Shown here one piece after another: positions 1 through 64,000 of a stretch of 64,000 nucleotides of DNA. Position numbers and translations under genes: made by a program. Positions within the stretch are counted from its first letter, which is position 1. Each line of letters opens with the position of its first letter. The DNA is taken from the IMG/VR virus record IMGVR_UViG_3300019890_000003, positions 1 through 64,000 of that record, one strand, 5' to 3'. This DNA comes from a virus. The notes below the pieces were generated by a model that saw nothing but the letters and a program-made list of their open reading frames with translations, was not told the DNA's origin and ran no database searches.

Positions 1-532
1 TCTGGTATAGCAGGAAGAATGCCATCTGGCCGTTGTCATAGGTGACAACGGTCGTGTCGCCATTGGTGTCCGCCGGAAGGTTGACCGAAGAAGCGCCGTT
101 GGCATTCAACATCCCTTCGCCGTTCGCCGGGTTCATGCCATAGAGCAAGGCATTCCTGGCGAGCTGAAATTGGCCCTGGCGCATAGCAAGCGTATACGCC
201 TGCGTGATCGCCACGCCCCAACGACCAGCAGCCGCAGTGTCGTGGTGATCGTATTCGCTACGGACGCGGCATAGATAAGTTGGCGTAGAAATCTGCGCCA
301 TCTCGATATCGCAAGAAGGCAGCTGATTGTAAGCCGCCTGTCCAGCCGCCGCTCTCGTGCGAAGATTGATCTGCTTGATATAGACGTACAGATCTCCGTT
401 CGAGAGTTTCACAAGCGGCTCACCGCCCGCAAGAACATCGAATGCTCCAGAGGCCTGAGTGTATGGCAGAAGAAGTCCAGGATCCGTGAAGTTCGGATTT
501 ACCTGAACAAAGCTAGGTGCAAGAATGGGCAT
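1..532 (-). CDS. Major capsid protein, DUF2184-like (C-terminus outside window)
   Basis: The gene reads from ATG at 532 off the left edge, giving 177 residues. The N-terminus (SGAFDVLAGGEPLVKLSNGD, then YIKQINLRTR, SEYDHHDTAAAGRWGV and LLYGMNPANGEG) resembles what I recall of DUF2184 phage major capsid proteins. The family call is from memory. The position is right: downstream of terminase, portal, protease-scaffold and decoration genes on the same strand. It would form the icosahedral shell. Truncation is only the window edge; nothing looks broken. Confidence 0.6.
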   Translation of the reverse strand, partial: MPILAPSFVQVNPNFTDPGLLLPYTQASGAFDVLAGGEPLVKLSNGDLYVYIKQINLRTRAAAGQAAYNQLPSCDIEMAQISTPTYLCRVRSEYDHHDTAAAGRWGVAITQAYTLAMRQGQFQLARNALLYGMNPANGEGMLNANGASSVNLPADTNGDTTVVTYDNGQMAFFLLYQ

Positions 533-546
533 TGGTCAGGTTCTCC

Positions 547-1461
547 TTAAACCAGAATGATGGCGGTGGAACCAGTTTGGTTCCAGTTCGCAAAGCCGGT
601 GGCGCTATTGTAGTTAACGATGAAGCTGTTACCGACTGCGATCTCCAACACTCTGACGAATGCTGGAGTTAAGGTTATGTCGCCAGTTCCATCATTGGCG
701 AGGATCGTGCCGCCAATTGTTCCGTAATACGCCGACGTCCCAGGCGCGGACACGGTGAACGCCGTGCTGCTCGTGAACGTATTAACGACGAAGGTGCCGT
801 TAACAGCGGTATTGCCGCCAGTGCCGGTTGAAGTAGCACCGCTGATATTGATAAGGTCTCCGACAGTCGCAACACCTGGCACGGCGCCGCTCGCAACCAC
901 GGCAATCTGACCGCCGTTGGTAGCCGCCCATGTCATACTGGTGATAGAAACCGTCGCGGTTCCGGTAAACGGCTGCAAGAAACCGCCCTTAAAATTCCAC
1001 TGCCAAGCAGATGCCAAGTTAATGGCATCGCCTTCAGTGCTCGCCAAAGACGCATCGCAAGCAACCGCGATCCTGGCGCCGGAACCAACGCGATAGAAAT
1101 TCACCTGTCCATAGGTTCCAACAAGCGGGACTTCAGACTGTGGAGAATTGATCGCAGCGTACTGCTGATCGAAGACAGACCATCCGGTGATGCCAGGGTT
1201 AGTCATGGCCGTTGCCCTGGTGATGATGCCTCCGAGTTCAGACCGTGGATTGGTCACAGACGGAGTCGGGACGCTCTCGATAATCGGAAGACCTCCCCAC
1301 ATCGGGAGAGTCTCGCTGGCAGCGAGAATTCCGCCAGAGAGCCCGAAGCGCACGGCAGGTTGATCAAGGGCAAAGCCCTGGATGTACCCGTCAGTCTTAA
1401 CGTTGAACGACCCAAGGGCATTCGTGGTGATGACTGGATTGAAGGTAATATTGGCGGTCAT
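547..1461 (-). CDS. Capsid decoration/structural protein with an inserted domain
   Basis: A 304-residue protein whose start codon overlaps the stop of the upstream scaffold gene (TAATG), with AGGGGTGA as ribosome-binding site. Residues 1-165 and 262-304 look like the protein often found just before DUF2184 capsids (NITFNPV, GYIQGFALDQPAVRF, ETLPMWGG, GSGARIAVACD). Between them, about residues 167-258 are a Thr/Gly/Ala-rich beta-type segment that looks inserted into the common fold. It probably coats the capsid. Function is inferred from position and resemblance. Confidence 0.5.
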   Translation of the reverse strand: MTANITFNPVITTNALGSFNVKTDGYIQGFALDQPAVRFGLSGGILAASETLPMWGGLPIIESVPTPSVTNPRSELGGIITRATAMTNPGITGWSVFDQQYAAINSPQSEVPLVGTYGQVNFYRVGSGARIAVACDASLASTEGDAINLASAWQWNFKGGFLQPFTGTATVSITSMTWAATNGGQIAVVASGAVPGVATVGDLINISGATSTGTGGNTAVNGTFVVNTFTSSTAFTVSAPGTSAYYGTIGGTILANDGTGDITLTPAFVRVLEIAVGNSFIVNYNSATGFANWNQTGSTAIILV

Positions 1462-3062
1462 TAGCGGTCACCCCTTGCTTTTCCGAGATTGAAGCGGGCA
1501 AGGCGTCGGCCGCCCGTGAATTGCGACATCCAAGCCATTGGACGCCCGTAGTACTCTTTGATCACGTGGCCGGTATCGCGATTGACACGGCGCACTTCGC
1601 GGAGGCCGCCAAGGCCGTTGATGTCCTCTGGCGTGATAGCCGCCGCCCATGCATCCTTGTAGATTTGGTCTTCCGCAATTTTGAAGACCTTGGGTGACAT
1701 AGCGAGTTCTTTGATATCGGCATCCTTAAATTCCGGGCTGTGCACCCGCAATTTACCAGCAACGCGGCGCCGATATTCGATCGGAAGTTCGTTTTGCATT
1801 GGACGCGGCGCGCTATCACCAAATGCTGAGAAGATGGGCTCAGCCTTGGATTGAGCCTCCGAGACAGCATCGCGATCCTCGTCGGATATCTGACGTGGCA
1901 CGAGCGCCTTGAATTCCGCCATCTGCTTTTTGAGATCTGCGAATTCGCTATCCATGCGGGCGGCGTCCTTCTTCTCTTCTTTTTCTTCCTTCTCTTCCTT
2001 TTCGTCGGCGTCCTTCTTTTTCTTGTCGGCCATCATGGCCGCCTCGGCGCCGTCCTTTTTCTTGTCGGCCTTCAGATCCTTAGGCTCGCCCTTCTCTTCC
2101 TCCTCTTCACCATCCTTCTTCTTAGAATCCTTGGTGAAGGGAATCTTTTCGGCTTTGCCCTCTTCCTCTTCGGCCTTCTCGGCGTCCTTCTTGGCGTCGT
2201 AAGCGTCCATGCGCTTGCCGAGCGCATCTAGGCACCCGAGGATTTTGTCGATCTTCTCGCCGGCTTCGGCGTCCGCCTTTGCTTGGGCGTCGGCCTTCGC
2301 AGCATCAACCTTTGCGGCGTCAACCTTTGCGGAGTCTTCCTTCTTCTCTTCCTTTTCGGCGTCGACCTTTTTATCGTCGGCCATGTCGCTATCCTTTACC
2401 TGCCCGCACACGTTGACCCCTTGTGCCAACTCTTGCGGGACAGAGCCTGGCGGGAAATTCATATTGGCGTTCGCTATAGTGAAGTTCATTTCGCTATCTG
2501 GTCTCACTTCTACATTTTGGATCCCTGTAGGCTCACCGCCCTTATCCCAGACGCCCTTGGCGCACACGGCTAGGTGATCCAAAAGGCTCGGCTCGCCCTC
2601 GATCAGCATCTTCTTGCCATCTGGCATATCGGTTTTGCTGTTGACTGTTGGGTCGGAGAACACGACAGCAGGCGAGGTGGACAGCTGCTCAGCGCCAATC
2701 ATCTCGATTGCTTCTTTGTCGTAGATCCTAGTGATGCCCCACAGCTCATCGCCCTTGGGATAGGCGAACATAACCGTCCCTACGACACGGTTGGCGAATT
2801 CCTCTGAATTGAGCATCGATGTTTGCGGGTGTTCCCAAATCACAGGGAGCCCGTTACACCGATCGATCATGTCCTTGGAGAGATAAACCCCAGGGTCGCG
2901 CCACACATACTCGTCAATGCCGCGCCGATAGCTGTGGCCAGTACCAGACACGCGCATGGCATAGAGAGACATGTCCCCAATGCGTTGGGGGCTATCCAAC
3001 TTCCCAGATGCTATCGCTCGCGCAATATCCAGCTCATTAGGAACGCCGGCAGCGGTAGTCAT
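1461..3062 (-). CDS. DUF2213-like prohead protease fused to scaffold
   Basis: A 533-residue protein in two parts. Residues about 35-180 resemble the DUF2213 prohead protease domain (YRRGIDEYVWRDPGVYLSKD, CNGLPVIWEHP, VVGTVMFAYPKGDELWGITR, AEQLSTSPAVV), with the conserved His in WEHP. Residues about 215-400 are an extreme Lys/Glu/Asp/Ala-rich coiled region typical of an internal scaffold that is digested during maturation. The C-terminus (MSPKVFKIAEDQIYKDAWAA) probably contacts the capsid protein. It sits between the head morphogenesis genes and the decoration protein, as expected. Confidence 0.65.
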   Translation of the reverse strand: MTTAAGVPNELDIARAIASGKLDSPQRIGDMSLYAMRVSGTGHSYRRGIDEYVWRDPGVYLSKDMIDRCNGLPVIWEHPQTSMLNSEEFANRVVGTVMFAYPKGDELWGITRIYDKEAIEMIGAEQLSTSPAVVFSDPTVNSKTDMPDGKKMLIEGEPSLLDHLAVCAKGVWDKGGEPTGIQNVEVRPDSEMNFTIANANMNFPPGSVPQELAQGVNVCGQVKDSDMADDKKVDAEKEEKKEDSAKVDAAKVDAAKADAQAKADAEAGEKIDKILGCLDALGKRMDAYDAKKDAEKAEEEEGKAEKIPFTKDSKKKDGEEEEEKGEPKDLKADKKKDGAEAAMMADKKKKDADEKEEKEEKEEKKDAARMDSEFADLKKQMAEFKALVPRQISDEDRDAVSEAQSKAEPIFSAFGDSAPRPMQNELPIEYRRRVAGKLRVHSPEFKDADIKELAMSPKVFKIAEDQIYKDAWAAAITPEDINGLGGLREVRRVNRDTGHVIKEYYGRPMAWMSQFTGGRRLARFNLGKARGDR

Positions 3063-3259
3063 TTCTCTCGCGATACCATCGCATCAAATCTAGCCGCGAG
3101 ATTGCCAACGGCATCCATCAGCCGCATGACCTTGTCGGAATCGATGCCGGTAAACGTCCCCTTATTCTTCCCGGCGTACAAAACGCTCTCACCCTTTTTC
3201 TCGCCATACTCCTTGGTGAGCGCTCCCTTGATTTTCTCGCCCTTGGATGTTAATGGCAT
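3059..3259 (-). CDS. Small head-module protein (MPLTSKGEK type)
   Basis: A 66-residue basic protein. I start it at the ATG of MPLTSKGEKIKGAL rather than 16 codons upstream, because this motif is the usual N-terminus of short phage proteins with the pattern KGEKI.....YG.KKGE.V.YA.KNKG. Its stop overlaps the start of the protease-scaffold gene (ATGA), so the two are translationally coupled. Function unknown; its constant place beside the scaffold suggests a head-assembly role. Confidence 0.6.
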   Translation of the reverse strand: MPLTSKGEKIKGALTKEYGEKKGESVLYAGKNKGTFTGIDSDKVMRLMDAVGNLAARFDAMVSREK

Positions 3260-3285
3260 TTGCCCGCCCCGAAGTGAGTAAGAAG

Positions 3286-3450
3286 ATGAGCGACGCCAAG
3301 AACCCATATGGCATCAAAGATCCAAAGATTTTGGCTAAATGGAAAGCTGAGATGGATAAGATCCCTGGCGATTTTTATTGGGGATATAAATTTTTCGCCA
3401 TAATAGCGGCTGGCTTGTTCTTAGCGCTCATAGCTGGCGCAATATTCTAA
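3286..3450 (+). CDS. Lone plus-strand membrane microprotein
   Basis: A 54-residue ORF opposite to every neighbour, filling the only gap in the head operon (3260-3446). The N-terminal half is charged (KNPYGIKDPKILAKWKAEMDK) and the C-terminal 20 residues form one transmembrane helix ending GAIF. A GGCATTTGCCC sequence matching the phage operator lies 20 bases upstream (3255-3265), but it is also part of the opposite gene's start. No convincing -10 box is visible. It could be a moron-like gene. Confidence 0.45.
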   Translation: MSDAKNPYGIKDPKILAKWKAEMDKIPGDFYWGYKFFAIIAAGLFLALIAGAIF

Positions 3451-3662
3451 CACTCGCGCTTGCGTCTGCGCAGCATGCTTGCATTCTCTTGCGCGCGAAC
3501 TTCCCGATTACTCCACGCCCATACTTCGCCAGTGCCATCCTGGAAGCACACCCAGATCAGATCGCATTCAGCGCCATAGTCGATAAGCACATGCGCGAGC
3601 GCGTGGCCCTTAGGCGTGTCCATCGGGAGCGGTGGATCGAGGCGGAGCATGGTTTGGGTCAT
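3447..3662 (-). CDS. Conserved phage hypothetical protein
   Basis: A 71-residue protein with the core PPLPMDTPKGHALAHVLIDY, then LIWVCFQDGTGEVWAWSNREVRAQENASM. I recognise this as a small protein common in phage head modules (GKA.A...IDYG.E....WV...D.TGE.W......VR...N.T) but know no function. Its start overlaps the stop of the head morphogenesis gene. Confidence 0.55.
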   Translation of the reverse strand: MTQTMLRLDPPLPMDTPKGHALAHVLIDYGAECDLIWVCFQDGTGEVWAWSNREVRAQENASMLRRRKREC

Positions 3663-4486
3663 TGCTTAGCGCGCGCCAATTCCTCGGCGCCTCTTTTCGT
3701 CAGCATTTCGGCGGGCAAATCTCGCAGGGCGTAGATATATTGCGCATAACAGCGGCAGAATATTTCTTCACCAACCGCCGTGATGTCGTCATAATATCCA
3801 GCGGATCCAGGACGAATGAACCCGTCTCGCACTGCCCAACTGCCGCGTATCGCGTAAACCAATCCGTCTCGATCTTTGTGGTCTTCACGATAATCGTAAC
3901 CCGCTTGGCGCCAGTGCGAATGCCAGATCAGCGCGATTGCGCCTCCGTCTTGCGCAAGGATATTTGACAGATTGGCGGTGAACTTGTGGCCCTGATCGAT
4001 AAGCACGCGACGCTCTTCGAAAGGCAACCGGGCGAGTGCTTTACGGACCTCTTTTGCGGTTTGCAGCTTGCTAGTCGCGTCACTGCCTCCACCCGGTATT
4101 GATGTAGCCCAGCCTTGAAACCGCTGAAGCGTTTTCGCAATTACCTGCTCACGGTTCAGTTTGATGAGATCCGCTGACGCCAGAATTCTTCTATCCAGCT
4201 CAGCACGCAGATGCGGGGCCACCCGCTGTAGCGTAAATCTTTCAATACCAGGATGATAGCGAGCGATACCACCACGGTCGACAAGACGACGGTAAATCGC
4301 CGTGAGTCCAACTTTTAACAACTCCTCCATGCGCCATATTGGCGTAACGGTCCGCATTGCCGCCCGTCTAAGCTCTTCAGTCCAGAATGCGAGCCGCCCC
4401 GAAGTATCGAAACCGTATTCTGTTATGTCGGCGATCGCCAACCTGAGGACTTCGTAAAATCCTCGGCCGGCCCTTCGGTCCATCAT
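3659..4486 (-). CDS. Head morphogenesis protein, Mu gpF/SPP1 gp7-like
   Basis: A 275-residue protein. The C-terminal third carries the family signature: IWHSHWRQAGYDYREDHKDR, then a loop, then GEEIFCRCYAQYIYALRDLP, with the His/Asp/Cys residues seen in minor head proteins of the Mu F type. It lies immediately after the portal gene with an ATGA overlap, the standard order. The family is thought to help link portal and capsid or take part in DNA injection. Confidence 0.7.
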   Translation of the reverse strand: MMDRRAGRGFYEVLRLAIADITEYGFDTSGRLAFWTEELRRAAMRTVTPIWRMEELLKVGLTAIYRRLVDRGGIARYHPGIERFTLQRVAPHLRAELDRRILASADLIKLNREQVIAKTLQRFQGWATSIPGGGSDATSKLQTAKEVRKALARLPFEERRVLIDQGHKFTANLSNILAQDGGAIALIWHSHWRQAGYDYREDHKDRDGLVYAIRGSWAVRDGFIRPGSAGYYDDITAVGEEIFCRCYAQYIYALRDLPAEMLTKRGAEELARAKQ

Positions 4487-5979
4487 TTCCTAGAAGCCAA
4501 AGATAGCAATGCTTGCGCATTCTTAGCGGAGGAATCCTTGGAAGAGAACGGCGCTTGCGGCTTCGGCTCTTGCAATTGGGATTCCAGCACGTCTTGCTGA
4601 TTGCTCTTTTGCTCCTCGAAGAAGTCGGCTAGCGCTTCGGTGTCCAATTCCAGCGGCGTTCCGAAAAGAAGTTTGAATTCGTTGAAATTGTCACACGCCC
4701 ATTGCAATACGCGGGCCTTGTTTTCCGGATCCATCTCCGGCAAGAGCACCTCAGCCATGGCGATCACGGCCTTGAGTTTGACGTCCTCAACCTTGCTCTT
4801 TTCGCTATCTGGCTCTTCGAGGAGATTTGGCCACGCCGCGCGGAACGAGGACTGCCATTCTGCGAATGCTGTTTTGTAAGAACCGGTTATCTCCGGAAAG
4901 TTGGCTTTGAGGTTTTCGTAAACGTCCTCGTTCCATGCGCGGTACTGAACGATTTTTTCAAAAAATGCGTATAGCGGATTCATCCAGATTCGGATGCGAT
5001 TTACATATTGCGCGATGTTCTTGGCGTCTTCGCTGCCCTCGCCGAACCCTTCTGCAAACGTTTCGTCGATCAATATCTTGGCTGGCATATCGTCGCCGGC
5101 AGCAATATTCTCGAGAACATCCTTGCGGGCTAGAGCGAATGGCCCCTCAAGATTTTTCATGTCAAGGGCTTCAATGGATTCCTCTACATTAATCGAGATG
5201 ACGTTGTCGGTTTTCGCTTCCTTAAGAATGTTCCGCTTGAAGGCGGACGCCATATTCTGAATCTGATTAACGATCGCGCCATACGGTTTCATCTTGGCGA
5301 CAATCACCCCAGCCTTGCGGGTGATCATATCGTCCGTGATCATAGACTGGATGAAGGACTTTAGCGGATATAGCGCGCGCTGATAAACCGAACGGCCGAC
5401 GAACCCAAACGAGGCGACGGTATATGACAGATAGAGCGGATCCTCGTTCATAATGACTTGCGTACGCGTTACATCGTACGTCTGCCCTTGGACGATGATT
5501 CCTTTCGTTTTAAGGAAATCAAAGGCATTTGGATCCAAATTTAGAACTAGAGAGCCGGCGGTATTAAGCGGATCGAAAACGCTAAACGAAATATCTGCAT
5601 CAAACAGTTTTTCAAAATCGAGCGGCGTGTCATCTTTCTGCCCCTTCACCTTGATCGCAATTGAAGCGAGCCCATAAATACGGCAAAGACGCGCCGTCAT
5701 AGCGATATATCTATCGGCCCCTATTTTCTCCCATTCCTCAACGAATTTCTCCTTGAGAATGTCCTCTGGGCCTTTCTGGACATTGATCACGCGCGCCTGC
5801 GATTGAGCGATCTCAATCGGCTTGTCGACCATCTTCTTGCCGATGGGATGGTATTCGTAGATCAGCTTGGCGGTTGAATATGAGGGTTCAGAGCCGGGCT
5901 CGATATCATCGCACAGCAAAATCTCTTTCAGCTTGCTCCCCACTGAAGAGCTGTTGGTTTCGACTGTGCTTACGTTCAT
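4483..5979 (-). CDS. Portal protein (DUF1073-like)
   Basis: A 498-residue protein with the DUF1073-type portal pattern: an N-terminal segment with YHPIGKKMVDKPIEIAQSQA, a middle with YGLASIAIKV and SLVLNLDPN, and a long helical stem with EGPFALARKDVLENIAAGDDMPAKILI, then FAEGFGEGSEDAKNIAQYVNRIR. It forms the dodecameric vertex through which DNA is packaged and ejected. It sits between terminase and head morphogenesis genes with overlapping stops and starts on both sides. The acidic/Gln tail resembles other portal C-termini. Confidence 0.75.
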   Translation of the reverse strand: MNVSTVETNSSSVGSKLKEILLCDDIEPGSEPSYSTAKLIYEYHPIGKKMVDKPIEIAQSQARVINVQKGPEDILKEKFVEEWEKIGADRYIAMTARLCRIYGLASIAIKVKGQKDDTPLDFEKLFDADISFSVFDPLNTAGSLVLNLDPNAFDFLKTKGIIVQGQTYDVTRTQVIMNEDPLYLSYTVASFGFVGRSVYQRALYPLKSFIQSMITDDMITRKAGVIVAKMKPYGAIVNQIQNMASAFKRNILKEAKTDNVISINVEESIEALDMKNLEGPFALARKDVLENIAAGDDMPAKILIDETFAEGFGEGSEDAKNIAQYVNRIRIWMNPLYAFFEKIVQYRAWNEDVYENLKANFPEITGSYKTAFAEWQSSFRAAWPNLLEEPDSEKSKVEDVKLKAVIAMAEVLLPEMDPENKARVLQWACDNFNEFKLLFGTPLELDTEALADFFEEQKSNQQDVLESQLQEPKPQAPFSSKDSSAKNAQALLSLASRK

Positions 5980-6227
5980 GATACAATCAACACGCTCGCG
6001 CTATTTGCCGGAGGGCCGGATCCGCTGCCATTCGAGGCGATCACAACAAGCGAAATGGTGGTGCCAACATCCGACAGTTGAACCGTGTAAGACACGCCGC
6101 CATCCCATGGCCCCGTGGCGAATATGTTTCCGTTCCGCAAAAGCTGGAAGTTGTAGCCAGTCGGGAAATTAACCCACAACCCCACGCTCCCGGTAAGAAC
6201 CTGGCCATGGACAGCTTGAGTTGTCAT
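5976..6227 (-). CDS. Small Ig/fibronectin-like hypothetical
   Basis: An 83-residue all-beta protein (LTGSVGLWVNFPTGYNFQLL, then SYTVQLSDVGTTISLVVIASNGSGSG). The pattern is like one Ig/Fn3-type sheet ending in NGSGSG. It lies between the baseplate-like protein and the portal with 4-base overlaps. Function unknown; probably a virion surface or joining protein. Confidence 0.5.
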   Translation of the reverse strand: MTTQAVHGQVLTGSVGLWVNFPTGYNFQLLRNGNIFATGPWDGGVSYTVQLSDVGTTISLVVIASNGSGSGPPANSASVLIVS

Positions 6228-6649
6228 CCGGGCATTATCCCAAGGGAAGGTAGAATTGTGTTAACCGGGAACGGCGCGCTCGGGAACGGCACTCTCTCGC
6301 CATCGATGTTGACTTGGAACTTCGTCCCCGTCGTCATCAAGGCGCTGATATTATAGGTTGGCGTGACCTTGTCTGGCGCCTGCACCCTTGTGATAACGAG
6401 GTTGGCGAAATATCCGGAATATTTCTGTTGCGTAAACGCGACATAGAAATCAGGCGCGATCTGCTGCAACACGCTCGTCTTCGCCGGAATGCCGAAGTTT
6501 CCGTAAAACGGAGATTCGCCAAGGTTCAACTTTAAGACCTGGACGAGCGCCGTAAGGAAGACGTATTCGCTGTTGCCGCCGCTATCTGTCTGAACCTCGA
6601 ACCATGATTTTTGCCCGAGTTCATCGGTAACGCGTCCGTAAACTCTCAT
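6224..6649 (-). CDS. Possible gp25/W-like baseplate protein
   Basis: A 141-residue protein with the core TALVQVLKLNLGESPFYGNF, GIPAKTSVLQQIAPDFYV, YFANLVITRV. The run of helix, LGE.P....FG is reminiscent of gp25/gpW-like baseplate proteins, which carry a GE....PDFG motif. Its position between terminase and portal is odd for a baseplate gene, so this is a resemblance only. Stop and start overlap with both neighbours. Confidence 0.35.
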   Translation of the reverse strand: MRVYGRVTDELGQKSWFEVQTDSGGNSEYVFLTALVQVLKLNLGESPFYGNFGIPAKTSVLQQIAPDFYVAFTQQKYSGYFANLVITRVQAPDKVTPTYNISALMTTGTKFQVNIDGERVPFPSAPFPVNTILPSLGIMPG

Positions 6650-7941
6650 CAGAACCCCTCTGGGTTCCCAAGCGCAAGCGCAATGGCATAGGTAAAGGTG
6701 TCGAGCAAGTCATCGGCGCGCCTATAGGCATCCTTATCGCCCATGCGAAAACCGGTCACCTGCGTAATGAAATGGTTGCGGCTGACGCCTTTGTACACGA
6801 CCGTCTTATTAAATGCGTATTCGGTGATTTTCACCTTGCCCTGCGTAAAGGCCCCAGAGGCGTTCAGGGCTCGCGCATCCTTCCCGAGCATCGTCAGTTC
6901 GTTTTCGATCGGATGAGCCGCCCAGCCCCGGTTCTTGGCCTGCTGAAGCAGGATTATCCCGGAACCCTTGTCCTCGATCCATGCGCCGGTTGAACCGTGC
7001 CTAGCCCTATGATCGCGCGCTAATTCCTCGAGCCTAACATAAACGCCAGGAAGCCACGTCTCGAGTACAGCTCCTTCGATTTGGATGATGTCCCAATCGA
7101 GCAAAATAAGCGGAGCATTATCGCCAAGGTTATTGACGGCCCAATAGGAGACGGCTGTGCCATCATTTTCCTTACCGTCCTTGATGGCCGTGTCGATAAC
7201 GGCAAAAACCCCGTCGCACCTCGCCGGCGGCGGCAGTGGCTTCCCATCCTTGAACATCAGATCGATAGAGAAAAACGCGACGCCAGACCAATCGATGAAC
7301 TTCGCCAGATACTCCTGCTGGTAAACCAGAGGATGCTCTGTGCGCTGGAGGACCTCTAGATCCTCCGCCGGCAGGTATGGGTTACCGTGGCTTGGCGCCC
7401 AATATTCTTTAAAGCCATGCTCTGGCTCATTGCAGATCTTCCAAAAGAATTGCTCGATATCAATCCCATTGGTGTTGCTGGCGACGATCGTCCGGCCGCC
7501 GTAATCTAGCAGCGTGGGCTTAATGGCGTTGCGCCAAATCGTCATCATGTTGGGGCCGGCGAACGCGGCCTCGTCAATCAGGACAGTGTGATATTTCCTC
7601 GAACGGCCCGCGTACTCGTCATTGAGCGTCCAGAATTCAATCTCACCGCCAGTTACACAGCGTATTATGCCGCCCATCTGCGTGGATTGCTTAATGATAG
7701 GCTTTAGCCGCGCCTCGCACCATTTATAAAATGCCGACAATCTCTTGTAGTCTGGGGCGAAATACCCAACCAGCTTGCCGTCCAAGACATCAAGGCAGCC
7801 AACCGTCCCTAGAAACTCAGTCTTGCCCCATCGGCGCCCGCACCGGAGGATCGAATATCTAGAATCCTCCAAGGCGTCATGCGCTGTTTGCTGCCCCTCG
7901 TGGGCGGTTGGCAATTTGAGAGAGGCTTCTAGAACAAGCAT
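6649..7941 (-). CDS. terL: Terminase large subunit
   Basis: A 430-residue packaging ATPase-nuclease. Walker A is CGRRWGKT (residues 34-41), Walker B is TVLIDEA (119-125), and the coupling motif VASN follows near 155. The nuclease domain begins near VFAVIDTA (Asp250) with acidic residues in the following strand and near GAWIEDKG. It would cut concatemers and drive DNA through the portal. It is directly coupled (TAATG) to the probable small subunit upstream. Length is slightly short for TerL but no motif is missing. Confidence 0.85.
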   Translation of the reverse strand: MLVLEASLKLPTAHEGQQTAHDALEDSRYSILRCGRRWGKTEFLGTVGCLDVLDGKLVGYFAPDYKRLSAFYKWCEARLKPIIKQSTQMGGIIRCVTGGEIEFWTLNDEYAGRSRKYHTVLIDEAAFAGPNMMTIWRNAIKPTLLDYGGRTIVASNTNGIDIEQFFWKICNEPEHGFKEYWAPSHGNPYLPAEDLEVLQRTEHPLVYQQEYLAKFIDWSGVAFFSIDLMFKDGKPLPPPARCDGVFAVIDTAIKDGKENDGTAVSYWAVNNLGDNAPLILLDWDIIQIEGAVLETWLPGVYVRLEELARDHRARHGSTGAWIEDKGSGIILLQQAKNRGWAAHPIENELTMLGKDARALNASGAFTQGKVKITEYAFNKTVVYKGVSRNHFITQVTGFRMGDKDAYRRADDLLDTFTYAIALALGNPEGF

Positions 7942-8381
7942 TATTCCTTCGGCGTCGTTTTAAACCCGCCTTCCACTTTGATCACTAATTCCTGGGCTGT
8001 GTTTTGCGGCTGATGGGCGTTCACCCATCCCATCCGACGTTCAAGCCAGAATTCATTAGCTCTCTGTTTAACCTTTAAATCCTTACAATTTTGCATGGTG
8101 TCCAGGAGCGTGCCGGCAGCCTTAAGATTGGCTTCCCACATTCCCTCATTGAGTTCCTTGCGGAAATGCTTCTGTAGGGTGTGCTTCGCAATCCCCTTGC
8201 CATCATTCATATGCTTGGCAATTTCATCTTGTGGTATTCCACAGGCCGCAGCAATCCACACTGCTCTATGCTCACCATCTAATGGCTTGTAGAATGGAGG
8301 GCCTAGCTTCTTACCATCTTCTTCTACGGTGGCCGGTATCGGCTCCAATTCGTGAGGTTGGTTCTTTGGGAATCCTGGCAT
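7941..8381 (-). CDS. Probable terminase small subunit
   Basis: A 146-residue protein starting at MPGFPKN. Residues about 45-90 hold a helix-turn-helix-like segment (AACGIPQDEIAKHM, then GIAKHTLQKHFRKELNEG), the layout seen in small terminases that recognise pac or cos DNA, followed by a helical oligomerisation region (NLKAAGTLLDTM, RANEFWLERRMGW). It lies directly upstream of the large subunit. A TTG three codons earlier is an alternative start; neither has a strong ribosome-binding site. Confidence 0.6.
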   Translation of the reverse strand: MPGFPKNQPHELEPIPATVEEDGKKLGPPFYKPLDGEHRAVWIAAACGIPQDEIAKHMNDGKGIAKHTLQKHFRKELNEGMWEANLKAAGTLLDTMQNCKDLKVKQRANEFWLERRMGWVNAHQPQNTAQELVIKVEGGFKTTPKE

Positions 8382-8383
8382 AG

Positions 8384-8566
8384 CTAGCAAGTCGGGTTAA
8401 TGCGCGAAAACATATCGGCGAGTCTCTTTTCGTCATCGATGTCTGGCGACATCCGTTTTGATTGACGTACCGCTGCTATCAATACGCGCGGGTGGTATGC
8501 ACCAAAATAAACAACCTTGCCGCTGCATCTGCCACATTTGCACGCGTCGGCATGTTCATCGCGCAT
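8384..8566 (-). CDS. Small hypothetical with CxCxxC motif
   Basis: A 60-residue protein starting at MRDEHADACKCGRCSGKVVY. The ATG has GGAG six bases upstream, which decides it over an upstream TTG. One Cys-x-Cys-x-x-Cys cluster near the N-terminus and a last-residue Cys could bind a metal. Function unknown. It lies between terminase and the following coiled-coil genes. Confidence 0.5.
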   Translation of the reverse strand: MRDEHADACKCGRCSGKVVYFGAYHPRVLIAAVRQSKRMSPDIDDEKRLADMFSRINPTC

Positions 8567-8759
8567 CGTCAACTCCAAGAATTCTTAATTCGGCATCACG
8601 AAGGCACTTCGCAATGTGGCATTTCATTTGGAAATCAACCCGTATCAAGCGTATGGCAAAGTCACGTCGTTGCTCCCACTCCGCAATCGTTTGCTTGTAT
8701 CGCCCCTCGATTTCAATCTTCTTGCGAGCGGCTTCCAAGCTAGCGATGGGAGATTCCAC
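8556..8759 (-). CDS. Small helical hypothetical protein
   Basis: A 67-residue, GTG-started, largely helical protein (SLEAARKKIEIEGRYKQTIA, then FAIRLIRVDFQMKCHIAKCL). The GTG lies three bases after the stop of the preceding gene and the end overlaps the next gene. No clear Shine-Dalgarno. Not recognised. Confidence 0.45.
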   Translation of the reverse strand: MESPIASLEAARKKIEIEGRYKQTIAEWEQRRDFAIRLIRVDFQMKCHIAKCLRDAELRILGVDDAR

Positions 8760-8762
8760 GGC

Positions 8763-9563
8763 TCAAATTCGCTGCAACTGCAAAGACAAGTGCGACGGTG
8801 CTTGATAGACAGGGGTAGGGGGCGTAGGACGACTCGCAATGAAAAAGACGCCGCCTACCGAAGTGAGCAACGAAAGCAACGCGATAATTCCGACTGCGAT
8901 CTGGATCGCCACTGAAGTTCCGCTGTGCGCGATCTGTGTCCTTTGGAATGCTTCGACAATCTTTCTTGAGTCAGCCTCCCCTTGGCCTTGCTGCTTGCCA
9001 CCTGCTATTTTCAAGGCGGCTAAATCGTTTGCCACCTGCACCAAAACTGGATCAGAGACAGAGGCGCGGCCACCTGTTTCGTAGCGGAACTGCTCGACTC
9101 CGGCGAGGCGCTTATCCATCGTGGCCAGCGTCGCCGCGATATTATCTGCAGTTTTATTGATGGTGTCAGAGAGAGATGTGGTGACCTTATCCAACTGCGT
9201 AGAAACCAAATCCGAGGTCGTCTTCATTTGCCCAGTCTGGGTTTCCGAAATCGCCTTGTCGTAATCCTTTTTCAACAGAGCAAGATCATCAATGCGCCGC
9301 CTCTCGGCAACCATTAACGCCTCGAAATGCTTGATTACCCATCCGACTTCAGAAGCGTTAAATCTTTGCCCAGCCGCGTCCAAGTCCCTTTGCGAACGCG
9401 CCTGCGCATCGACAAGCGCAAGAACGTTCTCCGTGGGGTCAATGACTGGCGCTCCTCCAGCATCAACGCCGATGCCTGGGCGGCCAGAGTCGCTGCGGCC
9501 CTTCACGCCATATCCTGAGGCACGCCTGGTTTGCCTTCCTCCCGATGGAGCCATATCAGCCAC
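8763..9563 (-). CDS. Coiled-coil protein with C-terminal membrane anchor
   Basis: A 266-residue protein. The N-terminus (SGGRQTRRASGYG, GIGVDAGGAPVIDPTENVLAL) is polar, residues about 65-175 are a long coiled coil, and residues about 222-245 are one transmembrane helix (AVGIIALLSLLTSVGGVFFI) with a Pro-rich tail. Proteins of this architecture are common near phage terminase genes but have no known role. GTG start with GGGAG five bases upstream. Confidence 0.55.
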   Translation of the reverse strand: MADMAPSGGRQTRRASGYGVKGRSDSGRPGIGVDAGGAPVIDPTENVLALVDAQARSQRDLDAAGQRFNASEVGWVIKHFEALMVAERRRIDDLALLKKDYDKAISETQTGQMKTTSDLVSTQLDKVTTSLSDTINKTADNIAATLATMDKRLAGVEQFRYETGGRASVSDPVLVQVANDLAALKIAGGKQQGQGEADSRKIVEAFQRTQIAHSGTSVAIQIAVGIIALLSLLTSVGGVFFIASRPTPPTPVYQAPSHLSLQLQRI

Positions 9564-9575
9564 TTAGCTCCCCCC

Positions 9576-9794
9576 CTATCTACAATCTTTCTTCCAATTC
9601 TGGTCGCCTAATTTGCACGGTTTGTGCTTTGGTTTTGCCTTCTCATGCCCCCACCAGCCTGGATAACGTTCCGGCACCGGCCACGGCTTGTCGCCTATCC
9701 CCACATAATCATGACCGTAAACACAAATGTGGCGCCAATCACATAGCCACATGTCGGCAGCGAGGATCAGCGGGATAATCAATGGCCAATCCAC
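9576..9794 (-). CDS. Hypothetical Trp/Lys-rich protein
   Basis: A 72-residue, GTG-started protein with a short hydrophobic N-terminus (WPLIIPLILAADMWL), which may be a signal or anchor, then a polar tail rich in Trp, His and Lys (GWWGHEKAKPKHKPCK). The start overlaps the end of the preceding gene. Not recognised. Confidence 0.4.
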   Translation of the reverse strand: MDWPLIIPLILAADMWLCDWRHICVYGHDYVGIGDKPWPVPERYPGWWGHEKAKPKHKPCKLGDQNWKKDCR

Positions 9795-9997
9795 GCGTGC
9801 TTGGCGATTTTCGCGGCGATCTTTTTGACGTCCTCGATCGGTATGCAGATGACCGTGCTGTTGCCGACCATCGAGATCGTGAGCGGCTCGCCGTCGATCT
9901 TGACGGCGCCACCATAGATTTGATCGCGGATTATATCCTCGAGGTCCCCAAACGGAACGCGGACCTCGGCCTTGCGCTTCGGCTTATCCTTAGCCAT
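9779..9997 (-). CDS. Small hypothetical protein
   Basis: A 72-residue alpha/beta protein (EVRVPFGDLEDIIRDQIYGG, VKIDGEPLTISMVGNSTVIC) with a basic N-terminus. ATG start; stop overlaps the next gene. Not recognised; no membrane segment or metal motif. Confidence 0.45.
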   Translation of the reverse strand: MAKDKPKRKAEVRVPFGDLEDIIRDQIYGGAVKIDGEPLTISMVGNSTVICIPIEDVKKIAAKIAKHAWIGH

Positions 9998-10242
9998 CAG
10001 AACTTCGGCACCTTAAGAGTGCCGCTAGATGCACCGCCAAGCGCGCCGGTCAACAGCACTACAATCATGTAGGCCGCGTAAAGCAGAATGCACACCAGGA
10101 TCACAACCAAGACAATCCGGATTAGCGTCATGAATGGTTCGCCGATGTACGGAGCCGCTAAGGCTAGCAATTGCTGCAAGGCCCACCACAAAACACCACA
10201 AATCACGAGAGCCGCGATGATGGTGAATGCCGTCATAATCAT
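9997..10242 (-). CDS. Two-helix membrane protein
   Basis: An 81-residue protein starting at MIMTAFTII with GGGAGA upstream. Two transmembrane helices (residues about 3-28 and 38-68) are separated by YIGEPFM. Size and topology would suit a holin-like or accessory membrane protein, but nothing identifies it. It is coupled to the 20-residue peptide upstream by a two-base gap. Confidence 0.5.
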   Translation of the reverse strand: MIMTAFTIIAALVICGVLWWALQQLLALAAPYIGEPFMTLIRIVLVVILVCILLYAAYMIVVLLTGALGGASSGTLKVPKF

Positions 10243-10243
10243 T

Positions 10244-10306
10244 TTAGATTCTCCCAAGAACTACCAGGATTATAAGAATGACGATGATGAAGCCGATGAT
10301 TGACAT
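10244..10306 (-). CDS. Hydrophobic 20-residue peptide
   Basis: A 20-codon ORF, MSIIGFIIVILIILVVLGRI, almost wholly hydrophobic with a terminal Arg. AAGG lies seven bases upstream and the next gene starts two bases after its TAA. The tail resembles short DUF3309-type membrane peptides, a weak resemblance. It is probably translated as part of the operon. Confidence 0.35.
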   Translation of the reverse strand: MSIIGFIIVILIILVVLGRI

Positions 10307-10314
10307 GTCATGCC

Positions 10315-10593
10315 TTAATCACAGACCCACACACCATTGATCCAGCATGAAGGATACCAAGCTCCGCCTCGCCAGCCGCCATGGCCGCCGTGCCAATGGC
10401 CGCCTTCGTGGCCATGCCAGCCTTCATGGCCTCCGTGCCAACCACCGTGGCCGCCTTCATGGCCTCCGTGCCAACCACCGCCTCCGCCGTGCTCGTGGCC
10501 TCCACCGCCACCCTCATGGGCTGATGCGGTCATGCCAAGCGGCATTGCGCTCATGGCCACGGTTAGGAATAGAGCTACCATAAAATTACGCAT
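10315..10593 (-). CDS. Secreted Gly/His-rich protein
   Basis: A 92-residue protein with an N-terminal signal peptide (MRNFMVALFLTVAMSAMPLG, cleavage near ASA-HEGG) followed by about 50 residues of Gly-Gly-His/Trp-His-Gly-Gly repeats. The C-terminus ends SCWINGVWVCD with two Cys that could pair. The composition suggests a metal-binding or surface-coating secreted protein. GGAG upstream of this ATG decides the start. It groups with the next secreted gene. Confidence 0.5.
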   Translation of the reverse strand: MRNFMVALFLTVAMSAMPLGMTASAHEGGGGGHEHGGGGGWHGGHEGGHGGWHGGHEGWHGHEGGHWHGGHGGWRGGAWYPSCWINGVWVCD

Positions 10594-10604
10594 TTTGGTC
10601 TCCG

Positions 10605-10913
10605 TCACTTGTCTTCGTTAACGCCATGCTCAGCATCAATCTTGGCCTGCAGAGCGGTGATTTTCGCATCCAACTTATCTTTCTGAGCCTGCAACTCATT
10701 CATTTGCTTCTCTAGCTTAGAAGCGACACGAAGCTCAATCGGAGACTTGGTCTCGTGGCTCGCGCCTTTGTCCACCTCAGTCGTTTCTGTCGTGGATTTT
10801 TCCGTGGTCGTGGTGTCCGTAGACACCCCAGATTTCTTTGACGCCAAATCCGCCGCAAAGACTGGGCCTATCGCAAGCGCGACGATAAGTGTGCTAACCG
10901 CGAGAGTACGCAT
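10605..10913 (-). CDS. Secreted coiled-coil protein
   Basis: A 102-residue protein with a clear Sec signal peptide (MRTLAVSTLIVALAIGPVFA) and cut site after VFAA. A Ser/Thr-rich linker (TDTTTTEKSTTETTEV) leads to a C-terminal coiled coil (residues about 60-98, LEKQMNELQAQKDKLDAKIT). AGGAG precedes the ATG. It would act in the periplasm or outer surface of the host; its role is unknown. Confidence 0.5.
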   Translation of the reverse strand: MRTLAVSTLIVALAIGPVFAADLASKKSGVSTDTTTTEKSTTETTEVDKGASHETKSPIELRVASKLEKQMNELQAQKDKLDAKITALQAKIDAEHGVNEDK

Positions 10914-10926
10914 TTTAGTCTCCTAG

Positions 10927-11016
10927 TTACAGATCGCCCCATGCACATATGGCAGCCATTGAAACGACAAAAATCGCAAGAATTTCGAGCTTGGTCGCAA
11001 CGTCAGGTATTGACAT
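10927..11016 (-). CDS. Membrane microprotein, 29 residues
   Basis: A 29-codon ORF starting inside the last codons of the glycosyltransferase gene, with AGGAGG six bases before the ATG, the best ribosome-binding site in this neighbourhood. The product (MSIPDVATKLEILAIFVVSM...) has a short amphipathic start and one transmembrane helix. Function unknown. Confidence 0.5.
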   Translation of the reverse strand: MSIPDVATKLEILAIFVVSMAAICAWGDL

Positions 11017-11962
11017 TGCAATCCTCCTCGCGCTCGCGCATGTAATTGTCCCATAGGCGCTCCAGATCGGGCTTGTTGCCAGCCCATTCGATCACGCCCC
11101 ACTGATTCTTCTTTAAATCCGTTATTGGATTGAAATCGTTCTCAAGAAGCACGCGCCACCGGAAGTTGTATTTTCTATCGCACTTCCGACCATGGAATGG
11201 ATGTTCAATTGTCTGATGACAGTATCCGAGCTTCTTATTGACCTGAGATAATGCCCGCGCTTCCCATGCTCTCAAGAACTTCACATAGTCTGCATTAATA
11301 CCATTTGGTAAAGATGCGCCGCACCGTCCAATCAGAGCGAGCGCCATGTGATGATCGCCGGCGCCGCACGCGCCTAATTCGAACAATCCGCCGATGCGGC
11401 CGATAACGCCAATCTGCCAGGCCCAGCAATAACCGGGATGAGGATAGGCATAGGGGCTATTAGTTAGAATCAGGGTCTTTGGATCAAACCTAGGGATAAC
11501 CCTGCTACCCTTATGGTAGAGGTATGCGAACGATTGAAACGCCGCGAGATGCTCGTCATTCGGCCCGAGATCGTAACAGGTCTTCCATGGTTGAACTACG
11601 GGGTATAATTGAAGATCCTTCAGCGCTTCGCTAGCCCAGCCGCTTTTCCGGAAAATTATATCGGCATCGAAGAAAGCCACGTAATTTGCGGTATGCGGGA
11701 GGCGCGACATTCCAATATTTAAGAGATTCTCTTTCGACCACGCCATTGTCGTAGCGCGCACTGGCACATGCGTCACGCGCTCGTGTGCCCCCATATCGTC
11801 TAGTTCATAGTCTCCAGCGCCATAGGCGCATTCAACTATCGTGATATCAACTTGGGGCTCGCTCAACCAGGAAGCTATAGCGGCGCGCACTAGCGCAATG
11901 CGCGATTTCCAACGTATAGGGTTAGACACCGCCGTCACAATGTGAAGCGTGGCGTGGCGCAT
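11003..11962 (-). CDS. Glycosyltransferase-like protein (GT-A fold)
   Basis: A 319-residue protein with the N-terminal pattern of GT-A transferases: HIVTAVSNPIRW..R..L....I..W, VDITIVECAYG, and FFDADIIF near residue 97 as the DxD metal-sugar site. A later GACGAGDHHMALAL matches the acceptor-side motif in related enzymes. No signal or membrane segment, so it would act in the cytoplasm, on host surface glycans, virion protein or phage DNA. Substrate unknown. A second, different glycosyltransferase is at 50121-50819. Confidence 0.6.
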   Translation of the reverse strand: MRHATLHIVTAVSNPIRWKSRIALVRAAIASWLSEPQVDITIVECAYGAGDYELDDMGAHERVTHVPVRATTMAWSKENLLNIGMSRLPHTANYVAFFDADIIFRKSGWASEALKDLQLYPVVQPWKTCYDLGPNDEHLAAFQSFAYLYHKGSRVIPRFDPKTLILTNSPYAYPHPGYCWAWQIGVIGRIGGLFELGACGAGDHHMALALIGRCGASLPNGINADYVKFLRAWEARALSQVNKKLGYCHQTIEHPFHGRKCDRKYNFRWRVLLENDFNPITDLKKNQWGVIEWAGNKPDLERLWDNYMREREEDCNVNT

Positions 11963-11984
11963 TTCGGCCTTCTTTTCTTACGAG

Positions 11985-12113
11985 TTATTGATCGACGGTC
12001 ACGGTTCCTGCGTCATAACAAGCCGTCCCCTCGGGGCACAGAACCGGAGGATCTGAGGCAAAAATCATTCGTATAGCCATGATCGCAAATGCCAGTAAAA
12101 CAAACCAAATCAT
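11985..12113 (-). CDS. Small secreted or anchored peptide
   Basis: A 42-codon ORF with a hydrophobic N-terminus (MIWFVLLAFAIMAIRMIFAS) and a short polar tail with two Cys. It fills the gap between the glycosyltransferase and the 117-residue protein. No strong Shine-Dalgarno, so it is tentative. Confidence 0.35.
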   Translation of the reverse strand: MIWFVLLAFAIMAIRMIFASDPPVLCPEGTACYDAGTVTVDQ

Positions 12114-12136
12114 GTCACTCGGACGTGGGGCACGTA

Positions 12137-12490
12137 TCACCAGCTGGCCTTCACTCTGTATTTGTTGAAATCTGCTGCGGCCGCGAACTCAAGATCCTGT
12201 CCAGCGGGCACCGTCTCAAGCAAACTAGTGAAAACTCTAATGTTTGTATGAACGCACGGGTTAAATCGTGATGGATGCCAGGCCTCTTCAATCCCTGTCG
12301 CGTCACACTTCGGCAACTTCACACTTTCTAAAAACAAGCCATATCCATCGAACCCAAATTTTGGATTCTCAACAACGTCGCGAACGGTGTAGATATGATT
12401 CTTCTGAAGTATTCCTGGGAAGTTATTTGTCGCTTCCGGAACGTGACCGGCATTGACACACACCACCAACTGACCAGGATAGAAGGCCAT
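12137..12490 (-). CDS. SH3-like small protein
   Basis: A 117-residue protein started at MAFYPGQLVVCVNAGH, downstream of AGAGA. The first 75 residues read like a small beta-barrel (YPGQLVVCVN, PGILQKNHIYTVRDV, GLFLESVKLP, WHPSRFNP). A protein of the same plan lies at 48191-48448 on the other strand (FKVGQRVLCI, PVKGYEYTVSWI, GLVLEELP, FDARAF), so the two look like distant paralogues. Function unknown. Confidence 0.5.
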   Translation of the reverse strand: MAFYPGQLVVCVNAGHVPEATNNFPGILQKNHIYTVRDVVENPKFGFDGYGLFLESVKLPKCDATGIEEAWHPSRFNPCVHTNIRVFTSLLETVPAGQDLEFAAAADFNKYRVKASW

Positions 12491-12501
12491 CTTCGATCTC
12501 T

Positions 12502-12618
12502 CTATTTTACGTTGACCCACGCCGCTACAATAAGCCCGCACATAACTGAAAAGATAATATGAAAATGATAGCTGACCCAATCAAAGACATCTGCGATGAT
12601 GTTCAGGAATGCATCCAT
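12502..12618 (-). CDS. Single-helix membrane microprotein
   Basis: A 38-residue ORF starting MDAFLNIIADVFDWVSY, ten bases after the lysozyme-like gene stop, with one transmembrane helix (FSVMCGLIVAAWV). An in-frame upstream extension reads through the other gene's repeats and is ignored. Its place after a lysozyme gene would fit a small lysis accessory, which is inference. Confidence 0.4.
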   Translation of the reverse strand: MDAFLNIIADVFDWVSYHFHIIFSVMCGLIVAAWVNVK

Positions 12619-12628
12619 CGTCGTCGGC

Positions 12629-13126
12629 CTAAGCACGATGGGTCCAACGATGGCGATGGTGCCAATGGTGCCAATGGTGCCAATGATGAACATGGCGGCC
12701 ACGGCCTCCGCGAAGACCATGCCAGATAGTGCTAGAGAATCCTCCATGTGAAGCACCCCAGCGCTTCATGAACCGAATCTGCGCAGGGACGGTACTTGGA
12801 TTCCTAGCGTTCAGTCCGGTCTGTCTAGTAAAGACCTCTCCCATTCCAGCGTCCCGATTACCTCTGGTATTATGACGGCCCCCATAATGCAATTGAAATG
12901 GCCCGAACGATGATCCATGATTGCCAATGTAGCAGTGGAAGCCTTCGGTATGGTAAACCTTTAGAAGTTGCCTAGTTTGTCTACCGCCCATCTCTTTAAT
13001 TATGGCTGTCCTGGAGACATCCATAATATGGCATCCAGCAAAAGCTTCCTGAAATGACAAACATGTCAAAACAACAGTTGCTAGAATTAATACCCATCGA
13101 CACCCAGTTGGTTTTCCAGAGAACAT
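12629..13126 (-). CDS. Secreted lysozyme/transglycosylase-like protein with His/Trp tail
   Basis: A 165-residue protein with an N-terminal signal or anchor (CRWVLILATVVLTCLSF, then CHIM). The core has VYHTEGFHCYIGNHGSSFGP followed by FQLHYGG, then MGEVFTRQTGLNARNPSTVP. This resembles the GESSFGPFQLHYGG segment of phage lytic-transglycosylase-like proteins; the Glu in HTEGF may be catalytic. The last 20 residues are tandem HHW repeats, unusual and possibly metal-binding. It may be a virion-associated or second cell-wall enzyme besides the endolysin at 52698. Confidence 0.5.
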   Translation of the reverse strand: MFSGKPTGCRWVLILATVVLTCLSFQEAFAGCHIMDVSRTAIIKEMGGRQTRQLLKVYHTEGFHCYIGNHGSSFGPFQLHYGGRHNTRGNRDAGMGEVFTRQTGLNARNPSTVPAQIRFMKRWGASHGGFSSTIWHGLRGGRGRHVHHWHHWHHWHHRHRWTHRA

Positions 13127-13149
13127 GCCCCATCCCCCCAAACTTGAAC

Positions 13150-13455
13150 CTATGGAAGAATATTCCCAAAGACAGCAGTATCGATGTAACTATGCGGATC
13201 AAACCTGACAAACAGAGGAGGATTAAAGAATGGTACTTGCGGAATATGATTGACTGGGTAGTGGCGCCTTGGCGGAGCAGGCGCATTGCAATCTGCTAAT
13301 TGAAAGAGCCCAGACTCAAGAGGAATCGGTCCAAGCGTAGAGTTATAAGAGTACCACCCGACCGGAATGTGGTTCGTATCTGACTTGCGGATGTTGATTT
13401 CTAGATACCATTGCCCTGGCACAAACGAGATAAACCTGGCATTTGGGCTCGTCAT
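13150..13455 (-). CDS. Structural protein with one YRD-type repeat
   Basis: A 101-residue protein. Its first 60 residues are a beta-rich domain (FISFVPGQWYLEINIRKSDT). The C-terminus PFFNPPLFVRFDPHSYIDTA matches the last repeats of the 1,290-residue neighbour (PFFNPFITVRFDPLSYIDN), so it belongs to the same assembly family. ATGA overlap couples it to that gene. Confidence 0.5.
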   Translation of the reverse strand: MTSPNARFISFVPGQWYLEINIRKSDTNHIPVGWYSYNSTLGPIPLESGLFQLADCNAPAPPRRHYPVNHIPQVPFFNPPLFVRFDPHSYIDTAVFGNILP

Positions 13456-16400
13456 GGCAATATGTGTCCGCCCCGAATCATTTGTTCGACATACATCATG
13501 GGGTTAAATTTGACGTTCTGCGTTGGATTGTAAAACGGAACGGCGTGAAACGCAGGTAGCGGCCTGGCAGAATAGTTTGTCCGCATAGTACTGCACTTTA
13601 AAACCGGTTCCCCGTTTAGCGAGATCTCGAACCTACCGATGTCGAAGGGCGGCTGCAGCCAATTCCCAAATACATCCTGCACAGCAATCCTAATAACCGC
13701 ATCTTTATCGGCGCAAAGAACAATGATGTTGGTTTCGGTGCGGGTGCATTCAGTGTTGTCTATATATGATAGCGGATCGAATCTTACGGTTATAAACGGA
13801 TTGAAGAATGGAACGCCGGTTACTGGAATAGGATAAAACGGAACGCGCTGCGGAACAATGAACCTGTCCCGATAGCGGCTATCGGCGAACGGCGCTCCGA
13901 GTAGAGATTGAACCTTCCCTTGGATTACCGTCGGTAGGAATGAGCTTGCCGGGTATTTTGTTGTGTCGCGATAGCTTTTATCGGCGAACGGAACGCCGAG
14001 CGCCCGCTGAACCGGCGGCTGAATAAGCCGTGGCAGGAACGGGTGCGGCGGATATTCAGAGGTATCCCGATATTTCCCGTCGCTGAACGGAACACCGAGT
14101 TGGGACTGAACCTTGCCCTGGATTACGCCAGGGAGGAACGCATTCTTTAGACCGGCGGCAGTATCGAAATAGCCCTTGACGTCGAACTTGACAACCGGGA
14201 ATGGATTGAAGAACGGCGTCTGAACCACCGCTGGCGCAGGGAATAGACCCTGGTTGAGCGGATAGACGTAGCTGTCGCGGTACGCTTTGGCATTGAACAG
14301 TACGACATTCTCAATGAGATTTAAGAACGTCGAGGCCGGCGTTTGAATTATGGATGGAAGAAACGCATTATCGCCGACGTTGGTCGGATCGCGAAATGCG
14401 AGTGCGTTAAACGGTGCGCCAAGCAGCGACTGGACCAACGGGAACGTTGTTGGTGGCGGATAGAGTTCGGTGTTCCTCGGATAGACGTATGTGTCCCGAT
14501 ACGTAGCCGAGTTAAACGGGGCGGCGTTCTCGACGAAATTCAGGAACGTCGATGTTGGCGTCTGAATGATATTCGGAAGGAATGCGTTGTCGCCGAAGTT
14601 AGCTAGATCACGGTATCCTAGCGCGTTAAACGGCGCCCCTAGATAAGCCTGAACCTTTCCTTGGATTGTAAACGGAAGGAATGCGTTGGAGTCGAAACCC
14701 CTATCACGGTAGCTCTGCGTGCTGAAGACTGCCGGAAGAGCTTGCCCAAAGAACGGCGAGAAGACAACAGCCTGATATAAATTATCGTTTACAGAGGTGG
14801 CGGACGAATCTCTGTAGCTTAAGGTATTGAATGGTATGGGCGGCGGTGGCGGTCCAATTAACGCGCCAACTGGCTCGCCAATCGACGGTAAGAATGTAGC
14901 GTAAAGACTTCTGGATTCGTTTGCAACAAACGTCGGCGATAGATACGGATTTGGGAGCGCGAGATCGCCTCCCGCGTCATTGTAGACAGTTTCTGAGCTT
15001 GGATCAGCCCGAACAGTATCCGAATTAACTACGCTGAGGTACGCAAGCCAAACAACCTGCCCCGCGACAAACAACGGATTCGCGGTCGTGTTGATTGTAT
15101 TCCAGGCGTCGTGGCTAGGGCCTCCTGTTGCCTGCGCTAGAAGACTGCCCGGCTTACCGGCTACGTCGGAATAAACAGCCAGGGATAGGGTTGAATTGCG
15201 GCCGGTTGAACAATTAACCGATATAGACTCGATTGTCCCAGAATTCGGCACGATATACGGGCCGTTCGCTACCGTAACCCCGACCAGGTTGTAAAGGGAA
15301 CCTATTGAGGTAGTAGTATACCCTAGCTCAAACCCACGCGGCAAAAACGCGTTGAAGGTCTGATAGCCTAGCGGGTCGCGATAGCTGACGTTATTGAACG
15401 GAACGGACGCAATCGGATTGAAGAACGGCGAGACAGTTGCTACCGGGAATAGACTCGGGTTCTCGCCACCGAGCGAATAATCCCGATAATTTAGGCCGTT
15501 GAACGAAACTCCTAATAAGGACTGTACCGGATTCTGAATTGTGGCCGGCAAGAACGCATTAGCGTCAAACAGGCTATCTCGGTAGTTCAGCCCATTGAAC
15601 GGCGCGCCAAGTTGAGATTGAATCTCTCCTTGAATAATGCTCGGCAGAAATGCGTTCGGGCTCGGATCAAAATTAGCCGGATCACGATAGTTCAGGCCGC
15701 TAAACGGAAGAGGCGGCAGCGGGCTGAAGAATGGCGAACCTACTGGAGCCGGGAAGAGGCTTGGATTCCTAGTCCAAGTCGAAGAATCTCGATAGCTAAG
15801 GCTGTTGAACGGAACTCCCAGCAACGATTGCGCTGGGTTCTGGATCGTCTGCGGCAGGAACGCATTGGGACTTGGATCGAAATTAGCTGGGTCGCGATAG
15901 CTCAGGCTGTTGAACGGCGCGCCGAGCAACGGCAGAATCGGGAATTGCAGTACCCGAGGAAGAAACGCGCTCCCATCAAAGAAACTGTCGCGGTAGTTAA
16001 GCCCGTTGAATGGTCCGCCGGTAAGGGACTGAATCTCTCCCTGAATGATGGACGGAAGAAATGCGTTGAATGTCTCATAACCAAGCGTGTCGAGATACGT
16101 CTTGGCGTCGAACTTGGAAACATTCTCAATGAAATTGAGGAATGTCTCGACCGGCGTTTGTATGACGCTCGGCAGAAACGCGTTTTCGCCGAAATTGCTC
16201 GGATCGGCGTATTTCTGCGAACTAAACTGTGCCGCCGTCGCCGGATTGAAAAACGGCGTCGCAGCCGGCGGTGTGCTATAAAGGCTTAGATTTACCGGCG
16301 GTATGAAATAGTCGCGATAGCCAGCGCCGCCAGTGTAGCCAGCGACGTTTAAATCGGCGCTTTCTACGGCCGTCCCGCCACCGGCTGGCACATACGTGAT

Positions 16401-17324
16401 AACGATAAGGCCTGCGCCGCCGACGCCACCGGTGCCTGCTGTCGATGATGACCAACCACCGCCACCGCCGCCACCGCCATAAAGGCCGCCAGCTCCGCCA
16501 TTACCAGCAGCGCTAGTGTCTGGGCTATTGCGCCCGCCACCGCCGCCACCGCCTCCACCAGAGCCTTTGGTGCCGTCTCCGACGTCTAGGCCATTGCCAC
16601 CCGCACCGCCGTTGCCAGCGACCGCTGCGCCATTGGTCGAGCCACCACCACCGCCACCAGATCCATTCGATCCTGTGCCGCCATTTACACCGGCACCGCC
16701 TCCTGAGCCGCCCGCCGTCGAGTCAACCGCCGCGCCACCTGGAGCCCCAGTGAACTGATCTACAAGCGGCGTGCCGCCTGTAGAGCCGCCGCCATTACCG
16801 CCGCCGCCGCCGCCGCCATTCTGGCTGAAGCCTGTACTCGCCCCTGAACTGCCGCCAGCCTTCCCAGCGCCGCCGGGGCCGCCAGCACCACCACCTGCCG
16901 ATGCGCCGTTAACAGTGTTAGCTTCCGCGCCGCCGTTACCGCCATTGACGGCCGTGCCGATCGAGCCGGATGCAAGGCCGCCTGGGCCGAATGTCGCCCC
17001 AGTAGCGCCGCCGCCCGCTTTCGCGCCGCAGCTCGAGCCGCCGAGAGTCGTGCCGTTAAACCAAGTGTCGCCGCCAGTGGTGCCGATAGCGCCGCCGACG
17101 CCGACCGTATAAGTGGCCGTGCCACCAGGCGTTAGGTTGACATTGGCGATCTTGGAATATGCGCCACCACCGCCGCCAGCACCTGTGGTATTGGTGCCTA
17201 CAACACCGCTAGCCCCGCCGCCTCCAGCACCGACCGTCTCAACGCTATTGTTTAAAATATTGAAATCGGTCGGAACATTGAATGTCGCGAGCGAGCCCGA
17301 CGTCAGATAAATGACTACCGCCAT
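13452..17324 (-). CDS. Giant Gly-rich and YRD-repeat adhesin
   Basis: A 1,290-residue protein. Residues about 30-320 are a Gly-rich domain (GGGGGAYSK..., many GGAGG and SGGGGG runs) like the polyglycine sandwich domains of phage receptor-binding adhesins. From about 335 to the end it has about 22 repeats of roughly 35-40 residues built on F(N)xLxYRDxxx...NAFLPxxIQxxxQSLLGxP. Around residues 675-805 a beta-sandwich-like domain interrupts the series (YIVPNSGTIESISVNCSTGR, TLSLAVYSDVAGKPG), and another non-repeat segment (ETNIIVLCADKDAVIRI) lies near 1,215. No signal peptide. Most likely a tail or capsid fibre. Confidence 0.6.
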   Translation of the reverse strand: MAVVIYLTSGSLATFNVPTDFNILNNSVETVGAGGGGASGVVGTNTTGAGGGGGAYSKIANVNLTPGGTATYTVGVGGAIGTTGGDTWFNGTTLGGSSCGAKAGGGATGATFGPGGLASGSIGTAVNGGNGGAEANTVNGASAGGGAGGPGGAGKAGGSSGASTGFSQNGGGGGGGNGGGSTGGTPLVDQFTGAPGGAAVDSTAGGSGGGAGVNGGTGSNGSGGGGGGSTNGAAVAGNGGAGGNGLDVGDGTKGSGGGGGGGGGRNSPDTSAAGNGGAGGLYGGGGGGGGWSSSTAGTGGVGGAGLIVITYVPAGGGTAVESADLNVAGYTGGAGYRDYFIPPVNLSLYSTPPAATPFFNPATAAQFSSQKYADPSNFGENAFLPSVIQTPVETFLNFIENVSKFDAKTYLDTLGYETFNAFLPSIIQGEIQSLTGGPFNGLNYRDSFFDGSAFLPRVLQFPILPLLGAPFNSLSYRDPANFDPSPNAFLPQTIQNPAQSLLGVPFNSLSYRDSSTWTRNPSLFPAPVGSPFFSPLPPLPFSGLNYRDPANFDPSPNAFLPSIIQGEIQSQLGAPFNGLNYRDSLFDANAFLPATIQNPVQSLLGVSFNGLNYRDYSLGGENPSLFPVATVSPFFNPIASVPFNNVSYRDPLGYQTFNAFLPRGFELGYTTTSIGSLYNLVGVTVANGPYIVPNSGTIESISVNCSTGRNSTLSLAVYSDVAGKPGSLLAQATGGPSHDAWNTINTTANPLFVAGQVVWLAYLSVVNSDTVRADPSSETVYNDAGGDLALPNPYLSPTFVANESRSLYATFLPSIGEPVGALIGPPPPPIPFNTLSYRDSSATSVNDNLYQAVVFSPFFGQALPAVFSTQSYRDRGFDSNAFLPFTIQGKVQAYLGAPFNALGYRDLANFGDNAFLPNIIQTPTSTFLNFVENAAPFNSATYRDTYVYPRNTELYPPPTTFPLVQSLLGAPFNALAFRDPTNVGDNAFLPSIIQTPASTFLNLIENVVLFNAKAYRDSYVYPLNQGLFPAPAVVQTPFFNPFPVVKFDVKGYFDTAAGLKNAFLPGVIQGKVQSQLGVPFSDGKYRDTSEYPPHPFLPRLIQPPVQRALGVPFADKSYRDTTKYPASSFLPTVIQGKVQSLLGAPFADSRYRDRFIVPQRVPFYPIPVTGVPFFNPFITVRFDPLSYIDNTECTRTETNIIVLCADKDAVIRIAVQDVFGNWLQPPFDIGRFEISLNGEPVLKCSTMRTNYSARPLPAFHAVPFYNPTQNVKFNPMMYVEQMIRGGHILP

Positions 17325-17372
17325 GGCGACCCTAATGGTATGTCGCCTTAGGCGTCGTATGTTAGCCGCTGG

Positions 17373-17885
17373 CTATGGTAGCACCTTCAATATCCACGTA
17401 TTGATAAACGGCGTAATTCCAGGAGGAGGAGATAGGATCGCATTGTTGTAATCGGCACTGTCACGGTAACTCATACTGTTAAACGGCGCCCCGAGTTGCG
17501 ACTGCACTTTCCCCTGAATTAGCTTCGGCAGGAACGCGCTACCGTCAAAGAAGCTATCACGATACGTGAACGCATTGAATGGCGCCGGAATAAACGGATT
17601 AGAAAATGGCGCCAGCGTGGCGCCAAGGTATTGAATTACGCCGATCGCATCCGCGAGTTCCATCGCGGTTGTGGGTAGAGTCGGCAAAAGGCCGTTGTCG
17701 CTCCAGCTATTTCTATCCTGGTAGCTTAAACTCTGAAACGGAATTATGGGGGTTAGACCAAAAAACGGTTTCGCAGCAGCGGCCGGAGGATATAAGCTTT
17801 TGTTTAGCGGGAGATCCGCAGGATCGAGATAATTATGGCCATCAAACTTCGGCGGTCTGTTAAGAGATGTGCCGTATCGCGCCAT
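17373..17885 (-). CDS. YRD-repeat structural protein
   Basis: A 170-residue protein made almost wholly of four repeats of the same kind as the giant neighbour (FDGHNYLDP, FQSLSYQDR, FNAFTYRDS, FNSMSYRDS, with FDGSAFLPKLIQGKVQSQLG between). It ends PFINTWILKVLP, echoing the PFVNAWL ending of the next protein upstream. It may cap or extend the same fibre. Confidence 0.55.
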   Translation of the reverse strand: MARYGTSLNRPPKFDGHNYLDPADLPLNKSLYPPAAAAKPFFGLTPIIPFQSLSYQDRNSWSDNGLLPTLPTTAMELADAIGVIQYLGATLAPFSNPFIPAPFNAFTYRDSFFDGSAFLPKLIQGKVQSQLGAPFNSMSYRDSADYNNAILSPPPGITPFINTWILKVLP

Positions 17886-17909
17886 GAAGCCGGACCTCTC
17901 GGCTTATCC

Positions 17910-18725
17910 CTACAGCCATGCGTTTACGAATGGGTCCACAGCAGCCGGTGGAAGAAACGTCTGCAGATCGAACGCAGGTGATGCGAAGATGCCGTACGGA
18001 TCAGACTCCAGAAGCACAGCGTCTTGTTGGGTAAGCGCATGATCCCAAAAATAGATCGCCATCATCGCCGTGTCTGGCATGGCCTGGATCTCTAATGCGG
18101 CGGTTGATTGCGTACCGGCACCAGCAGAAACCCCCGTCGACGTCAGATATGATGCAGCATCCACCCAGACATTGCTGGTCAGTGGATTAATCTTAAGGGA
18201 GGCCAAAACACCATGAATTCCATTGCTTACTGCTGCGCCAGGACCGACAGTGGAGAACGCACCATAATAAAGGCAATGTAGGTTGCTGTTAGCTGAAGAC
18301 GTGAGCGGCCCGAAGCCGATGGGGCTAGCAGTGTTCGCGGCGTCACGCACGAACATCATGCCGTTGGCGCTGGCAGTCGAGACGCCTATCTGGCGATAAC
18401 GTATATAGAACGATATTTGTGGGGTCCACGCCACGATGCGCGGTGAGAGCGCGCCAGCCGCCGTGCATAAGCCATACCCGGTGTTAACCGCAGTACCAAT
18501 TACCGGCCCTTCCTGAGTGACAGCCGGTATCCCTGTGCAGGCGGCACCAGCATTTTGAACATCTACATAGAGAAAAGGCTTATTGATGCCGGTATAATCC
18601 ACCCAGGATATCCCAGGAAGATATGCACCAATCAGTCCATCCGCCAGCGGGTGAGTCCGGTTAATCGAAAGACTCGCCGGACGCGGAACCTGTTTCAGGC
18701 GTTGTCGCAACAGCTTGATAGGCAT
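17910..18725 (-). CDS. LamG/concanavalin-like structural protein
   Basis: A 271-residue protein with the plan of phage LamG-like domains: NRTHPLADGLIGAYLPG at the start, a beta-sandwich middle (ISFYIRYRQIG, LHCLYYGAF, VSNGIHGVLASLKI, MMAIYFWDHALTQQDAVLL), then DPYGIFASPAF. Such domains bind glycans on the host surface. The last residues are DPFVNAWL. Same-strand neighbours are fibre proteins. Confidence 0.55.
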   Translation of the reverse strand: MPIKLLRQRLKQVPRPASLSINRTHPLADGLIGAYLPGISWVDYTGINKPFLYVDVQNAGAACTGIPAVTQEGPVIGTAVNTGYGLCTAAGALSPRIVAWTPQISFYIRYRQIGVSTASANGMMFVRDAANTASPIGFGPLTSSANSNLHCLYYGAFSTVGPGAAVSNGIHGVLASLKINPLTSNVWVDAASYLTSTGVSAGAGTQSTAALEIQAMPDTAMMAIYFWDHALTQQDAVLLESDPYGIFASPAFDLQTFLPPAAVDPFVNAWL

Positions 18726-18732
18726 ATGCGCG

Positions 18733-19209
18733 CTATGTCATGCTTATGTTGTAGGTGCGATAGCTAGATGTATTGCCTGACGCCGGCGTCGAGTTAGTAC
18801 CTGTCCCGTTGAAAATAACAAACTTAAAAGAGCCAGGCGGTATGACAATTTGAGTTAGAGAGCCATTTGTCGCTGTCGTGGTCACTACTGGTAAAGCGAT
18901 ACTACCGACCGAATAGTTAGAGGCTGGCGGCCCGGCCGCAGCCGTGGCGAACCGGCCATCACCATATGTCGAGCCATCTTGGTTAAGCGGGTAGAGATAA
19001 ACCCCCAAGAAGGGCGCACCAGTTGTCGTCATCGCCGCAATATGAACAGAGAAATCGCAGAACATATCAAGTGCCGTGCCGTTGGTGATGACGACAGAGC
19101 TAGCTATGGCGTCATTAATCGGAAGCGCCGTGGTAGTGAATTCCGTTCCGAACGCCGCCGTCCACGTTAGGCCTACGCCACTGCCAGCGATCCAGTGTGA
19201 AGCTGTCAT
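18733..19209 (-). CDS. Jelly-roll-like structural protein
   Basis: A 158-residue all-beta protein (SVVITNGTALDMFCDFSVHI, FLGVYLYPLNQDGSTYGDGR, LTQIVIPPGSFKFVIFNGTG). The PPGSFKF.I.N turn and strand pattern look like jelly-roll adhesin domains of phages. GAAAGAAA precedes the ATG. Not assigned to a family. Confidence 0.45.
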   Translation of the reverse strand: MTASHWIAGSGVGLTWTAAFGTEFTTTALPINDAIASSVVITNGTALDMFCDFSVHIAAMTTTGAPFLGVYLYPLNQDGSTYGDGRFATAAAGPPASNYSVGSIALPVVTTTATNGSLTQIVIPPGSFKFVIFNGTGTNSTPASGNTSSYRTYNISMT

Positions 19210-19224
19210 TTTCTTTCTAGCCTG

Positions 19225-19317
19225 CTATTCCACGTTGACGAACGGGTTGTTTGACGGCGCGAAATCAGTGGTGAATGCCGCGCTTGCTCCCAACCAGCTA
19301 ATAGAGGCAGAAGTGCA
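19225..19317 (-). other. In-frame 30-codon extension beyond the GH54-like stop
   Basis: After the TGA at 19318-19320 the same frame stays open for 30 codons to a TAG at 19225-19227. It encodes ...ASISWLGASAAFTTDFAPSN and ends NPFVNVE. That ending resembles the PFVNAWL and PFINTWI endings of neighbouring structural proteins. It may be a readthrough extension or a former C-terminus cut off by a mutation to TGA. No independent start codon with a ribosome-binding site is visible. Confidence 0.4.
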
Positions 19318-20364
19318 TCATGGCGGGCCATAGAAGCTAACACTGCTTGCTTGGATGGCATTGTCGATAGCGTCAGCCGTTTGCGACGCTACGATGTAGC
19401 CCTCATAAAAGGCGCCTGGAGAAGCATTACTTCCATCGCCGCCCTGCATCATAGCGATCCCCCCTTCAAGAAGCAGCGGGGTATGATCGCCTGGCAAAGC
19501 CACATTGTTATTCCAGGTTATTAAAGCCCCGGTTTGCGCATGTCCAGTTTTTCCTGTCCATACGGTTGCCCCATCTGTCTTCGCAATACCATTTTCGATA
19601 GTCGCACCCGCATAGCCGGTGCCAGACAAAAATAGGCCGCCATTCTCGATATCAATCGACTGCAATGGATTTGGATTTCCCCCCAGACCCAAGGCGAACA
19701 TGTGACCGTTGCCGTTATCGGAATAAGTACTCTCGCCCTCGCCAAAATCAAAGCAGCAGTTGTTGACCGAAAAGGTGCCGTTAATCGTCCAATATTCCGT
19801 CACAGGAACGCTAGCACCAGTGACTGGTGTGCCTGGCATTCCGCCATTGTTTGGATCGCCATTCCGTGTCCCAGTGCTATAACCAACCGCTGGCCGCTGA
19901 GGTCCATCTAATGTGCCGTTAAGCTCCTTCTCGGCATTGAAAACTATTTTGCCATTGGTAAGAACAATCCTGCGAACAAGCGCAGAGCTTCCTGTCGCTC
20001 CAAACCCAGTATTGGCAATAAAATCGAGATGGCTAGGCCCTTGGTCATAGAGCTTGGACATAAAGCAGGTTGTAGACGTGCAGAACGTGTCATAAGCCGC
20101 GTGATCTACGATGCCGTTGATCATGCCAATATCGAGAGTCGTGCTATCACTAGCCCGCACCGCTTGAAACAACTTACCGGTGTAGCTGTGGCTAAGAGCA
20201 CGATTCAACGAATAAGCCACCACCGCCGGCTTGTTCGCCAAAGCCAGAATATCCATCGGCCACTTGTTTGTTTTGCTACCATACTGATGAGTCATAATCG
20301 TAGCATGCGCGCCAACGCCAAGAATGCAGACTAGCAATATTAGAAGAAGGCTTCGCAGCTTCAT
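19318..20364 (-). CDS. GH54-like alpha-L-arabinofuranosidase
   Basis: A 348-residue protein: Sec signal peptide (LLLILLVCILGVGAHA), then a full GH54 catalytic-domain pattern. Seen are AYSLNRALSHSYTGKLFQAV with RASDSTTLDIG, KLYDQGPSHLDF, the vicinal Cys203-Cys204 in CCFDFGEGES, NGNGHMFALGLGG, DIENGGLF and GGDGSNASPGAFYEGYIV. Family knowledge: fungal AbfB uses a Glu in D-x-E-N and an Asp in GGDNSN, corresponding here to Glu240 and Asp310, and binds arabinose by the vicinal disulfide. It would trim arabinofuranosyl groups from host or plant-type polysaccharide. The arabinan-binding second domain of fungal enzymes is absent. Confidence 0.7.
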   Translation of the reverse strand: MKLRSLLLILLVCILGVGAHATIMTHQYGSKTNKWPMDILALANKPAVVAYSLNRALSHSYTGKLFQAVRASDSTTLDIGMINGIVDHAAYDTFCTSTTCFMSKLYDQGPSHLDFIANTGFGATGSSALVRRIVLTNGKIVFNAEKELNGTLDGPQRPAVGYSTGTRNGDPNNGGMPGTPVTGASVPVTEYWTINGTFSVNNCCFDFGEGESTYSDNGNGHMFALGLGGNPNPLQSIDIENGGLFLSGTGYAGATIENGIAKTDGATVWTGKTGHAQTGALITWNNNVALPGDHTPLLLEGGIAMMQGGDGSNASPGAFYEGYIVASQTADAIDNAIQASSVSFYGPP

Positions 20365-20951
20365 AGGATTGTTGCTGCTTCAAGCGTCATATCTGAGGTA
20401 GAGCCTGGGGTATTGGTCGAGGCAGCCTTCCCTATGATGACCGCAAAAAGCGATCCTGACGCCCCAGAAATCGCTTTACCGATATTGTCAAGATTATAGA
20501 TCGTCATCGTGCCAAAATCGCTATTCGCCACCGCCAGAGGATAAATTCCAAGCAAATTGGCCATATCGGCGCCATTCCATGTTGGAGCGGCATGATCAGC
20601 ATATGTGCCATTTGATGGGGAAGCCTTGAAGATGGCTACGTCGAATTGAAGCGTTTGAATGCTGGCCTTAAATTTCAAGGTCAGACTGATCAATTCTCCG
20701 TCGAATGTCGTCGCGTTCAGGATATTGGCGATCGTAATAATGCCGCCCCATACAAAGCCGGAGGTATACGAGCTGGCTGTAATAGTGGGGGTGACGGACA
20801 CATCCATGATCTGGCCAACCACAGGAACTTGTGCTTGGTCAGAAGCGATAACTACGGGGTGACTATTGGCACTTGTATTTGATCCGCTATTTTGAAGTGT
20901 GTTGATCGTTTGCCCTGAACCGGGCGTGACGGTGACTGTTGGCAACGCCAT
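20361..20951 (-). CDS. Beta-rich structural protein
   Basis: A 196-residue protein without signal peptide (MALPTVTVTPGSGQTINTLQ, HPVVIASDQAQVPVVGQI). The middle has alternating strands (ELISLTLKFKASIQTLQFDV) ending in an Ala/Gly-rich tail. The N-terminal VVIASDQ segment is common in phage virion proteins. Coupled to the GH54-like gene by overlap. Probably exterior virion. Confidence 0.45.
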   Translation of the reverse strand: MALPTVTVTPGSGQTINTLQNSGSNTSANSHPVVIASDQAQVPVVGQIMDVSVTPTITASSYTSGFVWGGIITIANILNATTFDGELISLTLKFKASIQTLQFDVAIFKASPSNGTYADHAAPTWNGADMANLLGIYPLAVANSDFGTMTIYNLDNIGKAISGASGSLFAVIIGKAASTNTPGSTSDMTLEAATIL

Positions 20952-20985
20952 GTTATATCACCGTCACCGCTAGCCACATCATCCG

Positions 20986-21501
20986 TCAGATCGTCTCGTA
21001 AACGATATGTCCACCGATAAGGCCTGCTGTACTGCCGGTGAACCCTGATAGAGATGCGTCTCCATTCGGCCCGGTAACGCCGACAAGTTTGAAGTACTCA
21101 CCTGGATCCATTGCCGTCCAGCGCACGATGCCACCAAACGCATTGAAGGTAAGATTCAACCTGCCAAGCGTCACGACGTTAGACCTGGTTGGCTGCGTCG
21201 TTGCCGCAATATATCCTACAGCCGGCAACGCTAGTGCAGCGGCTGCTGGATCCATAGGACCATTCGATGACGTACCCGCAGCCAGAGCGGTAGGCGTGGC
21301 GCCAGCGGTCGAATCGCGCGACAAAACCATATACTGCGGCGCAGACGAAGTGGCTTGGCCGCCCATGTACACTTCGCTGATGTCGTTACGCTGAGTGGCA
21401 GAGCCGCCACCAAGAGCCATATATGTACCGGTCGTTAGAACCGCGTTGTCGGCTGTCGCGGCAGTCGTGAAGCTGTTGGTGGAAAACGAATACTTGGTCA
21501 T
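20986..21501 (-). CDS. Virion structural protein (capsid fibre-like)
   Basis: A 171-residue protein: FSTNSFTTAATADNAVLTTG, TYMALGGGSATQRNDISEVY, APQYMVLSRDSTAG, FGGIVRWTAMDPGEYFKLVG. The strings ISEVYMGG and RWTAMDPGE resemble small phage structural proteins often found beside fibre genes. No signal. Exact role unknown. Confidence 0.5.
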   Translation of the reverse strand: MTKYSFSTNSFTTAATADNAVLTTGTYMALGGGSATQRNDISEVYMGGQATSSAPQYMVLSRDSTAGATPTALAAGTSSNGPMDPAAAALALPAVGYIAATTQPTRSNVVTLGRLNLTFNAFGGIVRWTAMDPGEYFKLVGVTGPNGDASLSGFTGSTAGLIGGHIVYETI

Positions 21502-21507
21502 AGCCCC

Positions 21508-21873
21508 TTATCCTTTTAGAAGCGGTGAGACAGACGTTAAGTTCGGGAGCGGGTTATATCCCGCCTCTTTTCTGAACGCCTGCTCTTGAAGGTGATCAAG
21601 CGTCTTAACAAAGGGAGTACATTCAGCGTGGCATGAAGGCTTGTCGCAGATGAACCGATCGCACTTCCGGCAATGGCCACGGGCTCGAACCCTGTACGGA
21701 TTCATAATCACGACATCGTCGCAATGAGCGCAGGTTTGTGTAGGCGCCTCTAACACCTTGCCCTCTGGCACCGCCATGGTTGGATCGAGGCCAACGGCGA
21801 ATAGCTCATCAGCGGTTATCCCTGGACTCGCGCGGTGATCGACGAGCAGGTGTCCTTCTTTTCTGCGCATCAT
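21508..21873 (-). CDS. Zinc-ribbon phage protein
   Basis: A 121-residue protein. Residues about 47-85 contain CAHC, then CRKC, then CDKPSCHAEC, a two-knuckle Zn-binding domain, preceded by RKEGHLLVDHRASPGI. I recognise this as a protein carried by many phages near their head or decoration genes, usually starting with KEG...IDHR.SPG. Function not known. Confidence 0.6.
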   Translation of the reverse strand: MMRRKEGHLLVDHRASPGITADELFAVGLDPTMAVPEGKVLEAPTQTCAHCDDVVIMNPYRVRARGHCRKCDRFICDKPSCHAECTPFVKTLDHLQEQAFRKEAGYNPLPNLTSVSPLLKG

Positions 21874-21909
21874 TTCGCCAAACCGTCACAGAGTGGTGAT
21901 TAAAAAAGG

Positions 21910-22029
21910 TTGCCGATCGCAAATTTACCGACGAGGCGGATGGCGACTTAATCAGGCCGTTACTGGACGCAGGCGTTGCGGCGCCTTGCCCATACCTGAG
22001 GGGTACCAACCCGAAAATGCGATCGGCAA
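21910..22029. repeat. Inverted repeat flanking the intergenic gap
   Basis: TTGCCGATCGCA at 21910-21921 and its exact reverse complement at 22018-22029 bracket the 157-base gap between the Zn-ribbon gene and the GH16-like gene. On the minus strand the second arm runs into a T-rich stretch (ACCTTTTTTTA), so a long hairpin ending the upstream transcript is conceivable. No promoter is obvious inside. Confidence 0.35.
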
Positions 22030-22030
22030 T

Positions 22031-23440
22031 TCAGTGCCACACACCGACCCAATCGACGAATAGGTCGTACTTCCCAGATGGAGGCGGGAGCGAAACCCAC
22101 CCACCGCCGGATGCAAGCTCCAGCATCGGCGCCCATAGCGGCTTCACTGCGGAATTAGGGGAGCTGTATTGCGGAAATGAATCGCATTTCAGCTGCACCT
22201 CGTCGAAATATTCACAGACAGTGCCGGTTGCGCTGCCAGAATTCGAAATCTTCATCCCGACAGTGTGCCAATCCCAGGTGAGATCCGCGCCCGACCCAAG
22301 AGGATACCCGGCATACCCGCCATTGGGGCTAGCTGGAAAGAACGCTGGCGCATATGCGTGCGTAAATGCCTGGTGATAATGGATGTCATTCCCGAACATT
22401 TCGGTCATGTCCATCTCCATGCCGCCATGAGTCTGATCGCTCAACTCAAGCATCCAGAAGGATGGCCACGTACCGCCTGAACAGGTATTATCGCCTGGGA
22501 CGTTACAGAAGGAGTTCGGGATCAGAATACGGGCGTCATAGTATCCGTCTGTTAGGCCAGGCGCAGAGGCTGATTTATCAGGATATCCTGTGCCGAGGAT
22601 CCCACACCGTTGCTTACGGCCAAAGCCGTAGGGATCGACATAAGCAGGATCGAAAGTGTTGCGGATACGCAACCCGCCCTGTGGTAGAATGGTAAATGGA
22701 TTGTACCCATTGACACTGTCGGTGTGCTCATTGGCGCAATCGCCGAAGTCTTGTCCGGTGAAGAGCCCTTCATACCATTTGAAACCATCAGATGCCGTTG
22801 GGGCAGTGCAGCTAGGCCACGTACCGGTGCCTGGCTTGCATGGTGTTGAGTTGAGCGTCGTGAAATGATCGCTGAAGGCGAGGGTCATTCCTGACGCTGG
22901 CGCAGGGGTTGGGATGGCAGGACGTGTGCCAGCTACAAAGAGCTTATACCTGCCCTGCAAATGGACTGTAGGACTACCGCCAGGCACGACATCGTAGGCA
23001 TTGAATTCCACAGTGAGCGGGCCTGCTGGCTCGGCGGATAGGTCGAGCAGACCGGTGAACATGCTGCCTGAGCCTTGTGTAAGCCTCACGGCCATCGCAC
23101 CATGCGTCCATACTTCGACATTGAGCGAGCCCAGCGCCTTGATAACGATCTGTTGCGGGCTGGCCGATACCGTCGCATTCGCGTCGGTGATGCCGAGATC
23201 CAACAAGGCTGGTGACGAAATCTGATTAGACGTCACGACATTGGGTGAGCAGGGTAAAATGATCCCCATCTGGTTGGTGGTGGCCGATGACGAGGAGCAT
23301 GTTGGGACCGGCTGACAAAGCGGCACGGTGATCTGCGTATAGCCGCTAGAGCACTCGGCGTGCGCCTCAGGGAACGCGAAGAAATGAACATACCCCAGCG
23401 CTATGAGGAGGAATAAAACCGCGATGAAGTATTTCAGCAT
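22031..23440 (-). CDS. Secreted GH16-like glycanase
   Basis: A 469-residue protein started at MLKYFIAVLFLLIALGYVHF, whose hydrophobic N-terminus is a signal or anchor followed by AECSSGYTQITVPLCQP. An Ig-like region follows, then a concanavalin-like catalytic domain with TWPSFWMLEL and GGMEMDMTEMFG (about residue 340). ExDxxE (here E-M-D-M-T-E) is the GH16 nucleophile/acid-base signature of laminarinases, agarases and carrageenases. Likely cleaves a beta-glycan on the host. Several CxxxxxC pairs suggest disulfides. It overlaps the beta-helix gene stop. Confidence 0.65.
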   Translation of the reverse strand: MLKYFIAVLFLLIALGYVHFFAFPEAHAECSSGYTQITVPLCQPVPTCSSSSATTNQMGIILPCSPNVVTSNQISSPALLDLGITDANATVSASPQQIVIKALGSLNVEVWTHGAMAVRLTQGSGSMFTGLLDLSAEPAGPLTVEFNAYDVVPGGSPTVHLQGRYKLFVAGTRPAIPTPAPASGMTLAFSDHFTTLNSTPCKPGTGTWPSCTAPTASDGFKWYEGLFTGQDFGDCANEHTDSVNGYNPFTILPQGGLRIRNTFDPAYVDPYGFGRKQRCGILGTGYPDKSASAPGLTDGYYDARILIPNSFCNVPGDNTCSGGTWPSFWMLELSDQTHGGMEMDMTEMFGNDIHYHQAFTHAYAPAFFPASPNGGYAGYPLGSGADLTWDWHTVGMKISNSGSATGTVCEYFDEVQLKCDSFPQYSSPNSAVKPLWAPMLELASGGGWVSLPPPSGKYDLFVDWVGVWH

Positions 23441-25089
23441 GTGTGCGGGCTCGATGGCGCCGTGCCAGTTTGGGGAATTACGAAGCCAGGCGGTCCCCAC
23501 GTCCGATCGAAGTCCGTGAAGCTCACTGGCGCGCTGAAGACTGGCGACGTCGGATCGATGACATACGACCAGCATGTCAACTTCGGGTCTCCCGTGGTTG
23601 GGCTGGCATCGGTATAATTGCCGCCTGAGCTAAGCGTACCGCTCCCATAATTGTGATAGAAATTCGCCGTGATCGTCGGCGCGGTAGGCGGAGACCCACT
23701 CAGAATATTGTAGCCGCCACCGGCGGCGCCGCTGATGACGATGTTGTGCTCGACCTGATTGCCGTCCATGTTCGAATTAACGGGGCATGTCGTGGTTTGA
23801 AACGCCACAATGCTCTGTCCGAGAGTCGATAGATCGATCAGGTTGTTGTTCACCCGAACGTTACGGCCGCCATGGAAGAGCATGGCGGTATTCGAACCAT
23901 TGCGCCCAGTGATAACATTCCCGGTCGCGAGGATGTCCGTGGCGCAGTCATCCGCATACATGGCCGAGCCGAAGCCCGAACCGAGGGTGGCAAACGTGTT
24001 TGCGTCGCGGATGTAATTGTTGGTCCATTGGGCGCCGGTGCCGGTTTGCCTGGTGGCGTCGACTTGGTAGATCCCGCTACAATCCGCCTGCGCGGTGCAG
24101 GTGTTCCAAATCGCCATGTGGTCGATGTGGGGATTGGTGAGGACGCTACCGCTGCCAGGGTTGGTTATGTTTATGCCCCATGAATTGGTATCATGGATAA
24201 CGCCATGCGAAATCGTCATGCCGACAGGACCGTAGAAGGATATTCCGCCTGGCGCTGAGAAGTTGGAGTTCGTGGCGTACTCGTTAAAGATGATGAAATC
24301 TTTGAGGATGACGTTCGTATCGCCGCCCGTCGAATGGAAGCCGCTGTGCTGGAAATCGTGCAGCGACAGGCCGTCGATCGTCACATTTGTGGTGTGATCG
24401 AAGTTGAAGATGAAATGCAGGCCGTTGCCGAAGGCCGTCGAGCCGCCCGTAAGGTCGGCGCTGTCATAGCCGTCCGGAGGATAATAGGACCACGTCTCGC
24501 CACTATCGGCCGACGTGAGGGCTATCCCACAGGTAATGCCGGTGCCGCCGTCGCAATTCTGGACTGGCGTTGGGAAGCTGTAGCTGCCGGCGCGGATGTA
24601 TGTGGTTAGGATCGTGCCGCTCGCGCGCATGGCCGCTTGGGCTTTGCTAAGCGTGGCGAATGGCGCAGCTAGAGTCCCAGCATTGCTATCGCTGCCATTA
24701 GTGGCAACGTAGAACGCAGATGCCAAAGCTGGATTCACGGTCAAGGCAAGGGACGCCGTGCCTGTCCCGCCAGCGTTCGTCGCGCTCTCGGTCGTATTCG
24801 TGGTGCCGGTGACCGTGGGCGTGCCGGAAATAAGGCCGGTGCTGGTGTTGACTGACATGCCAACGGGCAGGGGCGATGCGCCCCAGCTCGTAGGGGTATT
24901 CGTGGCCGTGATCTGGAAACTGCACGAGGTGTTAACCGTGCAGCTTCCTGATGCCGGGCTCGTAATCACCGGCGCCGGCGTGCTGTTTAATTGGCACAAC
25001 GGCACTGTGACCGCAGTGTATCCAGCCGCGCACTCGGCAAAGGCGGGGCCGGCTAGCGCAACAAGGAAGGCTGCGAGAATACCTCTCAT
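23434..25089 (-). CDS. Secreted right-handed beta-helix (pectate-lyase-like) protein
   Basis: A 551-residue protein: signal peptide (MRGILAAFLVALAGPAFA), then the shared ECAAGYTAVTVPLCQ motif, one Ig-like He_PIG-type domain (SWGASPLPVGMSVNTSTGLI), and a parallel beta-helix from about residue 130 (YVATNGSDSNAGTLAAPFAT, NVTIDGLSLHDFQHSGFHST, GMTISHGVIHDTNSWGINIT, ILATGNVITGRNGSNT, VRVNNNLIDLS). The opening YVATNGSDSNAGT....PFATL is the usual start of pectate-lyase-like phage depolymerases. Catalytic residues cannot be assigned by eye. Confidence 0.6.
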   Translation of the reverse strand: MRGILAAFLVALAGPAFAECAAGYTAVTVPLCQLNSTPAPVITSPASGSCTVNTSCSFQITATNTPTSWGASPLPVGMSVNTSTGLISGTPTVTGTTNTTESATNAGGTGTASLALTVNPALASAFYVATNGSDSNAGTLAAPFATLSKAQAAMRASGTILTTYIRAGSYSFPTPVQNCDGGTGITCGIALTSADSGETWSYYPPDGYDSADLTGGSTAFGNGLHFIFNFDHTTNVTIDGLSLHDFQHSGFHSTGGDTNVILKDFIIFNEYATNSNFSAPGGISFYGPVGMTISHGVIHDTNSWGINITNPGSGSVLTNPHIDHMAIWNTCTAQADCSGIYQVDATRQTGTGAQWTNNYIRDANTFATLGSGFGSAMYADDCATDILATGNVITGRNGSNTAMLFHGGRNVRVNNNLIDLSTLGQSIVAFQTTTCPVNSNMDGNQVEHNIVISGAAGGGYNILSGSPPTAPTITANFYHNYGSGTLSSGGNYTDASPTTGDPKLTCWSYVIDPTSPVFSAPVSFTDFDRTWGPPGFVIPQTGTAPSSPHTC

Positions 25090-26363
25090 CTGAATGTCAC
25101 GCCAATGCAAGTCATGGCGCCAGAATTACCAGCCGTGAACGTTTGCGCTACGGGAGCTGACGCAGGCGCGTAATCTCCCCATCTATAAAAATCAGCGATC
25201 CCGCTTCCGGCTGTTACAACATGCGACAGCGTTGCCGGTGACAATGCCGTTGGAGAGCCGAGATCGTTCATCCCGACATAGAATGCCCACTCTCCTGACT
25301 GCCATGTTTCGCTTATTGCCGGCACGACGCATGTCGTTCCATTTGACGTGTTTGCCTTACTCGATACTGCCTTAACCGCAATCGACCCAGACGACGTTTT
25401 GTAATTCCTGATATTCCCGTCAATTGCCGCATAGGCCAGACCGGAACCAGGCATCGTTACCGTGTAAGATGCAGGCTCAGAACTTGCAGTACGAGAAAAG
25501 AGTGCTGTCGTGAAGTTCCCATAAACTGGATCAAGTGCATTAGCTAGGCGGGCAACCACCGTCCACCCTGCCGGGGTGTTTGGCGTCTCGACAGGATCGG
25601 TTAAGGCCGTCTGCGAAGTGACGACCATAAACATTAAATCGCCATTGGCGACGCCAGCAGGCGTGCTCAATACGACGGACTGCGAAGCCGAAGCATTATA
25701 TCCGCCGTCAGCGCCGAAGGAAATTGTGCCAGAGCCGGCCGCCGCGATGGTCAACGCCAGGTTTTGAGTTCCCGTCCCCGCCCCATTGGTTGCACTAAGG
25801 CCGACGGTGCTCGAACTAGCTGCCGTTGGCGTACCGGAGATAGTACCGGTCGAAGTGTTAATCCCGAGAGGAGCCGGAAGATTGCTTGCGCCATAGCTGG
25901 TCGGCATATTGGTTGCGGTAATATGATATGTAAATCCAGTGCCCACCGTGCCAGACGCCGTGGTGGGGCTGTTGATAACCGGTGGCGAGCCAGCGGCGGC
26001 GATAGTCAGGGCCAGCGTCTCATTGCCGGTGCCCGTCCCATTCGTCGCGCCTAGCGTGACGTTGCCGCTAAAGGGGGCAGTGGGAGTGCCTGATATGAGA
26101 CCGGTCCCCGTATTGACCCCAAGGGGTGATGGAAGCCCGGTAGCACTGTAGCTAGTGGGCGAATTGGTTGCGGTAATCTGGTAGCTGAAGGCCATCCCGG
26201 CGGTGCCGCTAGCGGTTGACGGACTAGTGACGACGGGCGCGCCAGTGGTGTTTTGCTGGCAGGCAAAGACGTTACTCAGCTGCGTGTAACCCGTAGCGCA
26301 CTGGGCATTTGCTCCCACCGTAAGCGCGATAAGTGCCGTGAAAGCAATGGCTAAGGACTTCAT
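25086..26363 (-). CDS. Secreted two-Ig-domain protein with jelly-roll C-terminus
   Basis: A 425-residue protein with a signal peptide (MKSLAIAFTALIALTVGANA) and the motif QCATGYTQLSNVFACQQ. Two He_PIG-like Ig repeats of about 80 residues follow (FSYQITATNSPTSYSATGLP ... GTISGTP pattern). From about residue 215 there is a beta-sandwich (VVLSTPAGVANGDLMFMVVT, WTVVARLANALDPVYGNF, GEWAFYVGMNDL) typical of adhesin tips. AAGGA precedes the ATG. First gene of the minus-strand block, next to the divergent promoter. Confidence 0.55.
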   Translation of the reverse strand: MKSLAIAFTALIALTVGANAQCATGYTQLSNVFACQQNTTGAPVVTSPSTASGTAGMAFSYQITATNSPTSYSATGLPSPLGVNTGTGLISGTPTAPFSGNVTLGATNGTGTGNETLALTIAAAGSPPVINSPTTASGTVGTGFTYHITATNMPTSYGASNLPAPLGINTSTGTISGTPTAASSSTVGLSATNGAGTGTQNLALTIAAAGSGTISFGADGGYNASASQSVVLSTPAGVANGDLMFMVVTSQTALTDPVETPNTPAGWTVVARLANALDPVYGNFTTALFSRTASSEPASYTVTMPGSGLAYAAIDGNIRNYKTSSGSIAVKAVSSKANTSNGTTCVVPAISETWQSGEWAFYVGMNDLGSPTALSPATLSHVVTAGSGIADFYRWGDYAPASAPVAQTFTAGNSGAMTCIGVTFR

Positions 26364-26397
26364 TGTGTAGATCCTTTGAGTAAACCGGAATTAGTAC

Positions 26398-26426
26398 TTG
26401 ACTATCGAGGGCAAATGCCTTAGGTT
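26398..26426 (+). promoter_or_regulatory. Promoter with operator in the spacer
   Basis: TTGACT (26398-26403), a 17-base spacer containing the palindrome GGGCAAATGCC (26409-26419), and TAGGTT (26421-26426). It faces the small genes starting at 26509. The leader of about 80 bases contains a GGGCGG-TTG-CCGCCC hairpin. The same arrangement recurs across the window. Confidence 0.6.
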
Positions 26427-26508
26427 AGCATGAAGGCGGGGAAGCAGAGTCAACGAGGGCGGTTGCCGCCCCAAACACTCAGCCCCGTCGACAATTGGAG
26501 AAACGGAG

Positions 26509-26712
26509 ATGACTTTTCTTGAAACCCTCGAACCGCTTGTGCACGCGGCAGAGCGATATGCACAACTAACTGAAATCCGCGAACAGCGCGGCGCGGGAGA
26601 TTTCGTCGAGAAAGATTCCGGCAAGCGTATAACTTTATGGACGGCTCAAAAAGAGGCAGCCGATGCGCTTTGTGCCGCTGCTATCGAATTCTCAAAATGG
26701 GGGAGGCAATGA
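26509..26712 (+). CDS. Small helical hypothetical protein
   Basis: A 67-residue helical, acidic protein (MTFLETLEPLVHAAERYAQL, FSKWGRQ) with a GGAG ribosome-binding site. First gene behind the operator-bearing promoter; its stop overlaps the next start (ATGA). Not recognised. Confidence 0.5.
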   Translation: MTFLETLEPLVHAAERYAQLTEIREQRGAGDFVEKDSGKRITLWTAQKEAADALCAAAIEFSKWGRQ

Positions 26713-26939
26713 CCCAATTTCATGAAGGCCAAGAGGTGGAAGTAGCGCCGTTATCCGAAATGTTTGGCGCGTGGCGCAAGGCAAAGATCGTTGAAGTTGA
26801 TCAACGAGCCGTGCAAACCTCGCCGATAAAACATCTAGTCGAGTTCGCTGATGGTACGCGCGGCGTGTTCGATGCGGATCACATCAGATCTCTTACCTAC
26901 AGAGGTCTAACTGCCCGTAACACGACAGGCATTTACTGA
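26709..26939 (+). CDS. SH3-like small protein
   Basis: A 76-residue protein started at MTQFHEGQEVEVAPLS by overlap with the previous stop. HEGQEVEVAP, WRKAKIVEVDQ, LVEFADGTRGVFDADHIR form a small SH3/Tudor-like barrel. The first copy of the structured RNA begins three bases after its stop codon. Confidence 0.5.
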   Translation: MTQFHEGQEVEVAPLSEMFGAWRKAKIVEVDQRAVQTSPIKHLVEFADGTRGVFDADHIRSLTYRGLTARNTTGIY

Positions 26940-26941
26940 GT

Positions 26942-27047
26942 TGACGTTTCGGCTTGCCGGGTTCTTAGCCTCGCCCGGCAAAGCGAAGCGCCAGAAACGG
27001 AGCCGCCCAAGACTGGGAGATTGCGCGGATAGTTTGCCCGCGACGCT
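26942..27047 (+). ncRNA. Structured RNA element, copy 1
   Basis: Conserved flanks TGACGTTTCGGC (26942) and AGCGAAGCGCCAGA (26982-26995) enclose an eight-pair stem, TTGCCGGG (26954-26961) with CCCGGCAA (26974-26981). An outer seven-pair stem is CGTTTCG (26945-26951) with CGAAGCG (26984-26990). A second block, TTGCGCGGATA ... TGCCCGCGACGCTTCAC, can pair CGCGG with CCGCG. Copies 2 and 3 keep the flanks but replace both arms of the inner stem with other paired sequences. Bases 27048-27151 hold no gene that I can support. Confidence 0.6.
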
Positions 27048-27151
27048 TCACAACAAAGGCCGGACCGACGCGCCACGCGGACAACGCATTAGCACCGCTA
27101 GCCGCAGCGCGCCGATCCGTAACTCAACGAAACTAGGAGATTAACAAGGAA

Positions 27152-27430
27152 ATGAAAACACGCGAACAAAAGTACGAAGCCATTTGGGATCGGGCAATCA
27201 TGCTCGACTCCAAAAACCAAACAGAGACATTCTTGGACCTTGCCAAATGGCTCAACAAGAATGGATTTCGTAACCAAGCGGGGAAGCCATATAGGCCAGT
27301 CCCGCGTGGTGTCGCTAAGGTTGTCGCCTCTGCATGGACATATGCAGCCGACAGGTTCGGAGAGAAGAAGGCGCTCCCGATTGCAAATGCCTTCACTGGC
27401 TCAACCGGGGAATATTCTTGGACTGAGTGA
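27152..27430 (+). CDS. Possible HTH-type small protein
   Basis: A 92-residue basic protein. AKWLNKNGFRNQAGKPYRPV, then PRGVAKVVASAWTYAADRF resembles the ALN..G..T..GKPW....V..IL helix pair of serine-recombinase DNA-binding regions, so DNA binding is plausible. AAGGA precedes the ATG. Its TGA stop is the first three bases of the second RNA element. Confidence 0.45.
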   Translation: MKTREQKYEAIWDRAIMLDSKNQTETFLDLAKWLNKNGFRNQAGKPYRPVPRGVAKVVASAWTYAADRFGEKKALPIANAFTGSTGEYSWTE

Positions 27431-27537
27431 CGTTTCGGCCTGCCGCTTGTGGGCGGCAGAGCGAAGCGCCAGAGTTTCAAAATCCGGCGGGCAATCTCCC
27501 TTGCGGATACAAGGCGGCGGAATCTTTGTCGCTTCAC
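27428..27537 (+). ncRNA. Structured RNA element, copy 2
   Basis: TGACGTTTCGGC begins at the stop codon of the preceding gene. Inner stem CTGCCGC (27440-27446) pairs with GCGGCAG (27453-27459); the outer stem CGTTTCG (27431-27437) pairs with CGAAGCG (27462-27468). AGCGAAGCGCCAGA is identical to copy 1. A second block TTGCGGATACAAGG ... GTCGCTTCAC corresponds to block two of copy 1 with a longer loop. Confidence 0.6.
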
Positions 27538-27557
27538 CTTAACCATAAGAGGAAATC

Positions 27558-27821
27558 ATGACAACCAAAACTAACGTACCAGCCGTACACCTAACCCCAA
27601 AGCAACAATCCGTCATGAACGGCGCGCTGAGGGACACGCTTCTCAGCGAGCGCGCCATTGCCCGTTTAGAGGCGGCTGCGGAGGCCGTACACGCCCAAGC
27701 CAATGGGGGACGGGGATTTCAGGCTGTCAGCTCAAAGGAGGGCTTCGCGGCCACTATTAAGCACGGCAAGACCCTAATCGAAATTCAGGGCGATAGCTTT
27801 GCTGTAAGGCAAACGGATTGA
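27558..27821 (+). CDS. Small hypothetical protein
   Basis: An 87-residue protein: PAVHLTPKQQSVMNGALRDT, LLSERAIARLEAAAEAVHAQ, then a short beta segment (TIKHGKTLIEIQGDSFAVRQ). AGAGGAAAT precedes the ATG. Not recognised. It is the one gene of this group not followed by the RNA element. Confidence 0.45.
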   Translation: MTTKTNVPAVHLTPKQQSVMNGALRDTLLSERAIARLEAAAEAVHAQANGGRGFQAVSSKEGFAATIKHGKTLIEIQGDSFAVRQTD

Positions 27822-27831
27822 GGAGAAGAAC

Positions 27832-28035
27832 ATGAGCGACATGCGAGAGAAGATTTATCATGACCTTTTTGATGCTCAGCATCTGCTGAAAGCGCTAAAG
27901 TTCATTCTCGATGAAACCGAGGAGGGCACCGATAGTGGGCTGATGATGTCCAGTGTCGCAGACGCGATCATGGCTAAATTGGAGCAGATCGAGATCCGTC
28001 TTGACGCGAAGACTGATATCAGCCTTGCAGCCTAA
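27832..28035 (+). CDS. Small acidic helical protein
   Basis: A 67-residue protein of two or three helices (MREKIYHDLFDAQHLLKALK, SVADAIMAKLEQIEIRLDAK) with GAGGAGAAG as ribosome-binding site. Not recognised. The third RNA element begins directly after its TAA. Confidence 0.5.
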   Translation: MSDMREKIYHDLFDAQHLLKALKFILDETEEGTDSGLMMSSVADAIMAKLEQIEIRLDAKTDISLAA

Positions 28036-28122
28036 TGACGCAAGCCCATGGGCATCATGGTGCCCATGCACGAGCGCCAGAAATGGAGCAGCTGATGCGC
28101 GGATAACAGTGCCCGCGACGCT
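28036..28122 (+). ncRNA. Structured RNA element, copy 3
   Basis: TGACG (28036-28040) and CGAGCGCCAGAAATGGAGC flank a new eight-pair inner stem, CATGGGCA (28047-28054) with TGCCCATG (28061-28068), loop TCATGG. The outer stem is reduced to CGC/GCG. Block two (TGCGCGGATA ... TGCCCGCGACGCT, 28096-28122) nearly matches copy 1, with CGCGG/CCGCG pairing kept. Confidence 0.55.
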
Positions 28123-28132
28123 CGGCTTAAAA

Positions 28133-28200
28133 CCCAGGCATCCACTGCAACGGGTGCCTGGGCGCCTAGCAAGCTAGGTCTTAATGCCCGACGGCCGGGG
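28133..28200 (+). other. Cluster of three hairpins
   Basis: CCCAGGCATCC (28133-28143) pairs over 11 bases with GGGTGCCTGGG (28152-28162), loop of eight. CCTAG and CTAGG follow (28165-28178) and then TCTTAAT; then CCCG/CGGG at 28187-28199. It could be a terminator for the small plus-strand genes or the 3' part of an RNA gene. Bases 28201-28414 contain no gene that I can support. Confidence 0.4.
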
Positions 28201-28414
28201 TACGATTCGCAAAACCGAAATTACGCTGTCGAATTATGGAATGTCGTAGCATTGATAACAACTTATGGAGCGATTCGGCGCTAGAGCGCAACGAAAAGCC
28301 ACATCCACACGATATCGCTCATTGACATCCAGTTTGGCGGGGTTGCCGGTTAGCTACGCCGGTCCTACGCGGGCTCCCGCGCCGTGCTGCTCACACTACA
28401 ACCCCAGATATAAA

Positions 28415-28657
28415 TTAATCCCCGCACTCGCGGCGATACAGCTCGCAATTGCCCTGGCCCTCTTCGCCTAGCTCATGCTTATGGGCGCAAGCCGCGCGCA
28501 ATTCCCGACACCTACCCTCGGCATGATCCCTGTGGTGTTCATGCTGTAATGGCTCAACTCTGAGCCCATTAGGGCCAATCTCAAATTCCTGTGAGAATGC
28601 CGACAGCGGGAAGGCAAACGCGGCAGCAAGGATCAGGGCGAGGGCGTATGAACGCAT
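28415..28657 (-). CDS. Secreted small protein with Cys pairs
   Basis: An 80-residue protein with a signal peptide (MRSYALALILAAAFAFPLSA) and a mature region rich in His, Glu and Arg with four Cys (GRCRELRAAC, NCELYRREC), likely two disulfides. Periplasmic. Last gene of the minus-strand early operon. Not recognised. Confidence 0.5.
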   Translation of the reverse strand: MRSYALALILAAAFAFPLSAFSQEFEIGPNGLRVEPLQHEHHRDHAEGRCRELRAACAHKHELGEEGQGNCELYRRECGD

Positions 28658-28660
28658 GGA

Positions 28661-28744
28661 TTATTTCCCAACAAATGGCGCGAGGGCGGCAACCAAAAAG
28701 CAGATTGCCGTAACCAAATACATGATATCTTGGAAGCGTTGCAC
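28661..28744 (-). CDS. Membrane microprotein, 27 residues
   Basis: A 27-codon ORF from a GTG that overlaps the upstream stop (TAGTG). One transmembrane helix (MYLVTAICFLVAALAPFVG). An internal ATG at the seventh-to-eighth codon is an alternative start. Tentative but follows the same coupling pattern as its neighbours. Confidence 0.4.
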   Translation of the reverse strand: MQRFQDIMYLVTAICFLVAALAPFVGK

Positions 28745-29316
28745 TACGCAGCCTTATCGGTTGCGATAATATGTTCCGGATAAGCAATCGCATTCCATTT
28801 TGCTACCGGATCAACTAGCCAATCATCGCTCCAATGGCCAGGTGGATGCGGCAGCTTGATTTCGTTTATCGAACGCAACGCACTGTGCGGTACAAAATAG
28901 GCGCCCTCGCGTTCGCCGTGAGAATGCAACCATTCCGCTCGGCGCGCGTCTTGCGCCATTATCCAGCCCCATACGATGAACATAGGGCCTGTGCCGGTTA
29001 CGAGAGAGTAGGGACGATCTTTCGAATCTTTTCGTACAATCAACTGATATTCGTGTTGCGTCCTAGTTCTAACCTCAAAGTCACCGACGTCCGGATCATT
29101 AGGCCGATTAACTGATTTCCGCCATTGCAACCCTGTCGCTTTGGCAAAACAGCATTCGCCGCGCGCGCCTGTCCGATGCAAAAACTCGCCGCCCGTCGCG
29201 CCGTATTTATCCTCGCTATGAAGGCGCTCTGATTCGGCTTGCCTCAAATTACCGATCTCGTCGGCCTCCGACATCTCAGCAGGCGTAAGGCTCCAAGGCT
29301 GAGCAATGAATTTCAA
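28744..29316 (-). CDS. Hypothetical, possible PD-(D/E)XK-like fold
   Basis: Up to 190 residues from TTG at 29316; an ATG at 29274 (MSEADEIGN) is the alternative. The middle has GARGECCFAKATGLQW, then DPDVGDFEVRTR and YQLIVRKDSKDRPYSLVTG, FIVWGWIMAQDARR. GE..FAK ... D.G..EVR ... W reminds me of phage proteins with a restriction-endonuclease-like fold in which E, D and a (Q/E)xR/K motif line up. Weak, unverified. Soluble; no signal peptide. Confidence 0.4.
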   Translation of the reverse strand: MKFIAQPWSLTPAEMSEADEIGNLRQAESERLHSEDKYGATGGEFLHRTGARGECCFAKATGLQWRKSVNRPNDPDVGDFEVRTRTQHEYQLIVRKDSKDRPYSLVTGTGPMFIVWGWIMAQDARRAEWLHSHGEREGAYFVPHSALRSINEIKLPHPPGHWSDDWLVDPVAKWNAIAYPEHIIATDKAA

Positions 29317-29327
29317 ATTGGATGGGC

Positions 29328-29359
29328 TTTCTAAGGGCTTTTGCCCACCGGGAGGTCAA
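29328..29359 (-). promoter_or_regulatory. Operator with possible promoter
   Basis: On the minus strand TTGACC, then GGGCAAAAGCCC (operator at 29335-29346), then TAGAAA (29333-29328). The spacing to TTGACC is 20 bases, too long for an ideal promoter, but the operator palindrome and order match the other sites. It would serve the gene starting near 29316. Confidence 0.35.
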
Positions 29360-29387
29360 AAAAAGGCCCGCGTGTGAGATCGCGAGC
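29358..29387 (-). terminator. Rho-independent terminator
   Basis: Read on the minus strand: GCTCGCG, loop ATCTCACA, CGCGGGC, then C and seven T. Seven pairs including one G-U, directly followed by a T run (29364-29358). It would stop transcripts coming from 29486 upward, separating them from the 28744-29316 gene. Confidence 0.7.
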
Positions 29388-29460
29388 CATAAGTTTGGCT
29401 TGGGAGGAAATCACGGAACGGCCAGCGCATCAAGCGCAAAGAGGCACGGTGCGTTTCTGA

Positions 29461-29489
29461 CACAAAGCATAGGCAAAGGCCCATGTCAA
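29461..29489 (-). promoter_or_regulatory. Operator pair with TTGACA box
   Basis: Minus strand: GGGCAAAAGCC, then TTGACA (29489-29484), then TGGGCCTTTGCCTATGCT. A degenerate operator follows the -35 in the usual place but no -10 stands at 16-18 bases. If active, its transcript would reach the terminator at 29387 after about 90 bases. Confidence 0.3.
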
Positions 29490-29692
29490 GCGGTATCGAT
29501 AGGCTTTTGCCCAACGTCATCAGATTTCACAATTACCGGGCGTTGCCGCCACGGGAATAGCTCTTGCTTGTAGGTTGCCGCCATAATCACAACCTTGGCT
29601 ATTACGCCGAAGCACATGGCGGCAAAAGCCAACCCCATCAGAATGCCACAGCCGGCACCAACCAAAAAGCCAATGACGAATTCTAGGTGCAC
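29486..29692 (-). CDS. Membrane protein with two helices
   Basis: A 68-residue GTG-started protein. Residues 5-42 are hydrophobic and Gly/Ala-rich (FVIGFLVGAGCGILMGLAFA) and form one or two helices; the tail is polar. The start overlaps the end of the upstream Cys-rich gene. Unknown function. Confidence 0.5.
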   Translation of the reverse strand: MHLEFVIGFLVGAGCGILMGLAFAAMCFGVIAKVVIMAATYKQELFPWRQRPVIVKSDDVGQKPIDTA

Positions 29693-29952
29693 GTTATCTG
29701 CTCGCGGAAGCTCTCAAGGTTTTTGCGCTCTGGCATGGTGAGCTTTTGGCGATCGCCTGAGCGCTTGTTCCGGATGTTGCAGCACACGTAGCAACTGCAC
29801 GTTTGCGGCTGTTCCTTAAACCTCGCCATGGCCTTGGGATCGGTCCAGCACGGGCACGACAAATCCTCGTAATGCTGATTACGATCTTCCTTCAGCCGCC
29901 GCCACATATGGCGGCTTTCCTGATGGCGCCTATATGAAATTTCCCTGGTCAT
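29683..29952 (-). CDS. Cys-rich small protein
   Basis: An 89-residue basic protein with CPCW and CSCYVCCNIRNKRSG, the pattern CSC..C.N.R common to a small family of bacterial and phage proteins starting RR......K. Probably binds zinc. Start overlaps the previous stop. Role unknown. Confidence 0.5.
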   Translation of the reverse strand: MTREISYRRHQESRHMWRRLKEDRNQHYEDLSCPCWTDPKAMARFKEQPQTCSCYVCCNIRNKRSGDRQKLTMPERKNLESFREQITCT

Positions 29953-30134
29953 TCCTTAGGCCTCTCACCATAAAAGCCAGCAATAATTCTCATCAATTCG
30001 TGCGGAGTGAATTCCCCGTCCAGCGTTATTGATTTTTCATTGAAGCATATCCACGCGCCATCGCGAGATAGGTCTACCGTTGTCCCCTTTGGGACGGGGG
30101 CGTTAATAAATTCATCGAGAGTTGTTCTTGTCAT
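29949..30134 (-). CDS. Small hypothetical protein
   Basis: A 61-residue protein from MTRTTLDEFINAPVPKG, soluble and acidic (VDLSRDGAWICFNEKSITLD, FTPHELMRIIAGFYGERPKE). The start overlaps the end of the 42-residue membrane protein. Not recognised. Confidence 0.45.
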   Translation of the reverse strand: MTRTTLDEFINAPVPKGTTVDLSRDGAWICFNEKSITLDGEFTPHELMRIIAGFYGERPKE

Positions 30135-30259
30135 CGCCGACCTATCCACATCGCCAAATCCAACACGACAGCTACTCCGACGCAAATGACTGCCGCGCCA
30201 ACAAGGATGGCCGCTAAGTCGAGGATGATGCCGCCGATGTTAACCACCCAATCGAGCAT
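30131..30259 (-). CDS. Membrane microprotein, 42 residues
   Basis: A 42-codon ORF with one transmembrane helix (GGIILDLAAILVGAAVICVG) and basic tail WIGRR. TGATG coupling with the upstream gene and TGATG coupling with the next make it convincing. Confidence 0.5.
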   Translation of the reverse strand: MLDWVVNIGGIILDLAAILVGAAVICVGVAVVLDLAMWIGRR

Positions 30260-30789
30260 CATCTCCGCCCCAATTTCTTCAACAGTTGCGCAAGCGAAAA
30301 CAAAATCTCGATCGCGTGCGGCTCGAGCAATGGATCGATCTCAGCCTCGTGCACCGTGAGCATGCGCAACGCGCTAAATCCGTAAATGCTTTGGCGCTTG
30401 AGAGGTTTCTCGAGGCGCTCGAGTTCCTCCTTGAGCTTGATCGCCTTCTCCTCGCTTACCCCAGCCCCAGAGCCAGAACCGCCATCCGATGTTGGTTGCG
30501 GAATGCCCTTAGCCGCATAGAATTGGCGCACCAATCCGCCATACTCGATCCCGCTGTCGTAAATCTCTCGCCTTAGCTTGTGCCGAAGACACATTCGCCC
30601 AAGCGGGGATTCGCACTCTTGAAGGTTGTCACCACGCCGATGCGGTTGCGATAACACTGTAATCATTTCGGCTATCCCAACATATTTGTCTCGATCGGCG
30701 GCAAGCAAGCGCTTCAAACGCCCGTTGGGCTCACGCGGGCCGAACTTTCGCTTGCGGCCGAGGCGGTTCATCTGCTCATTCGCCAGCAT
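30259..30789 (-). CDS. Conserved phage hypothetical (RK..GPREPNGRLKR type)
   Basis: A 176-residue protein: GRKRKFGPREPNGRLKR at the N-terminus, SQPHRRG and SPLGRMCLRHKLRREIYDSG in the middle, a Ser/Gly linker and a helical C-terminus. I recognise the QPHR.G ... PLGR..L...L..E.YDAG..Y pattern from alphaproteobacterial phages, function unknown. The N-terminal Arg/Lys patch suggests nucleic acid binding. Confidence 0.5.
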   Translation of the reverse strand: MLANEQMNRLGRKRKFGPREPNGRLKRLLAADRDKYVGIAEMITVLSQPHRRGDNLQECESPLGRMCLRHKLRREIYDSGIEYGGLVRQFYAAKGIPQPTSDGGSGSGAGVSEEKAIKLKEELERLEKPLKRQSIYGFSALRMLTVHEAEIDPLLEPHAIEILFSLAQLLKKLGRR

Positions 30790-30868
30790 TCGCGACTAAC
30801 CAAAGGGCAATTGCAGCCCCCACGAACAAAGCTAGAACTGCGATTATCGTAACTTGCAACCAGTTCAT
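30776..30868 (-). CDS. Membrane microprotein, 30 residues
   Basis: A 30-codon ORF, start overlapping the upstream stop (ATGA) and end overlapping the next gene. One transmembrane helix (VTIIAVLALFVGAAIALWLV). Convincing by coupling and composition. Confidence 0.5.
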   Translation of the reverse strand: MNWLQVTIIAVLALFVGAAIALWLVANAGE

Positions 30869-31041
30869 TCCGCCGCCTCGCGCATCCGCTTTTTCCTCAT
30901 GTAGTCACGCATATATCGGCGCATATACGCGTTGTACCTTTCGCGTGTACTCCAGTTCCCATTCTTCGATCCGCTCGCAGAAGTCTCAATGGGTTGCTCG
31001 TCATAAGCAATCTTGCCGCGATATAGCTTCATGCGGCCCAT
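30865..31041 (-). CDS. Small basic helical protein
   Basis: About 58 residues from MGRMKLYRGKI; the C-terminus is an Arg/Tyr/Met helix (RERYNAYMRRYMRDYMRKKR). The Y.REYMR pattern occurs in many short phage proteins thought to touch DNA. ATG choices at 31041 and 31032 cannot be separated. Confidence 0.4.
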   Translation of the reverse strand: MGRMKLYRGKIAYDEQPIETSASGSKNGNWSTRERYNAYMRRYMRDYMRKKRMREAAE

Positions 31042-31201
31042 CGTCCTCGACAAACTCCACGCCACTCGACAAGCATTCCAAACATATTTTCCTCGGCTTC
31101 GTGGAGATTGGCGGCTTCGACGGATCGCTCCAATCGATGCAATACCCGATTGCCGTGCGTTGTACGCCACAATAATCGCAAAATGGATGATTTTCTATCA
31201 T
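31001..31201 (-). CDS. Small zinc-finger-like protein
   Basis: A 66-residue protein with CDYC near the N-terminus and CLEC about 25 residues later, a four-Cys zinc site, plus a Trp-Asp-Pro linker. It overlaps the next gene by 41 bases in another frame. First gene after the gap 31202-31271. Confidence 0.5.
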   Translation of the reverse strand: MIENHPFCDYCGVQRTAIGYCIDWSDPSKPPISTKPRKICLECLSSGVEFVEDDGPHEAISRQDCL

Positions 31202-31256
31202 TTTACCGACGTTCTATCCCATTTTCCTAGTGTTCTCGCGTATAAAGGGCAGTTAT

Positions 31257-31271
31257 GTCAGCATTGCTGAC
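31257..31271. repeat. 15-base perfect palindrome with one central base
   Basis: GTCAGCATTGCTGAC, seven-base arms, in the 70-base gap upstream of the zinc-finger-like gene. Suitable as a protein-binding site or short hairpin; no promoter boxes are clear beside it. Confidence 0.35.
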
Positions 31272-31523
31272 CTAACTATCCAGCCTCGCCGTCTCGGTTT
31301 CCACGCGGCGCACGCCCTCGACAAGCCATGCTTGCCGGAAAATCTTTTCATTATCGGCCATGCAAATTTCCAGGATCTCATACGGCACGCCTGGCAATGG
31401 CTTATCGTCTTTGTCGAGCGGTTGCCATTCGACATCGGCCTCGAAGCGCGCAACCGCTCGCACACCTTCCGGCGGCGACAATCCATCTCGGCATCTAGCC
31501 AACACGTGAAATCTAATTTTCAT
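31272..31523 (-). CDS. Small hypothetical protein
   Basis: An 83-residue protein (MKIRFHVLARCRDGLSPPEG, VARFEADVEWQPLDKDDKPL) with a beta-rich start and acidic helical end (ACMADNEKIF-like segment, VEGVRRVETE). ATGA overlap upstream. Not recognised. Confidence 0.45.
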   Translation of the reverse strand: MKIRFHVLARCRDGLSPPEGVRAVARFEADVEWQPLDKDDKPLPGVPYEILEICMADNEKIFRQAWLVEGVRRVETETARLDS

Positions 31524-31708
31524 ACTGGCGGCCTATCCCAATTAAATCCATCCTTCACAGATTGATTTAGCTCATTGATGATTTCATCAATGTACATCTT
31601 GTCCTTGTAATCAACATCGACCCATACATAAGCAACATGTATCCATCCAATCGCGCTCTTTTGACACAACTCCAACATCACTACGGACATGCGCTTAATT
31701 TGATCCAT
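31520..31708 (-). CDS. Small hypothetical protein
   Basis: A 62-residue protein from MDQIKRMSVVMLELCQKSAI. AGAGGTGA five bases upstream favours this ATG over a GTG three codons earlier. Beta-alpha (WIHVAYVWVDVDYKD, IDEIINELNQSVKDG). Not recognised. Confidence 0.45.
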   Translation of the reverse strand: MDQIKRMSVVMLELCQKSAIGWIHVAYVWVDVDYKDKMYIDEIINELNQSVKDGFNWDRPPV

Positions 31709-31713
31709 CACAT

Positions 31714-32121
31714 TCACCTCTTGCGGAAAACTTCCCGTGTGGCCCTATCCGGATCGATCGGCACACCAGAGCGCAAATCCGCCACCACTTTTTGGAAGCC
31801 GTCGATAATACGCTGCCTCGTTATGGCATCGTTCTGCGACGGCATGCTTGTCAACTCACGTGGCCGTCTTCGCTGCGCCTCGCGCGCGGCAAAAGCTTCC
31901 GCAGCTTGAAACAACTCGGCCGCCGTGGGCAAAAACCGCCCATCGCCAATTTTGCCCTTGGCCGCATACTCGCAGGCCTCGATCACAAATCGCGGTTCCC
32001 GCTTCTCGAGAACCTCCCAATACGCCATCAATTTTCCCTTGCGCTCACTCTCGTCGCCACTCTGTGGGTAGCAAAGGAATAGTTTTGCCAGGGCCTTCTT
32101 CGCGTCCTGTTGTGTCATCAT
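31714..32121 (-). CDS. Possible helicase-loader-like replication protein
   Basis: A 135-residue helical protein: DAKKALAKLFLCYPQSGDES, AYWEVLEKREPRFVIEACEY, DGRFLPTAAELFQAAEAFAA. A helical bundle with ...FPPTAAEL directly after a replication-initiator gene is the plan of phage helicase loaders or replisome organisers, which I infer mainly from context. It overlaps the initiator gene by 77 bases. Confidence 0.4.
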   Translation of the reverse strand: MMTQQDAKKALAKLFLCYPQSGDESERKGKLMAYWEVLEKREPRFVIEACEYAAKGKIGDGRFLPTAAELFQAAEAFAAREAQRRRPRELTSMPSQNDAITRQRIIDGFQKVVADLRSGVPIDPDRATREVFRKR

Positions 32122-32893
32122 CGCCCTCTAAAAATGCTTTCGTCGCGCCGCCAGATCCATTGCTTCGCCCATGCCCATTCGGGCTTGCGCGCGCCGGTTG
32201 ATCCAACCATCGCTCTTGGTTCAGGAATGTTGCCGGGTTCAGCCAAGGACGGTCTGGAGGCTTGTCGCACCTGTAGCGCTCAATACCCAAAAGAATGGCT
32301 TGCTGATCGAAATCTGGTTGTTTGGCTATTCGCTCGAATGATTTCCGCGCCGCCGGCTTCCCAACTTTGTTCGGCCACATTTCCCAAAATTCATCAAAGC
32401 ATCTGCTTACCGGCGAAGTCCGAGCTTGGCTTGGACAACTCTCAATAGAGGTACGATTCTTTATCGTTAAGGTAGGATCTAGATCTAGGTGTAGAGACTC
32501 TTTCCTAGATCCTAGATCAGGCGCGAGGCTTCGCGAGGCTTCGCGAGTCTTTCGCGAGGATTCGCGAGGGCCTGGTATTTTGGAAATCCCCGGATGGTCA
32601 ATCTTTTGATGTTTCAACCAGTTACATATTTGCAAATATGAATCACCGTCAATCGTATATTTCTCAACACAACCGTTAGCAACCAATTCATCCATCCAGC
32701 CGTCGAGAAGCTCTCGCGCATCATCGTCGTATGGAAAGAGAAGGCTCGCGAGCATTCGCGAGGCCGCGCGAGAACGTCCCGAATCGTCCGCAATCGTCCA
32801 TAATTCAATGAATAAGAGCCGCGCATCGCGCGACAATTTCCCAATAGTTTCGGATTGAGGAAATTCCGGTTTGATGCTTCTGATGCGCGCCAT
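32045..32893 (-). CDS. Replication initiator, O-like, with internal iterons
   Basis: A 282-residue protein. Residues 1-95 are a winged-helix type domain (MARIRSIKPEFPQSETIGKL, LFIELWTIADDSGRSRAASR, CVEKYTIDGDSYLQICNWLK, HQKIDHPG), as in phage and plasmid DnaT/O-like initiators. A Ser/Arg/Glu linker (about 100-150) is encoded by the iteron DNA. The C-terminal part (FDEFWEMWPNKVGKPAARKS ... RPWLNPATFLNQERWLD) is typical of phage replication proteins and probably recruits helicase or its loader. Confidence 0.6.
   Translation of the reverse strand: MARIRSIKPEFPQSETIGKLSRDARLLFIELWTIADDSGRSRAASRMLASLLFPYDDDARELLDGWMDELVANGCVEKYTIDGDSYLQICNWLKHQKIDHPGISKIPGPRESSRKTREASRSLAPDLGSRKESLHLDLDPTLTIKNRTSIESCPSQARTSPVSRCFDEFWEMWPNKVGKPAARKSFERIAKQPDFDQQAILLGIERYRCDKPPDRPWLNPATFLNQERWLDQPARASPNGHGRSNGSGGATKAFLEGDDDTTGREEGPGKTIPLLPTEWRRE
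32475..32518. repeat. Inverted repeat beside the iterons
   Basis: GGATCTAGATCTAGG (32475-32489) and CCTAGATCCTAGATC (32504-32518) are near-perfect inverted copies. They lie between an A+T-rich stretch (about 32440-32475) and the five-copy iteron cluster, as in origins where a melting region abuts initiator sites. Confidence 0.4.
32522..32568 (+). repeat. Iteron cluster A, five copies (putative replication origin)
   Basis: CGCGAG begins at 32522, 32532, 32542, 32553 and 32563, one helical turn apart, usually as TTCGCGAGG. It lies inside the initiator gene linker, as lambda ori lies in gene O. Direct orientation throughout. Confidence 0.5.
32747..32772 (+). repeat. Iteron cluster B, three copies
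   Basis: CGCGAG begins at 32747, 32757 and 32767, again ten bases apart and in the same orientation as cluster A, about 180 bases away within the same gene. The encoded residues (SRAASRMLA) tolerate the repeats. Confidence 0.4.
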
Positions 32894-32899
32894 TACACA

Positions 32900-33412
32900 T
32901 CACCGGCCCAACAAAGCGACGATATCGGCGACAGCCGCCGCGCACTTTTCGTCTTTCTGCATCCTGTCCTTAACGCGCTTGACAGAATGAATAACAGTGG
33001 CGTGATCTAAGCCAAAATAGCCGGCGATCCTTATAAAGGAAAACGGGACAAGCGCCATCTCATGTCCTTGATACCGAACTTGACGGCAAAACGTGCGCAT
33101 AATGTACAACGCAACCTGTCGAGGCTTCACGATACGCGCTAGCTTCGTTCGGACTTTAATCTCATCCACAGATAGCCCATAGTACGCGGCCGTTACATGA
33201 ATAACTGACTTCGGCGTAGCGCGGCCACCAAACAGGCGGTCGTTAATCTCTCGCCACCTGGCTGCTATTTCTTCAACAGCAGTAGGCGCCGTCTCTGGCT
33301 CAATATCTGGCAGTTCGACGCTCGGCATCGGCTCTGGCTCAGACGGTGGCAACATCCACAACCGCTCATGAACAGCAAGATAGTGCGCCTTGAGTTCAGC
33401 ATCGATGCTCAT
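32900..33412 (-). CDS. DnaA domain IV-like DNA-binding protein
   Basis: A 170-residue protein. Residues about 68-165 match the DnaA C-terminal box-binding domain: VIHVTAAYYGLSVDEIKVRT, VKPRQVALYIMRTF, SFIRIAGYFGLDHATVIHSV, KRVKDRM. DHATVIHSVKRV corresponds to DnaA DHTTVLHA..KI. There is no AAA+ ATPase domain; the N-terminus is a Pro/Glu-rich linker. It could bind DnaA-box-like sites at the phage origin or block host DnaA. A second such protein is at 39365. Confidence 0.65.
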   Translation of the reverse strand: MSIDAELKAHYLAVHERLWMLPPSEPEPMPSVELPDIEPETAPTAVEEIAARWREINDRLFGGRATPKSVIHVTAAYYGLSVDEIKVRTKLARIVKPRQVALYIMRTFCRQVRYQGHEMALVPFSFIRIAGYFGLDHATVIHSVKRVKDRMQKDEKCAAAVADIVALLGR

Positions 33413-33723
33413 TCCGCCGCATCCTCGTATAACATAGATCTTTCAGATACCCACTCGTCCGGCTCAATGGCTACAACCGGCAATTGCTTTGCTCTTTCTA
33501 TCAAAGGCTCAAGCGGTTGCGGATGGCGCGGGCGCCAAAGCAAGGGCATGCTTTCTAATTCATTCCAAGGATTATTAATCGAACCTAATGTATCGCCAGT
33601 CCATTCGCCTAAATCAATGCGCCAACTTTTATTTGAATCCTCAACATACACGTCAACCCACACGCCAATAGGCGGCGGATTGTCGAATGTCTGCCAGCGA
33701 TTCTTCTTCCCTTTTTTCGTCAT
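33409..33723 (-). CDS. Small DUF551-like protein
   Basis: A 104-residue protein: W.TFDNPPPIGVWVDVYVED, SWRIDLGEWTGD, NPWNELESMPLLWRPRHPQP. The PPP.G.WV.V ... W.P..HP.PLEP pattern resembles DUF551-type phage proteins. Function unknown. Overlaps both neighbours by a few bases. Confidence 0.45.
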   Translation of the reverse strand: MTKKGKKNRWQTFDNPPPIGVWVDVYVEDSNKSWRIDLGEWTGDTLGSINNPWNELESMPLLWRPRHPQPLEPLIERAKQLPVVAIEPDEWVSERSMLYEDAAE

Positions 33724-33724
33724 A

Positions 33725-34156
33725 CTAGCTCCCGGTTAGCCTGATGCGTACACAATTCCAGTTTTCAAATAAGTACAGCACTTCCTTCATTGTCCGGCAA
33801 ACCGAATGCGGCACATTGTTCCGGATACACCAAAGCTGGAAGGCTTGTTGATCATCGGTGAGCTGCTCGCCTTCTCGTTTTAGTTCGAGGCAATGCATCT
33901 GTCCGGTTGGCGGCACTAGCACAAAGTCAGGCCAACCACGGCGCACACCCATTCTCTTCAACTTCGTTGCCGTCCGGACGTCCCTTAACTCGCCGCTTGC
34001 GATATGGGTCCATTGCCAATCAGGCAAACAATGCTCGCGAAGCACTTTCGCAACATCGTACTGCAGTACAATCTCTTTAGGCCTCGACGCCGCCGCCTTG
34101 CGTAAACGCGGTTTGCGGCCTTGGGCAAGCATAAGGAAGGGGAGGGTGGCTCTCAT
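33725..34156 (-). CDS. VRR-NUC nuclease
   Basis: A 143-residue protein with GVRRGWPDFVLVPPTGQMHC followed by LELKREGEQLTDDQQAFQLW: the G.PD.....(x)..ELK..G..L...Q motifs of VRR-NUC PD-(D/E)XK nucleases (Asp in PDF, Glu and Lys in ELK). Stand-alone VRR-NUC proteins are common in phage replication modules and are thought to resolve branched DNA. Confidence 0.7.
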   Translation of the reverse strand: MRATLPFLMLAQGRKPRLRKAAASRPKEIVLQYDVAKVLREHCLPDWQWTHIASGELRDVRTATKLKRMGVRRGWPDFVLVPPTGQMHCLELKREGEQLTDDQQAFQLWCIRNNVPHSVCRTMKEVLYLFENWNCVRIRLTGS

Positions 34157-34497
34157 AATTTACGTGTCGGCGCAAATATGGTTTGCCGCTGCCCATACTC
34201 CGCCCTCAGATCCTCTAGGTGCCTGTCACATGCAGCCACTAAATCAAAAGAGCCAAGCGAGTTTTCTCGCAACTCTTTCGGCCCAGCATTATCGGCGTTT
34301 CTAAAATGCCGGCGCTGTGGTGGCCGCCTTGGTGGTGGCGGTTGGAATAGATAGACAACCGGGTCGCCGGCGCGGATGCGCCGCTTGACGCGCTTAACGG
34401 TACTAAGGTTGCAATTGAAGCGAATGGCAAGCTGCTGGTTCGTTAACTCACCGTTAACGAGAAGATTGCACTCGGACTTGGTAAGGGGCGTGCTCAT
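34153..34497 (-). CDS. HTH DNA-binding protein
   Basis: A 114-residue protein with a clear N-terminal helix-turn-helix (LTKSECNLLVNGELTNQQLA, IRFNCNLSTVKRVKRRIRAG), a Pro-rich linker and a helical C-terminus (VAACDRHLEDLRAEYGQRQT). Possibly a regulator or RinA-like factor. Its end overlaps the nuclease gene. Confidence 0.5.
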   Translation of the reverse strand: MSTPLTKSECNLLVNGELTNQQLAIRFNCNLSTVKRVKRRIRAGDPVVYLFQPPPPRRPPQRRHFRNADNAGPKELRENSLGSFDLVAACDRHLEDLRAEYGQRQTIFAPTRKL

Positions 34498-34498
34498 T

Positions 34499-34660
34499 TT
34501 ATTTGCGCAGATGTAGGAATTGACGGATAGTGTGTAGTTCGATCCCTACCCATACCGCCGCCCAAACTATCGCGGCAGATATGGCGGCTGCGCCAAGGAA
34601 GAACCAATGCCCTAAACTATCGACATGTTCTATCAACTCGTGGAATTGGGCATCGTTCAT
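34499..34660 (-). CDS. Membrane microprotein, tandem paralogue B
   Basis: A 53-residue protein: MNDAQFHELIEHVDSLGH, one transmembrane helix (FFLGAAAISAAIVWAAVWVG), basic tail FLHLRK. The N-terminus DAQF(H/Q)EL(I/L)EHVD is shared with the upstream gene, indicating duplication. ATGA overlap. Confidence 0.55.
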   Translation of the reverse strand: MNDAQFHELIEHVDSLGHWFFLGAAAISAAIVWAAVWVGIELHTIRQFLHLRK

Positions 34661-34830
34661 TTTCTCGATCTTTCATTCCAAAGCATTTCTAGCCACGCCA
34701 AGAGCAGAACAATCGCGAGAACGGCCAACATCATGCTGCCACCGAAAAGAATGGATTGCCATGTTGGGTTAATACGGAATGCAGAAGCGTCTACATGTTC
34801 AAGCAGTTCCTGGAATTGGGCATCAGTCAT
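34657..34830 (-). CDS. Membrane microprotein, tandem paralogue A
   Basis: A 57-residue protein: MTDAQFQELLEHVDASAF, a transmembrane helix (MMLAVLAIVLLLAWLEMLW) and basic end ERSRK. AGGAGG lies eight bases before the ATG. Paralogous to the next gene. Bases 34831-35034 hold an open but startless frame and no gene that I can support. Confidence 0.55.
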   Translation of the reverse strand: MTDAQFQELLEHVDASAFRINPTWQSILFGGSMMLAVLAIVLLLAWLEMLWNERSRK

Positions 34831-35034
34831 AGTGTGCCTCCTAAAGTAACCGCCTTATCGAGTTTCACGGGCATTATGAACCCAGCCTAGCGGCTGCCGA
34901 AAGGAAGGAACCCGAACTCGATCTTGTAGCGCCTTGCACGCTTGCCCGTTGACGGTGCGGCTGCAGGTAAAGTACCCTCCTCGCGGGATCTTTGGATTCT
35001 ATTGAAGATGTACCATCCGGCGATGTTGCCGCGC

Positions 35035-35343
35035 CTACTCCGCCGCCTTGGCTCGGCGCGAGCGCGCGGTTTTCATGTACGCGTCAATCTGCCTTGCAAC
35101 ATCGAGCTTTATCCCGCCGGTGCCCTTCTTGACGCCTAAACGGAGACGCGGGAGGAATTTCGAATTCTCGACGGCAAACGTGCCGAACTCGGTATCGATC
35201 AAGTGCGCGGCCCGGATGCGAGCTTCGCGTAGCGTCCGCGCCCGTTTCTTTTTGAGGATGGCTAAGGCGCGCTCTTCTAATGGCGCCGTTTCGCGCAAGA
35301 ATTCGTCGATTTGTTTAAGGAAGTCAGCTGCTGTCGGTATCAT
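35035..35343 (-). CDS. Putative HTH regulator, near-leaderless
   Basis: A 102-residue basic protein from MIPTAADFLKQIDEFLRE. Helical start (FLKQIDEFL) and end (GGIKLDVARQIDAYMKTARS) recall small alphaproteobacterial HTH proteins of the FL.EI..FL ... V..I..YM kind. The -10 box of its promoter lies nine bases before the ATG, so the transcript has almost no leader, as with lambda cI from its maintenance promoter. First gene of the minus-strand early operon. Confidence 0.45.
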   Translation of the reverse strand: MIPTAADFLKQIDEFLRETAPLEERALAILKKKRARTLREARIRAAHLIDTEFGTFAVENSKFLPRLRLGVKKGTGGIKLDVARQIDAYMKTARSRRAKAAE

Positions 35344-35352
35344 GATAAGCCT

Positions 35353-35382
35353 AATATAAAAGGCAATTGCCCTCTTTGTCAA
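35353..35382 (-). promoter_or_regulatory. Promoter with operator in the spacer
   Basis: Minus strand TTGACA (35382-35377), 18-base spacer containing GGGCAATTGCC (35371-35361), TATATT (35358-35353). The operator would be blocked or bent when bound. It drives the early minus-strand operon. Confidence 0.7.
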
Positions 35383-35416
35383 CGCAAAACGTCACCAATC
35401 CGGTATGTGCAGCGAT

Positions 35417-35559
35417 GGCATTTGTGCTATGCGGCAACACAAAGTCTTTACCGCTCCCGCCCACGTTAGGTAATTGTACCTATGGACCGCAGGGCATTTG
35501 TCCTGTAAGTGGGCGCGACATTTTGTCTCGTAAGAGATCGGCAACATTTGCCCTGTAAT
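35417..35559. promoter_or_regulatory. Divergent control region with five operator-like repeats
   Basis: GGCATTTGTGC (35417), GGTAATTGTACC (35469), GGGCATTTGTCC (35492), GACATTTTGTC (35517) and CAACATTTGCCC (35542) lie between divergent genes. The last three begin exactly 25 bases apart and each is followed by a GTAAG/GTAAT tail; the last tail, TGTAAT (35554-35559), could be a -10 box for the plus-strand gene. Confidence 0.55.
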
Positions 35560-35589
35560 TTTTTATTTTAGAAATTTGGGATTTTGCCC

Positions 35590-36009
35590 ATGCCAATATC
35601 TGACGCGCAGCGCGCTCGCTTTCGAGAAGAAATGGATAGGGTAGGCGTCGACAGTAAAAAGGCCGCCTCGGTTAAAGCTAGATGGAAGAGCGGGCCGAAG
35701 GCCGGAAAGCCGTTGAGCGACAGTTACATAAGCCAAGCTTTAAACAAAGGCCGAGGCAGCTATCAAGGCATGGAGCTTATCTGCGAGGCGACAGGCGGGG
35801 ATTGGCCATACGTGAAGGATGGGAAGCGCACGCCGCCGTTTATTAAAGGGCAAGGGCCACGCTCCGTCACCTCGCCGCCGCTTGATTTCGACGCGCTTCG
35901 TGACTTGATAGCGTCGGCGCTCGGGATAGCTGGGATGTCCCCACAAGACGCCGCGTCTCTGGCGAAAAGCGTCGTGAAAACTTGGCGAGACAGGCAATCT
36001 CTCGATTGA
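35590..36009 (+). CDS. Repressor-like HTH protein
   Basis: A 139-residue protein from MPISDAQRARF. Residues about 1-75 look like a Cro/C1-type DNA-binding domain (REEMDRVGVDSKKAASVKAR, LSDSYISQALNKGRGSYQGM, ELICEATGGDW), where SDSYISQALNKGR would be the recognition region. The C-terminal part (FDALRDLIASALGIAGMSPQ) is helical. It stands next to the five-operator region and is my best candidate for the protein that binds these palindromes. Confidence 0.5.
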   Translation: MPISDAQRARFREEMDRVGVDSKKAASVKARWKSGPKAGKPLSDSYISQALNKGRGSYQGMELICEATGGDWPYVKDGKRTPPFIKGQGPRSVTSPPLDFDALRDLIASALGIAGMSPQDAASLAKSVVKTWRDRQSLD

Positions 36010-36176
36010 TTACCTTGCGTTTCGGTTCCGGACTAAAAATCAATTGACGCTTTAATTCATTGATTTGAGCCAACATTCCCCTCAATAAGACGCGGTCCCA
36101 CAGCGCTCGGCGCGCGCGTTCACTCTGCATGGCGAAATCCCTATTATTAAGGTTGATCAGAAATTGGGAGGAGCGA

Positions 36177-36237
36177 AACGAAACAGGCTCGTTGCATTAT
36201 TTGACACAAAACACACGCAAAACGAAACGGCATCGTT
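36177..36237. promoter_or_regulatory. Two AACGA-N7-TCGTT dyads
   Basis: AACGA(N7)TCGTT at 36177-36193 and again at 36221-36237, each followed by GC-TTA, centres 44 bases apart, with a TTGACA-like box between. Unrelated to the GGGCAAWTGCCC palindrome, so probably sites for a second regulator. The gap 36010-36344 has otherwise no gene that I trust. Confidence 0.4.
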
Positions 36238-36344
36238 GCGTTACCAATAGCTAAGCACGTTTCCGGCCAGAACGTCCACTCACGAAACATTAAATAAAAG
36301 TCAGGGTTGCCTAAGGAGTGGGCACAAAGATTTATATCCTGATC

Positions 36345-36386
36345 GAGGGCAATTGCCTTGACATCGGCGACATTTGCCCTTACTAA
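36345..36386 (+). promoter_or_regulatory. Promoter with two operators
   Basis: GGGCAATTGCC lies just upstream of TTGACA (36358-36363); a 17-base spacer with GACATTTGCCC (36369-36379) leads to TACTAA (36381-36386). It drives the ParB/Srx-like genes from 36424. Confidence 0.65.
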
Positions 36387-36423
36387 CGTGGCAACCATAG
36401 CAAATCAACTGATGAGGAAACAC

Positions 36424-37233
36424 ATGGAAGCCCACAAATTGGCCAATCTATTCCCACTCATGGACGAGCTGGAATTGAAAGGCTTGACTGAATCTATCCA
36501 CATGAACGGCCAACGTGAACCGATCATCCTCTATGAGGACCAGATCCTGGATGGCCGTAACCGCTACGCGGCTTGCATCGCGGCCAACGTGGATCCCGTC
36601 TTTGCGCCATTCCCCGGTGGCGACCCACTCGACTTCATCGTCGATCACAATCTTCGTCGGAGGCATTTGACGCCGGCGCAAGCGCAATTGGCGGCTGCCG
36701 AATATGCGAACATGAAACGCGGCGCGCCAGTCGGAAATCAAAACGCTGCGACAACAAAGGTTCCAATTGGTCCTTTTGTTTCACCACAAGAAGATCAAGA
36801 GGTTACGTCAGTTAACCTAAAAACCGCAGCCGACAAAATGGGCGTGAGTCACACCTCGGTAAGGCGTGCGTCGGCAGTCAAAAATAGCGGGCGGACCGAT
36901 TTGATCGAGGACATAAAGGCCGGCAAGCGCACGGTGTGGAATGCCTACGAAGAAATGCAGGGCAGGGAGCCAGGCGAAAAGAAGCCGTCTGCCGAGCGCA
37001 ATGGTAATGGCAAGGCTCGGCCACGTCGAGCGCCTCTGCACGAGGAAATTGGCGTGACCATGTGGTCGCATCTCAAGGTGGCCCTCATGGCGCTGACTAA
37101 TCTGCCGGCCGCCGATGAAGTTGCCGCCATCACCAAAAAGAATCCCAGAAGAGTCATGCTCGTCGATGCGCGCGTCTCTAGGGCAACCAAATGGTTGACG
37201 GAGTTTTCAAACGCATGGAACCAGGGAGCCTGA
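36424..37233 (+). CDS. ParB/Srx-domain protein
   Basis: A 269-residue protein starting MEAHKLANLFPLMDELELKG with GAGGAAAC upstream. The N-terminal 90 residues are ParB-like (LKGLTESIHMNGQREPIILY, EDQILDGRNRYAACIAANVD); then a helical DNA-binding region (AADKMGVSHTSVRRASAVKN) with an HTH, and a C-terminal helical domain. Family members bind DNA and may hydrolyse CTP. In a phage with an integrase it may serve in regulation or partition. Confidence 0.65.
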   Translation: MEAHKLANLFPLMDELELKGLTESIHMNGQREPIILYEDQILDGRNRYAACIAANVDPVFAPFPGGDPLDFIVDHNLRRRHLTPAQAQLAAAEYANMKRGAPVGNQNAATTKVPIGPFVSPQEDQEVTSVNLKTAADKMGVSHTSVRRASAVKNSGRTDLIEDIKAGKRTVWNAYEEMQGREPGEKKPSAERNGNGKARPRRAPLHEEIGVTMWSHLKVALMALTNLPAADEVAAITKKNPRRVMLVDARVSRATKWLTEFSNAWNQGA

Positions 37234-37234
37234 C

Positions 37235-38059
37235 ATGACTGCGCTTAAGAAAGTTGACTTTGGCCGTCGGATTATAACGCCGGCCGACGCACAAAAGCTG
37301 ATCGAACACAATCAGCATAATCGCCCAATCCGCGACCGGCACGTCGCGCGCATTGCCAACGAAATAAAACTGGATCGATGGAAGTTCAATGGCGACACGA
37401 TCAAACTCGCCGACACCGGAGACGTGCTCGACGGCCAGCATCGGCTTTGGGCCATCATCATGGCAGATAAGCCCGTTGAGACGATCATTGTCAACGGGAT
37501 CGCGCGCGACGCCTTTGCGACTATCGACACCATCAGGCAAGCGCGCACCGGATCCGATGTCTTGGCGTTGAACAACGTCAAGCGCTATCGCACCATCATG
37601 GCGTCTGGGCTCTCGTGGTTCATCCGCCTTCGCCGCAATGTGATGGTTGAGTGGAAGGCGCCCGAGAACAAGATCGAAAACTCTGACATCGAGGCGGCGG
37701 CAATCGAGAATCCCGACTTCTATCTAGCCGTCGAACGTGTGATGTGTCTTCGCGGGCTCACCAACCCATCCATCTTCGCATTTCTTTATTTCGTGCTTTC
37801 GAATCGGAACTACGATCTTGCAGAGAGAATGGTTAACACGCTCGAGAATCCAGAAGGGGTTGCACTGAGCGATCCGTTCTACCGCTTGCGCTCCTACCTT
37901 ACTTCCGATCACCACAAGCGCAAGGAGCCCTTGACGACGATCGCCATTGCAATCAAGGCAATCAATCTCGCCGACAAAGGGCAAAAAATCCAAGCCCTGG
38001 CATGGCGCAGCCAAGGCAAGAATGCCGAGGCTTTCCCAACACTCAACGTTAAAAAATAA
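37235..38059 (+). CDS. ParB N-terminal-like/DGQHR protein
   Basis: A 274-residue protein with ITPADAQKLIEHN, ARIANEIKLDRWKFNGDTIK, DVLDGQHRLWAIIMADKPVE and GIARDAFATIDTIRQARTGS. The DGQHR.WA ... F..ID......R..D segment is the hallmark of a phage/mobile-element family related to ParB nuclease-like domains (DNA sulfur-modification proteins share DGQHR). It follows the first ParB-like gene by two bases, suggesting a joint function. Confidence 0.55.
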   Translation: MTALKKVDFGRRIITPADAQKLIEHNQHNRPIRDRHVARIANEIKLDRWKFNGDTIKLADTGDVLDGQHRLWAIIMADKPVETIIVNGIARDAFATIDTIRQARTGSDVLALNNVKRYRTIMASGLSWFIRLRRNVMVEWKAPENKIENSDIEAAAIENPDFYLAVERVMCLRGLTNPSIFAFLYFVLSNRNYDLAERMVNTLENPEGVALSDPFYRLRSYLTSDHHKRKEPLTTIAIAIKAINLADKGQKIQALAWRSQGKNAEAFPTLNVKK

Positions 38060-38072
38060 CGCCCGCATGCGA

Positions 38073-38090
38073 GGGGATGGCAAAATCCCC
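38073..38090 (+). terminator. Hairpin after the ParB-like pair
   Basis: GGGGAT, loop GGCAAA, ATCCCC (six pairs) and then only two T before TTGACA of the next promoter. A weak terminator or insulating hairpin. Confidence 0.35.
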
Positions 38091-38120
38091 TTGACACGAC
38101 GAGGGCAAATGCCCTAGAAT
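38091..38120 (+). promoter_or_regulatory. Promoter with operator in the spacer
   Basis: TTGACA (38091-38096), 18-base spacer holding GGGCAAATGCCC (38103-38114), TAGAAT (38115-38120). Best example of the class. Drives the small-gene operon from 38156 and probably the replication/recombination genes behind it. Confidence 0.75.
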
Positions 38121-38155
38121 GCCCCTATGAATTAGCTCTTGCCTGAGGAACCGCC

Positions 38156-38476
38156 ATGCTTACCGAAGCCGAAGTTGAGACGAAAACCTTCGAGGCTATC
38201 GAAGCCGCGACCACCTATGCAGCCGAGTGTGCAATTCGAGTTAGGGCAAGGGATTTTGCCCTTTGCCCAGCTCTCCTCGACAGCATCGAACCAGGTCTTT
38301 CGACGAAGTCACCGAGGCGCATGCGCGCGACCATCATGGGCTTCATTGGCGACGAGATGATGAAGCCTCGCCGCGACTTTTCTTTTGGCGGTTTTATTCC
38401 GTTGATCAACCTGAACGGCGCGCTGAATTACGCGAATCAATGCGTCGCGATCGAGAGCCGCGAGTTCGCGCGATGA
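38156..38476 (+). CDS. Small hypothetical protein
   Basis: A 106-residue helical protein (EVETKTFEAIEAATTYAAEC, ATIMGFIGDEMMKPRRDFSF, NQCVAIESREFAR) with GAGGAA upstream. Not recognised. First gene after the operator-bearing promoter; ATGA overlap with the next. Confidence 0.5.
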   Translation: MLTEAEVETKTFEAIEAATTYAAECAIRVRARDFALCPALLDSIEPGLSTKSPRRMRATIMGFIGDEMMKPRRDFSFGGFIPLINLNGALNYANQCVAIESREFAR

Positions 38477-38559
38477 TATGGGCTTTTCTTATGACATTTC
38501 TCCTTGGCTTTATTGCTGGGGTTATCGTCTGCATAGCAATTGACGAGGCAAATCGATGA
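38473..38559 (+). CDS. Membrane microprotein, 28 residues
   Basis: A 28-codon ORF (MIWAFLMTFLLGFIAGVIVC, IDEANR) with one transmembrane helix, coupled by ATGA at both ends. Typical of the many microproteins here. Confidence 0.5.
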   Translation: MIWAFLMTFLLGFIAGVIVCIAIDEANR

Positions 38560-38807
38560 GAAGCCCAACCCCTTGGGAATTTCAAATGCACGAGCTTCAA
38601 ATAGGGTTTTCGTGCGCCGTTTATGACGCGACTGGAGTCCCCTTAGATCTCGGCCACCTAGATGAGGAGGACCTGCGCATAATCTCCGCCGTCCATGATT
38701 TGCTGTCTGCAGCAAGGACAGCGGCCGCCATGATCGACGCGCAGGCCTATCCTGGCGTCGTCGCGAAACTGCAAATCGCCGTGGCTAAGGCAGAGGGACG
38801 CGAATGA
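38556..38807 (+). CDS. Small hypothetical protein
   Basis: An 83-residue protein: beta start (MHELQIGFSCAVYDATGVPL), then helices (EEDLRIISAVHDLLSAARTA). Coupled on both sides. Not recognised. Confidence 0.45.
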   Translation: MRSPTPWEFQMHELQIGFSCAVYDATGVPLDLGHLDEEDLRIISAVHDLLSAARTAAAMIDAQAYPGVVAKLQIAVAKAEGRE

Positions 38808-38986
38808 GCACTGAAACAGCCCCATGGAACGTCATCGATCATCTCAATACACCCGAGGCGATCGGCCAATACATCATCGCGGCATTTGAGGACGGAGATC
38901 CCGAGCTTATTTCCGCAGTTATCGGCGACGTGGCCCGCGCCATGAGTCGTCTTCTCGATGAAATGGAGCGCCACAGTGAGCCATGA
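38804..38986 (+). CDS. Orphan addiction-antidote-like protein
   Basis: A 60-residue protein. DHLNTPEAIGQYIIAAFEDG with DPELIS..IGDVARAMS closely follows the N-terminal part of HigA-like addiction module antidotes (LDTPE.I..YL..A.EDGD...I..ALGD.ARA). The HTH half of the family is missing and no toxin adjoins. May counter a host toxin or be repurposed. Confidence 0.5.
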   Translation: MSTETAPWNVIDHLNTPEAIGQYIIAAFEDGDPELISAVIGDVARAMSRLLDEMERHSEP

Positions 38987-39182
38987 ATCGCTAGTGCATT
39001 ACAAGTTCGCCGTACTGAGCGCTACCGCGCTTTACGGCCCAACCATTGAGCGCAGCTTTGGGCGCCCGCTTATCGTCCGGTCGAAGAAAGCTGATGCGCT
39101 AGCGCGCGCACTCCCCGAGCCAGAGCGCACCGCCGTCGAGAAGCTCTTCGCGCTACTGCGCAATATCGTGGAGATGAAATGA
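38976..39182 (+). CDS. Small hypothetical protein
   Basis: A 68-residue protein from GTG (VSHESLVHYKFAVLSATALY) with GGAG seven bases upstream. Ends in a Leu-rich helix (VEKLFALLRNIVEMK). Overlaps the previous stop. Not recognised. Confidence 0.4.
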   Translation: MSHESLVHYKFAVLSATALYGPTIERSFGRPLIVRSKKADALARALPEPERTAVEKLFALLRNIVEMK

Positions 39183-39361
39183 CCAACATACTCGTGACTA
39201 CCTATCTTCGTGATCTCGCGGAGCGCCTTATGATGATCTCGGGGAGTTGTGGCGTGGACGATACCGACGTCAAACAACTCCTAGATCTAGCCGACACACT
39301 AGATGAGGAGCGCGCTGGACGCCTGCTGAGGAGTACAAGCGCCAATGACCAAGTACCTTAG
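39179..39361 (+). CDS. Small helical hypothetical protein
   Basis: A 60-residue protein (TTYLRDLAERLMMISGSCGV, DVKQLLDLADTLDEERAGRL), acidic, helical, ATGA-coupled to the previous gene. Not recognised. Confidence 0.45.
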   Translation: MTNILVTTYLRDLAERLMMISGSCGVDDTDVKQLLDLADTLDEERAGRLLRSTSANDQVP

Positions 39362-39364
39362 CCT

Positions 39365-39781
39365 ATGATGACGGAGGATATCGAAAATCTCGCTATCCAA
39401 TTGTGTGCTCTCGCTACGGCGCGCGGGAGAAGTATCGAGCTTGCGAATGCCGTCAGCTATTTGACAGATATTACCGCTCCGCACGTGCGAGTTTCGGACA
39501 TTCAAGAGATAGTGGCTATGGAGTATGGCGTTACTGTACACGAAATGAAAGCCAGACGAGGCAGCCACGCAAAGATAGTTAGGCCTCGCCACATCGCTTA
39601 TTTCATCGCTACCAAGTTAACTGCTCTATCGTTCAGCGCAATAGGTCATATCTTTGGGAACCGAGACAGGACTACAATCCTTTATGGCGTGCGCCGCGTT
39701 AAGGATCGAGTGGCGAGCGACACTGCATTTGCTGATGAAGTCGCGCTATTAATACGAAGAATCACAGGAGCAATAGAATGA
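39365..39781 (+). CDS. Second DnaA domain IV-like protein
   Basis: A 138-residue protein whose second half matches the DnaA box-binding domain: VSDIQEIVAMEYGVTVHEMK, KIVRPRHIAYFIATKL, FSAIGHIFGNRDRTTILYGV, RRVKDRVASD. As with the protein at 32900, the ATPase domain is absent. The two differ enough (GLDHATVIHSV against GNRDRTTILYGV) to have different DNA targets. On the plus, repressor-side strand, unlike the first. Confidence 0.6.
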   Translation: MMTEDIENLAIQLCALATARGRSIELANAVSYLTDITAPHVRVSDIQEIVAMEYGVTVHEMKARRGSHAKIVRPRHIAYFIATKLTALSFSAIGHIFGNRDRTTILYGVRRVKDRVASDTAFADEVALLIRRITGAIE

Positions 39782-39987
39782 TCGACATAGAGAAGGGCAT
39801 ACCGTTCCCAGCTATTCGCTGCAGAAAGTATCCATTTGATAAAATGGAAAAGGGCGATTCCTTTTTTATCGCCACCGACAAACTGAACTCGGTGCACAAT
39901 TCCGCATCCGTTTGGGGACGGCGGCACAACATGAAGTTCGTGGTTAGAAAGGTAGACGACGGCGCTCGTGTCTGGCGAATCAAATAA
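39778..39987 (+). CDS. Small hypothetical protein
   Basis: A 69-residue basic protein (MIDIEKGIPFPAIRCRKYPF, MKFVVRKVDDGARVWRIK) with the FP......R.YP...M..GDSFF pattern and a terminal FV.RK.DDG.RVWR seen in many short phage proteins. ATGA-coupled. Function unknown. Confidence 0.5.
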   Translation: MIDIEKGIPFPAIRCRKYPFDKMEKGDSFFIATDKLNSVHNSASVWGRRHNMKFVVRKVDDGARVWRIK

Positions 39988-39988
39988 C

Positions 39989-40088
39989 AAGACTACCCGC
40001 CTAGGGTACCTCCCGGCAGCCGCTCCACCAACGGGCTATGTTTAAAGGACATTCAAGACAAAGTTCGGGTTCTTAGGCGGGTAATCTT
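39989..40088 (+). other. Long-stem RNA structure between genes
   Basis: AAGACTACCCGCCTA (39989-40003) and TAGGCGGGTAATCTT (40074-40088) pair over 14 of 15 positions and enclose 70 bases. The enclosed part can fold further (CCGGCAGCCG..., CGGG/CCCG). No coding frame of note. Possible leader regulating the exonuclease gene at 40141 or an intergenic terminator. Confidence 0.4.
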
Positions 40089-40140
40089 ATCATGCCTGTG
40101 AAACTTTGTAAGGTGGATACTTCAACAACGAGTGATACAC

Positions 40141-41073
40141 ATGACTATCAACGCCAAGATACTCGCCCCATCAGACCGCGAAGAATGGCTAGAGCAACGC
40201 CGCCGCGTAGTTGGCGCGAGCGAGATCGCCGTGTTGTTCGATAAATCGCCCTGGGTAAGCCCGTTCAAGCTGTCCGCAATCAAAGGCGGCCTAATTGAGG
40301 ATGATGACGAAAATCAGAACATGCGGTGGGGACGCTTGCTTGAACCTATTGCCGTCCAACTTATTAAGGAAGAGCATCCGGATTGGACCGTCCAATATAA
40401 CACCCTCCCCAATCTGCAATATTTTGTAGATCCTGCTAATCGAATTGGCGCGACGCCGGATGCTTTCGTAAAAATTCCAGGGCGTGAGGGGCGCGGCATA
40501 ATTCAAATAAAATCCGTCGATCAGTCTTCTTTCAGAAAGCGATGGCTTCAAAACGGCGGTGATATAGTGCCGCCTATTTATGTCGCACTACAGGCAGCCA
40601 TTGAGTGTGCCATTACTAATTCCCAATACGCTCTTGTCGCAGCACTGGTTATCAGAGAAGATTTACACTTAGAAGAAGTGCCGTTGACGCCAGGCCTCTA
40701 TGCCGCCGCCGCCGCGCGCTCACTAGCATTTTGGGAGAAAGTTGATCGTGGAGAGACGTATGCGCCAGACTTCGAAAAAGACGGAGATCTCATCCGCAAC
40801 ATCTACGCCGACGCGTCGGACGGGAAAGAGATCGATCTCAGCGGAGACAACGAAATTCTTGAATTGGCGGAAAACGATCGGGTCCTCATGGGCGTTGAAT
40901 CAGAAGCCACAGCCGCCCGCAAAATCATCAAGAACAAACTCAAATTCAAAATGAAGGATGCCAACGTTGCGCTGTTTCGCGGGGATGTTATCGCGACGGC
41001 CACGACCGTGCATCGAAAACCGACAGCGGCCACGACCTACAGGCAATTTAAATTTAAGGAGAACAAGCAATGA
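40141..41073 (+). CDS. YqaJ/lambda-exonuclease-like recombinase nuclease
   Basis: A 310-residue protein: EEWLEQRRRVVGASEIAVLF, MRWGRLLEPIAVQLIKEEHP, NRIGATPDAFVKIPGREGRG, IIQIKSVDQSSF, VPPIYVALQAAIECAITNSQ. These match YqaJ motifs: GAS, GR..E, the catalytic D(x)9-15 E/Q-x-K (Asp in TPDAF; Gln-x-Lys in IQIKS) and the Q in the YV.LQ helix. It resects dsDNA ends 5' to 3' for annealing by RecT (43242). ATG preferred over a GTG three codons earlier. Confidence 0.75.
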   Translation: MTINAKILAPSDREEWLEQRRRVVGASEIAVLFDKSPWVSPFKLSAIKGGLIEDDDENQNMRWGRLLEPIAVQLIKEEHPDWTVQYNTLPNLQYFVDPANRIGATPDAFVKIPGREGRGIIQIKSVDQSSFRKRWLQNGGDIVPPIYVALQAAIECAITNSQYALVAALVIREDLHLEEVPLTPGLYAAAAARSLAFWEKVDRGETYAPDFEKDGDLIRNIYADASDGKEIDLSGDNEILELAENDRVLMGVESEATAARKIIKNKLKFKMKDANVALFRGDVIATATTVHRKPTAATTYRQFKFKENKQ

Positions 41074-41231
41074 GAAGGCTAGCGAAAAAGCTAATTATTC
41101 CAGTTGTAGGAGCATCAATCTTAGTGGTGGCAGTATGGATGCTAGTCGATGTTGGTTACCAACTCGGCAAGGCCACGCCATGCGTCGACGAAGAGCAATT
41201 CGAAGTTCACCCTATGGAAGTTCCGCAATGA
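41070..41231 (+). CDS. Membrane microprotein, 53 residues
   Basis: A 53-codon ORF with basic start (MRRLAKKLII), one transmembrane helix (VVGASILVVAVWMLV) and acidic tail with one Cys. AAGGAG upstream; overlaps the exonuclease stop. Convincing. Confidence 0.5.
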   Translation: MRRLAKKLIIPVVGASILVVAVWMLVDVGYQLGKATPCVDEEQFEVHPMEVPQ

Positions 41232-41326
41232 AATTCATCTTCCTCTATATCCTGCTCATCGCCCTGGTGCTCACGTCGGCGGCACTTGGCTTGATCGCCC
41301 TCGTTGCACACGCTCACGCATCATGA
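41228..41326 (+). CDS. Membrane microprotein, 32 residues
   Basis: A 32-codon ORF (MKFIFLYILLIALVLTSAAL, VAHAHAS), ATGA-coupled at both ends, a hydrophobic helix with a possible signal-peptidase site near its end. Confidence 0.45.
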   Translation: MKFIFLYILLIALVLTSAALGLIALVAHAHAS

Positions 41327-41640
41327 AGCTAGTCAGCATCCAATCTCCATACGCAGGCAACATCGAGCGCAACGTCGCCTATGCGCGGCGCGCGCTTCGC
41401 GACTCGCTTGATCTAGGAGAGGTGCCATTCGCCTCGCACTTGCTCTATACGCAGGTCCTTAGAGACGAGAGCCCGGAACGGCAACGCGCCCTTGAGTGCG
41501 ATCATGCCTTTCTTGCCAAGTGCGACCTAGTCGCTTTCTATGCCGATTTTGGTATTTCCCCCGGCATGGACGAAGCCATGGCGAAGGCGGACGGCCTAAA
41601 AATTCAAATGACTATTCGCTATATTGGCAATTGCCCTTGA
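41323..41640 (+). CDS. Nucleoside 2-deoxyribosyltransferase-like protein (DUF7768-like)
   Basis: A 105-residue protein: MKLVSIQSPYAGNIERNVAY, FASHLLYTQVLRDE, HAFLAKCDLVAFYADFGISP, GMDEAMAKA. S..SPYAG....N..YARRA, P..PHLL.. and D....Y.D.GIS.GM are the family motifs of this Rossmann-like group. It may act on nucleotides or nucleotide signals. ATGA coupling. Confidence 0.6.
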   Translation: MKLVSIQSPYAGNIERNVAYARRALRDSLDLGEVPFASHLLYTQVLRDESPERQRALECDHAFLAKCDLVAFYADFGISPGMDEAMAKADGLKIQMTIRYIGNCP

Positions 41641-41671
41641 CTTCCAAGGCATTTGCCCTCATATGTATATT
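41626..41671 (+). promoter_or_regulatory. Promoter with two operators
   Basis: GGCAATTGCCC (41626-41636) abuts TTGACT (41637-41642); the spacer has GGCATTTGCCC (41648-41658), followed by a -10 in CATATGTATATT. Drives the gene at 41702. Confidence 0.55.
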
Positions 41672-41701
41672 AAGCAATTCTGCTAACCGGAGGACTATGA
41701 A

Positions 41702-42388
41702 ATGGACGCCTGCATTTTTGTCTTAACTATCAACATGATGACGCCGGTTTATATGTCAGACCGCGCCACATACCTCACCGATTTAACCGCTGGTGATAAA
41801 GTCTGCGTGATGGAAATTCTGCCGGACGAGTGGATGTCAATCCATTGGTCGGCTGGCGGCATTGGGCACACCGGCTTCCTGCATGGTGCAACCGTGCACA
41901 AGGAAGCAAAGCCAACTGAGCCCACGCCTTACGAAGAGCACGAGGCGTTACCGCCGCCGCAACCTATTGCGCCGCCCACACCAAGTATGCCACCGCAACA
42001 GCAGCGTGGCTACCCAGGGCAGCCAATGCCCTCGCAAGAGCAACGCAGCGCCAGCACGCCGAATTTGCCACGCGTCTTGGCTATGACATGCCAGCCATCT
42101 GACATTGGCGCGCGCTCGTATGATGTCTTTTTTAAAGACGGCGATCCATCATTAAAAATCACCGGCTCTAACGTGCCACGTTGGTATCACGTAATCGACC
42201 GGCACGATAACAGCGGCGGCCACATTCTCTATGTTGCGGCCAAACGACAAGACCAAGAGCGCACACTCTATTTTGCCTTCGATTATTCGCAAACAAACGG
42301 CGATGCGAGCGCGATCAGAGTGAAGGCGCCGAACGGCTACGACGCCAAGGATAAGTGCTGGATGGATTGGGAACAAACATCTTACTAG
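41702..42388 (+). CDS. Two-domain protein with Pro/Gln-rich linker
   Basis: A 228-residue protein with GGAGG upstream. Residues 1-65 are SH3-like (VYMSDRATYLTDLTAGDKVC, VMEILPDEWMSIHWSAGGIG, HTGFLHGATV); residues 70-125 are Pro/Gln-rich; residues 125-228 form an alpha/beta domain (SYDVFFKDGDPSLKITGSNV, GHILYVAAKRQDQERTLYFA). No signal peptide evident. Not recognised. Confidence 0.5.
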   Translation: MDACIFVLTINMMTPVYMSDRATYLTDLTAGDKVCVMEILPDEWMSIHWSAGGIGHTGFLHGATVHKEAKPTEPTPYEEHEALPPPQPIAPPTPSMPPQQQRGYPGQPMPSQEQRSASTPNLPRVLAMTCQPSDIGARSYDVFFKDGDPSLKITGSNVPRWYHVIDRHDNSGGHILYVAAKRQDQERTLYFAFDYSQTNGDASAIRVKAPNGYDAKDKCWMDWEQTSY

Positions 42389-42397
42389 GAGAGTGAA

Positions 42398-42505
42398 ATG
42401 GAAATGCTCTGGATGATAACGAAGATCATACTCGCCATTATCGTGGTCTCAAACGTCGCGCTAATCTGCCTCTTCGCGGTGGCGGCGTGGAGGAACGATC
42501 CATGA
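42398..42505 (+). CDS. Membrane microprotein, 35 residues
   Basis: A 35-codon ORF (MEMLWMITKIILAIIVVSNV) with GGAGAG upstream and ATGA coupling to the next. One transmembrane helix. Confidence 0.5.
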   Translation: MEMLWMITKIILAIIVVSNVALICLFAVAAWRNDP

Positions 42506-42573
42506 CTCCTATGTACGCCATCCTGCTCGGCATTGTTATCTTTTGTGTGGTGATTTCTGCCTTCAAATGGTGA
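42502..42573 (+). CDS. Membrane microprotein, 23 residues
   Basis: A 23-codon ORF (MTPMYAILLGIVIFCVVISA) ending FKW, ATGA-coupled to the previous microprotein. One transmembrane helix fills it. Confidence 0.45.
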   Translation: MTPMYAILLGIVIFCVVISAFKW

Positions 42574-42602
42574 GCAAGATGAACGCGGCAAAGGGCAATC
42601 CT

Positions 42603-42631
42603 GTGACAAAAGTGGGCATTTGCCCTAATGG
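42603..42631 (+). promoter_or_regulatory. Promoter with operator in the spacer
   Basis: GTGACA (42603-42608), 17-base spacer with the full palindrome GGGCATTTGCCC (42614-42625), TAATGG (42626-42631). Drives the gene at 42652. Confidence 0.55.
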
Positions 42632-42651
42632 TGAGTGAACAAGGAGGAATT

Positions 42652-42963
42652 ATGAAGGACATCACTGCTAGGTACGAGAGATACCGTTTTATGAGTCTCG
42701 TCGGATATGTCGGATCTCGTAGATGGGCAGAGGAAATTAACGCCGCTTATCTGGCGATGCGCAATCGTCCAAGGCGACTTGGAGACATGTCGGTAAATCA
42801 GCTTAGAGAGCACCTGGACCACACAGAACAGTTATATGACACATATGTTCAAGATGGATGTGAGAGAGGGCTAGGGTATGCCATCTATCTCGCGCAGAAG
42901 ATGACCAGTCTTCGCGAACAAATCCAACTTAGTAATAGGAGATCAAAACATGCAAGCGATTAA
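42652..42963 (+). CDS. Small hypothetical protein
   Basis: A 103-residue helical basic protein (YERYRFMSLVGYVGSRRWAE, RLGDMSVNQLREHLDHTEQL) started at an ATG with AAGGAGG upstream. The end overlaps the next gene. Not recognised. Confidence 0.5.
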   Translation: MKDITARYERYRFMSLVGYVGSRRWAEEINAAYLAMRNRPRRLGDMSVNQLREHLDHTEQLYDTYVQDGCERGLGYAIYLAQKMTSLREQIQLSNRRSKHASD

Positions 42964-43180
42964 TACGAATGACCTGCGTGCGCAAATATTGCACGACCTA
43001 GACGACATAAGGGCTGGAAAATTAAGCAAGGGCGAGGCGCGCGTGATTATAGGCATGCACCGCAATCTCATTGAGACATTGAAGGTCGATCTTGCTTATG
43101 CAAACTCGCAAGTGCTCAACATCCGGCCAGTTGAAATTATTTTGAAGCACGCCTCCAAATTAGGTATCGCCGCAGAGTAG
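42950..43180 (+). CDS. Small helical hypothetical protein
   Basis: A 76-residue protein (LRAQILHDLDDIRAGKLSKG, EARVIIGMHRNLIETLKVDL, RPVEIILKHASKLGIAAE). AGGAG upstream. Helical, possibly DNA- or protein-binding. Not recognised. Confidence 0.45.
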   Translation: MQAINTNDLRAQILHDLDDIRAGKLSKGEARVIIGMHRNLIETLKVDLAYANSQVLNIRPVEIILKHASKLGIAAE

Positions 43181-43187
43181 ATGATGG

Positions 43188-43218
43188 TGACGGAGGCAGG
43201 GGCATTTGCCCTTAGGGT
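43188..43218 (+). promoter_or_regulatory. Operator before recT with weak promoter
   Basis: GGGCATTTGCCC (43200-43211) followed by TTAGGGT; upstream TGACGG stands 19 bases from TAGGGT. The operator is perfect but the promoter boxes are poor. Confidence 0.4.
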
Positions 43219-43241
43219 GGTTAGAACTTAGGGAGGTTGCT

Positions 43242-44225
43242 ATGAATGACATAGTCGCACGCGATGACAAAATTGCATCCAAAATCGACACCGAGGTCAC
43301 CGGGAACTTGCCAGTCTCAAACAGCGCTGGCGGCGTGAATTTCGCCAACGCCGGGCAGGTTATGGAATTCGCTAAAATGTTATCGGTATCGAACGTCGCC
43401 GTGCCGAAACACCTTCGGGGCAACCCCGGCGCTTGCTTGGGAATTGTCATGCAAGCGATCGAGTGGCGCATGAGCCCGTTCGCCGTCGCGAACAAATCCT
43501 ATAGCGTCAGCGACAGGCTCGCATACGAAGCCCAGCTGATCCACGCGGTTGTCTTGCAACGCGCGCAGATTGTCGGCCGCATCAAATTTGAATTTAGCGG
43601 AGATGGCGCGTCACGCACATGCCGCACATGGGCGCAGCTCAAAGGCTCTGACGAGATCGTGGATTACACCTCGCCCAGGATCGGCGATATCAAAACCAAA
43701 AACTCGCCGTTGTGGGCGGCGGATCCGGACCAACAGCTAGGTTACTATTCTGTGCGCGCCTTTTGCCGCCGGAATTTCCCAGAAATTCTCATGGGCATTT
43801 ATTCCAAGGACGAACTCGAGGAGTCGCCGCGCATCGGCCCGGAGGCCGCCAGGGACGTCACCCCCAAGAGATCCTTAGCCGATAGGCTAGCATCAATCGC
43901 CGACAATAAGGACAATAGGTTCTATCGGCAGACGCCGGAAGCTATCGCGGAAGAACATGCCGCAGAGGCCAAGCACGATCCGGAGACAGGCGAGGTTGTT
44001 GATAAGGAGCATCAAGAGCATCCGCTTGAACATCCAGGTGTGAAGGGGATGACTGCAGAAACCGCCGAGGTAAAGCTCGCTGGGATGCTCGCCGCGAGGA
44101 ATGGCCAAAAAGAGTTCACTAAGTGGTGGCGTAGACTCTCGCCGCCGGATGCCGAGCGCGCGGAGCCGTATATGGAAGAGTTCAACGCAATCCTAGCGGA
44201 ACAAAGTGGTGCGCCTCGTGGCTAG
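43242..44225 (+). CDS. recT: RecT-family single-strand annealing protein
   Basis: A 327-residue protein from MNDIVARDDKIAS with GGGAGG upstream. Central RecT features: GACLGIVMQAIEWRMSPFAV, ANKSYSVSDRLAYEAQLIHA, and LGYYSVRAFCRRNFPEILMG, then IYSKDEL. RecT pairs with the YqaJ exonuclease (40141) for homologous recombination. The acidic Glu/His tail (about 250-290) and a C-terminal helical part extend beyond the core. Confidence 0.75.
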   Translation: MNDIVARDDKIASKIDTEVTGNLPVSNSAGGVNFANAGQVMEFAKMLSVSNVAVPKHLRGNPGACLGIVMQAIEWRMSPFAVANKSYSVSDRLAYEAQLIHAVVLQRAQIVGRIKFEFSGDGASRTCRTWAQLKGSDEIVDYTSPRIGDIKTKNSPLWAADPDQQLGYYSVRAFCRRNFPEILMGIYSKDELEESPRIGPEAARDVTPKRSLADRLASIADNKDNRFYRQTPEAIAEEHAAEAKHDPETGEVVDKEHQEHPLEHPGVKGMTAETAEVKLAGMLAARNGQKEFTKWWRRLSPPDAERAEPYMEEFNAILAEQSGAPRG

Positions 44226-44484
44226 CCTTAAAGAGATGAGGGCGCGAGCGATCGAGGTGATGGCGATGGCTATGTGTAATGTTCATGGCGGAGAAACTCC
44301 TTGGCAAGATCTAGTCGAGGGGGCGGGCGCTGCCTTTGATGCCCTCGGCGCGGCTGGGTTCATCGTCCTCGGGCCAAAGTACACGGAAGAGCAGCTGCTA
44401 GCTGGGCTGAATTCCTATAGCGAGCCGCTAACAGCTTTCGAGACAATAGCCGCCGCAGGGGATCTCGCGAGGAAGCCGGAATGA
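44218..44484 (+). CDS. Small hypothetical, tandem duplicate 1
   Basis: An 88-residue protein from GTG overlapping the recT stop (ATG at 44236 possible). AFDALGAAGFIVLGPKYTEE ... AAAGDLARKPE is repeated in the next gene, marking a duplication. Function unknown. Confidence 0.45.
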   Translation: MASLKEMRARAIEVMAMAMCNVHGGETPWQDLVEGAGAAFDALGAAGFIVLGPKYTEEQLLAGLNSYSEPLTAFETIAAAGDLARKPE

Positions 44485-44750
44485 CACGAGAGGAATTTAG
44501 GACGAAGGCGCTCGATGTGATGGAGGGTGCTTATGAAGACGCGTTGCATGCTGGTGGCACAGTTAGAGACACCGTGACCGCCGCCCTCGACGCCCTCGGC
44601 GCCGCCGGGTTCAAAGTTGTAGGGCCGGAGGTGACGCGGGAAATGCTTGATGCCTCGCATATGCGTGGTGGATACGCTGCGCTCTTCGAGTCCATGGCCC
44701 TCTTCGAGGCCATGGCCCTCGCCGGAGATCTAGCAAGGAAGCCGGAATGA
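44481..44750 (+). CDS. Small hypothetical, tandem duplicate 2
   Basis: An 89-residue protein (ALDALGAAGFKVVGPEVTRE ... ALAGDLARKPE), ATGA-coupled to duplicate 1 and to the next gene. It contains a short internal repeat (ALFESMALFEAMALAG). Confidence 0.5.
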   Translation: MTREEFRTKALDVMEGAYEDALHAGGTVRDTVTAALDALGAAGFKVVGPEVTREMLDASHMRGGYAALFESMALFEAMALAGDLARKPE

Positions 44751-44938
44751 CCGAAGAGTTCAATTACGAACGCGCCGCAATTGAAGCTGGGTGGATGCCC
44801 CTTGGCACCGGCCGCTGGATCAAGCGCGGGGCTGGCGGTTGCTACGACGGGACGGCCAGGGAATTGTGCATGTTCCTCGGCATCGGCCCGGAATGGGAGG
44901 CGTGGAAGGCAAAGCCATATGTCAAACCGTCCAGCTAG
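44747..44938 (+). CDS. Small hypothetical protein
   Basis: A 63-residue protein (NYERAAIEAGWMPLGTGRWI, CMFLGIGPEWEAWKAKPYV). A compact Trp-rich module common in small phage ORFs; function unknown. ATGA-coupled. Confidence 0.45.
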   Translation: MTEEFNYERAAIEAGWMPLGTGRWIKRGAGGCYDGTARELCMFLGIGPEWEAWKAKPYVKPSS

Positions 44939-45095
44939 CTTTACCGAAGCCGATGCGAAGCGCGCATGCAGGGCCGCGCCGGATCGGGTCGTGGAGATCC
45001 ATTTGCCGGATGGGACGGTGATCCGTATGATTCCAGGCGGCACGCAAGAAGCAGTTAAGTCCACGGTTGTGGAGAAAAAGGACGTTAGGCTGTGA
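44919..45095 (+). CDS. Small conserved protein (ASFTEADAKRA type)
   Basis: A 58-residue protein from MSNRPASFTEADAKRACRAA; I recognise the PASF...D..RA...A pattern followed by VEIHLPDGTV.I from many short alphaproteobacterial phage proteins. Function unknown. Overlaps the previous gene. Confidence 0.5.
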   Translation: MSNRPASFTEADAKRACRAAPDRVVEIHLPDGTVIRMIPGGTQEAVKSTVVEKKDVRL

Positions 45096-45310
45096 AAATT
45101 ATAGTCGCAGCAGCGACCGTCGCCATCACCACGACTGGTGTGCCGCATGCCGATCCGCGTGGCCCTATTACCGACGATTTCAAGCGAGGGGCGTGCTACG
45201 TTCTCGATCTATGGAATCAGACACTTCGTATGCCTGACGGCACGAAGATGCAGGGAGATATCACGCTTTCTGGCAAAAACTCATTCACCTGCCCAATGGC
45301 TCCACAATGA
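45092..45310 (+). CDS. Small secreted protein, GTG start
   Basis: A 72-residue protein with a short signal-like start (MKIIVAAATVAITTTGVPHA) and a mature region with two Cys (KRGACYVLDLW, SFTCPMAPQ). GTGA overlap upstream and ATGA overlap with integrase. Not recognised. Confidence 0.45.
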   Translation: MKIIVAAATVAITTTGVPHADPRGPITDDFKRGACYVLDLWNQTLRMPDGTKMQGDITLSGKNSFTCPMAPQ

Positions 45311-46317
45311 TTCGCCCAATGCCGCCAAACCTTTACCTGGAACGCAACCGTCACGGGACGGCCGTGTTCTATGTTCGCGTCGGGAAGGGGCCACGGATAC
45401 GTGTGCGTGGGGCTTACGGGTCATCTGAATTTGCCAGCAATTACAACACTGCCATCCTCGGCATAGCGCCACAGAGCGGCCCCGTGACGGCCACGGGCAC
45501 CCTAGGATGGCTCATCGAGCGTTACGAGGATTCCAGCGCCTGGGAGAGGCTCTCCGCAGCCACAAAGAGGCAGAGGGGCTATGTCTTCAAGACCGTGGCC
45601 AAGCGGGCAGGGGATACGCCGCTAAGTTCCATCACAGCGAAGGTTATACGGCAGGGCGTCGAGGATCGCGCCAAGACGCCATTCGCCGCCAATGGTTTTC
45701 TGAAAACGATGCGCGTGCTGTTCCAATGGGCCAAGCGCGCGCAACACGTTGATGCGGATCCGACCGCAGGCGTAATGGGCTTTCCTAACAAAACTGAGGG
45801 ACACCACACATGGACGGACGAGGAGATTTCGTGTTTCGAATCGCGGTGGCCAGTCGGGACCCGACAGCGATTGGCACTCTCTATTTTGCTCTTTACGGGG
45901 TTGCGCCGTGGGGATGCCGCAGTGCTAGGACGGCAACATATCAAGGGTGGTGTGATCTCATTGCGAACCACAAAGACCGGCCAGCAAGTCACTATCCCAA
46001 TCCTCCCTCAGCTTGCCGAGATTATAAATGCGACGAAGACGGGTGACCTCGCCTTCATTGCGACGGCGGCCGGCCGGCCAATGACGGCGGAGAGTTTCGG
46101 ATCTTGGTTCCACGAGGCGTGCAAGGCGGCTGGGGTGCCAGGATCCGCGCATGGGTTGCGCAAGGCGGGCGCGACGCGCGCGGCGAACAACGGCGCGACG
46201 ACGGCTCAATTGAATGCCATTTATGGATGGACTGGCGAGAAGATGGCGTCGCTCTATACGAGGAATGCCGATCGTGCGCGGTTGGCGCGGGACGCAATGA
46301 GGAAGCTAGTGAAATGA
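45307..46317 (+). CDS. int: Tyrosine integrase
   Basis: A 336-residue recombinase. Residues 5-55 are an N-terminal arm-binding-like domain (RHGTAVFYVRVGKGPRIRVR, GAYGSSEF). A SAM-like core-binding domain covers about 65-160. The catalytic set is visible: Arg200 in TGLRRGD, Lys in TTKTGQQV, His282-x-x-Arg285 in HGLRKAG, Trp308 in YGWTG and Tyr317 in SLYTRNAD. It would integrate the phage at attB; the putative attP lies just downstream. Confidence 0.9.
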   Translation: MIRPMPPNLYLERNRHGTAVFYVRVGKGPRIRVRGAYGSSEFASNYNTAILGIAPQSGPVTATGTLGWLIERYEDSSAWERLSAATKRQRGYVFKTVAKRAGDTPLSSITAKVIRQGVEDRAKTPFAANGFLKTMRVLFQWAKRAQHVDADPTAGVMGFPNKTEGHHTWTDEEISCFESRWPVGTRQRLALSILLFTGLRRGDAAVLGRQHIKGGVISLRTTKTGQQVTIPILPQLAEIINATKTGDLAFIATAAGRPMTAESFGSWFHEACKAAGVPGSAHGLRKAGATRAANNGATTAQLNAIYGWTGEKMASLYTRNADRARLARDAMRKLVK

Positions 46318-46331
46318 AATGGCAACATTCG

Positions 46332-46548
46332 CCCGCACCGGATTTAACCCTAGCGCCCGCACCTCGTCCGAAGCCGAATAAAATCAACCTCAAAAATAAG
46401 CACTCGTGTCCCAGCCGGGAATGTCGGTTTAGTGTGAAAGACTAATAGAATCAATGATGGTGCGGGAAACTTCGAGGGGGGAATTTACTATAAAGGCTTA
46501 AATGGACGTTAAATTACACACCACATTCCCCGCACCTACCCCCGCACT
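46332..46548. other. Putative attP region with arm-type repeats
   Basis: CCCGCACC at 46332, 46356 and 46529, CCCGCACT at 46541, and inverted GGTGCGGG at 46459, in a 244-base gap after int. Left copies are 24 bases apart, right copies 12. The layout of short repeats flanking an A+T-rich core (about 46375-46450) fits integrase arm-type sites round an attP. No tRNA 3' end is seen. Confidence 0.5.
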
Positions 46549-46561
46549 TTGAGAGTTAATT

Positions 46562-47053
46562 ATGCCTAAGCCGCTGCCGCCTTATCTTCGCAAAGAAATC
46601 ACGCGCCACGGACATGTTGTCTGGTACGTCCGCGTCCGTAAGGGTCCAAGAACACGAATCCGTGGAGAGTTTGGATCTGAACATTTCATGAAGTCATATA
46701 GCGCGGCGATAGTCGGAGACCCGGTTCCGTCGCTGGCAGATGGCCATTCACAAATGATGCGGGTCGGCACCTCGCCGAAACCGACGGGGCATATCTATTT
46801 CGCCAGCGACGGGCGTTATATTAAAATTGGGTTTGCTTCGAATGTCAAAAACAGAGTCGCAAGTCTGCAAACCGGGCATCACAAAAAACTTGCTGTTCTC
46901 CGAGTTGAGAAGGGAACCATGGAGGATGAGGCCAAATTTCACGAACGATTTGCGACTCTTCGCGCTCGCGGTGAATGGTTTCGCCGAGAAGGCGAACTTG
47001 CTGAGTACGTCGGCATAGAGCCGATAACATTTCACAAGGACGTCAGGCTCTAA
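46562..47053 (+). CDS. Integrase arm-binding domain fused to a GIY-YIG (MUG113/T5orf172-like) nuclease domain
   Basis: A 163-residue protein. Residues 6-52 align with integrase residues 7-53 with about 26 of 47 identities by eye (RHG..V.YVRV.KGPR.R.RG). After a linker, residues 76-150 follow the T5orf172/MUG113 pattern: HIYFASDGRYIKIGFASNVK (IYF for GIY, KIG for YIG), NRVASLQTGHHKKLAVL with the family Arg, DEAKFHERF and GEWFRREGELAEYV. It lies 13 bases beyond the probable arm-type repeats. The DNA-binding half would aim a nuclease at the attP arms. Function is inference. Confidence 0.75.
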   Translation: MPKPLPPYLRKEITRHGHVVWYVRVRKGPRTRIRGEFGSEHFMKSYSAAIVGDPVPSLADGHSQMMRVGTSPKPTGHIYFASDGRYIKIGFASNVKNRVASLQTGHHKKLAVLRVEKGTMEDEAKFHERFATLRARGEWFRREGELAEYVGIEPITFHKDVRL

Positions 47054-47069
47054 TGGACACGGTGGAGAA

Positions 47070-47315
47070 ATGATATCTGACGAAATGCTCAATCACATTG
47101 CCACGCTAGAAGAAGGCCAGAAGAGTGCATTAGACGATCATGAAGAGCGCATCGCCGAGCTGGAAGCCAAGATCGAGGCACCTCATGCCAGGCTTGCAGC
47201 GTTATCGGCACGCATCGCTGAGCTTGAGGCCGCTATCGAAAAACTTTCCAAACACTATTGGGATCTTGAAACGGAAATGGATGAGAAATTCGCCAAATTA
47301 GAGGCGCTGAAATGA
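47070..47315 (+). CDS. Coiled-coil protein
   Basis: An 81-residue protein that is one long coiled coil (EGQKSALDDHEERIAELEAK, LSARIAELEAAIEKLSKHYW). GGAG upstream. ATGA-coupled to the next gene. Function unknown. Confidence 0.5.
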   Translation: MISDEMLNHIATLEEGQKSALDDHEERIAELEAKIEAPHARLAALSARIAELEAAIEKLSKHYWDLETEMDEKFAKLEALK

Positions 47316-47674
47316 GCTATTGTCGCTGGTCGTCAGACAATTGGAAGTGCGACTTGTACTGCTACGAGTATTGCGAAGGCGGGTGGACAACGCATGTCGC
47401 CGGCACTAGAATCGTAGGCGATGTCCCAGAAGTAAGGTGGGATGGCCCTAACTGGATGGATACCCATAAGGCCGTGGGTGAGTTTTTGAAATCAGCCGAG
47501 TACCGCAACATAGGGTTGCCCTACGACGGAAAGACTTTCAACGACCCGACACTTGAGACATTCCGAGATCGGCTATTGTACCTTCGTGGAGTCGGCTATA
47601 ATTTCCCGGATTATGTGCTTGAGAATATCAAGGAGGAAATCGCTGAGAGAGACGTGGAGGAGGTAGCGGAATGA
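47312..47674 (+). CDS. Conserved phage hypothetical (MSYCRWSS type)
   Basis: A 120-residue protein: MSYCRWSSDNWKCDLYCYEY, GWTTHVAG, then an acidic helical part. The MSYCRWSS.N..CD.YVY start is shared by many phage proteins of unknown function; several Cys may bind metal. Confidence 0.55.
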   Translation: MSYCRWSSDNWKCDLYCYEYCEGGWTTHVAGTRIVGDVPEVRWDGPNWMDTHKAVGEFLKSAEYRNIGLPYDGKTFNDPTLETFRDRLLYLRGVGYNFPDYVLENIKEEIAERDVEEVAE

Positions 47675-47823
47675 TCTGGGGCTTAGATGAAACCAACGCC
47701 TTCGTGCGCTGCTTTCGTTGCCATAAGCTCGTGGCGATCGAGTTTGACTACTGGTGCATAGATTGCGACGGATACCCACCACCGTATTACGCTGGCGAAT
47801 TGTGGGCCTATTGGGGTGCGTGA
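47671..47823 (+). CDS. Zinc-ribbon microprotein
   Basis: A 50-codon ORF (FVRCFRCHKLVAIEFDYWCI, DCDGYPPPYYAGELWAYW) with CFRC and CIDC forming a four-Cys zinc site. ATGA coupling at the start and TGATG at the end. Confidence 0.55.
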   Translation: MIWGLDETNAFVRCFRCHKLVAIEFDYWCIDCDGYPPPYYAGELWAYWGA

Positions 47824-47948
47824 TGACAATTATCACTATGCTTTTTTTCTTCGCATTTGGTTATATTGCGCGCAGCATCCTTGTCATTATTGGCTATGAA
47901 CTAGATAGGCGCCGTGTGAGGCGCTCAAAATGCAGGGATGACAAATGA
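47823..47948 (+). CDS. Membrane microprotein, 41 residues
   Basis: A 41-codon ORF (MTIITMLFFFAFGYIARSIL) with one helix and a strongly basic tail (RRRVRRSKCRDDK). TGATG coupling with the zinc ribbon gene. Confidence 0.5.
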   Translation: MTIITMLFFFAFGYIARSILVIIGYELDRRRVRRSKCRDDK

Positions 47949-48148
47949 CCGAAGTCGTATTTACACCAGCGGAAGATATGACAGTGCAAGAGCTTTGTAT
48001 CTTGCTGACTCCAATGTCTCGCGGGATGACGCCATGGAAGCCATGGACGTTATCTCCGGAATGGTGGAGCAGCATGCCGCCACATCTCAAGCGGCACTTC
48101 GAGCTAACAGCAACCGGCAAAGAAAAAACACCGCCGCCGCAAGACTGA
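47945..48148 (+). CDS. Small hypothetical protein
   Basis: A 67-residue protein (EDMTVQELCILLTPMSRGMT, SSMPPHLKRHFELTATGKEK). The pattern of a Leu-rich helix then W..MP.HLKRHF is familiar from short phage proteins. ATGA-coupled. Function unknown. Confidence 0.5.
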   Translation: MTEVVFTPAEDMTVQELCILLTPMSRGMTPWKPWTLSPEWWSSMPPHLKRHFELTATGKEKTPPPQD

Positions 48149-48190
48149 CGCAAGCCAGCAAGCGACGGCGGCTAAGAGGAGCAATAGCGC

Positions 48191-48448
48191 ATGTTCAAGG
48201 TAGGTCAGAGAGTTTTGTGCATCATTGATAATTTCGATCCGGATGCGAGCCCTAATCCTCCTGCACATAAAGTTTTATGGCCTGTGAAGGGGTATGAATA
48301 TACAGTTTCCTGGATCCGAGAAAGGCATGGTTGGGCATGGCCCAACCATTGTGAGCTAGGGTTGGTCTTAGAGGAACTACCTTACCATCTAGGATTCGAT
48401 GCGCGCGCATTTACCACAGCGGTTAGTCATGATCGAAAATATCGATAG
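48191..48448 (+). CDS. SH3-like small protein
   Basis: An 85-residue protein (MFKVGQRVLCIIDNFDPDAS, WPVKGYEYTVSWIRERHG, LGLVLEELPYHLGFDARAFT), distant paralogue in plan of the protein at 12137-12490. Last gene of the plus-strand block. Bases 48449-48539 separate convergent operons and contain a GAGCAC/GTGCTT hairpin without a T run. Confidence 0.5.
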   Translation: MFKVGQRVLCIIDNFDPDASPNPPAHKVLWPVKGYEYTVSWIRERHGWAWPNHCELGLVLEELPYHLGFDARAFTTAVSHDRKYR

Positions 48449-48539
48449 AGCATGAACGTGAGCCTGCCTGAGCACCTCGAGGTTGTGCTTGAACTTGATT
48501 AGCAATTCCTTGTCGTTATCTACCGACGAGCCAGCATTG

Positions 48540-48689
48540 CTAATGTAATACACCTCGAACCAGCTTCTTGATATGGTCCGCGTAGGCCGCGTCGATCGCG
48601 GCCTTTTCCATTTCCCATTTGCGCGGACCAGCTTCGATGCTCATCGGCTTCTCCGGAAATGGCCATTCGATATGGAATTTCTCCGTCAT
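48540..48689 (-). CDS. Small hypothetical protein
   Basis: A 49-residue protein from MTEKFHIEWPFPEKPMSI, ATGA-coupled to the protease gene upstream; AAGG nearby. Acidic start and amphipathic C-terminal helix (DAAYADHIKKLVRGVLH). Not recognised. Confidence 0.45.
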   Translation of the reverse strand: MTEKFHIEWPFPEKPMSIEAGPRKWEMEKAAIDAAYADHIKKLVRGVLH

Positions 48690-49444
48690 GCCTTGAAATG
48701 CGCCATGCGCTCCACGAGCACGGACAGGTCTAAATTCGCCGGTGACCGGCCCCTGTTGATCCATGACGCGATTAGCACCGCGTCGACTGAATCGAAATAC
48801 GATTTCACCGCATCCAAGCTGACGGGCATCAGCTGGCCCCATGTCCACACATATAGATAATTCTCGTCATATTTTTCACAGCACACACAGTGGCCACCCC
48901 AACTTCCGGGCTTCCAATCTGCCGCGACGTAGTCGTTCGTTTGCCACTTGTTCATCGTCCAGCTATCCGCTGTCTGCCACGCCTTTGGCAACGAGACGCC
49001 GAGATCGACGCATCCAAACCAATCGATCGCGCGCTTAATATTTTGAGCGTCGCCAGGGTCGATTGAGGCCGTGCCGATGAAATGATGCCCGAAGGCGCCA
49101 TTGTTCATCACATATTTGAGAACGTCCTCGATCACGAGGCCGGTATCTTTGCCGCCTGTGAGCTTGTAATAAAGAGATAGCACGTCGCGGGTTGTCGGAT
49201 ACCACTCTTTGCCGAAGGCTTCCTTCATGGCGCCGATGATAATGTTTGCAATCGCTGCACAAGTGCAATCGCCGACCGTATCGTTTCCGAAAACAGGCCT
49301 GGACTTATCTCCATCCGTCCAATCTCGCGTTGGCTCAGGTGCCGGGAGATCGGTTCCAAAGACAGATGCAAATGACACACGCTTCGATTTATCCGCCGGA
49401 TGCGGAGGAAGGCATCCTAGCTTTTTATTAGAATGATCAGGCAT
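48686..49444 (-). CDS. Papain-like cysteine protease-like protein
   Basis: A 252-residue protein from MPDHSNKKLGCLPPHPADKS. GNDTVGDCTCAAIANIIIGA gives an active-site-type Cys (D.VGDC.C), PGSWGGHCVCCEKYDENYLY gives the His (GGH), and YVWTWGQLMPVS supplies the aromatic strand, as in C1/C39-like folds. No signal peptide. Possible role in processing phage proteins or as a virion protein; a catalytically dead relative is possible. Confidence 0.5.
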   Translation of the reverse strand: MPDHSNKKLGCLPPHPADKSKRVSFASVFGTDLPAPEPTRDWTDGDKSRPVFGNDTVGDCTCAAIANIIIGAMKEAFGKEWYPTTRDVLSLYYKLTGGKDTGLVIEDVLKYVMNNGAFGHHFIGTASIDPGDAQNIKRAIDWFGCVDLGVSLPKAWQTADSWTMNKWQTNDYVAADWKPGSWGGHCVCCEKYDENYLYVWTWGQLMPVSLDAVKSYFDSVDAVLIASWINRGRSPANLDLSVLVERMAHFKA

Positions 49445-49518
49445 CAGGTCCCACCGCCGATTAAATAGAGAACAAAAAGCACGAGAAGCACCGTCCACAC
49501 GGTATCGACGAAGCTCAT
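49444..49518 (-). CDS. Membrane microprotein, 24 residues
   Basis: A 24-codon ORF (MSFVDTVWTVLLVLFVLYLI, GGGT), coupled by ATGA at its start and TGATG to the protease gene. One transmembrane helix. Confidence 0.45.
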   Translation of the reverse strand: MSFVDTVWTVLLVLFVLYLIGGGT

Positions 49519-49706
49519 TTGATTTCCGGCTCGATCAGCGGGTAAACCCCGAGTTTGTTAGCTTTGAGGGCGGCGAGAAGCGCATCAATTAGGCCTGGAA
49601 CATAGCCCTCAATCTCGCCCTCGAACCAGCCAGCGGCCGACGCATTGTCTCTGACATACTGCTTGCCGGCCTCTGTTAGGATTGTCTTGATGTTATCAGC
49701 CGCCAT
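49515..49706 (-). CDS. Small helical hypothetical protein
   Basis: A 63-residue protein from MAADNIKTILTEAGKQYVRD; TAATG coupling to the lipoprotein gene picks this ATG over one three codons earlier. Helical (GLIDALLAALKANKLGVYPL). Not recognised. Confidence 0.45.
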   Translation of the reverse strand: MAADNIKTILTEAGKQYVRDNASAAGWFEGEIEGYVPGLIDALLAALKANKLGVYPLIEPEIK

Positions 49707-49846
49707 TATCGCCATCCATGGTGATGGTAGGGGATGCCAATGCCGATCCCTATGCCGCCGTCGTCATCTGGGACGATCGCGCAAGCGCTTAGGACAAGCA
49801 TGGCCAGGATCGATAATGCGAAGACGAATTTAACGGACGTTACCAC
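49706..49846 (-). CDS. Small lipoprotein
   Basis: A 46-residue GTG-started protein with AGGAG eight bases upstream. The signal part (KFVFALSILAMLVLSAC) ends in an LSAC lipobox; the mature part is Asp/Gly/Ile-rich and ends PYHHHGWR. Size and lipobox fit a spanin outer-membrane partner, but the function is inferred. Confidence 0.45.
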   Translation of the reverse strand: MVTSVKFVFALSILAMLVLSACAIVPDDDGGIGIGIGIPYHHHGWR

Positions 49847-49916
49847 CGTCGGAACTCCTATGAAGGACAAAGACAATAAACCCGAAGATCGCGAAAATTA
49901 TCAGATAGCCTACCAT
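49830..49916 (-). CDS. Membrane microprotein, 28 residues
   Basis: A 28-codon ORF (MVGYLIIFAIFGFIVFVLHR, SSDGGNVR) just upstream of and overlapping the lipoprotein gene in another frame. One transmembrane helix with N-in, polar tail. Confidence 0.4.
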   Translation of the reverse strand: MVGYLIIFAIFGFIVFVLHRSSDGGNVR

Positions 49917-49935
49917 CGCAACCACATGGCGCGCG

Positions 49936-50121
49936 TCACCCCTCTGGAGGATCCGGCGCCTTTGTCTCTTCGGCAGTCTTAGCCAATGCCTTGAACGCAT
50001 CTGAGAACTCATGGTGGATTTGCAAACTAATTCTGCCTTCTGACGTCTCTCCACGGAACCACGTAATGATGTGGATGAACACGAGGATCCACACACCAAG
50101 GAACGTTAGGATCGCCAGCAT
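49936..50121 (-). CDS. Membrane-anchored small protein
   Basis: A 61-residue protein: N-terminal transmembrane helix (MLAILTFLGVWILVFIHIIT) and a charged helical tail (ISLQIHHEFSDAFKALAKTA). Signal-anchor plus helix resembles an inner-membrane spanin but is short. Coupled to the glycosyltransferase stop. Confidence 0.45.
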   Translation of the reverse strand: MLAILTFLGVWILVFIHIITWFRGETSEGRISLQIHHEFSDAFKALAKTAEETKAPDPPEG

Positions 50122-50819
50122 TATCGGATATCTCTATGCGCGGTGGTCACCGGCTTTCCGGCGTACGCCACGGAAAGATAGTTCAGCGCATACGTCATCC
50201 CGGTTTTAATAATCCCCTCGGCTTGTATGCGCCGGCCAGAAGCCGGCATCGCCATATCCCAAGCCCAGCATATTTTCCCGTGCTCGGCCACGCGTACCGC
50301 GAGATCGGTGTCCTCGCCGTAGAACTCGATCGATGTGTTGAAGCCGCCCGCGCGCTCAAGCGCGTCGCGCCGAACCGCGAAATTCCCGCCTTGTAGCATC
50401 GCGCCGGTAATCCGATAAATCAGATAGGCATTCATGTTAAAGAACAGCGCCAAAACGCGTTGCCGTCTAGGCAAGTCATAGAAAAAGGATGGCCCAGTGA
50501 CGGCCGCGATAGGCTCGCCGAAATGCTTCAGAAGCCGCGTAAACCAATAAGCTGGCATGCGCGTATCCGCATCGATGCAGCAGATGATGTCGCCCCTGGC
50601 CGCCTCGAAGCCCCTTTGCCTAGCAAAGGAGATTCCCTTCCGTGGCTCGTCTACCACAACCGCGCCGTAGGCAACGGCGCCCGTTCTGTCCGTGGAGGCG
50701 TTGTTAACGACAATAATTTCAATCTGACGGAAACAATTCTTGGCTGCGTCCTTAATCGCCGCAAGGCAATCAGGCAATTCCGCTTCTTCATTATATGCGG
50801 GGATAACGACGCTAATCAT
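50121..50819 (-). CDS. GT2 family glycosyltransferase
   Basis: A 232-residue protein from MISVVIPAYNEEAELPDCLA. GT2 motifs: VVIPAYNEE, IIVVNNASTD, RKGISFARQRGFE, CIDADTRMP (DxD), GGNFAVRRDALERAGGF and EDTDLAVRVAEHG (ED catalytic base). Could glycosylate virion or host surface structures, for example in serotype conversion. Different family from the enzyme at 11003. Confidence 0.75.
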   Translation of the reverse strand: MISVVIPAYNEEAELPDCLAAIKDAAKNCFRQIEIIVVNNASTDRTGAVAYGAVVVDEPRKGISFARQRGFEAARGDIICCIDADTRMPAYWFTRLLKHFGEPIAAVTGPSFFYDLPRRQRVLALFFNMNAYLIYRITGAMLQGGNFAVRRDALERAGGFNTSIEFYGEDTDLAVRVAEHGKICWAWDMAMPASGRRIQAEGIIKTGMTYALNYLSVAYAGKPVTTAHRDIR

Positions 50820-50895
50820 GCGGAATTTGCATCCACAAGAACATGGCGCCAACAATGGCACAAACGAAAACAATTAGGATCAAAATTGAATTCAT
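50812..50895 (-). CDS. Membrane microprotein, 27 residues
   Basis: A 27-codon ORF (MNSILILIVFVCAIVGAMFL, WMQIPHD) overlapping the glycosyltransferase start by eight bases in another frame. One transmembrane helix. Confidence 0.4.
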   Translation of the reverse strand: MNSILILIVFVCAIVGAMFLWMQIPHD

Positions 50896-50996
50896 CGGCC
50901 ACACCACCAATCTGATGGATGTATGACACATCCGACCACATAAATCGGCAGAAACAAAAGGCCAAACACCAGCACGAAGGCCACGATTGCTTTCAC
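50892..50996 (-). CDS. Membrane microprotein, 34 residues
   Basis: A 34-codon GTG-started ORF (MKAIVAFVLVFGLLFLPIYV, HPSDWWCGR), coupled by GTGA to the upstream stop and overlapping the next start. One helix, Trp/Cys tail. Confidence 0.45.
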   Translation of the reverse strand: MKAIVAFVLVFGLLFLPIYVVGCVIHPSDWWCGR

Positions 50997-51163
50997 TTCG
51001 TGCACTTAACGGAGGTGGTGTGGATGCCCTCGGTGGTTTGTGTCGTCACCGGCTTATAGGAGCATGCGTTCTCGGACACATAGCCGTGCTTTTCCATCAC
51101 GGGCGTCCTGCAATAAGGCACGTATCCCGCACAAATAATCACAACAGCCGCGACGAGTTTCAT
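50993..51163 (-). CDS. Small secreted protein
   Basis: A 56-residue protein from MKLVAAVVIICAGYVPYCRT, ATGA-coupled to its neighbour; the ATG four codons upstream is less likely. Signal-like start, then a mature part with three Cys (ENACSYKPV, VKCTK). Not recognised. Confidence 0.45.
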   Translation of the reverse strand: MKLVAAVVIICAGYVPYCRTPVMEKHGYVSENACSYKPVTTQTTEGIHTTSVKCTK

Positions 51164-51324
51164 TTGGGCACGCATATGGTGGCGGTCATTCCGCCTTGCT
51201 CGTAGGGACTCATCTTTGCAATTTCCACACGCGCGTTCTCACATGCGGCCTGCGAGCTGAACTCGGTGGAAAATCCCAATAGGGGATTGGTATTCCATAT
51301 GAGAAAGATCAACACATACATCAT
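51160..51324 (-). CDS. Small anchored protein
   Basis: A 54-residue protein from MMYVLIFLIWNTNPLLG with GGAG upstream. Hydrophobic start, then FSSQAACENARVEIAKMSPY, the F.S...C..A pattern of small periplasmic proteins found in phages. Two Cys may pair. Confidence 0.45.
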   Translation of the reverse strand: MMYVLIFLIWNTNPLLGFSTEFSSQAACENARVEIAKMSPYEQGGMTATICVPK

Positions 51325-51355
51325 TTGGTCTCCAGCGCGATCGCCGCGACGAGTT

Positions 51356-51457
51356 TCATCCTTTATCGCCCAACTTCCAAATGAGGATAGAAACCGCCAA
51401 GGCAATCACTATAGCAACACCAATCGCGGTGGCCACTCCTATAAAAACACACTTCAT
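51356..51457 (-). CDS. Membrane microprotein, 33 residues
   Basis: A 33-codon ORF (MKCVFIGVATAIGVAIVIAL, IWKLGDKG) TGATG-coupled to the lipoprotein gene. Its ATGA-coupled follower is a 12-codon fragment repeating MKLVAA of the 50993 gene, too short to call. Confidence 0.45.
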   Translation of the reverse strand: MKCVFIGVATAIGVAIVIALAVSILIWKLGDKG

Positions 51458-51822
51458 CACTTAGTCCAGTAGCCATAGATAGGCTTGCCATTCAGGTATC
51501 CAAGAATGACTGGCGCTGATGGAGATCCAACCGCCATTGCAAATTGTCTCCTGGACATGCCGGCCACTGGTTTCGGCGGGATCAGGACTGAACACACTTG
51601 CGAGGCCACCATGGTTATTTGCGCCGCCGTGGGGTTCACGAGCCCGTCATCAGCCAAGACCGTCTCAAGGGAGGCAACGGTAGGCACAGCCCCGCATGCC
51701 GTGTCTATGGCGTTCCCAAGCGCGTCTAGGACCGATGCTGGCGTCACCCCAGGGAAGTCAGCCTGGAGGGTGGCGCAACCGGTGAGCGCGAGAAGCGCGC
51801 AAGCGGCAATAAGATTTTTCAT
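51457..51822 (-). CDS. Lipoprotein
   Basis: A 121-residue protein with a lipoprotein signal (MKNLIAACALLALTGCATLQ, lipobox LTGC). Mature part helical (VLDALGNAIDTACGAVPTVA) ending in a beta segment (APVILGYLNGKPIYGYWTK). Acts at the outer membrane; near the lysis genes, so a lysis or exclusion role is possible. Function unknown. Confidence 0.55.
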   Translation of the reverse strand: MKNLIAACALLALTGCATLQADFPGVTPASVLDALGNAIDTACGAVPTVASLETVLADDGLVNPTAAQITMVASQVCSVLIPPKPVAGMSRRQFAMAVGSPSAPVILGYLNGKPIYGYWTK

Positions 51823-51968
51823 TCCTTAGATTCCTCTGCAATGATTACGGCCAATCGGCGCTCGACTTCCCTTAGTTCGTCTAAGTCACAAAGGCGCAAG
51901 AGTGCCTCGATATCTTTGACCAATGCGTCTCCAGTGACTCTTTTCCAAACAGGGCTAAGGGCGCTCAC
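51819..51968 (-). CDS. Small helical protein
   Basis: A 49-residue GTG-started ORF (KDIEALLRLCDLDELREVER) GTGA-coupled upstream and ATGA-coupled to the lipoprotein. Amphipathic helices. Not recognised. Confidence 0.45.
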   Translation of the reverse strand: MSALSPVWKRVTGDALVKDIEALLRLCDLDELREVERRLAVIIAEESKE

Positions 51969-52384
51969 GTGCGTAGCCCTGTGAAGATACCGGTGCGAGG
52001 ATCGTAGAGAGACTGGCCCTTAGATGGCACGAACCCGCCTTTGCCATCCGGAACCATAGTTGATCCAACGCCTAGGACGATCGGGACAAGGAACGTCGCG
52101 ACGGCGAGCGCATCGGCTGGGACGGTTAGGGCCGGAATGAAAACGGCGCCAATCTTGAGGAACGTATCAATTAGCGACGCGCCAGCCTCGATCTCGCCTA
52201 GGACGTTATGATCCTTCCACGCAGCCTCGAAGCCGACCCAATCTCCGGACTTGAAGAACCCGAGGACCTTCTCGATATCCGCGATTTCAGCTTCGATGTT
52301 AGCTGGTAGGCCAATAGGCGCAACCGGTGTCGGCACTGGCGTGCTAGGGAAAAGGCTCCCGATCCAACCAAGAATGCCGCTCAT
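51965..52384 (-). CDS. Hypothetical protein near lysis genes
   Basis: A 139-residue protein: amphipathic start (MSGILGWIGSLFPSTPVPTP), a helical region (EIADIEKVLGFFKSGDWVGF) and hydrophobic stretch (ALAVATFLVPIVLGVGSTM). Possibly membrane-associated. ATGA overlap with the holin-like gene. Confidence 0.45.
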   Translation of the reverse strand: MSGILGWIGSLFPSTPVPTPVAPIGLPANIEAEIADIEKVLGFFKSGDWVGFEAAWKDHNVLGEIEAGASLIDTFLKIGAVFIPALTVPADALAVATFLVPIVLGVGSTMVPDGKGGFVPSKGQSLYDPRTGIFTGLRT

Positions 52385-52689
52385 TTGCTAACGACCTTAT
52401 CGTCTGGCGCGAACTGGGCGGAAGTGGCGATTTCCGGAGTTGTCACGATCGAATGCACCTCGGGGAGCGCACTCGCGGCGGCAATCGTGCCGCCTGTGGA
52501 ATGCACCCAAAGGCCCCAGATAAAAGTGGCAATGCCCGGTGCTAACCCAAGAAGGAAAACCGTCAAAGCGCCGGCGGATGCCGTTGTCGCCCATCCCTTA
52601 GAAACAAGGACTCCAGAAATTACCGCAGAGGCATATGTGATCACCCAACGAATCGCCATTGTAATTTGGTCTTGTGTAATTCCTAACAT
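52381..52689 (-). CDS. Holin-like membrane protein
   Basis: A 102-residue protein with two transmembrane helices (IRWVITYASAVISGVLVSKG and ALTVFLLGLAPGIATFIWGL) and a polar tail. Location directly after the endolysin gene, with size and topology of phage holins (Pam3 gp28-like plan). It would form or regulate the membrane lesion at lysis. Confidence 0.55.
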   Translation of the reverse strand: MLGITQDQITMAIRWVITYASAVISGVLVSKGWATTASAGALTVFLLGLAPGIATFIWGLWVHSTGGTIAAASALPEVHSIVTTPEIATSAQFAPDDKVVSK

Positions 52690-52697
52690 CCCAACTC

Positions 52698-53165
52698 CTA
52701 TGCTGCGGTTATTGCTGGCGGCGAGGCCCCACGAACGGCCTCAATGGCAATCCCGGCCCAATGGATGCGGCTAGGCATGTTGATGATGCCGGCGCGCTCA
52801 TAGCCGCGCTCAAAGGCCACCGTGGCGGCTTTCAGATTAGGCGCCTTGGCGACAGCGGCGACCGTGGCACCATCTTGGTGAAGCTCTTTTACGAGATAGC
52901 CGTAATTCGCTGCCTCGGAATGCCAATCGAGCTTGACGACTTCGCAATAGTGCAAAAATTCTCGCGCGCGCGGGCCGGTCCATTGCGCCCAACCAAAGCC
53001 GCCGCGATTTGGCTTCGCGCCGATCTCCCGCAATTCTAGAAGGCCATCACTCTCGTGGCCGAGGTTGCCCATGCAGCCGGCGGCCTGGAAGTCTTCCCAA
53101 TCAAACTCTGTCATGAGCTTTGGGATGACGAGGCGGCAGGTATCTTGGAAAAGAATCGTCGACAT
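52698..53165 (-). CDS. Endolysin, phage tail-lysozyme-like (PF18013 type)
   Basis: A 155-residue protein from MSTILFQDTCRLVIP with GCGAGG upstream. AAGCMGNLGHESDGLLELRE, then GGFGWAQWTGPRAREFLHYC is the MGN...ES ... G.GWAQWTG.R signature of lysozyme-like enzymes; Glu in GHES is the likely catalytic acid. It has its own operator-bearing promoter. No signal peptide, so release needs a holin. Confidence 0.7.
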   Translation of the reverse strand: MSTILFQDTCRLVIPKLMTEFDWEDFQAAGCMGNLGHESDGLLELREIGAKPNRGGFGWAQWTGPRAREFLHYCEVVKLDWHSEAANYGYLVKELHQDGATVAAVAKAPNLKAATVAFERGYERAGIINMPSRIHWAGIAIEAVRGASPPAITAA

Positions 53166-53197
53166 CGCCGCCTCGCTGTGAACGCGCTGGTGACGGT

Positions 53198-53227
53198 GTC
53201 TTAGAGGGCTTTTGCCCGCGTTGTCAA
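53198..53227 (-). promoter_or_regulatory. Endolysin promoter with operator in the spacer
   Basis: Minus strand TTGACA (53227-53222), 18-base spacer with GGGCAAAAGCCC (53217-53206), TAAGAC (53203-53198). Leader of about 25 bases to the endolysin ATG. Confidence 0.6.
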
Positions 53228-53235
53228 GGGCATGC

Positions 53236-53400
53236 CTATATGAAAGGTATCCCGGCGAAAAACACCGCCAACACACTTCCAAACAATATGCCGCCTTCAC
53301 ACGCATCTCCGAGGGAAGCGTCATCCTCCTTCGAAAAAATGTACCCGCCAATCAGAACGGCGGTGCCGGTAAAAAAGATCGGCGAAAATGTTTCTAACAT
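53236..53400 (-). CDS. Holin-like two-helix protein, 54 residues
   Basis: A 54-codon ORF with GGGGTGAG upstream: helix 1 (FSPIFFTGTAVLIGGYIF), acidic loop SKEDDASLGDACEG, helix 2 (ILFGSVLAVFFAGIPFI). The compact two-helix hairpin upstream of an endolysin is typical of class II holins. Confidence 0.5.
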   Translation of the reverse strand: MLETFSPIFFTGTAVLIGGYIFSKEDDASLGDACEGGILFGSVLAVFFAGIPFI

Positions 53401-53417
53401 CTCTCACCCCATCACCG

Positions 53418-53534
53418 TTAAGGTTGCGACAGCCACACAATACAAGCGCCGAAAACGAGGCCCACAATGGCGCCGGAAAGAGCGGCGCCGAAGATAGCGA
53501 TAAGGAACGGTCTGTTATCCATAGCGACACCCAT
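53418..53534 (-). CDS. Single-helix membrane microprotein, 38 residues
   Basis: A 38-codon ORF (MDNRPFLIAIFGAALSGAIV, GACIVWLSQP) about ten bases after the predicted start of transcription; an internal ATG at 53522 is the alternative start. First gene of the lysis cassette. Possibly a holin partner. Confidence 0.45.
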   Translation of the reverse strand: MGVAMDNRPFLIAIFGAALSGAIVGLVFGACIVWLSQP

Positions 53535-53549
53535 ACCAGCGAAGGCCGC

Positions 53550-53592
53550 ATGATACGGGGCAAATGCCTTTTGTCAAGAGGCAAAAGCCTAT
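53550..53592 (-). promoter_or_regulatory. Lysis-cassette promoter with two operators
   Basis: Minus strand GGCTTTTGCC just upstream of TTGACA (53577-53572), a 16-base spacer with GGCATTTGCCCC (53568-53557), TATCAT (53555-53550). Same architecture as the 36345 and 41626 promoters. Confidence 0.65.
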
Positions 53593-53687
53593 TATGGTTG
53601 GGCGATGGCGGCAAGGGCGAGCGCTAATATGGTCATCGAAACGCCGATTGCAATCGCGAGGATCTCAGGCCAATGCTCGCCTAGCAA
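53592..53687 (-). CDS. Membrane microprotein, TTG start
   Basis: A 31-codon ORF whose TTG start follows within a few bases of the upstream stop; one helix (LAIAIGVSMTILALALAAIA). No strong ribosome-binding site, so tentative. Confidence 0.3.
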   Translation of the reverse strand: MLGEHWPEILAIAIGVSMTILALALAAIAQP

Positions 53688-54397
53688 TGGGTGACCAAGC
53701 CGGCGTTGACTGTAAAGAATGGGGTTGGCGGTCCGAAGCATGACACCGCCATGGTGCCTTTGACGTTTACGCTCCCGACGTCTAGTGTAAGCATACCTGA
53801 GCTGTGGATGTGGAAGTCGCTAGGCCATTGTTGTAGCCATGCGCTTGATCCATCTGGCGCTTCCCACCAAATGTAATCGTACACCGGCATGCCTATCGCG
53901 GCGCCCGCCTCGAGCGCGCCGTTGGCGAAGACAATTCCGGTTTTGTATTGCTGGGTGTTTGGGGCGATGGCCAAGGCCGTTCCACACTCATGCTCATTTG
54001 CCTGCCCGTTCCCGCAATCGATCAGGAGATTGGTGTTCGTGACTGGATTCCAATTGTATGGGGCACGCCCGGCCACCACCGGCCCTTGGTTGACAAGGGA
54101 GTTTTCCTCGTCGATCAGGCGGCCGGAGCTACCCGGCGTGATGACGCCAAGCGTGTAACGCGCCCAGGCGTTCCCAGAGCCGCCGCCGCTGTTGAGCATC
54201 GCGATCGCGGTGTCGGCGACGGTGTAATTGTTGATGGTTCCCAAAGTTTGCGTGGCGGCCACACTACCGCTCCCCGCCGCCGCGCCAAAATACGCTCCGA
54301 CGAAGGACGGTACCGTGTTGCAAACCGGGGCCACGCATGTTTGTGCGGACGCCGCCGAGCTGAAGAGAGCGGCGAGTAAGACAAAATAACTTCGCAT
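53681..54397 (-). CDS. Secreted structural protein
   Basis: A 238-residue protein with signal peptide (MRSYFVLLAALFSSAASA) and QTCVAPVCNTVPSF just after it. Beta-rich body (YTVADTAIAMLNSGGG, GMPVYDYIWWEAPDGSSAWL, FHIHSSGMLTLDVGSVNVKG) with several Cys. It ends like a fibre tip and stands downstream of other exported fibre proteins. Confidence 0.5.
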   Translation of the reverse strand: MRSYFVLLAALFSSAASAQTCVAPVCNTVPSFVGAYFGAAAGSGSVAATQTLGTINNYTVADTAIAMLNSGGGSGNAWARYTLGVITPGSSGRLIDEENSLVNQGPVVAGRAPYNWNPVTNTNLLIDCGNGQANEHECGTALAIAPNTQQYKTGIVFANGALEAGAAIGMPVYDYIWWEAPDGSSAWLQQWPSDFHIHSSGMLTLDVGSVNVKGTMAVSCFGPPTPFFTVNAGLVTHC

Positions 54398-54402
54398 TGC
54401 GA

Positions 54403-54780
54403 TTAACTACACGTAACGGTGATAGTCGTTGGGGCCGAGGTGCCGGTCGAACTTATCGCGTAGAGCACAAACGTATAGGTCCCTGCCGTTCCCGCGCTCA
54501 TATAAAACAAGCTTGTATTTGGACCGGGATTGGACGCAGTAAAAAGCGGCGGACTCCCTCCGCTAGTGCTGTACCCATAAAACGACGTAACGTTACCGGA
54601 AGCCGTGGCTTGATATGTGTTATTAATCCCGCCAACCACACAATTTGATGTCGTCAAAGGGCTCGTGATCACCGGATTCGTTTGTTGACACACCGGAAGC
54701 GCCGGACCAGCCACGCATTGAGCAAAAGCGGAGGCTGGGGCAAAGAAAAATAGAATTAGCAGACGACACAGTTTCGTCAT
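54403..54780 (-). CDS. Secreted Ig-like protein
   Basis: A 125-residue protein from MTKLCRLLILFFFAPASAFA, a signal peptide followed by QCVAGPALPVCQQTNPVITS, then one Ig-like domain (GGINNTYQATASGNVTSFYG ... GTYTFVLYAISSTGTS). The Cys-pair-plus-VITSP start is the motif also found at 23434 and 25086. Confidence 0.5.
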   Translation of the reverse strand: MTKLCRLLILFFFAPASAFAQCVAGPALPVCQQTNPVITSPLTTSNCVVGGINNTYQATASGNVTSFYGYSTSGGSPPLFTASNPGPNTSLFYMSAGTAGTYTFVLYAISSTGTSAPTTITVTCS

Positions 54781-54790
54781 CACCACCGCC

Positions 54791-57310
54791 TCATAGTTCC
54801 GCCGCCGTAGTTGAAACATTTGTAATACTACAAGTTCCTCCTGCACCGCCTGCGGATAATTGAACATCAAACCAAAGAGCTGTTGATAGGGTTCTTCCAG
54901 TTGTGACTCCAGAAAGAGAAAAAACGCTTATCTGATCTGTGGCGAACGTCGTCTGTTCTGACGCTCCAAGAACCGTTCCAGTAGTGGCCGCTCCGAGTGT
55001 TGGGGCGGTACCAGTTCCGAACCGAAGAGCCACAAAACATCTGTCGTTCGTAAGTGTGTTCGCTACAGAACCGTTTACAATAAATAAGACCGTGCCGGTT
55101 TTTGTCGGAGTGATTGCGCCCGCAAGGCCCTCCATCACTGCTGTTACACTAGAATTCCCACTAGCTGGATTTGATGGGGCGGCCGTACCACCAGAGGTGG
55201 CCAAACTGCATGTCGAGCCAAGGGTACAGGTGACGCCGTTAACTGTCGTGCTAGGATTCGCCAGCTTGGTGTTCGTGACGGCAGCAGAACCTATCGTTGT
55301 CGCGCACGAGCCAGCCGATGTTGTGACATCTCCAGTCAACGCTGGTGTCTGCCCGCAAGCAAGTGAACTCGCAATATTGGAAAACGCTAATGGCGATCCG
55401 CCGATTTGATACGTGCCAGAAGCTAGATTGAGACCGCCGCCAGTGGAAAGCGTAAGCAGCGCGCCATAACCGCCGCCATTAACCTGGCCGCTCCAAACCA
55501 GATTGCCGCTTGGACTAATTGCCCCTTGAACAGGTTGCAGTTCTTCGATCACGTCGACGGTCTGGCTACCGGCGGTCGCGTTGGTCTTCCAACCTTGGCC
55601 CGTGAAGTGCACGCGCGGCGACCATTTCTGAGCACCAACCGTCGCCGCCGTAATATCCGTCAAGAGCAAACCATCGGTGCTAGTGGCAGCGATCGCTTGC
55701 GTGCCAGTGATAGCACCAGAGGTCCCTAGGCTCGTTAAAGTGCCCAAACTCGTCAGGGACGATGCCGTGACGCCGGCCGCCAGAGTGGCACCTGTCAACG
55801 TGCCTGCCGGAGCTATAACCGCGTTCGAGCCTGCCGAGACAATCAACCCCTTCCCGTTAACATTGAAGTTAGGGATAGAAGTCGATGAGCCGAAGGAACC
55901 CACATTCGTGTTAACCGTGGCCAACGTTGTGGCGCAACCAACGGACGTGACATCACCTGTTAATGTACCGCACGCTCCAATGGCAGCGGTGGTCATAGCG
56001 GTAACAAGACCCTTGCCGTTTACCGTTATAACTGGGACAAGCGAGGAGCTTCCGAAGGTGCCTGTATTGGCGTTGACCGTGTTCAACGTGGTAACAAAAC
56101 TATTCGCCGGCGTCGTGAGATCCCCGGACATCGCCGCCGTTTGTAAATTAGTTCCTGAGAATGCGAGCGTCGCCCCGAGCGCCACCGCTCCCGCATTGCC
56201 GATCGAACCGGAAGAATTCCCTACCAGGCTGCTTGCAGCAACCGTTTGAAACTTGCCATAGGTTACGGCGTTCGCCGCGATCGTCGTGGCGCATGAGCCA
56301 GCGCTCGACGTGACGTCACCCGTATTGGCTGGCTCACTAGCGCAAGCGACATTGAATCCAGATGCGGTGGTGCCGCTCGCCAACGTGCCGGTGCCGGTAA
56401 TGTTAGCCTGGGTCGCCGCTGGGATTGTCGATGAAATCGACGGGACTCCGCCAGCGCCCGTAATGAGCACGCCGTTGTTCGCCGTCGCAAGCCCGACGAC
56501 GGTTGTCCCGGCCGCGTTGTACCAAGCGAGCTGATTGATCAATGCAGACGTTACGGTGCCGCCACCGCCGCCAACCGTGCAAGCGCCACCGGCATCGATG
56601 AAATTGCCGCTTGCATCGATCGAGACGCAGTGACCGCTGGTAAGGGTGCCTGTCGCTGTAGCAAAGGTGGTCGTGCTACCAGAGCGCGTGCCAAAAGCGA
56701 CATTCGAAGTTCCCGCCCCAATCAATGGGGCATTAGCCGTCAGAGTCGCGAGACCGGTGCCGCCATTAGCAACGGAAACCTGCCCTGTCAGATCGGTGGC
56801 CGGGATCGCCGGAAGATCGGCATTGACGAGCGCGCGGAATGTGGGCGTCCCTGTCGAGCCACTCGGCGCGGCGAACACCTTGTTTGTTGTCTGTGTTGCG
56901 AGCGATACGGCAAACGTGCCAGCGCCGGTAATAGGGGATCCGCCGACGGCCATAATAGACGGGACCGTCATAGCAACGGATGTTACAGTGCCGCCGCCTG
57001 TAAGGGATATGCACCCAAGAACTCCGCCATTGTTGTATAAGCCAAATCCGTTCGTGCAAGCGCCGGTGATCGGGCTCCCAACCGTCAGGCCAACGGCTGA
57101 TCCATTTACGAAGAAGCCGCCCGAAACATTTATGGTGCCGATACCCTTTTGGCCGCCAGTCGGCGCGCCCATAGTAAGGCCGCCATTGTTGTAAAAAAGA
57201 GATAGCGACGGCCCGTAATTCCAAGGGTCCGGCGGCGGACCAGGGCCGGTCTGCGCATAGACAGCGCTAGAGAGCGCCGCGAATCCTAGGATTGCGAGGA
57301 CACGTTTCAA
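54791..57310 (-). CDS. Exported long repeat fibre protein
   Basis: An 839-residue protein with a signal peptide (MKRVLAILGFAALSSAVYA). The body is made of short repeats common in phage tail fibres: GDVT...G.C.TTI, TTLNTVNANTGTFGSSS, VNGKGLVTA, SLGTLTSLGTSGAIT. Low-complexity Thr/Ser/Gly/Ala throughout; C-terminal jelly-roll-like region (TKTGTVLFIVNGSVANTLTN). The signal peptide is unusual for a fibre. Confidence 0.55.
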   Translation of the reverse strand: MKRVLAILGFAALSSAVYAQTGPGPPPDPWNYGPSLSLFYNNGGLTMGAPTGGQKGIGTINVSGGFFVNGSAVGLTVGSPITGACTNGFGLYNNGGVLGCISLTGGGTVTSVAMTVPSIMAVGGSPITGAGTFAVSLATQTTNKVFAAPSGSTGTPTFRALVNADLPAIPATDLTGQVSVANGGTGLATLTANAPLIGAGTSNVAFGTRSGSTTTFATATGTLTSGHCVSIDASGNFIDAGGACTVGGGGGTVTSALINQLAWYNAAGTTVVGLATANNGVLITGAGGVPSISSTIPAATQANITGTGTLASGTTASGFNVACASEPANTGDVTSSAGSCATTIAANAVTYGKFQTVAASSLVGNSSGSIGNAGAVALGATLAFSGTNLQTAAMSGDLTTPANSFVTTLNTVNANTGTFGSSSLVPVITVNGKGLVTAMTTAAIGACGTLTGDVTSVGCATTLATVNTNVGSFGSSTSIPNFNVNGKGLIVSAGSNAVIAPAGTLTGATLAAGVTASSLTSLGTLTSLGTSGAITGTQAIAATSTDGLLLTDITAATVGAQKWSPRVHFTGQGWKTNATAGSQTVDVIEELQPVQGAISPSGNLVWSGQVNGGGYGALLTLSTGGGLNLASGTYQIGGSPLAFSNIASSLACGQTPALTGDVTTSAGSCATTIGSAAVTNTKLANPSTTVNGVTCTLGSTCSLATSGGTAAPSNPASGNSSVTAVMEGLAGAITPTKTGTVLFIVNGSVANTLTNDRCFVALRFGTGTAPTLGAATTGTVLGASEQTTFATDQISVFSLSGVTTGRTLSTALWFDVQLSAGGAGGTCSITNVSTTAAEL

Positions 57311-57325
57311 CGGCCTTCTCCAGGC

Positions 57326-57640
57326 TTAATAAACGACGACAGTGAATTTGTGATTGCTCGTGGCGGCGTTCACGAGCGTCGCGGTGACTTGGCCTGGAAT
57401 TAGGTTCCAACTCTGCCCCGGTTGGAGCGCAATGGCCGTTCCATTCGCATTCAAGCCTGGAGACACGCCAGTCGGGTCTACGATAAGCGGCTCTGCCGTG
57501 CCGATACCTTGATCAGAGGCCGTGAGCGGATTCACGATATATCCGCCATTATAGCCAGCCGGCAAGGCGAAGGCGGCAGTTACCGCCGTCCCGCCGGTTG
57601 TGATAAAACTGTGGGCGCCTGCGACTGGTGTTACGGTCAT
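57326..57640 (-). CDS. Small structural protein, homologous to N-terminus of the gpI-like protein
   Basis: A 104-residue beta protein. TAAFALPAGYNGGYIVNPLT, ASDQGIGTAEPLIVDPTGVS and LVNAATSNHKFTVVVY align along their length with residues about 15-105 of the 59445-60554 protein. Probably a free-standing copy of the same module. Confidence 0.5.
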   Translation of the reverse strand: MTVTPVAGAHSFITTGGTAVTAAFALPAGYNGGYIVNPLTASDQGIGTAEPLIVDPTGVSPGLNANGTAIALQPGQSWNLIPGQVTATLVNAATSNHKFTVVVY

Positions 57641-57649
57641 GTTCAGGTC

Positions 57650-58816
57650 CTATTGGTATTGACAACCGGATCCTGATGTACCGGCGACGCTTCCTGGATA
57701 GTAGTTCAAGTTACCGCCGGATAGTGTTTCGATAACGCCGTTCAGGACGCAATCGAATTTCCCCCCGGTCACATTTCCAGCGCCGGTTATCGACGGAAGT
57801 ATTAGACCTTCAAAACCGGCACCTCGAGCGACTACAAAATATTGCACGGTTATTGGAGTCGTTATTACCATCGACGTAGTACCGGCGATAAATCCACCGT
57901 AATTTGCATCAAACACCGCACCGCATCCAGGATTGCATGCCTGACCAGTACTGGATCCAGAGACAGAAATTGTCCCAGAACCTACATTAACACTGGATTG
58001 CTGCGCGAAAACCCCATCCCCGTAGCATGTTCCAAAAATGATATTGGTAATCGTCAATGCTGTTTGTTGCTGTGCAAAAATACATGCGCCGAGACTGTCT
58101 GCGGGTGTCGAATCGGTCTGTATTAGGGTAAATCCGTTAAACGATTGGCCTGTGACTCCTGTAGCCGTAATGGTAGATGTCGTGCTTGACGAAATTACCA
58201 CAAGGGATGGAGTGCTGACGTTTCCTATCCAATTTACAAACCCATTCCCGCCAACCGGAAGTAGAACGACAGGAGCGTATGTGCCGGTGCCGACATTGAT
58301 GGTGATGGTGAATCCATTAGCATTGTATTTGCTGATGAACGTTGCGGCATGTTGCAAGGTTAGCCAACAGTTAGGTGACACCCCCGTGTTTGAATCGTTT
58401 CCGCTTGTCGCAACACAGAATGTCGTGGGGGCAAAAAGTATCGGTTGAGGTGAGATAGTGCTATCGAGCACATACTCTGTGCCGTCATACACCAATACCG
58501 TCAACTGACCGGCAACCATCTCTTGGCCGCCAAGAACAGTCAGACCGCTCTGAGTTGCCTTTTTAATCGCGGTAGCTGCCGTACCACCAACGGCCGCAGT
58601 TGCCGCCCCCGTGTTCGTCGCCGATGGGAGGAACCGGATAGGGACGCCAACCAAATCGGCGATAGAGGAAACGTTTGGAATGCCGATTACGATAGCGTTC
58701 GCCGTGCCGGTGGTTGTCGCCTGCCACGTTTGCTGCGATATGAATTGCGCGCTCGCCGGTATCGACGCCGCGAAGACAAGCGCGAGGCAAACTAAAATAT
58801 TCCTTATGGTCCGCAT
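57650..58816 (-). CDS. Exported beta-helix spike protein
   Basis: A 388-residue protein with signal peptide (MRTIRNILVCLALVFAASIP, cut near ASA). An N-terminal head-binding-like segment (GVPIRFLPSATNTGAATAAV, VAGQLTVLVYDGTEYVL) is followed by FCVATSGNDSNTGVSPNCWL, the start of a pectate-lyase-like parallel beta-helix. The C-terminus is compact with Cys. Likely tail spike; enzyme activity unproven. Confidence 0.55.
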   Translation of the reverse strand: MRTIRNILVCLALVFAASIPASAQFISQQTWQATTTGTANAIVIGIPNVSSIADLVGVPIRFLPSATNTGAATAAVGGTAATAIKKATQSGLTVLGGQEMVAGQLTVLVYDGTEYVLDSTISPQPILFAPTTFCVATSGNDSNTGVSPNCWLTLQHAATFISKYNANGFTITINVGTGTYAPVVLLPVGGNGFVNWIGNVSTPSLVVISSSTTSTITATGVTGQSFNGFTLIQTDSTPADSLGACIFAQQQTALTITNIIFGTCYGDGVFAQQSSVNVGSGTISVSGSSTGQACNPGCGAVFDANYGGFIAGTTSMVITTPITVQYFVVARGAGFEGLILPSITGAGNVTGGKFDCVLNGVIETLSGGNLNYYPGSVAGTSGSGCQYQ

Positions 58817-59448
58817 CAGTAAACGCCTCCGACGTCCCAGAAATTACTACCGTAATAGGTGAATGACGCCTTCATGTGGTTGACATTCAAGACAATGAAC
58901 GATTGATTTGAAATCGTCATCCCAGCCGGTGCATTGATCGTAACCGGGAAGCCCTGAAAATTTCCGATTAGATCGGAATATGTGATCATTTGGCCGATCG
59001 ACGCGCCGCCAGGCAATGTCGTCGACGAGTTTGCTATGGATGTTGTTCGCTGCAGTCCTATCGCGCCATCGGTTGAGTTCGTTGTGAACACGCCGCTAAG
59101 CGTGATAATGCGCGGCGTGGCCGGGCTGGCGACAGATTGAAGAAAGGACGTCATCTGGCCGGCGGTGAGTTGGTGGATGAAGAAATCTCCAGCCAACCAA
59201 TTTAGGGGCGTCGTGCCCTCTTGGCCACGTAGCATCGTAACGGTGTCCGTTGCGATGGCGGTTACCTGAACAATTTCATTGAGAGTTTGCGTTGCGGCGT
59301 CGATAAGAGTGGCTGCGAAAACCTGTCCGGTACTTGGGACCGGGAACTCAATCCCCGATCCAGGCGCTAAATTCGCGGTGACAGCTACGTTTGTTATTGC
59401 TCCAGCAAGAGTCGAGTTTGCGTTGTTTTTGAATATAAAGGTGGTCAT
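58816..59448 (-). CDS. Tail fibre N-terminal/attachment protein
   Basis: A 210-residue protein: FIFKNNANSTLAGAITNVAV, FAATLIDAATQTLNEIVQVT, VTMLRGQEGTTPLNWLAGDF. This is the common N-terminal domain (FKNNA.T.LA ... RGQEGT....W..GD) of phage fibres that bind the baseplate, with a short distal beta domain. No signal peptide. Confidence 0.65.
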   Translation of the reverse strand: MTTFIFKNNANSTLAGAITNVAVTANLAPGSGIEFPVPSTGQVFAATLIDAATQTLNEIVQVTAIATDTVTMLRGQEGTTPLNWLAGDFFIHQLTAGQMTSFLQSVASPATPRIITLSGVFTTNSTDGAIGLQRTTSIANSSTTLPGGASIGQMITYSDLIGNFQGFPVTINAPAGMTISNQSFIVLNVNHMKASFTYYGSNFWDVGGVY

Positions 59449-60554
59449 GCGAACTCGCCTTTTGCATAGATGTGAACTATAACGGGAGAGAATTGAAATG
59501 GCATCTCAAGCGCACCTGTATCTACTGCCTCTTTAAAGATAGTTGATAGTGGCGGAACCACTTCGCTAACGAATGTTGATGTCACTGAATTGTATGGCCC
59601 AAAGTGATCGTTGTATGCGGCGCCTGGGATTGGGTTATAAACGTGCGATTTTGTGATTGTACGGAAGCCGGAGATAATAGTTATATTCAACTGCTGATTC
59701 ACGCCAAACGTGACACTAATCGAATATGTCGGGCCGTCAAAGTCCGCTCCGTTCTCTCCGAATAAGAACCTTATGATTCTGGCCTTTAGCCACAATGGCG
59801 AAAAATACTTCCCATCACCCTTAAAGAAGTGCCACGTGATGATGCGCTTGAAAATATCATCTGTAGTCGTGGCGACATTGCTAGAGCCAATAAACTGAAA
59901 CCCGTTGTAGGGGTTCTTCTGATTAAAATATTGTGTGTTGTACGGGCCGACAGAGTGAAAAGTGCCGGATGACAGAACTGGGCGCGCGAGCCCATAGATT
60001 CCAGCAGCGACCCAATCGAGGAGGGCGCCAAAGATTTGCGGTTGGGTGTAAATCGGAAGATTGATGGAATTGAACCAATCCACGAACTCTTGTGCATACG
60101 TGTTGTATGCGAGCACAAAAGCCTGGAGGTCGTCATCATCCGTGTATTGCTGATACAGGTAGCTTGGGAGGGCGGTTGTCAGACCGGTCGGACCTGACGG
60201 CGGGAATGATCCAACAAGAGGAGTAAAGAACGGAGGCGCCGGTTGCCACAGAATGGAAGTGAACTGATGACCACTCGTCGCCGCATTGACATAAATGCTG
60301 TTCGTACTGTTCGGCGTGGCAAAATAGAATTGGCCTGGGAGAAGTTCAAACGTCGTTTGGTTGGCGATAAGCCCAGGCGGCCCAACCTCGCTTACATATA
60401 TGGCCTCCGGGATTGCGATGCCCTGATCGCTTGCATTTAGCGGGTTCCAGATAACGCCGCCGGACAACAAGGCATGGATTGCGACAACCGGCGTGCCGCC
60501 AGTTATAATCGCGCTTGCGTTCCCGTGGAACAGATTGACGGGCGCAGACGTCAT
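59445..60554 (-). CDS. Baseplate gpI-like tail protein with extra N-terminal module
   Basis: A 369-residue protein. Residues 1-110 are the module shared with 57326-57640. The rest (LPSYLYQQYTDDDDLQAFVL, AYNTYAQEFVDWFNSINLPI, YNTQYFNQKNPYNGFQFIG, WLKARIIRFLFGENGADFDG) has the tail-protein-I plan that links J to the fibres. Follows the gpJ-like gene directly. Confidence 0.6.
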   Translation of the reverse strand: MTSAPVNLFHGNASAIITGGTPVVAIHALLSGGVIWNPLNASDQGIAIPEAIYVSEVGPPGLIANQTTFELLPGQFYFATPNSTNSIYVNAATSGHQFTSILWQPAPPFFTPLVGSFPPSGPTGLTTALPSYLYQQYTDDDDLQAFVLAYNTYAQEFVDWFNSINLPIYTQPQIFGALLDWVAAGIYGLARPVLSSGTFHSVGPYNTQYFNQKNPYNGFQFIGSSNVATTTDDIFKRIITWHFFKGDGKYFSPLWLKARIIRFLFGENGADFDGPTYSISVTFGVNQQLNITIISGFRTITKSHVYNPIPGAAYNDHFGPYNSVTSTFVSEVVPPLSTIFKEAVDTGALEMPFQFSPVIVHIYAKGEFA

Positions 60555-61987
60555 TAACCCTGTCCGATAACGACAAGCGTGGGATTAGTGAAAAAGAACG
60601 ATTCAGGATCCCCAGCGATTATCCCAGTGCCGCCGATCGGCGACGTGCCAATTCCATTGATCGACACGGCAAACACCATGCGGGTTAGAAGAGCTGGCGG
60701 CAGAACCGATTCAATCGCAGTCTGGAATGTCGCTTGCAACTCAAACAGGTTCATCGGTTGCCCGACCGAAATCGAATTGACATAGGTGACTAGAGCGGGG
60801 TTCCCGAGCTGCTCCACAGCAGCACCGCCGACGAAATTTACGGCCGATGTATTCCATGTGACGACGACGGCCACCGTTTGCTGTGGTGGACTAACGTAGA
60901 TAATATTATAGGTGTCCGGAAAGTCGACTATCGATACGGAATTGTTGCGTAGATTCGGTGTGAGATAGCCGCCGCCGATGTAAACGCTATATCCGACAGA
61001 CGTATCTAGCCCCGTGCTGAAATTCTTCTCATCAATCACCGTCACTGTGAGCGGAACGCCGTTGATTTGGTACATCCCAAGGACATTAAAGGCGGTAACG
61101 ATCTGTCCGTTGGAATAGCCGTGATTTAGTGCCGTCGTGACAACGGCGGGATTTGCCTGCGTGATGTTTGTGATCGACATCACCGATCCAACAATCGTCG
61201 ATGGATCGCCAATGGCTTGGAAAATCGCGAGCGCGACTTGGAAAGTGTCGCCACCGCCAACAATGACCTCCCATCCACCAGTTGTCTGCTGAAGGACAGA
61301 GATCAAATTTTGTTGAACGCCAGGGACATTTCCAACAAGCGTTTTCAGGAAGCGTGGCATTCCCTGACTTGCCGCGAGCCCAGCTTGGAGAACACGCGTG
61401 CGAAATTCCGACTCGGTTTCAGCCGCGAGGCCAGGCGTTCCTGGAGCGGGATTGGTAACGGTTACATTAAAGCCGGATGGAACCGACGTCACAAGTTGTG
61501 TGACCGTTCCGGCTAGAACCGCCCATGATCCAGAGACAGTTCCAAAAGCCGTGACAGGAAGTGAATTTCCGGTGACGGCGCCTATAATTGCCGCTTCTTG
61601 GACAGAATATTGGAACGTGCCGTCTGTGACGAGAAACCCGATGGGGATGATATATCCAGCAGGCCCGCTAAACACCACGTTGACGCTTGTGACGGTAGAA
61701 CCATGAAGGCCCGCATTGTTCCCTAGATATATCTGCCCAAGCTGATTACAGAGGAAAGCGTTTGCACCGAACGGTGTAATTGAATTAAGCAACTCGACGC
61801 GGAACGAATCCATTTCGACGATGGCGGCAACATCGGTGCTGCTGATATCCTCAATAAGCGTGCCAGGCAGGTTCGCCGTGTATCCAGGATTCGTCGCGGA
61901 GACTGATGCGACGAGGTTTTGTTCGATTGTCGTTGGCGGTATCGGCTGAAGGCCTGATGGAGCCATGACTGTGGGGAGTTCTGCCAT
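60554..61987 (-). CDS. Baseplate J-like protein
   Basis: A 477-residue protein: LIEDISSTDVAAIVEMDSFR, AFLCNQLGQIYLGNNAGLHG, STVTSVNVVFSGPAGYIIPI, TESEFRTRVLQAGLAASQGM. The G....L...G...G.....A.G.........G.......I P.G.....G pattern and FR.R are gpJ/gp47 features. Forms the baseplate wedge of contractile tails. Confidence 0.75.
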   Translation of the reverse strand: MAELPTVMAPSGLQPIPPTTIEQNLVASVSATNPGYTANLPGTLIEDISSTDVAAIVEMDSFRVELLNSITPFGANAFLCNQLGQIYLGNNAGLHGSTVTSVNVVFSGPAGYIIPIGFLVTDGTFQYSVQEAAIIGAVTGNSLPVTAFGTVSGSWAVLAGTVTQLVTSVPSGFNVTVTNPAPGTPGLAAETESEFRTRVLQAGLAASQGMPRFLKTLVGNVPGVQQNLISVLQQTTGGWEVIVGGGDTFQVALAIFQAIGDPSTIVGSVMSITNITQANPAVVTTALNHGYSNGQIVTAFNVLGMYQINGVPLTVTVIDEKNFSTGLDTSVGYSVYIGGGYLTPNLRNNSVSIVDFPDTYNIIYVSPPQQTVAVVVTWNTSAVNFVGGAAVEQLGNPALVTYVNSISVGQPMNLFELQATFQTAIESVLPPALLTRMVFAVSINGIGTSPIGGTGIIAGDPESFFFTNPTLVVIGQG

Positions 61988-63145
61988 TTATCCAGCTATC
62001 CAATTGGTGCCATTGCAGAACGCAGGGCATACGACGCCGCCGCCGCCGGCATCAATCAACGTTGACCCGAAAGTGGCGACAGAAGTGTTCGTCACGTAAC
62101 CCCTCAGGCCTCGATGGCTCGCTGGTGGATATGCCGCGTTAAGCCCCGTAACGGTATATGGATTGGTAAGCACGGTGTCGGCCGCCGACACGCCGGTTAT
62201 CGCGGCGCTCGTGCCGCTCACGGCGCCTGATGGAGATATCCCACCACCACCGCCACCACCACCGCCTGAAAACATCCCTCCGAGCGCGCTTAGGATCCCG
62301 GTAACATTGGTGTTGCCGCCGATATTCGTATTGCCGGAAATGTTGGTGGTTGGACTATTGATGTCGGTTTTCGGGGCAGTGACGTTTACCTGCGCCGACG
62401 AGGTAATCTGATGACCGCTTTGGCCAATCGCATGGGTGTGCTTGCCGCCGAACATAGATAGCAACAGGCCGATAGGGCCAGAACCGCCTTGAGGAACAAT
62501 AGACTGGGTATGATCACCATTTTGTTGATCCTTGATCGTATGCAGCAACCCGTTCAAGGGATGCAACAAAGATGTCATATTGTAAGTTGGGTTGGACGTC
62601 GGTCCAGTCTGTCCCTGCGCGCCGGTCGAACTTGTTACGCCGTTCGTCGGATGAACGATATGCTTGGCTTTTTTGTTCGTGTCCCGATGGACTGTACCTG
62701 TCGGGCCGTATCCCATGAGCGCCGTTTGATCGTCAGTCGGCGTGAAGTTCTGATTCCCAATCGGGGCGAAAACCAACGGGCTTAGGTTCCCTGGGTAGGT
62801 GAAGTTCGCTGGCGTGCTTGCCCCTAACCCAGAAATATTTCCCAGGTTCGCGGCGCCAGATGAAAGGACGCCCTTATCGCCAGGGGTGTCTCCGCTTGCT
62901 GGCTTGATCGGATACCGAATGTATTCTGGCCCCCAGAGCGGCATTGTTACGTTTGGCAGCGTCCAGGGACCTAGCGCCGTCCCCTGCGTCTCAAACTTCA
63001 GCGTCATGATCGTATTGGACTTATCGATCTTTACGACCGAGGCTGGCAAGTCCTTTGGATAGTTTTGGATGCGGCCGGCGGCTTGCTTATTTGCGCCGGT
63101 ATTCTGCTTGACGCCAAAATTATGTTTCTGGACGTCATTGGCCAT
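61988..63145 (-). CDS. Baseplate spike (gp5/V-like)
   Basis: A 385-residue protein. The middle (HTHAIGQSGHQITSSAQVNV, TAPKTDINSPTTNISGNTNI) is a needle-like repeat; a Gly run precedes the tip domain (YPPASHRGLRGYVTNTSVAT ... VVCPAFCNGTNWIAG). N-terminal OB-like region. Likely membrane-piercing central spike. Confidence 0.55.
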   Translation of the reverse strand: MANDVQKHNFGVKQNTGANKQAAGRIQNYPKDLPASVVKIDKSNTIMTLKFETQGTALGPWTLPNVTMPLWGPEYIRYPIKPASGDTPGDKGVLSSGAANLGNISGLGASTPANFTYPGNLSPLVFAPIGNQNFTPTDDQTALMGYGPTGTVHRDTNKKAKHIVHPTNGVTSSTGAQGQTGPTSNPTYNMTSLLHPLNGLLHTIKDQQNGDHTQSIVPQGGSGPIGLLLSMFGGKHTHAIGQSGHQITSSAQVNVTAPKTDINSPTTNISGNTNIGGNTNVTGILSALGGMFSGGGGGGGGGISPSGAVSGTSAAITGVSAADTVLTNPYTVTGLNAAYPPASHRGLRGYVTNTSVATFGSTLIDAGGGGVVCPAFCNGTNWIAG

Positions 63146-64000
63146 TAGATGTACCCGGATTCAGAAGCGCCTCAATAATAGTCACCCAGGCGTCACCAGA
63201 TGGTTGGCGAAAATTGCCTACATGCCGAATTGAGTTGATTGTGAACGTGCCTTGGAATGTAAGAGGAGTGTTTAAGCCTTGTTGTGCTTCGAACGTCGAT
63301 ATTACCGGAGTTGGCGGCAGCGTAACTTGATCGCCTGTTTTCAAATCACCGCGCATCACGGTTTTGATTGATATTTTTTTCTGCTCGATCCAAGTCGGCT
63401 GGCCAACTAGATCGATGAATTGGATCATCTTTGCGCCGGGCGGCGATGTCCCGTCATGCACGGTTATCTCGCCCTGTTGCATACAAAGGCCGACGCCTGG
63501 ATAGTTCTGCTGCCCAATCATTATTTGTTGGCTAATAGGGCGCAGGATCTTATTAAGCTCTTCCAAAGTGCCGCAATAATGAATCGTGTCCTGCGGCGCG
63601 ACAAGTTGCGAGCTGATGTTGATGTTTGCTGTTTGGTCTGGGTAAGCAGTCTGCAAAGTCTGTTGCAGGGCTTCGCTAAGGGTCTGCCCCTTTTTCCAAT
63701 TAACCACAATATTTTTAGGCGGTGGGTTCTGCGCGTTTGGTTGCGCCGGCGGGTCGGGTGCCGTTCCTGGGAAAACAACAAAATTCAAGGTCATATCAGT
63801 CATGACCCAATTACCCCAGCTTGAATAGACATATCCCTTAATTAGCGTTCCGTACTCAGACGATTGCGCAGTCGCCAGCGGTAGGCCTGGTGCCATCCCA
63901 GCCGACATGGTGAATGGTTGGTTTATAAATTGCGTGCCCTGGCTTATTGTCTCGAGCGCCTCGCCCCAAATTGTGATCTCGGCTGGCTTGAAAGTGTCCG
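63135..64000 (-). CDS. Baseplate hub-like protein (5' end outside window)
   Basis: The frame is open from 64000 to the stop at 63135 with no break, so the ATG at 63908 is probably internal. Visible residues include ITIWGEALETISQGTQFIN, then YGTLIKGYVYSSWGNWVMTD, IVVNWKKGQTLSEALQQTLQ and IHYCGTLEELNKILRPISQQ. Phage hub/tail components of the gp44/D group have this plan. Its end overlaps the spike start. Confidence 0.5.
   Translation of the reverse strand, partial: DTFKPAEITIWGEALETISQGTQFINQPFTMSAGMAPGLPLATAQSSEYGTLIKGYVYSSWGNWVMTDMTLNFVVFPGTAPDPPAQPNAQNPPPKNIVVNWKKGQTLSEALQQTLQTAYPDQTANINISSQLVAPQDTIHYCGTLEELNKILRPISQQIMIGQQNYPGVGLCMQQGEITVHDGTSPPGAKMIQFIDLVGQPTWIEQKKISIKTVMRGDLKTGDQVTLPPTPVISTFEAQQGLNTPLTFQGTFTINSIRHVGNFRQPSGDAWVTIIEALLNPGTSNGQ

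Follow-up and report, generated by a model that had tools for sequence, protein, structure and literature searches.

What a nuclease would do with the DNA-binding domain of an integrase is the question raised by a small gene in the 64-kb stretch analyzed here (the window, taken from an IMG/VR virus record of 77,681 bp). The gene (46562..47053, + strand) encodes a protein of 163 amino acids and lies downstream of a tyrosine integrase (45307..46317, + strand; PF00589, 1.5e-15; phrog_1, 1.7e-36). A sequence-only reading had proposed that it joins an integrase arm-binding module to a GIY-YIG nuclease, and this is borne out by BLASTP and by curated Pfam profiles. The GIY-YIG domain is placed at residues 76-150 (46787..47011, +) by profile matches and alignment with relatives. 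MUG113 (PF13455) matches residues 88-147 (E 9.8e-10; 39.3 bits against a curated cut-off of 22.3) and T5orf172 (PF10544) residues 76-141 (E 5e-5; 24.2 bits, curated cut-off 20). Retained are the catalytic residues Y79, K88-I89-G90, R98, E123, H127 and E138-W139, in alignment columns that are invariant with the relatives. Residues 1-52 (46562..46717, +) are assigned to the arm-binding domain from identity to the adjacent integrase and from the structural model, and residues 53-75 (46718..46786, +) to a linker with low model confidence. Comparison at the protein level thus confirms the two-part make-up, an integrase-type arm-binding domain and a predicted GIY-YIG nuclease domain.

The N-terminus resembles the paralogous arm domain at residues 1-52 of the adjacent integrase (28 of 52 residues identical, 54%, E 9e-17 in a single BLASTP comparison), well above chance; the earlier count of 26 identities in 47 positions over residues 6-52 is exactly reproduced. 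The idea that the module derives from this particular integrase is not supported. Other integrases of the subfamily reach up to 58-63% identity to the fusion arm, and the neighbor ranks only 70th of 119 integrases by closeness. A recent tandem duplication of the window integrase N-terminus was considered and rejected because the fusion arm is closer to these other integrases.

The arm domain model (44 relatives in the alignment; pLDDT 86) has three strands and then a helix (beta9-13, beta19-24, beta30-33, helix40-51). When the 514 best Foldseek chains were re-aligned to it, the top three were integrase arm-type domains, those of HPI (3jtz, Z 3.9), a P4-like integrase with attP (3rmp, Z 3.8) and HAI7 (3ju0, Z 3.7), although these scores are low in absolute terms. 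Foldseek alone gave no match at E <= 0.001, Pfam arm profiles did not match the window arm domain, and a PDB sequence search gave no relevant match. The full-length model of the 163-residue protein (P0001) is of low confidence (pLDDT 63), and a structure search with it was uninformative. The structure prediction proposed earlier as a check gives the beta-beta-beta-alpha order, with integrase arm-type domains as top matches at low Z. The likeness to structurally known arm domains (3jtz, 3ju0, 3rmp; Pfam Arm-DNA-bind) consists in this predicted fold order and in the sequence relation to the adjacent integrase N-terminus; unlike them, the fusion arm is joined to a nuclease instead of to core-binding and catalytic recombinase domains.

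Could the gene simply be a decayed remnant, a functionless product of chance in which part of a duplicated integrase was joined to a nuclease gene? A peptide-pattern search of viral and genome contigs found no close relative of the whole protein, which would fit such an origin. However, the reading frame is open, the catalytic residues are kept, and independent fusions recur at other loci (below), so that we consider this explanation very improbable.

The stretch between the two genes (46318..46561, +) is the probable attP region, given its position and an array of sites like that of relatives. The repeat CCCGCACC occurs in 8 copies in the 64 kb (2.96 expected), and half of these fall within 46332-46536. 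The copy at 46332..46339 (+) is in the P1 position, 77 nt past the catalytic tyrosine codon, as in about 60 relatives; those at 46356..46363 (+), 46459..46466 (inverted, - strand) and 46529..46536 (+) are further predicted arm-type sites. A degenerate arm-type site, CCCGCACT, lies at 46541..46548 (+) (a fifth copy, CCCGCACTT at 46541-46549). It precedes the nuclease ATG by 13 bases, and the ATG position agrees with the distance from the repeats given earlier.

The motif CCC[GT]CAC is found at 1.10 per kb in the 900 bp that follow the 3' end of integrases of this subfamily and at 0.35 per kb elsewhere, a threefold enrichment with conserved spacings, so that the repeat is not due to chance. Counting 8-mers without a composition filter returned GC-rich noise only. 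The CCCGCACC repeats fit this motif, which is found again, in a conserved arrangement, next to dozens of the subfamily's integrases. In many phages P1 lies in the integrase 3' tail (58-84 nt past the catalytic tyrosine codon in most of the about 60 integrases listed), an inverted site follows 17-18 bp further, and then come inverted and direct sites 49 bp apart. Between arm sites of this layout, a TGGTGGGGGA-like stretch matches the 3' end of a tRNA, and a tRNA-Tyr is located there in one prophage (L028). Because of the 3' enrichment, the fixed layout and the similar P1 distance in relatives, the CCCGCACC repeats are very probably attP sites of the arm type, as the sequence-only reading had suspected.

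The combination of arm and nuclease is not a single isolated case. The proposed search for the same fusion beside other integrases, made here by scanning DNA for the arm-motif pattern and then by profile scans and genome searches, found further examples and a recurrent class that uses GIY-YIG or HNH nucleases. Both are classic folds of free-standing phage homing endonucleases. An arm+GIY-YIG gene lies upstream of the integrase in L137, another lies 4 bp from its integrase in L304 (PF00589, 5.9e-14), and a protein in L309 (3530-4261) has both Pfam Arm-DNA-bind_3 (2.2e-10) and MUG113/T5orf172. No integrase was recognized within 4 kb at the L309 locus, and its product is possibly an attP-directed nuclease that acts on another element. 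A survey of 297 and 298 genomes of two families, and of about 397 at order level, returned one further arm-GIY protein, that of L137. About 16 distinct arm+HNH genes lie beside integrases; most of these directly adjoin the 3' end of the integrase gene or overlap it. Their arms belong to several unrelated classes, and the HNH family matches the endonucleases of phrog_3322. Recurrence of such fusions beside phage integrases suggests nucleases that, as a class, are directed at attachment sites. Short arm-bearing ORFs in L072/L115, L089, L110, L136 and L140 were read as broken or frameshifted integrases and were not counted as fusions.

Several other GIY-YIG genes were noted in these neighborhoods. 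By eye, the N-termini of three proteins are integrase-like (L141, 1207-1875; L307, 1421-2062; L323, 3806-4270), with no Pfam arm match. Two arm-less genes (L042, 5745-6347; L065, 2357-3211) have frames that cross the attP region, and the nuclease domain starts just past the last arm site. Upstream of integrases of the same subfamily are GIY-YIG genes in L126 (1465-2019, - strand), L053 (11584-12210) and L055 (11996-12604, near-identical to L053). The L126 and L053 proteins carry an HTH_17-type domain by Pfam (below the cut-off in L053), a second kind of DNA-binding domain on GIY-YIG nucleases in the same integrase neighborhood. The slot upstream of int is occupied by the arm-GIY gene in L137 and by the HTH_17-GIY gene in L126, with 79% DNA identity across the neighboring int region.

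With arm sites within 13 bp of the gene, the protein might act in recombination itself, by competing with the integrase for these sites or by nicking or resolving intermediates at attP, attL or attR, and so alter the direction or efficiency of integration and excision. Members of the HNH group overlap the stop codon of int, would be co-translated with the integrase, and are similar to endonuclease VII, a junction resolvase (phrog_1035). This role in recombination control nonetheless appears unlikely. Occurrence is sporadic: the majority of the subfamily's integrases have no such gene, which is thus not required for recombination; two unrelated nuclease folds and a variable position fit a mobile add-on better.

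The arms of the nucleases are linked to the integrases beside them. Of the HNH genes of this family, 23 lie within 1.5 kb of an integrase and 47 do not; integrase-like N-termini were found in 17 of the former and in 1 (a marginal case) of the latter. Seven of the 17 positives were search seeds; with seeds removed the contrast is 10 of 16 against 1 of 47. Fisher's test for integrase proximity gave p 8e-10, from counts that differ slightly from the final tally (17/6 vs 1/46) and from loci that are not fully independent. When the HNH N-termini were compared with every other ORF of their own locus, 15 of 18 matches were to the neighboring integrase. Across 18 nuclease-integrase pairs the cognate integrase was the best match in nine, and the observed sum exceeded that of every one of 100,000 shuffles; the window fusion's own integrase ranks 6 of 18. 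Where the attP repeats have changed, to TCCCCAAACC in L010 and to GGGCGCACC in L137, the nuclease and integrase arms still match (ranks 1 and 2 of 119). Judged from these comparisons, the arm of the nuclease usually matches that of the neighboring integrase. The arm is unmatched to the locus's own integrase in four arm-HNH genes (L069, L006, L155 and L169). Together with the window, these cases fit horizontal spread and weaken strict co-specificity.

The same comparisons bear on the idea that the beta-sheet module tethers the protein to DNA in a general way, with no arm-site specificity, and is found near integrases through hitch-hiking. Similar beta-sheet DNA-binding domains (AP2) are common in HNH homing endonucleases (PMC10448857), and a structural match of Z 3.9 is weak in absolute terms. 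However, integrase-like N-termini are almost confined to integrase-adjacent nucleases, and they match the neighboring integrase's own arm class. We therefore regard a general tether as quite improbable.

How the genes came to lie at arm sites can be read from occupied and empty loci. L153, which has an arm-HNH gene, and L061, which has no nuclease, share 83% identity in the left flank (the 3' part of the integrase, to Tyr+57) and 79% in the right flank. Counted from the catalytic tyrosine, P1 is displaced from +58 in the empty locus to +629 nt in the occupied one, and in L153 the last part of the nuclease frame covers the attP stretch that belongs to the integrase frame in L061. A second pair shows displacement of P1 from +70 (L054, empty) to +628 nt (L169, occupied), with weaker homology in the right flank (71% over 63 nt). 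In these alignments the arm-HNH gene occupies the stretch between the catalytic tyrosine and P1, directly in front of the outermost arm site. Position differs among members: the HNH genes precede P1, the window arm-GIY gene comes after the array, 13 bp past the last arm site, and the L137 gene is upstream of int. No empty-site relative of the window locus was found, and insertion is seen for HNH members only. In their case, insertion of the gene exactly at an arm site suggests homing-type behavior, a function absent from the earlier list of possibilities.

The closest proven counterpart is Odn, the origin-directed nuclease of Vibrio phage ICP1, in which a T5orf172 nuclease carries a captured DNA-binding domain, RepA_N; this domain resembles that of the target satellite's initiator, and Odn cuts the satellite's replication origin at iterons, as was proven experimentally (PMC8263062). 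Phages related to ICP1 have matching RepA_N variants (PMC10448857). In Odn as in the window fusion, a nuclease is joined to the DNA-binding domain of a protein that acts at the target. The domain is RepA_N and the target a satellite origin in the one, whereas in the other the domain is an integrase arm and the presumed target attP, where cleavage would occur. In the Odn type the domain is taken from a parasite or competitor and the nuclease gene lies in another element; the window gene departs from this, since it adjoins an integrase of its arm's own subfamily within one phage. The wider class uses HNH as well as GIY-YIG folds. With free-standing phage homing endonucleases (T5orf172 GIY-YIG, HNH and AP2-HNH), of which GIY-YIG and HNH are the classic folds (PMC10448857), these proteins share the nuclease folds, separate DNA-binding and nuclease ends, sporadic presence and, among HNH members, insertion adjoining the presumed recognition site. 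They differ in that the DNA-binding domain is that of the neighboring tyrosine integrase, and the presumed target an attachment site instead of a conserved gene.

We give about an even chance to the reading that the gene product is an attP-directed chimeric nuclease of the homing type that captured an integrase arm domain. The N-terminal domain, of the same kind as that of the integrase, would bind the attP arm-type sites CCC[GT]CACC, and the GIY-YIG domain would cut or nick the DNA close by. The chief target would be the attP of related co-infecting or resident phages that lack the gene, in keeping with the earlier suggestion of attP and related phages as targets, which the data support as a prediction. 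Repair from the gene-bearing copy would then introduce the nuclease gene, with linked attP and integrase DNA, into the allele that was cut, and cleavage would also harm the competitor's ability to integrate. The phage's own attP keeps intact arm sites; self-protection would thus have to rest on displacement of the cut position from the outermost arm site by the inserted gene.

Competitor exclusion with no homing step is a possible but less probable reading. An Odn-like nuclease of the resident phage would destroy attP wherever the same arm sites occur in a superinfecting phage, an excised prophage or a satellite, blocking integration or replication of these elements, and linkage to int would keep its specificity matched. 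Odn is the nearest proven mechanism of this sort, a subfamily-wide arm domain with conserved sites provides a ready set of targets, and the L155 arm is unlike that of its own integrase, as if aimed at others. However, exclusion does not need a position at the arm array or a clean insertion at P1, and the phage's own attP bears the same sites. At L155 (2759-4600), an integrase with a divergent arm and AGTGACTAA repeats is followed by an arm-HNH gene with a CCCGCACC-class arm, a mismatched pair.

More broadly, we lean slightly toward an undescribed and widespread class in which GIY-YIG and HNH nucleases have repeatedly captured the neighboring integrase's arm, move into attachment sites by homing and determine which temperate phage integrates. 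No published description of integrase-arm nucleases was found among the open-access papers covered by the search. If this is correct, phages aim nucleases by the integrase's own address code, and attachment sites are a battlefield or a homing target. The pairing of integrase arm and nuclease provides a directly testable rule, the sites being known from attP; the chimeric nucleases form a natural set, and the neighboring attP could tell the specificity of each. For a large integrase subfamily of alphaproteobacteria, a conserved map of arm sites is a further result.

Two genes upstream of int in the window encode a YqaJ exonuclease and a RecT annealing protein (40132-41073 and 43206-44225). They would be the phage's own recombination system, which would favor repair-based homing. 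A small gene upstream of int (44919-45095, MSNRPASFTEADAKRACRA...VVEIHLPDGTVIRMIPGG) resembles by eye the small genes that immediately precede int in Pam5 (Pam5_33) and in L137, and is a candidate excision factor.
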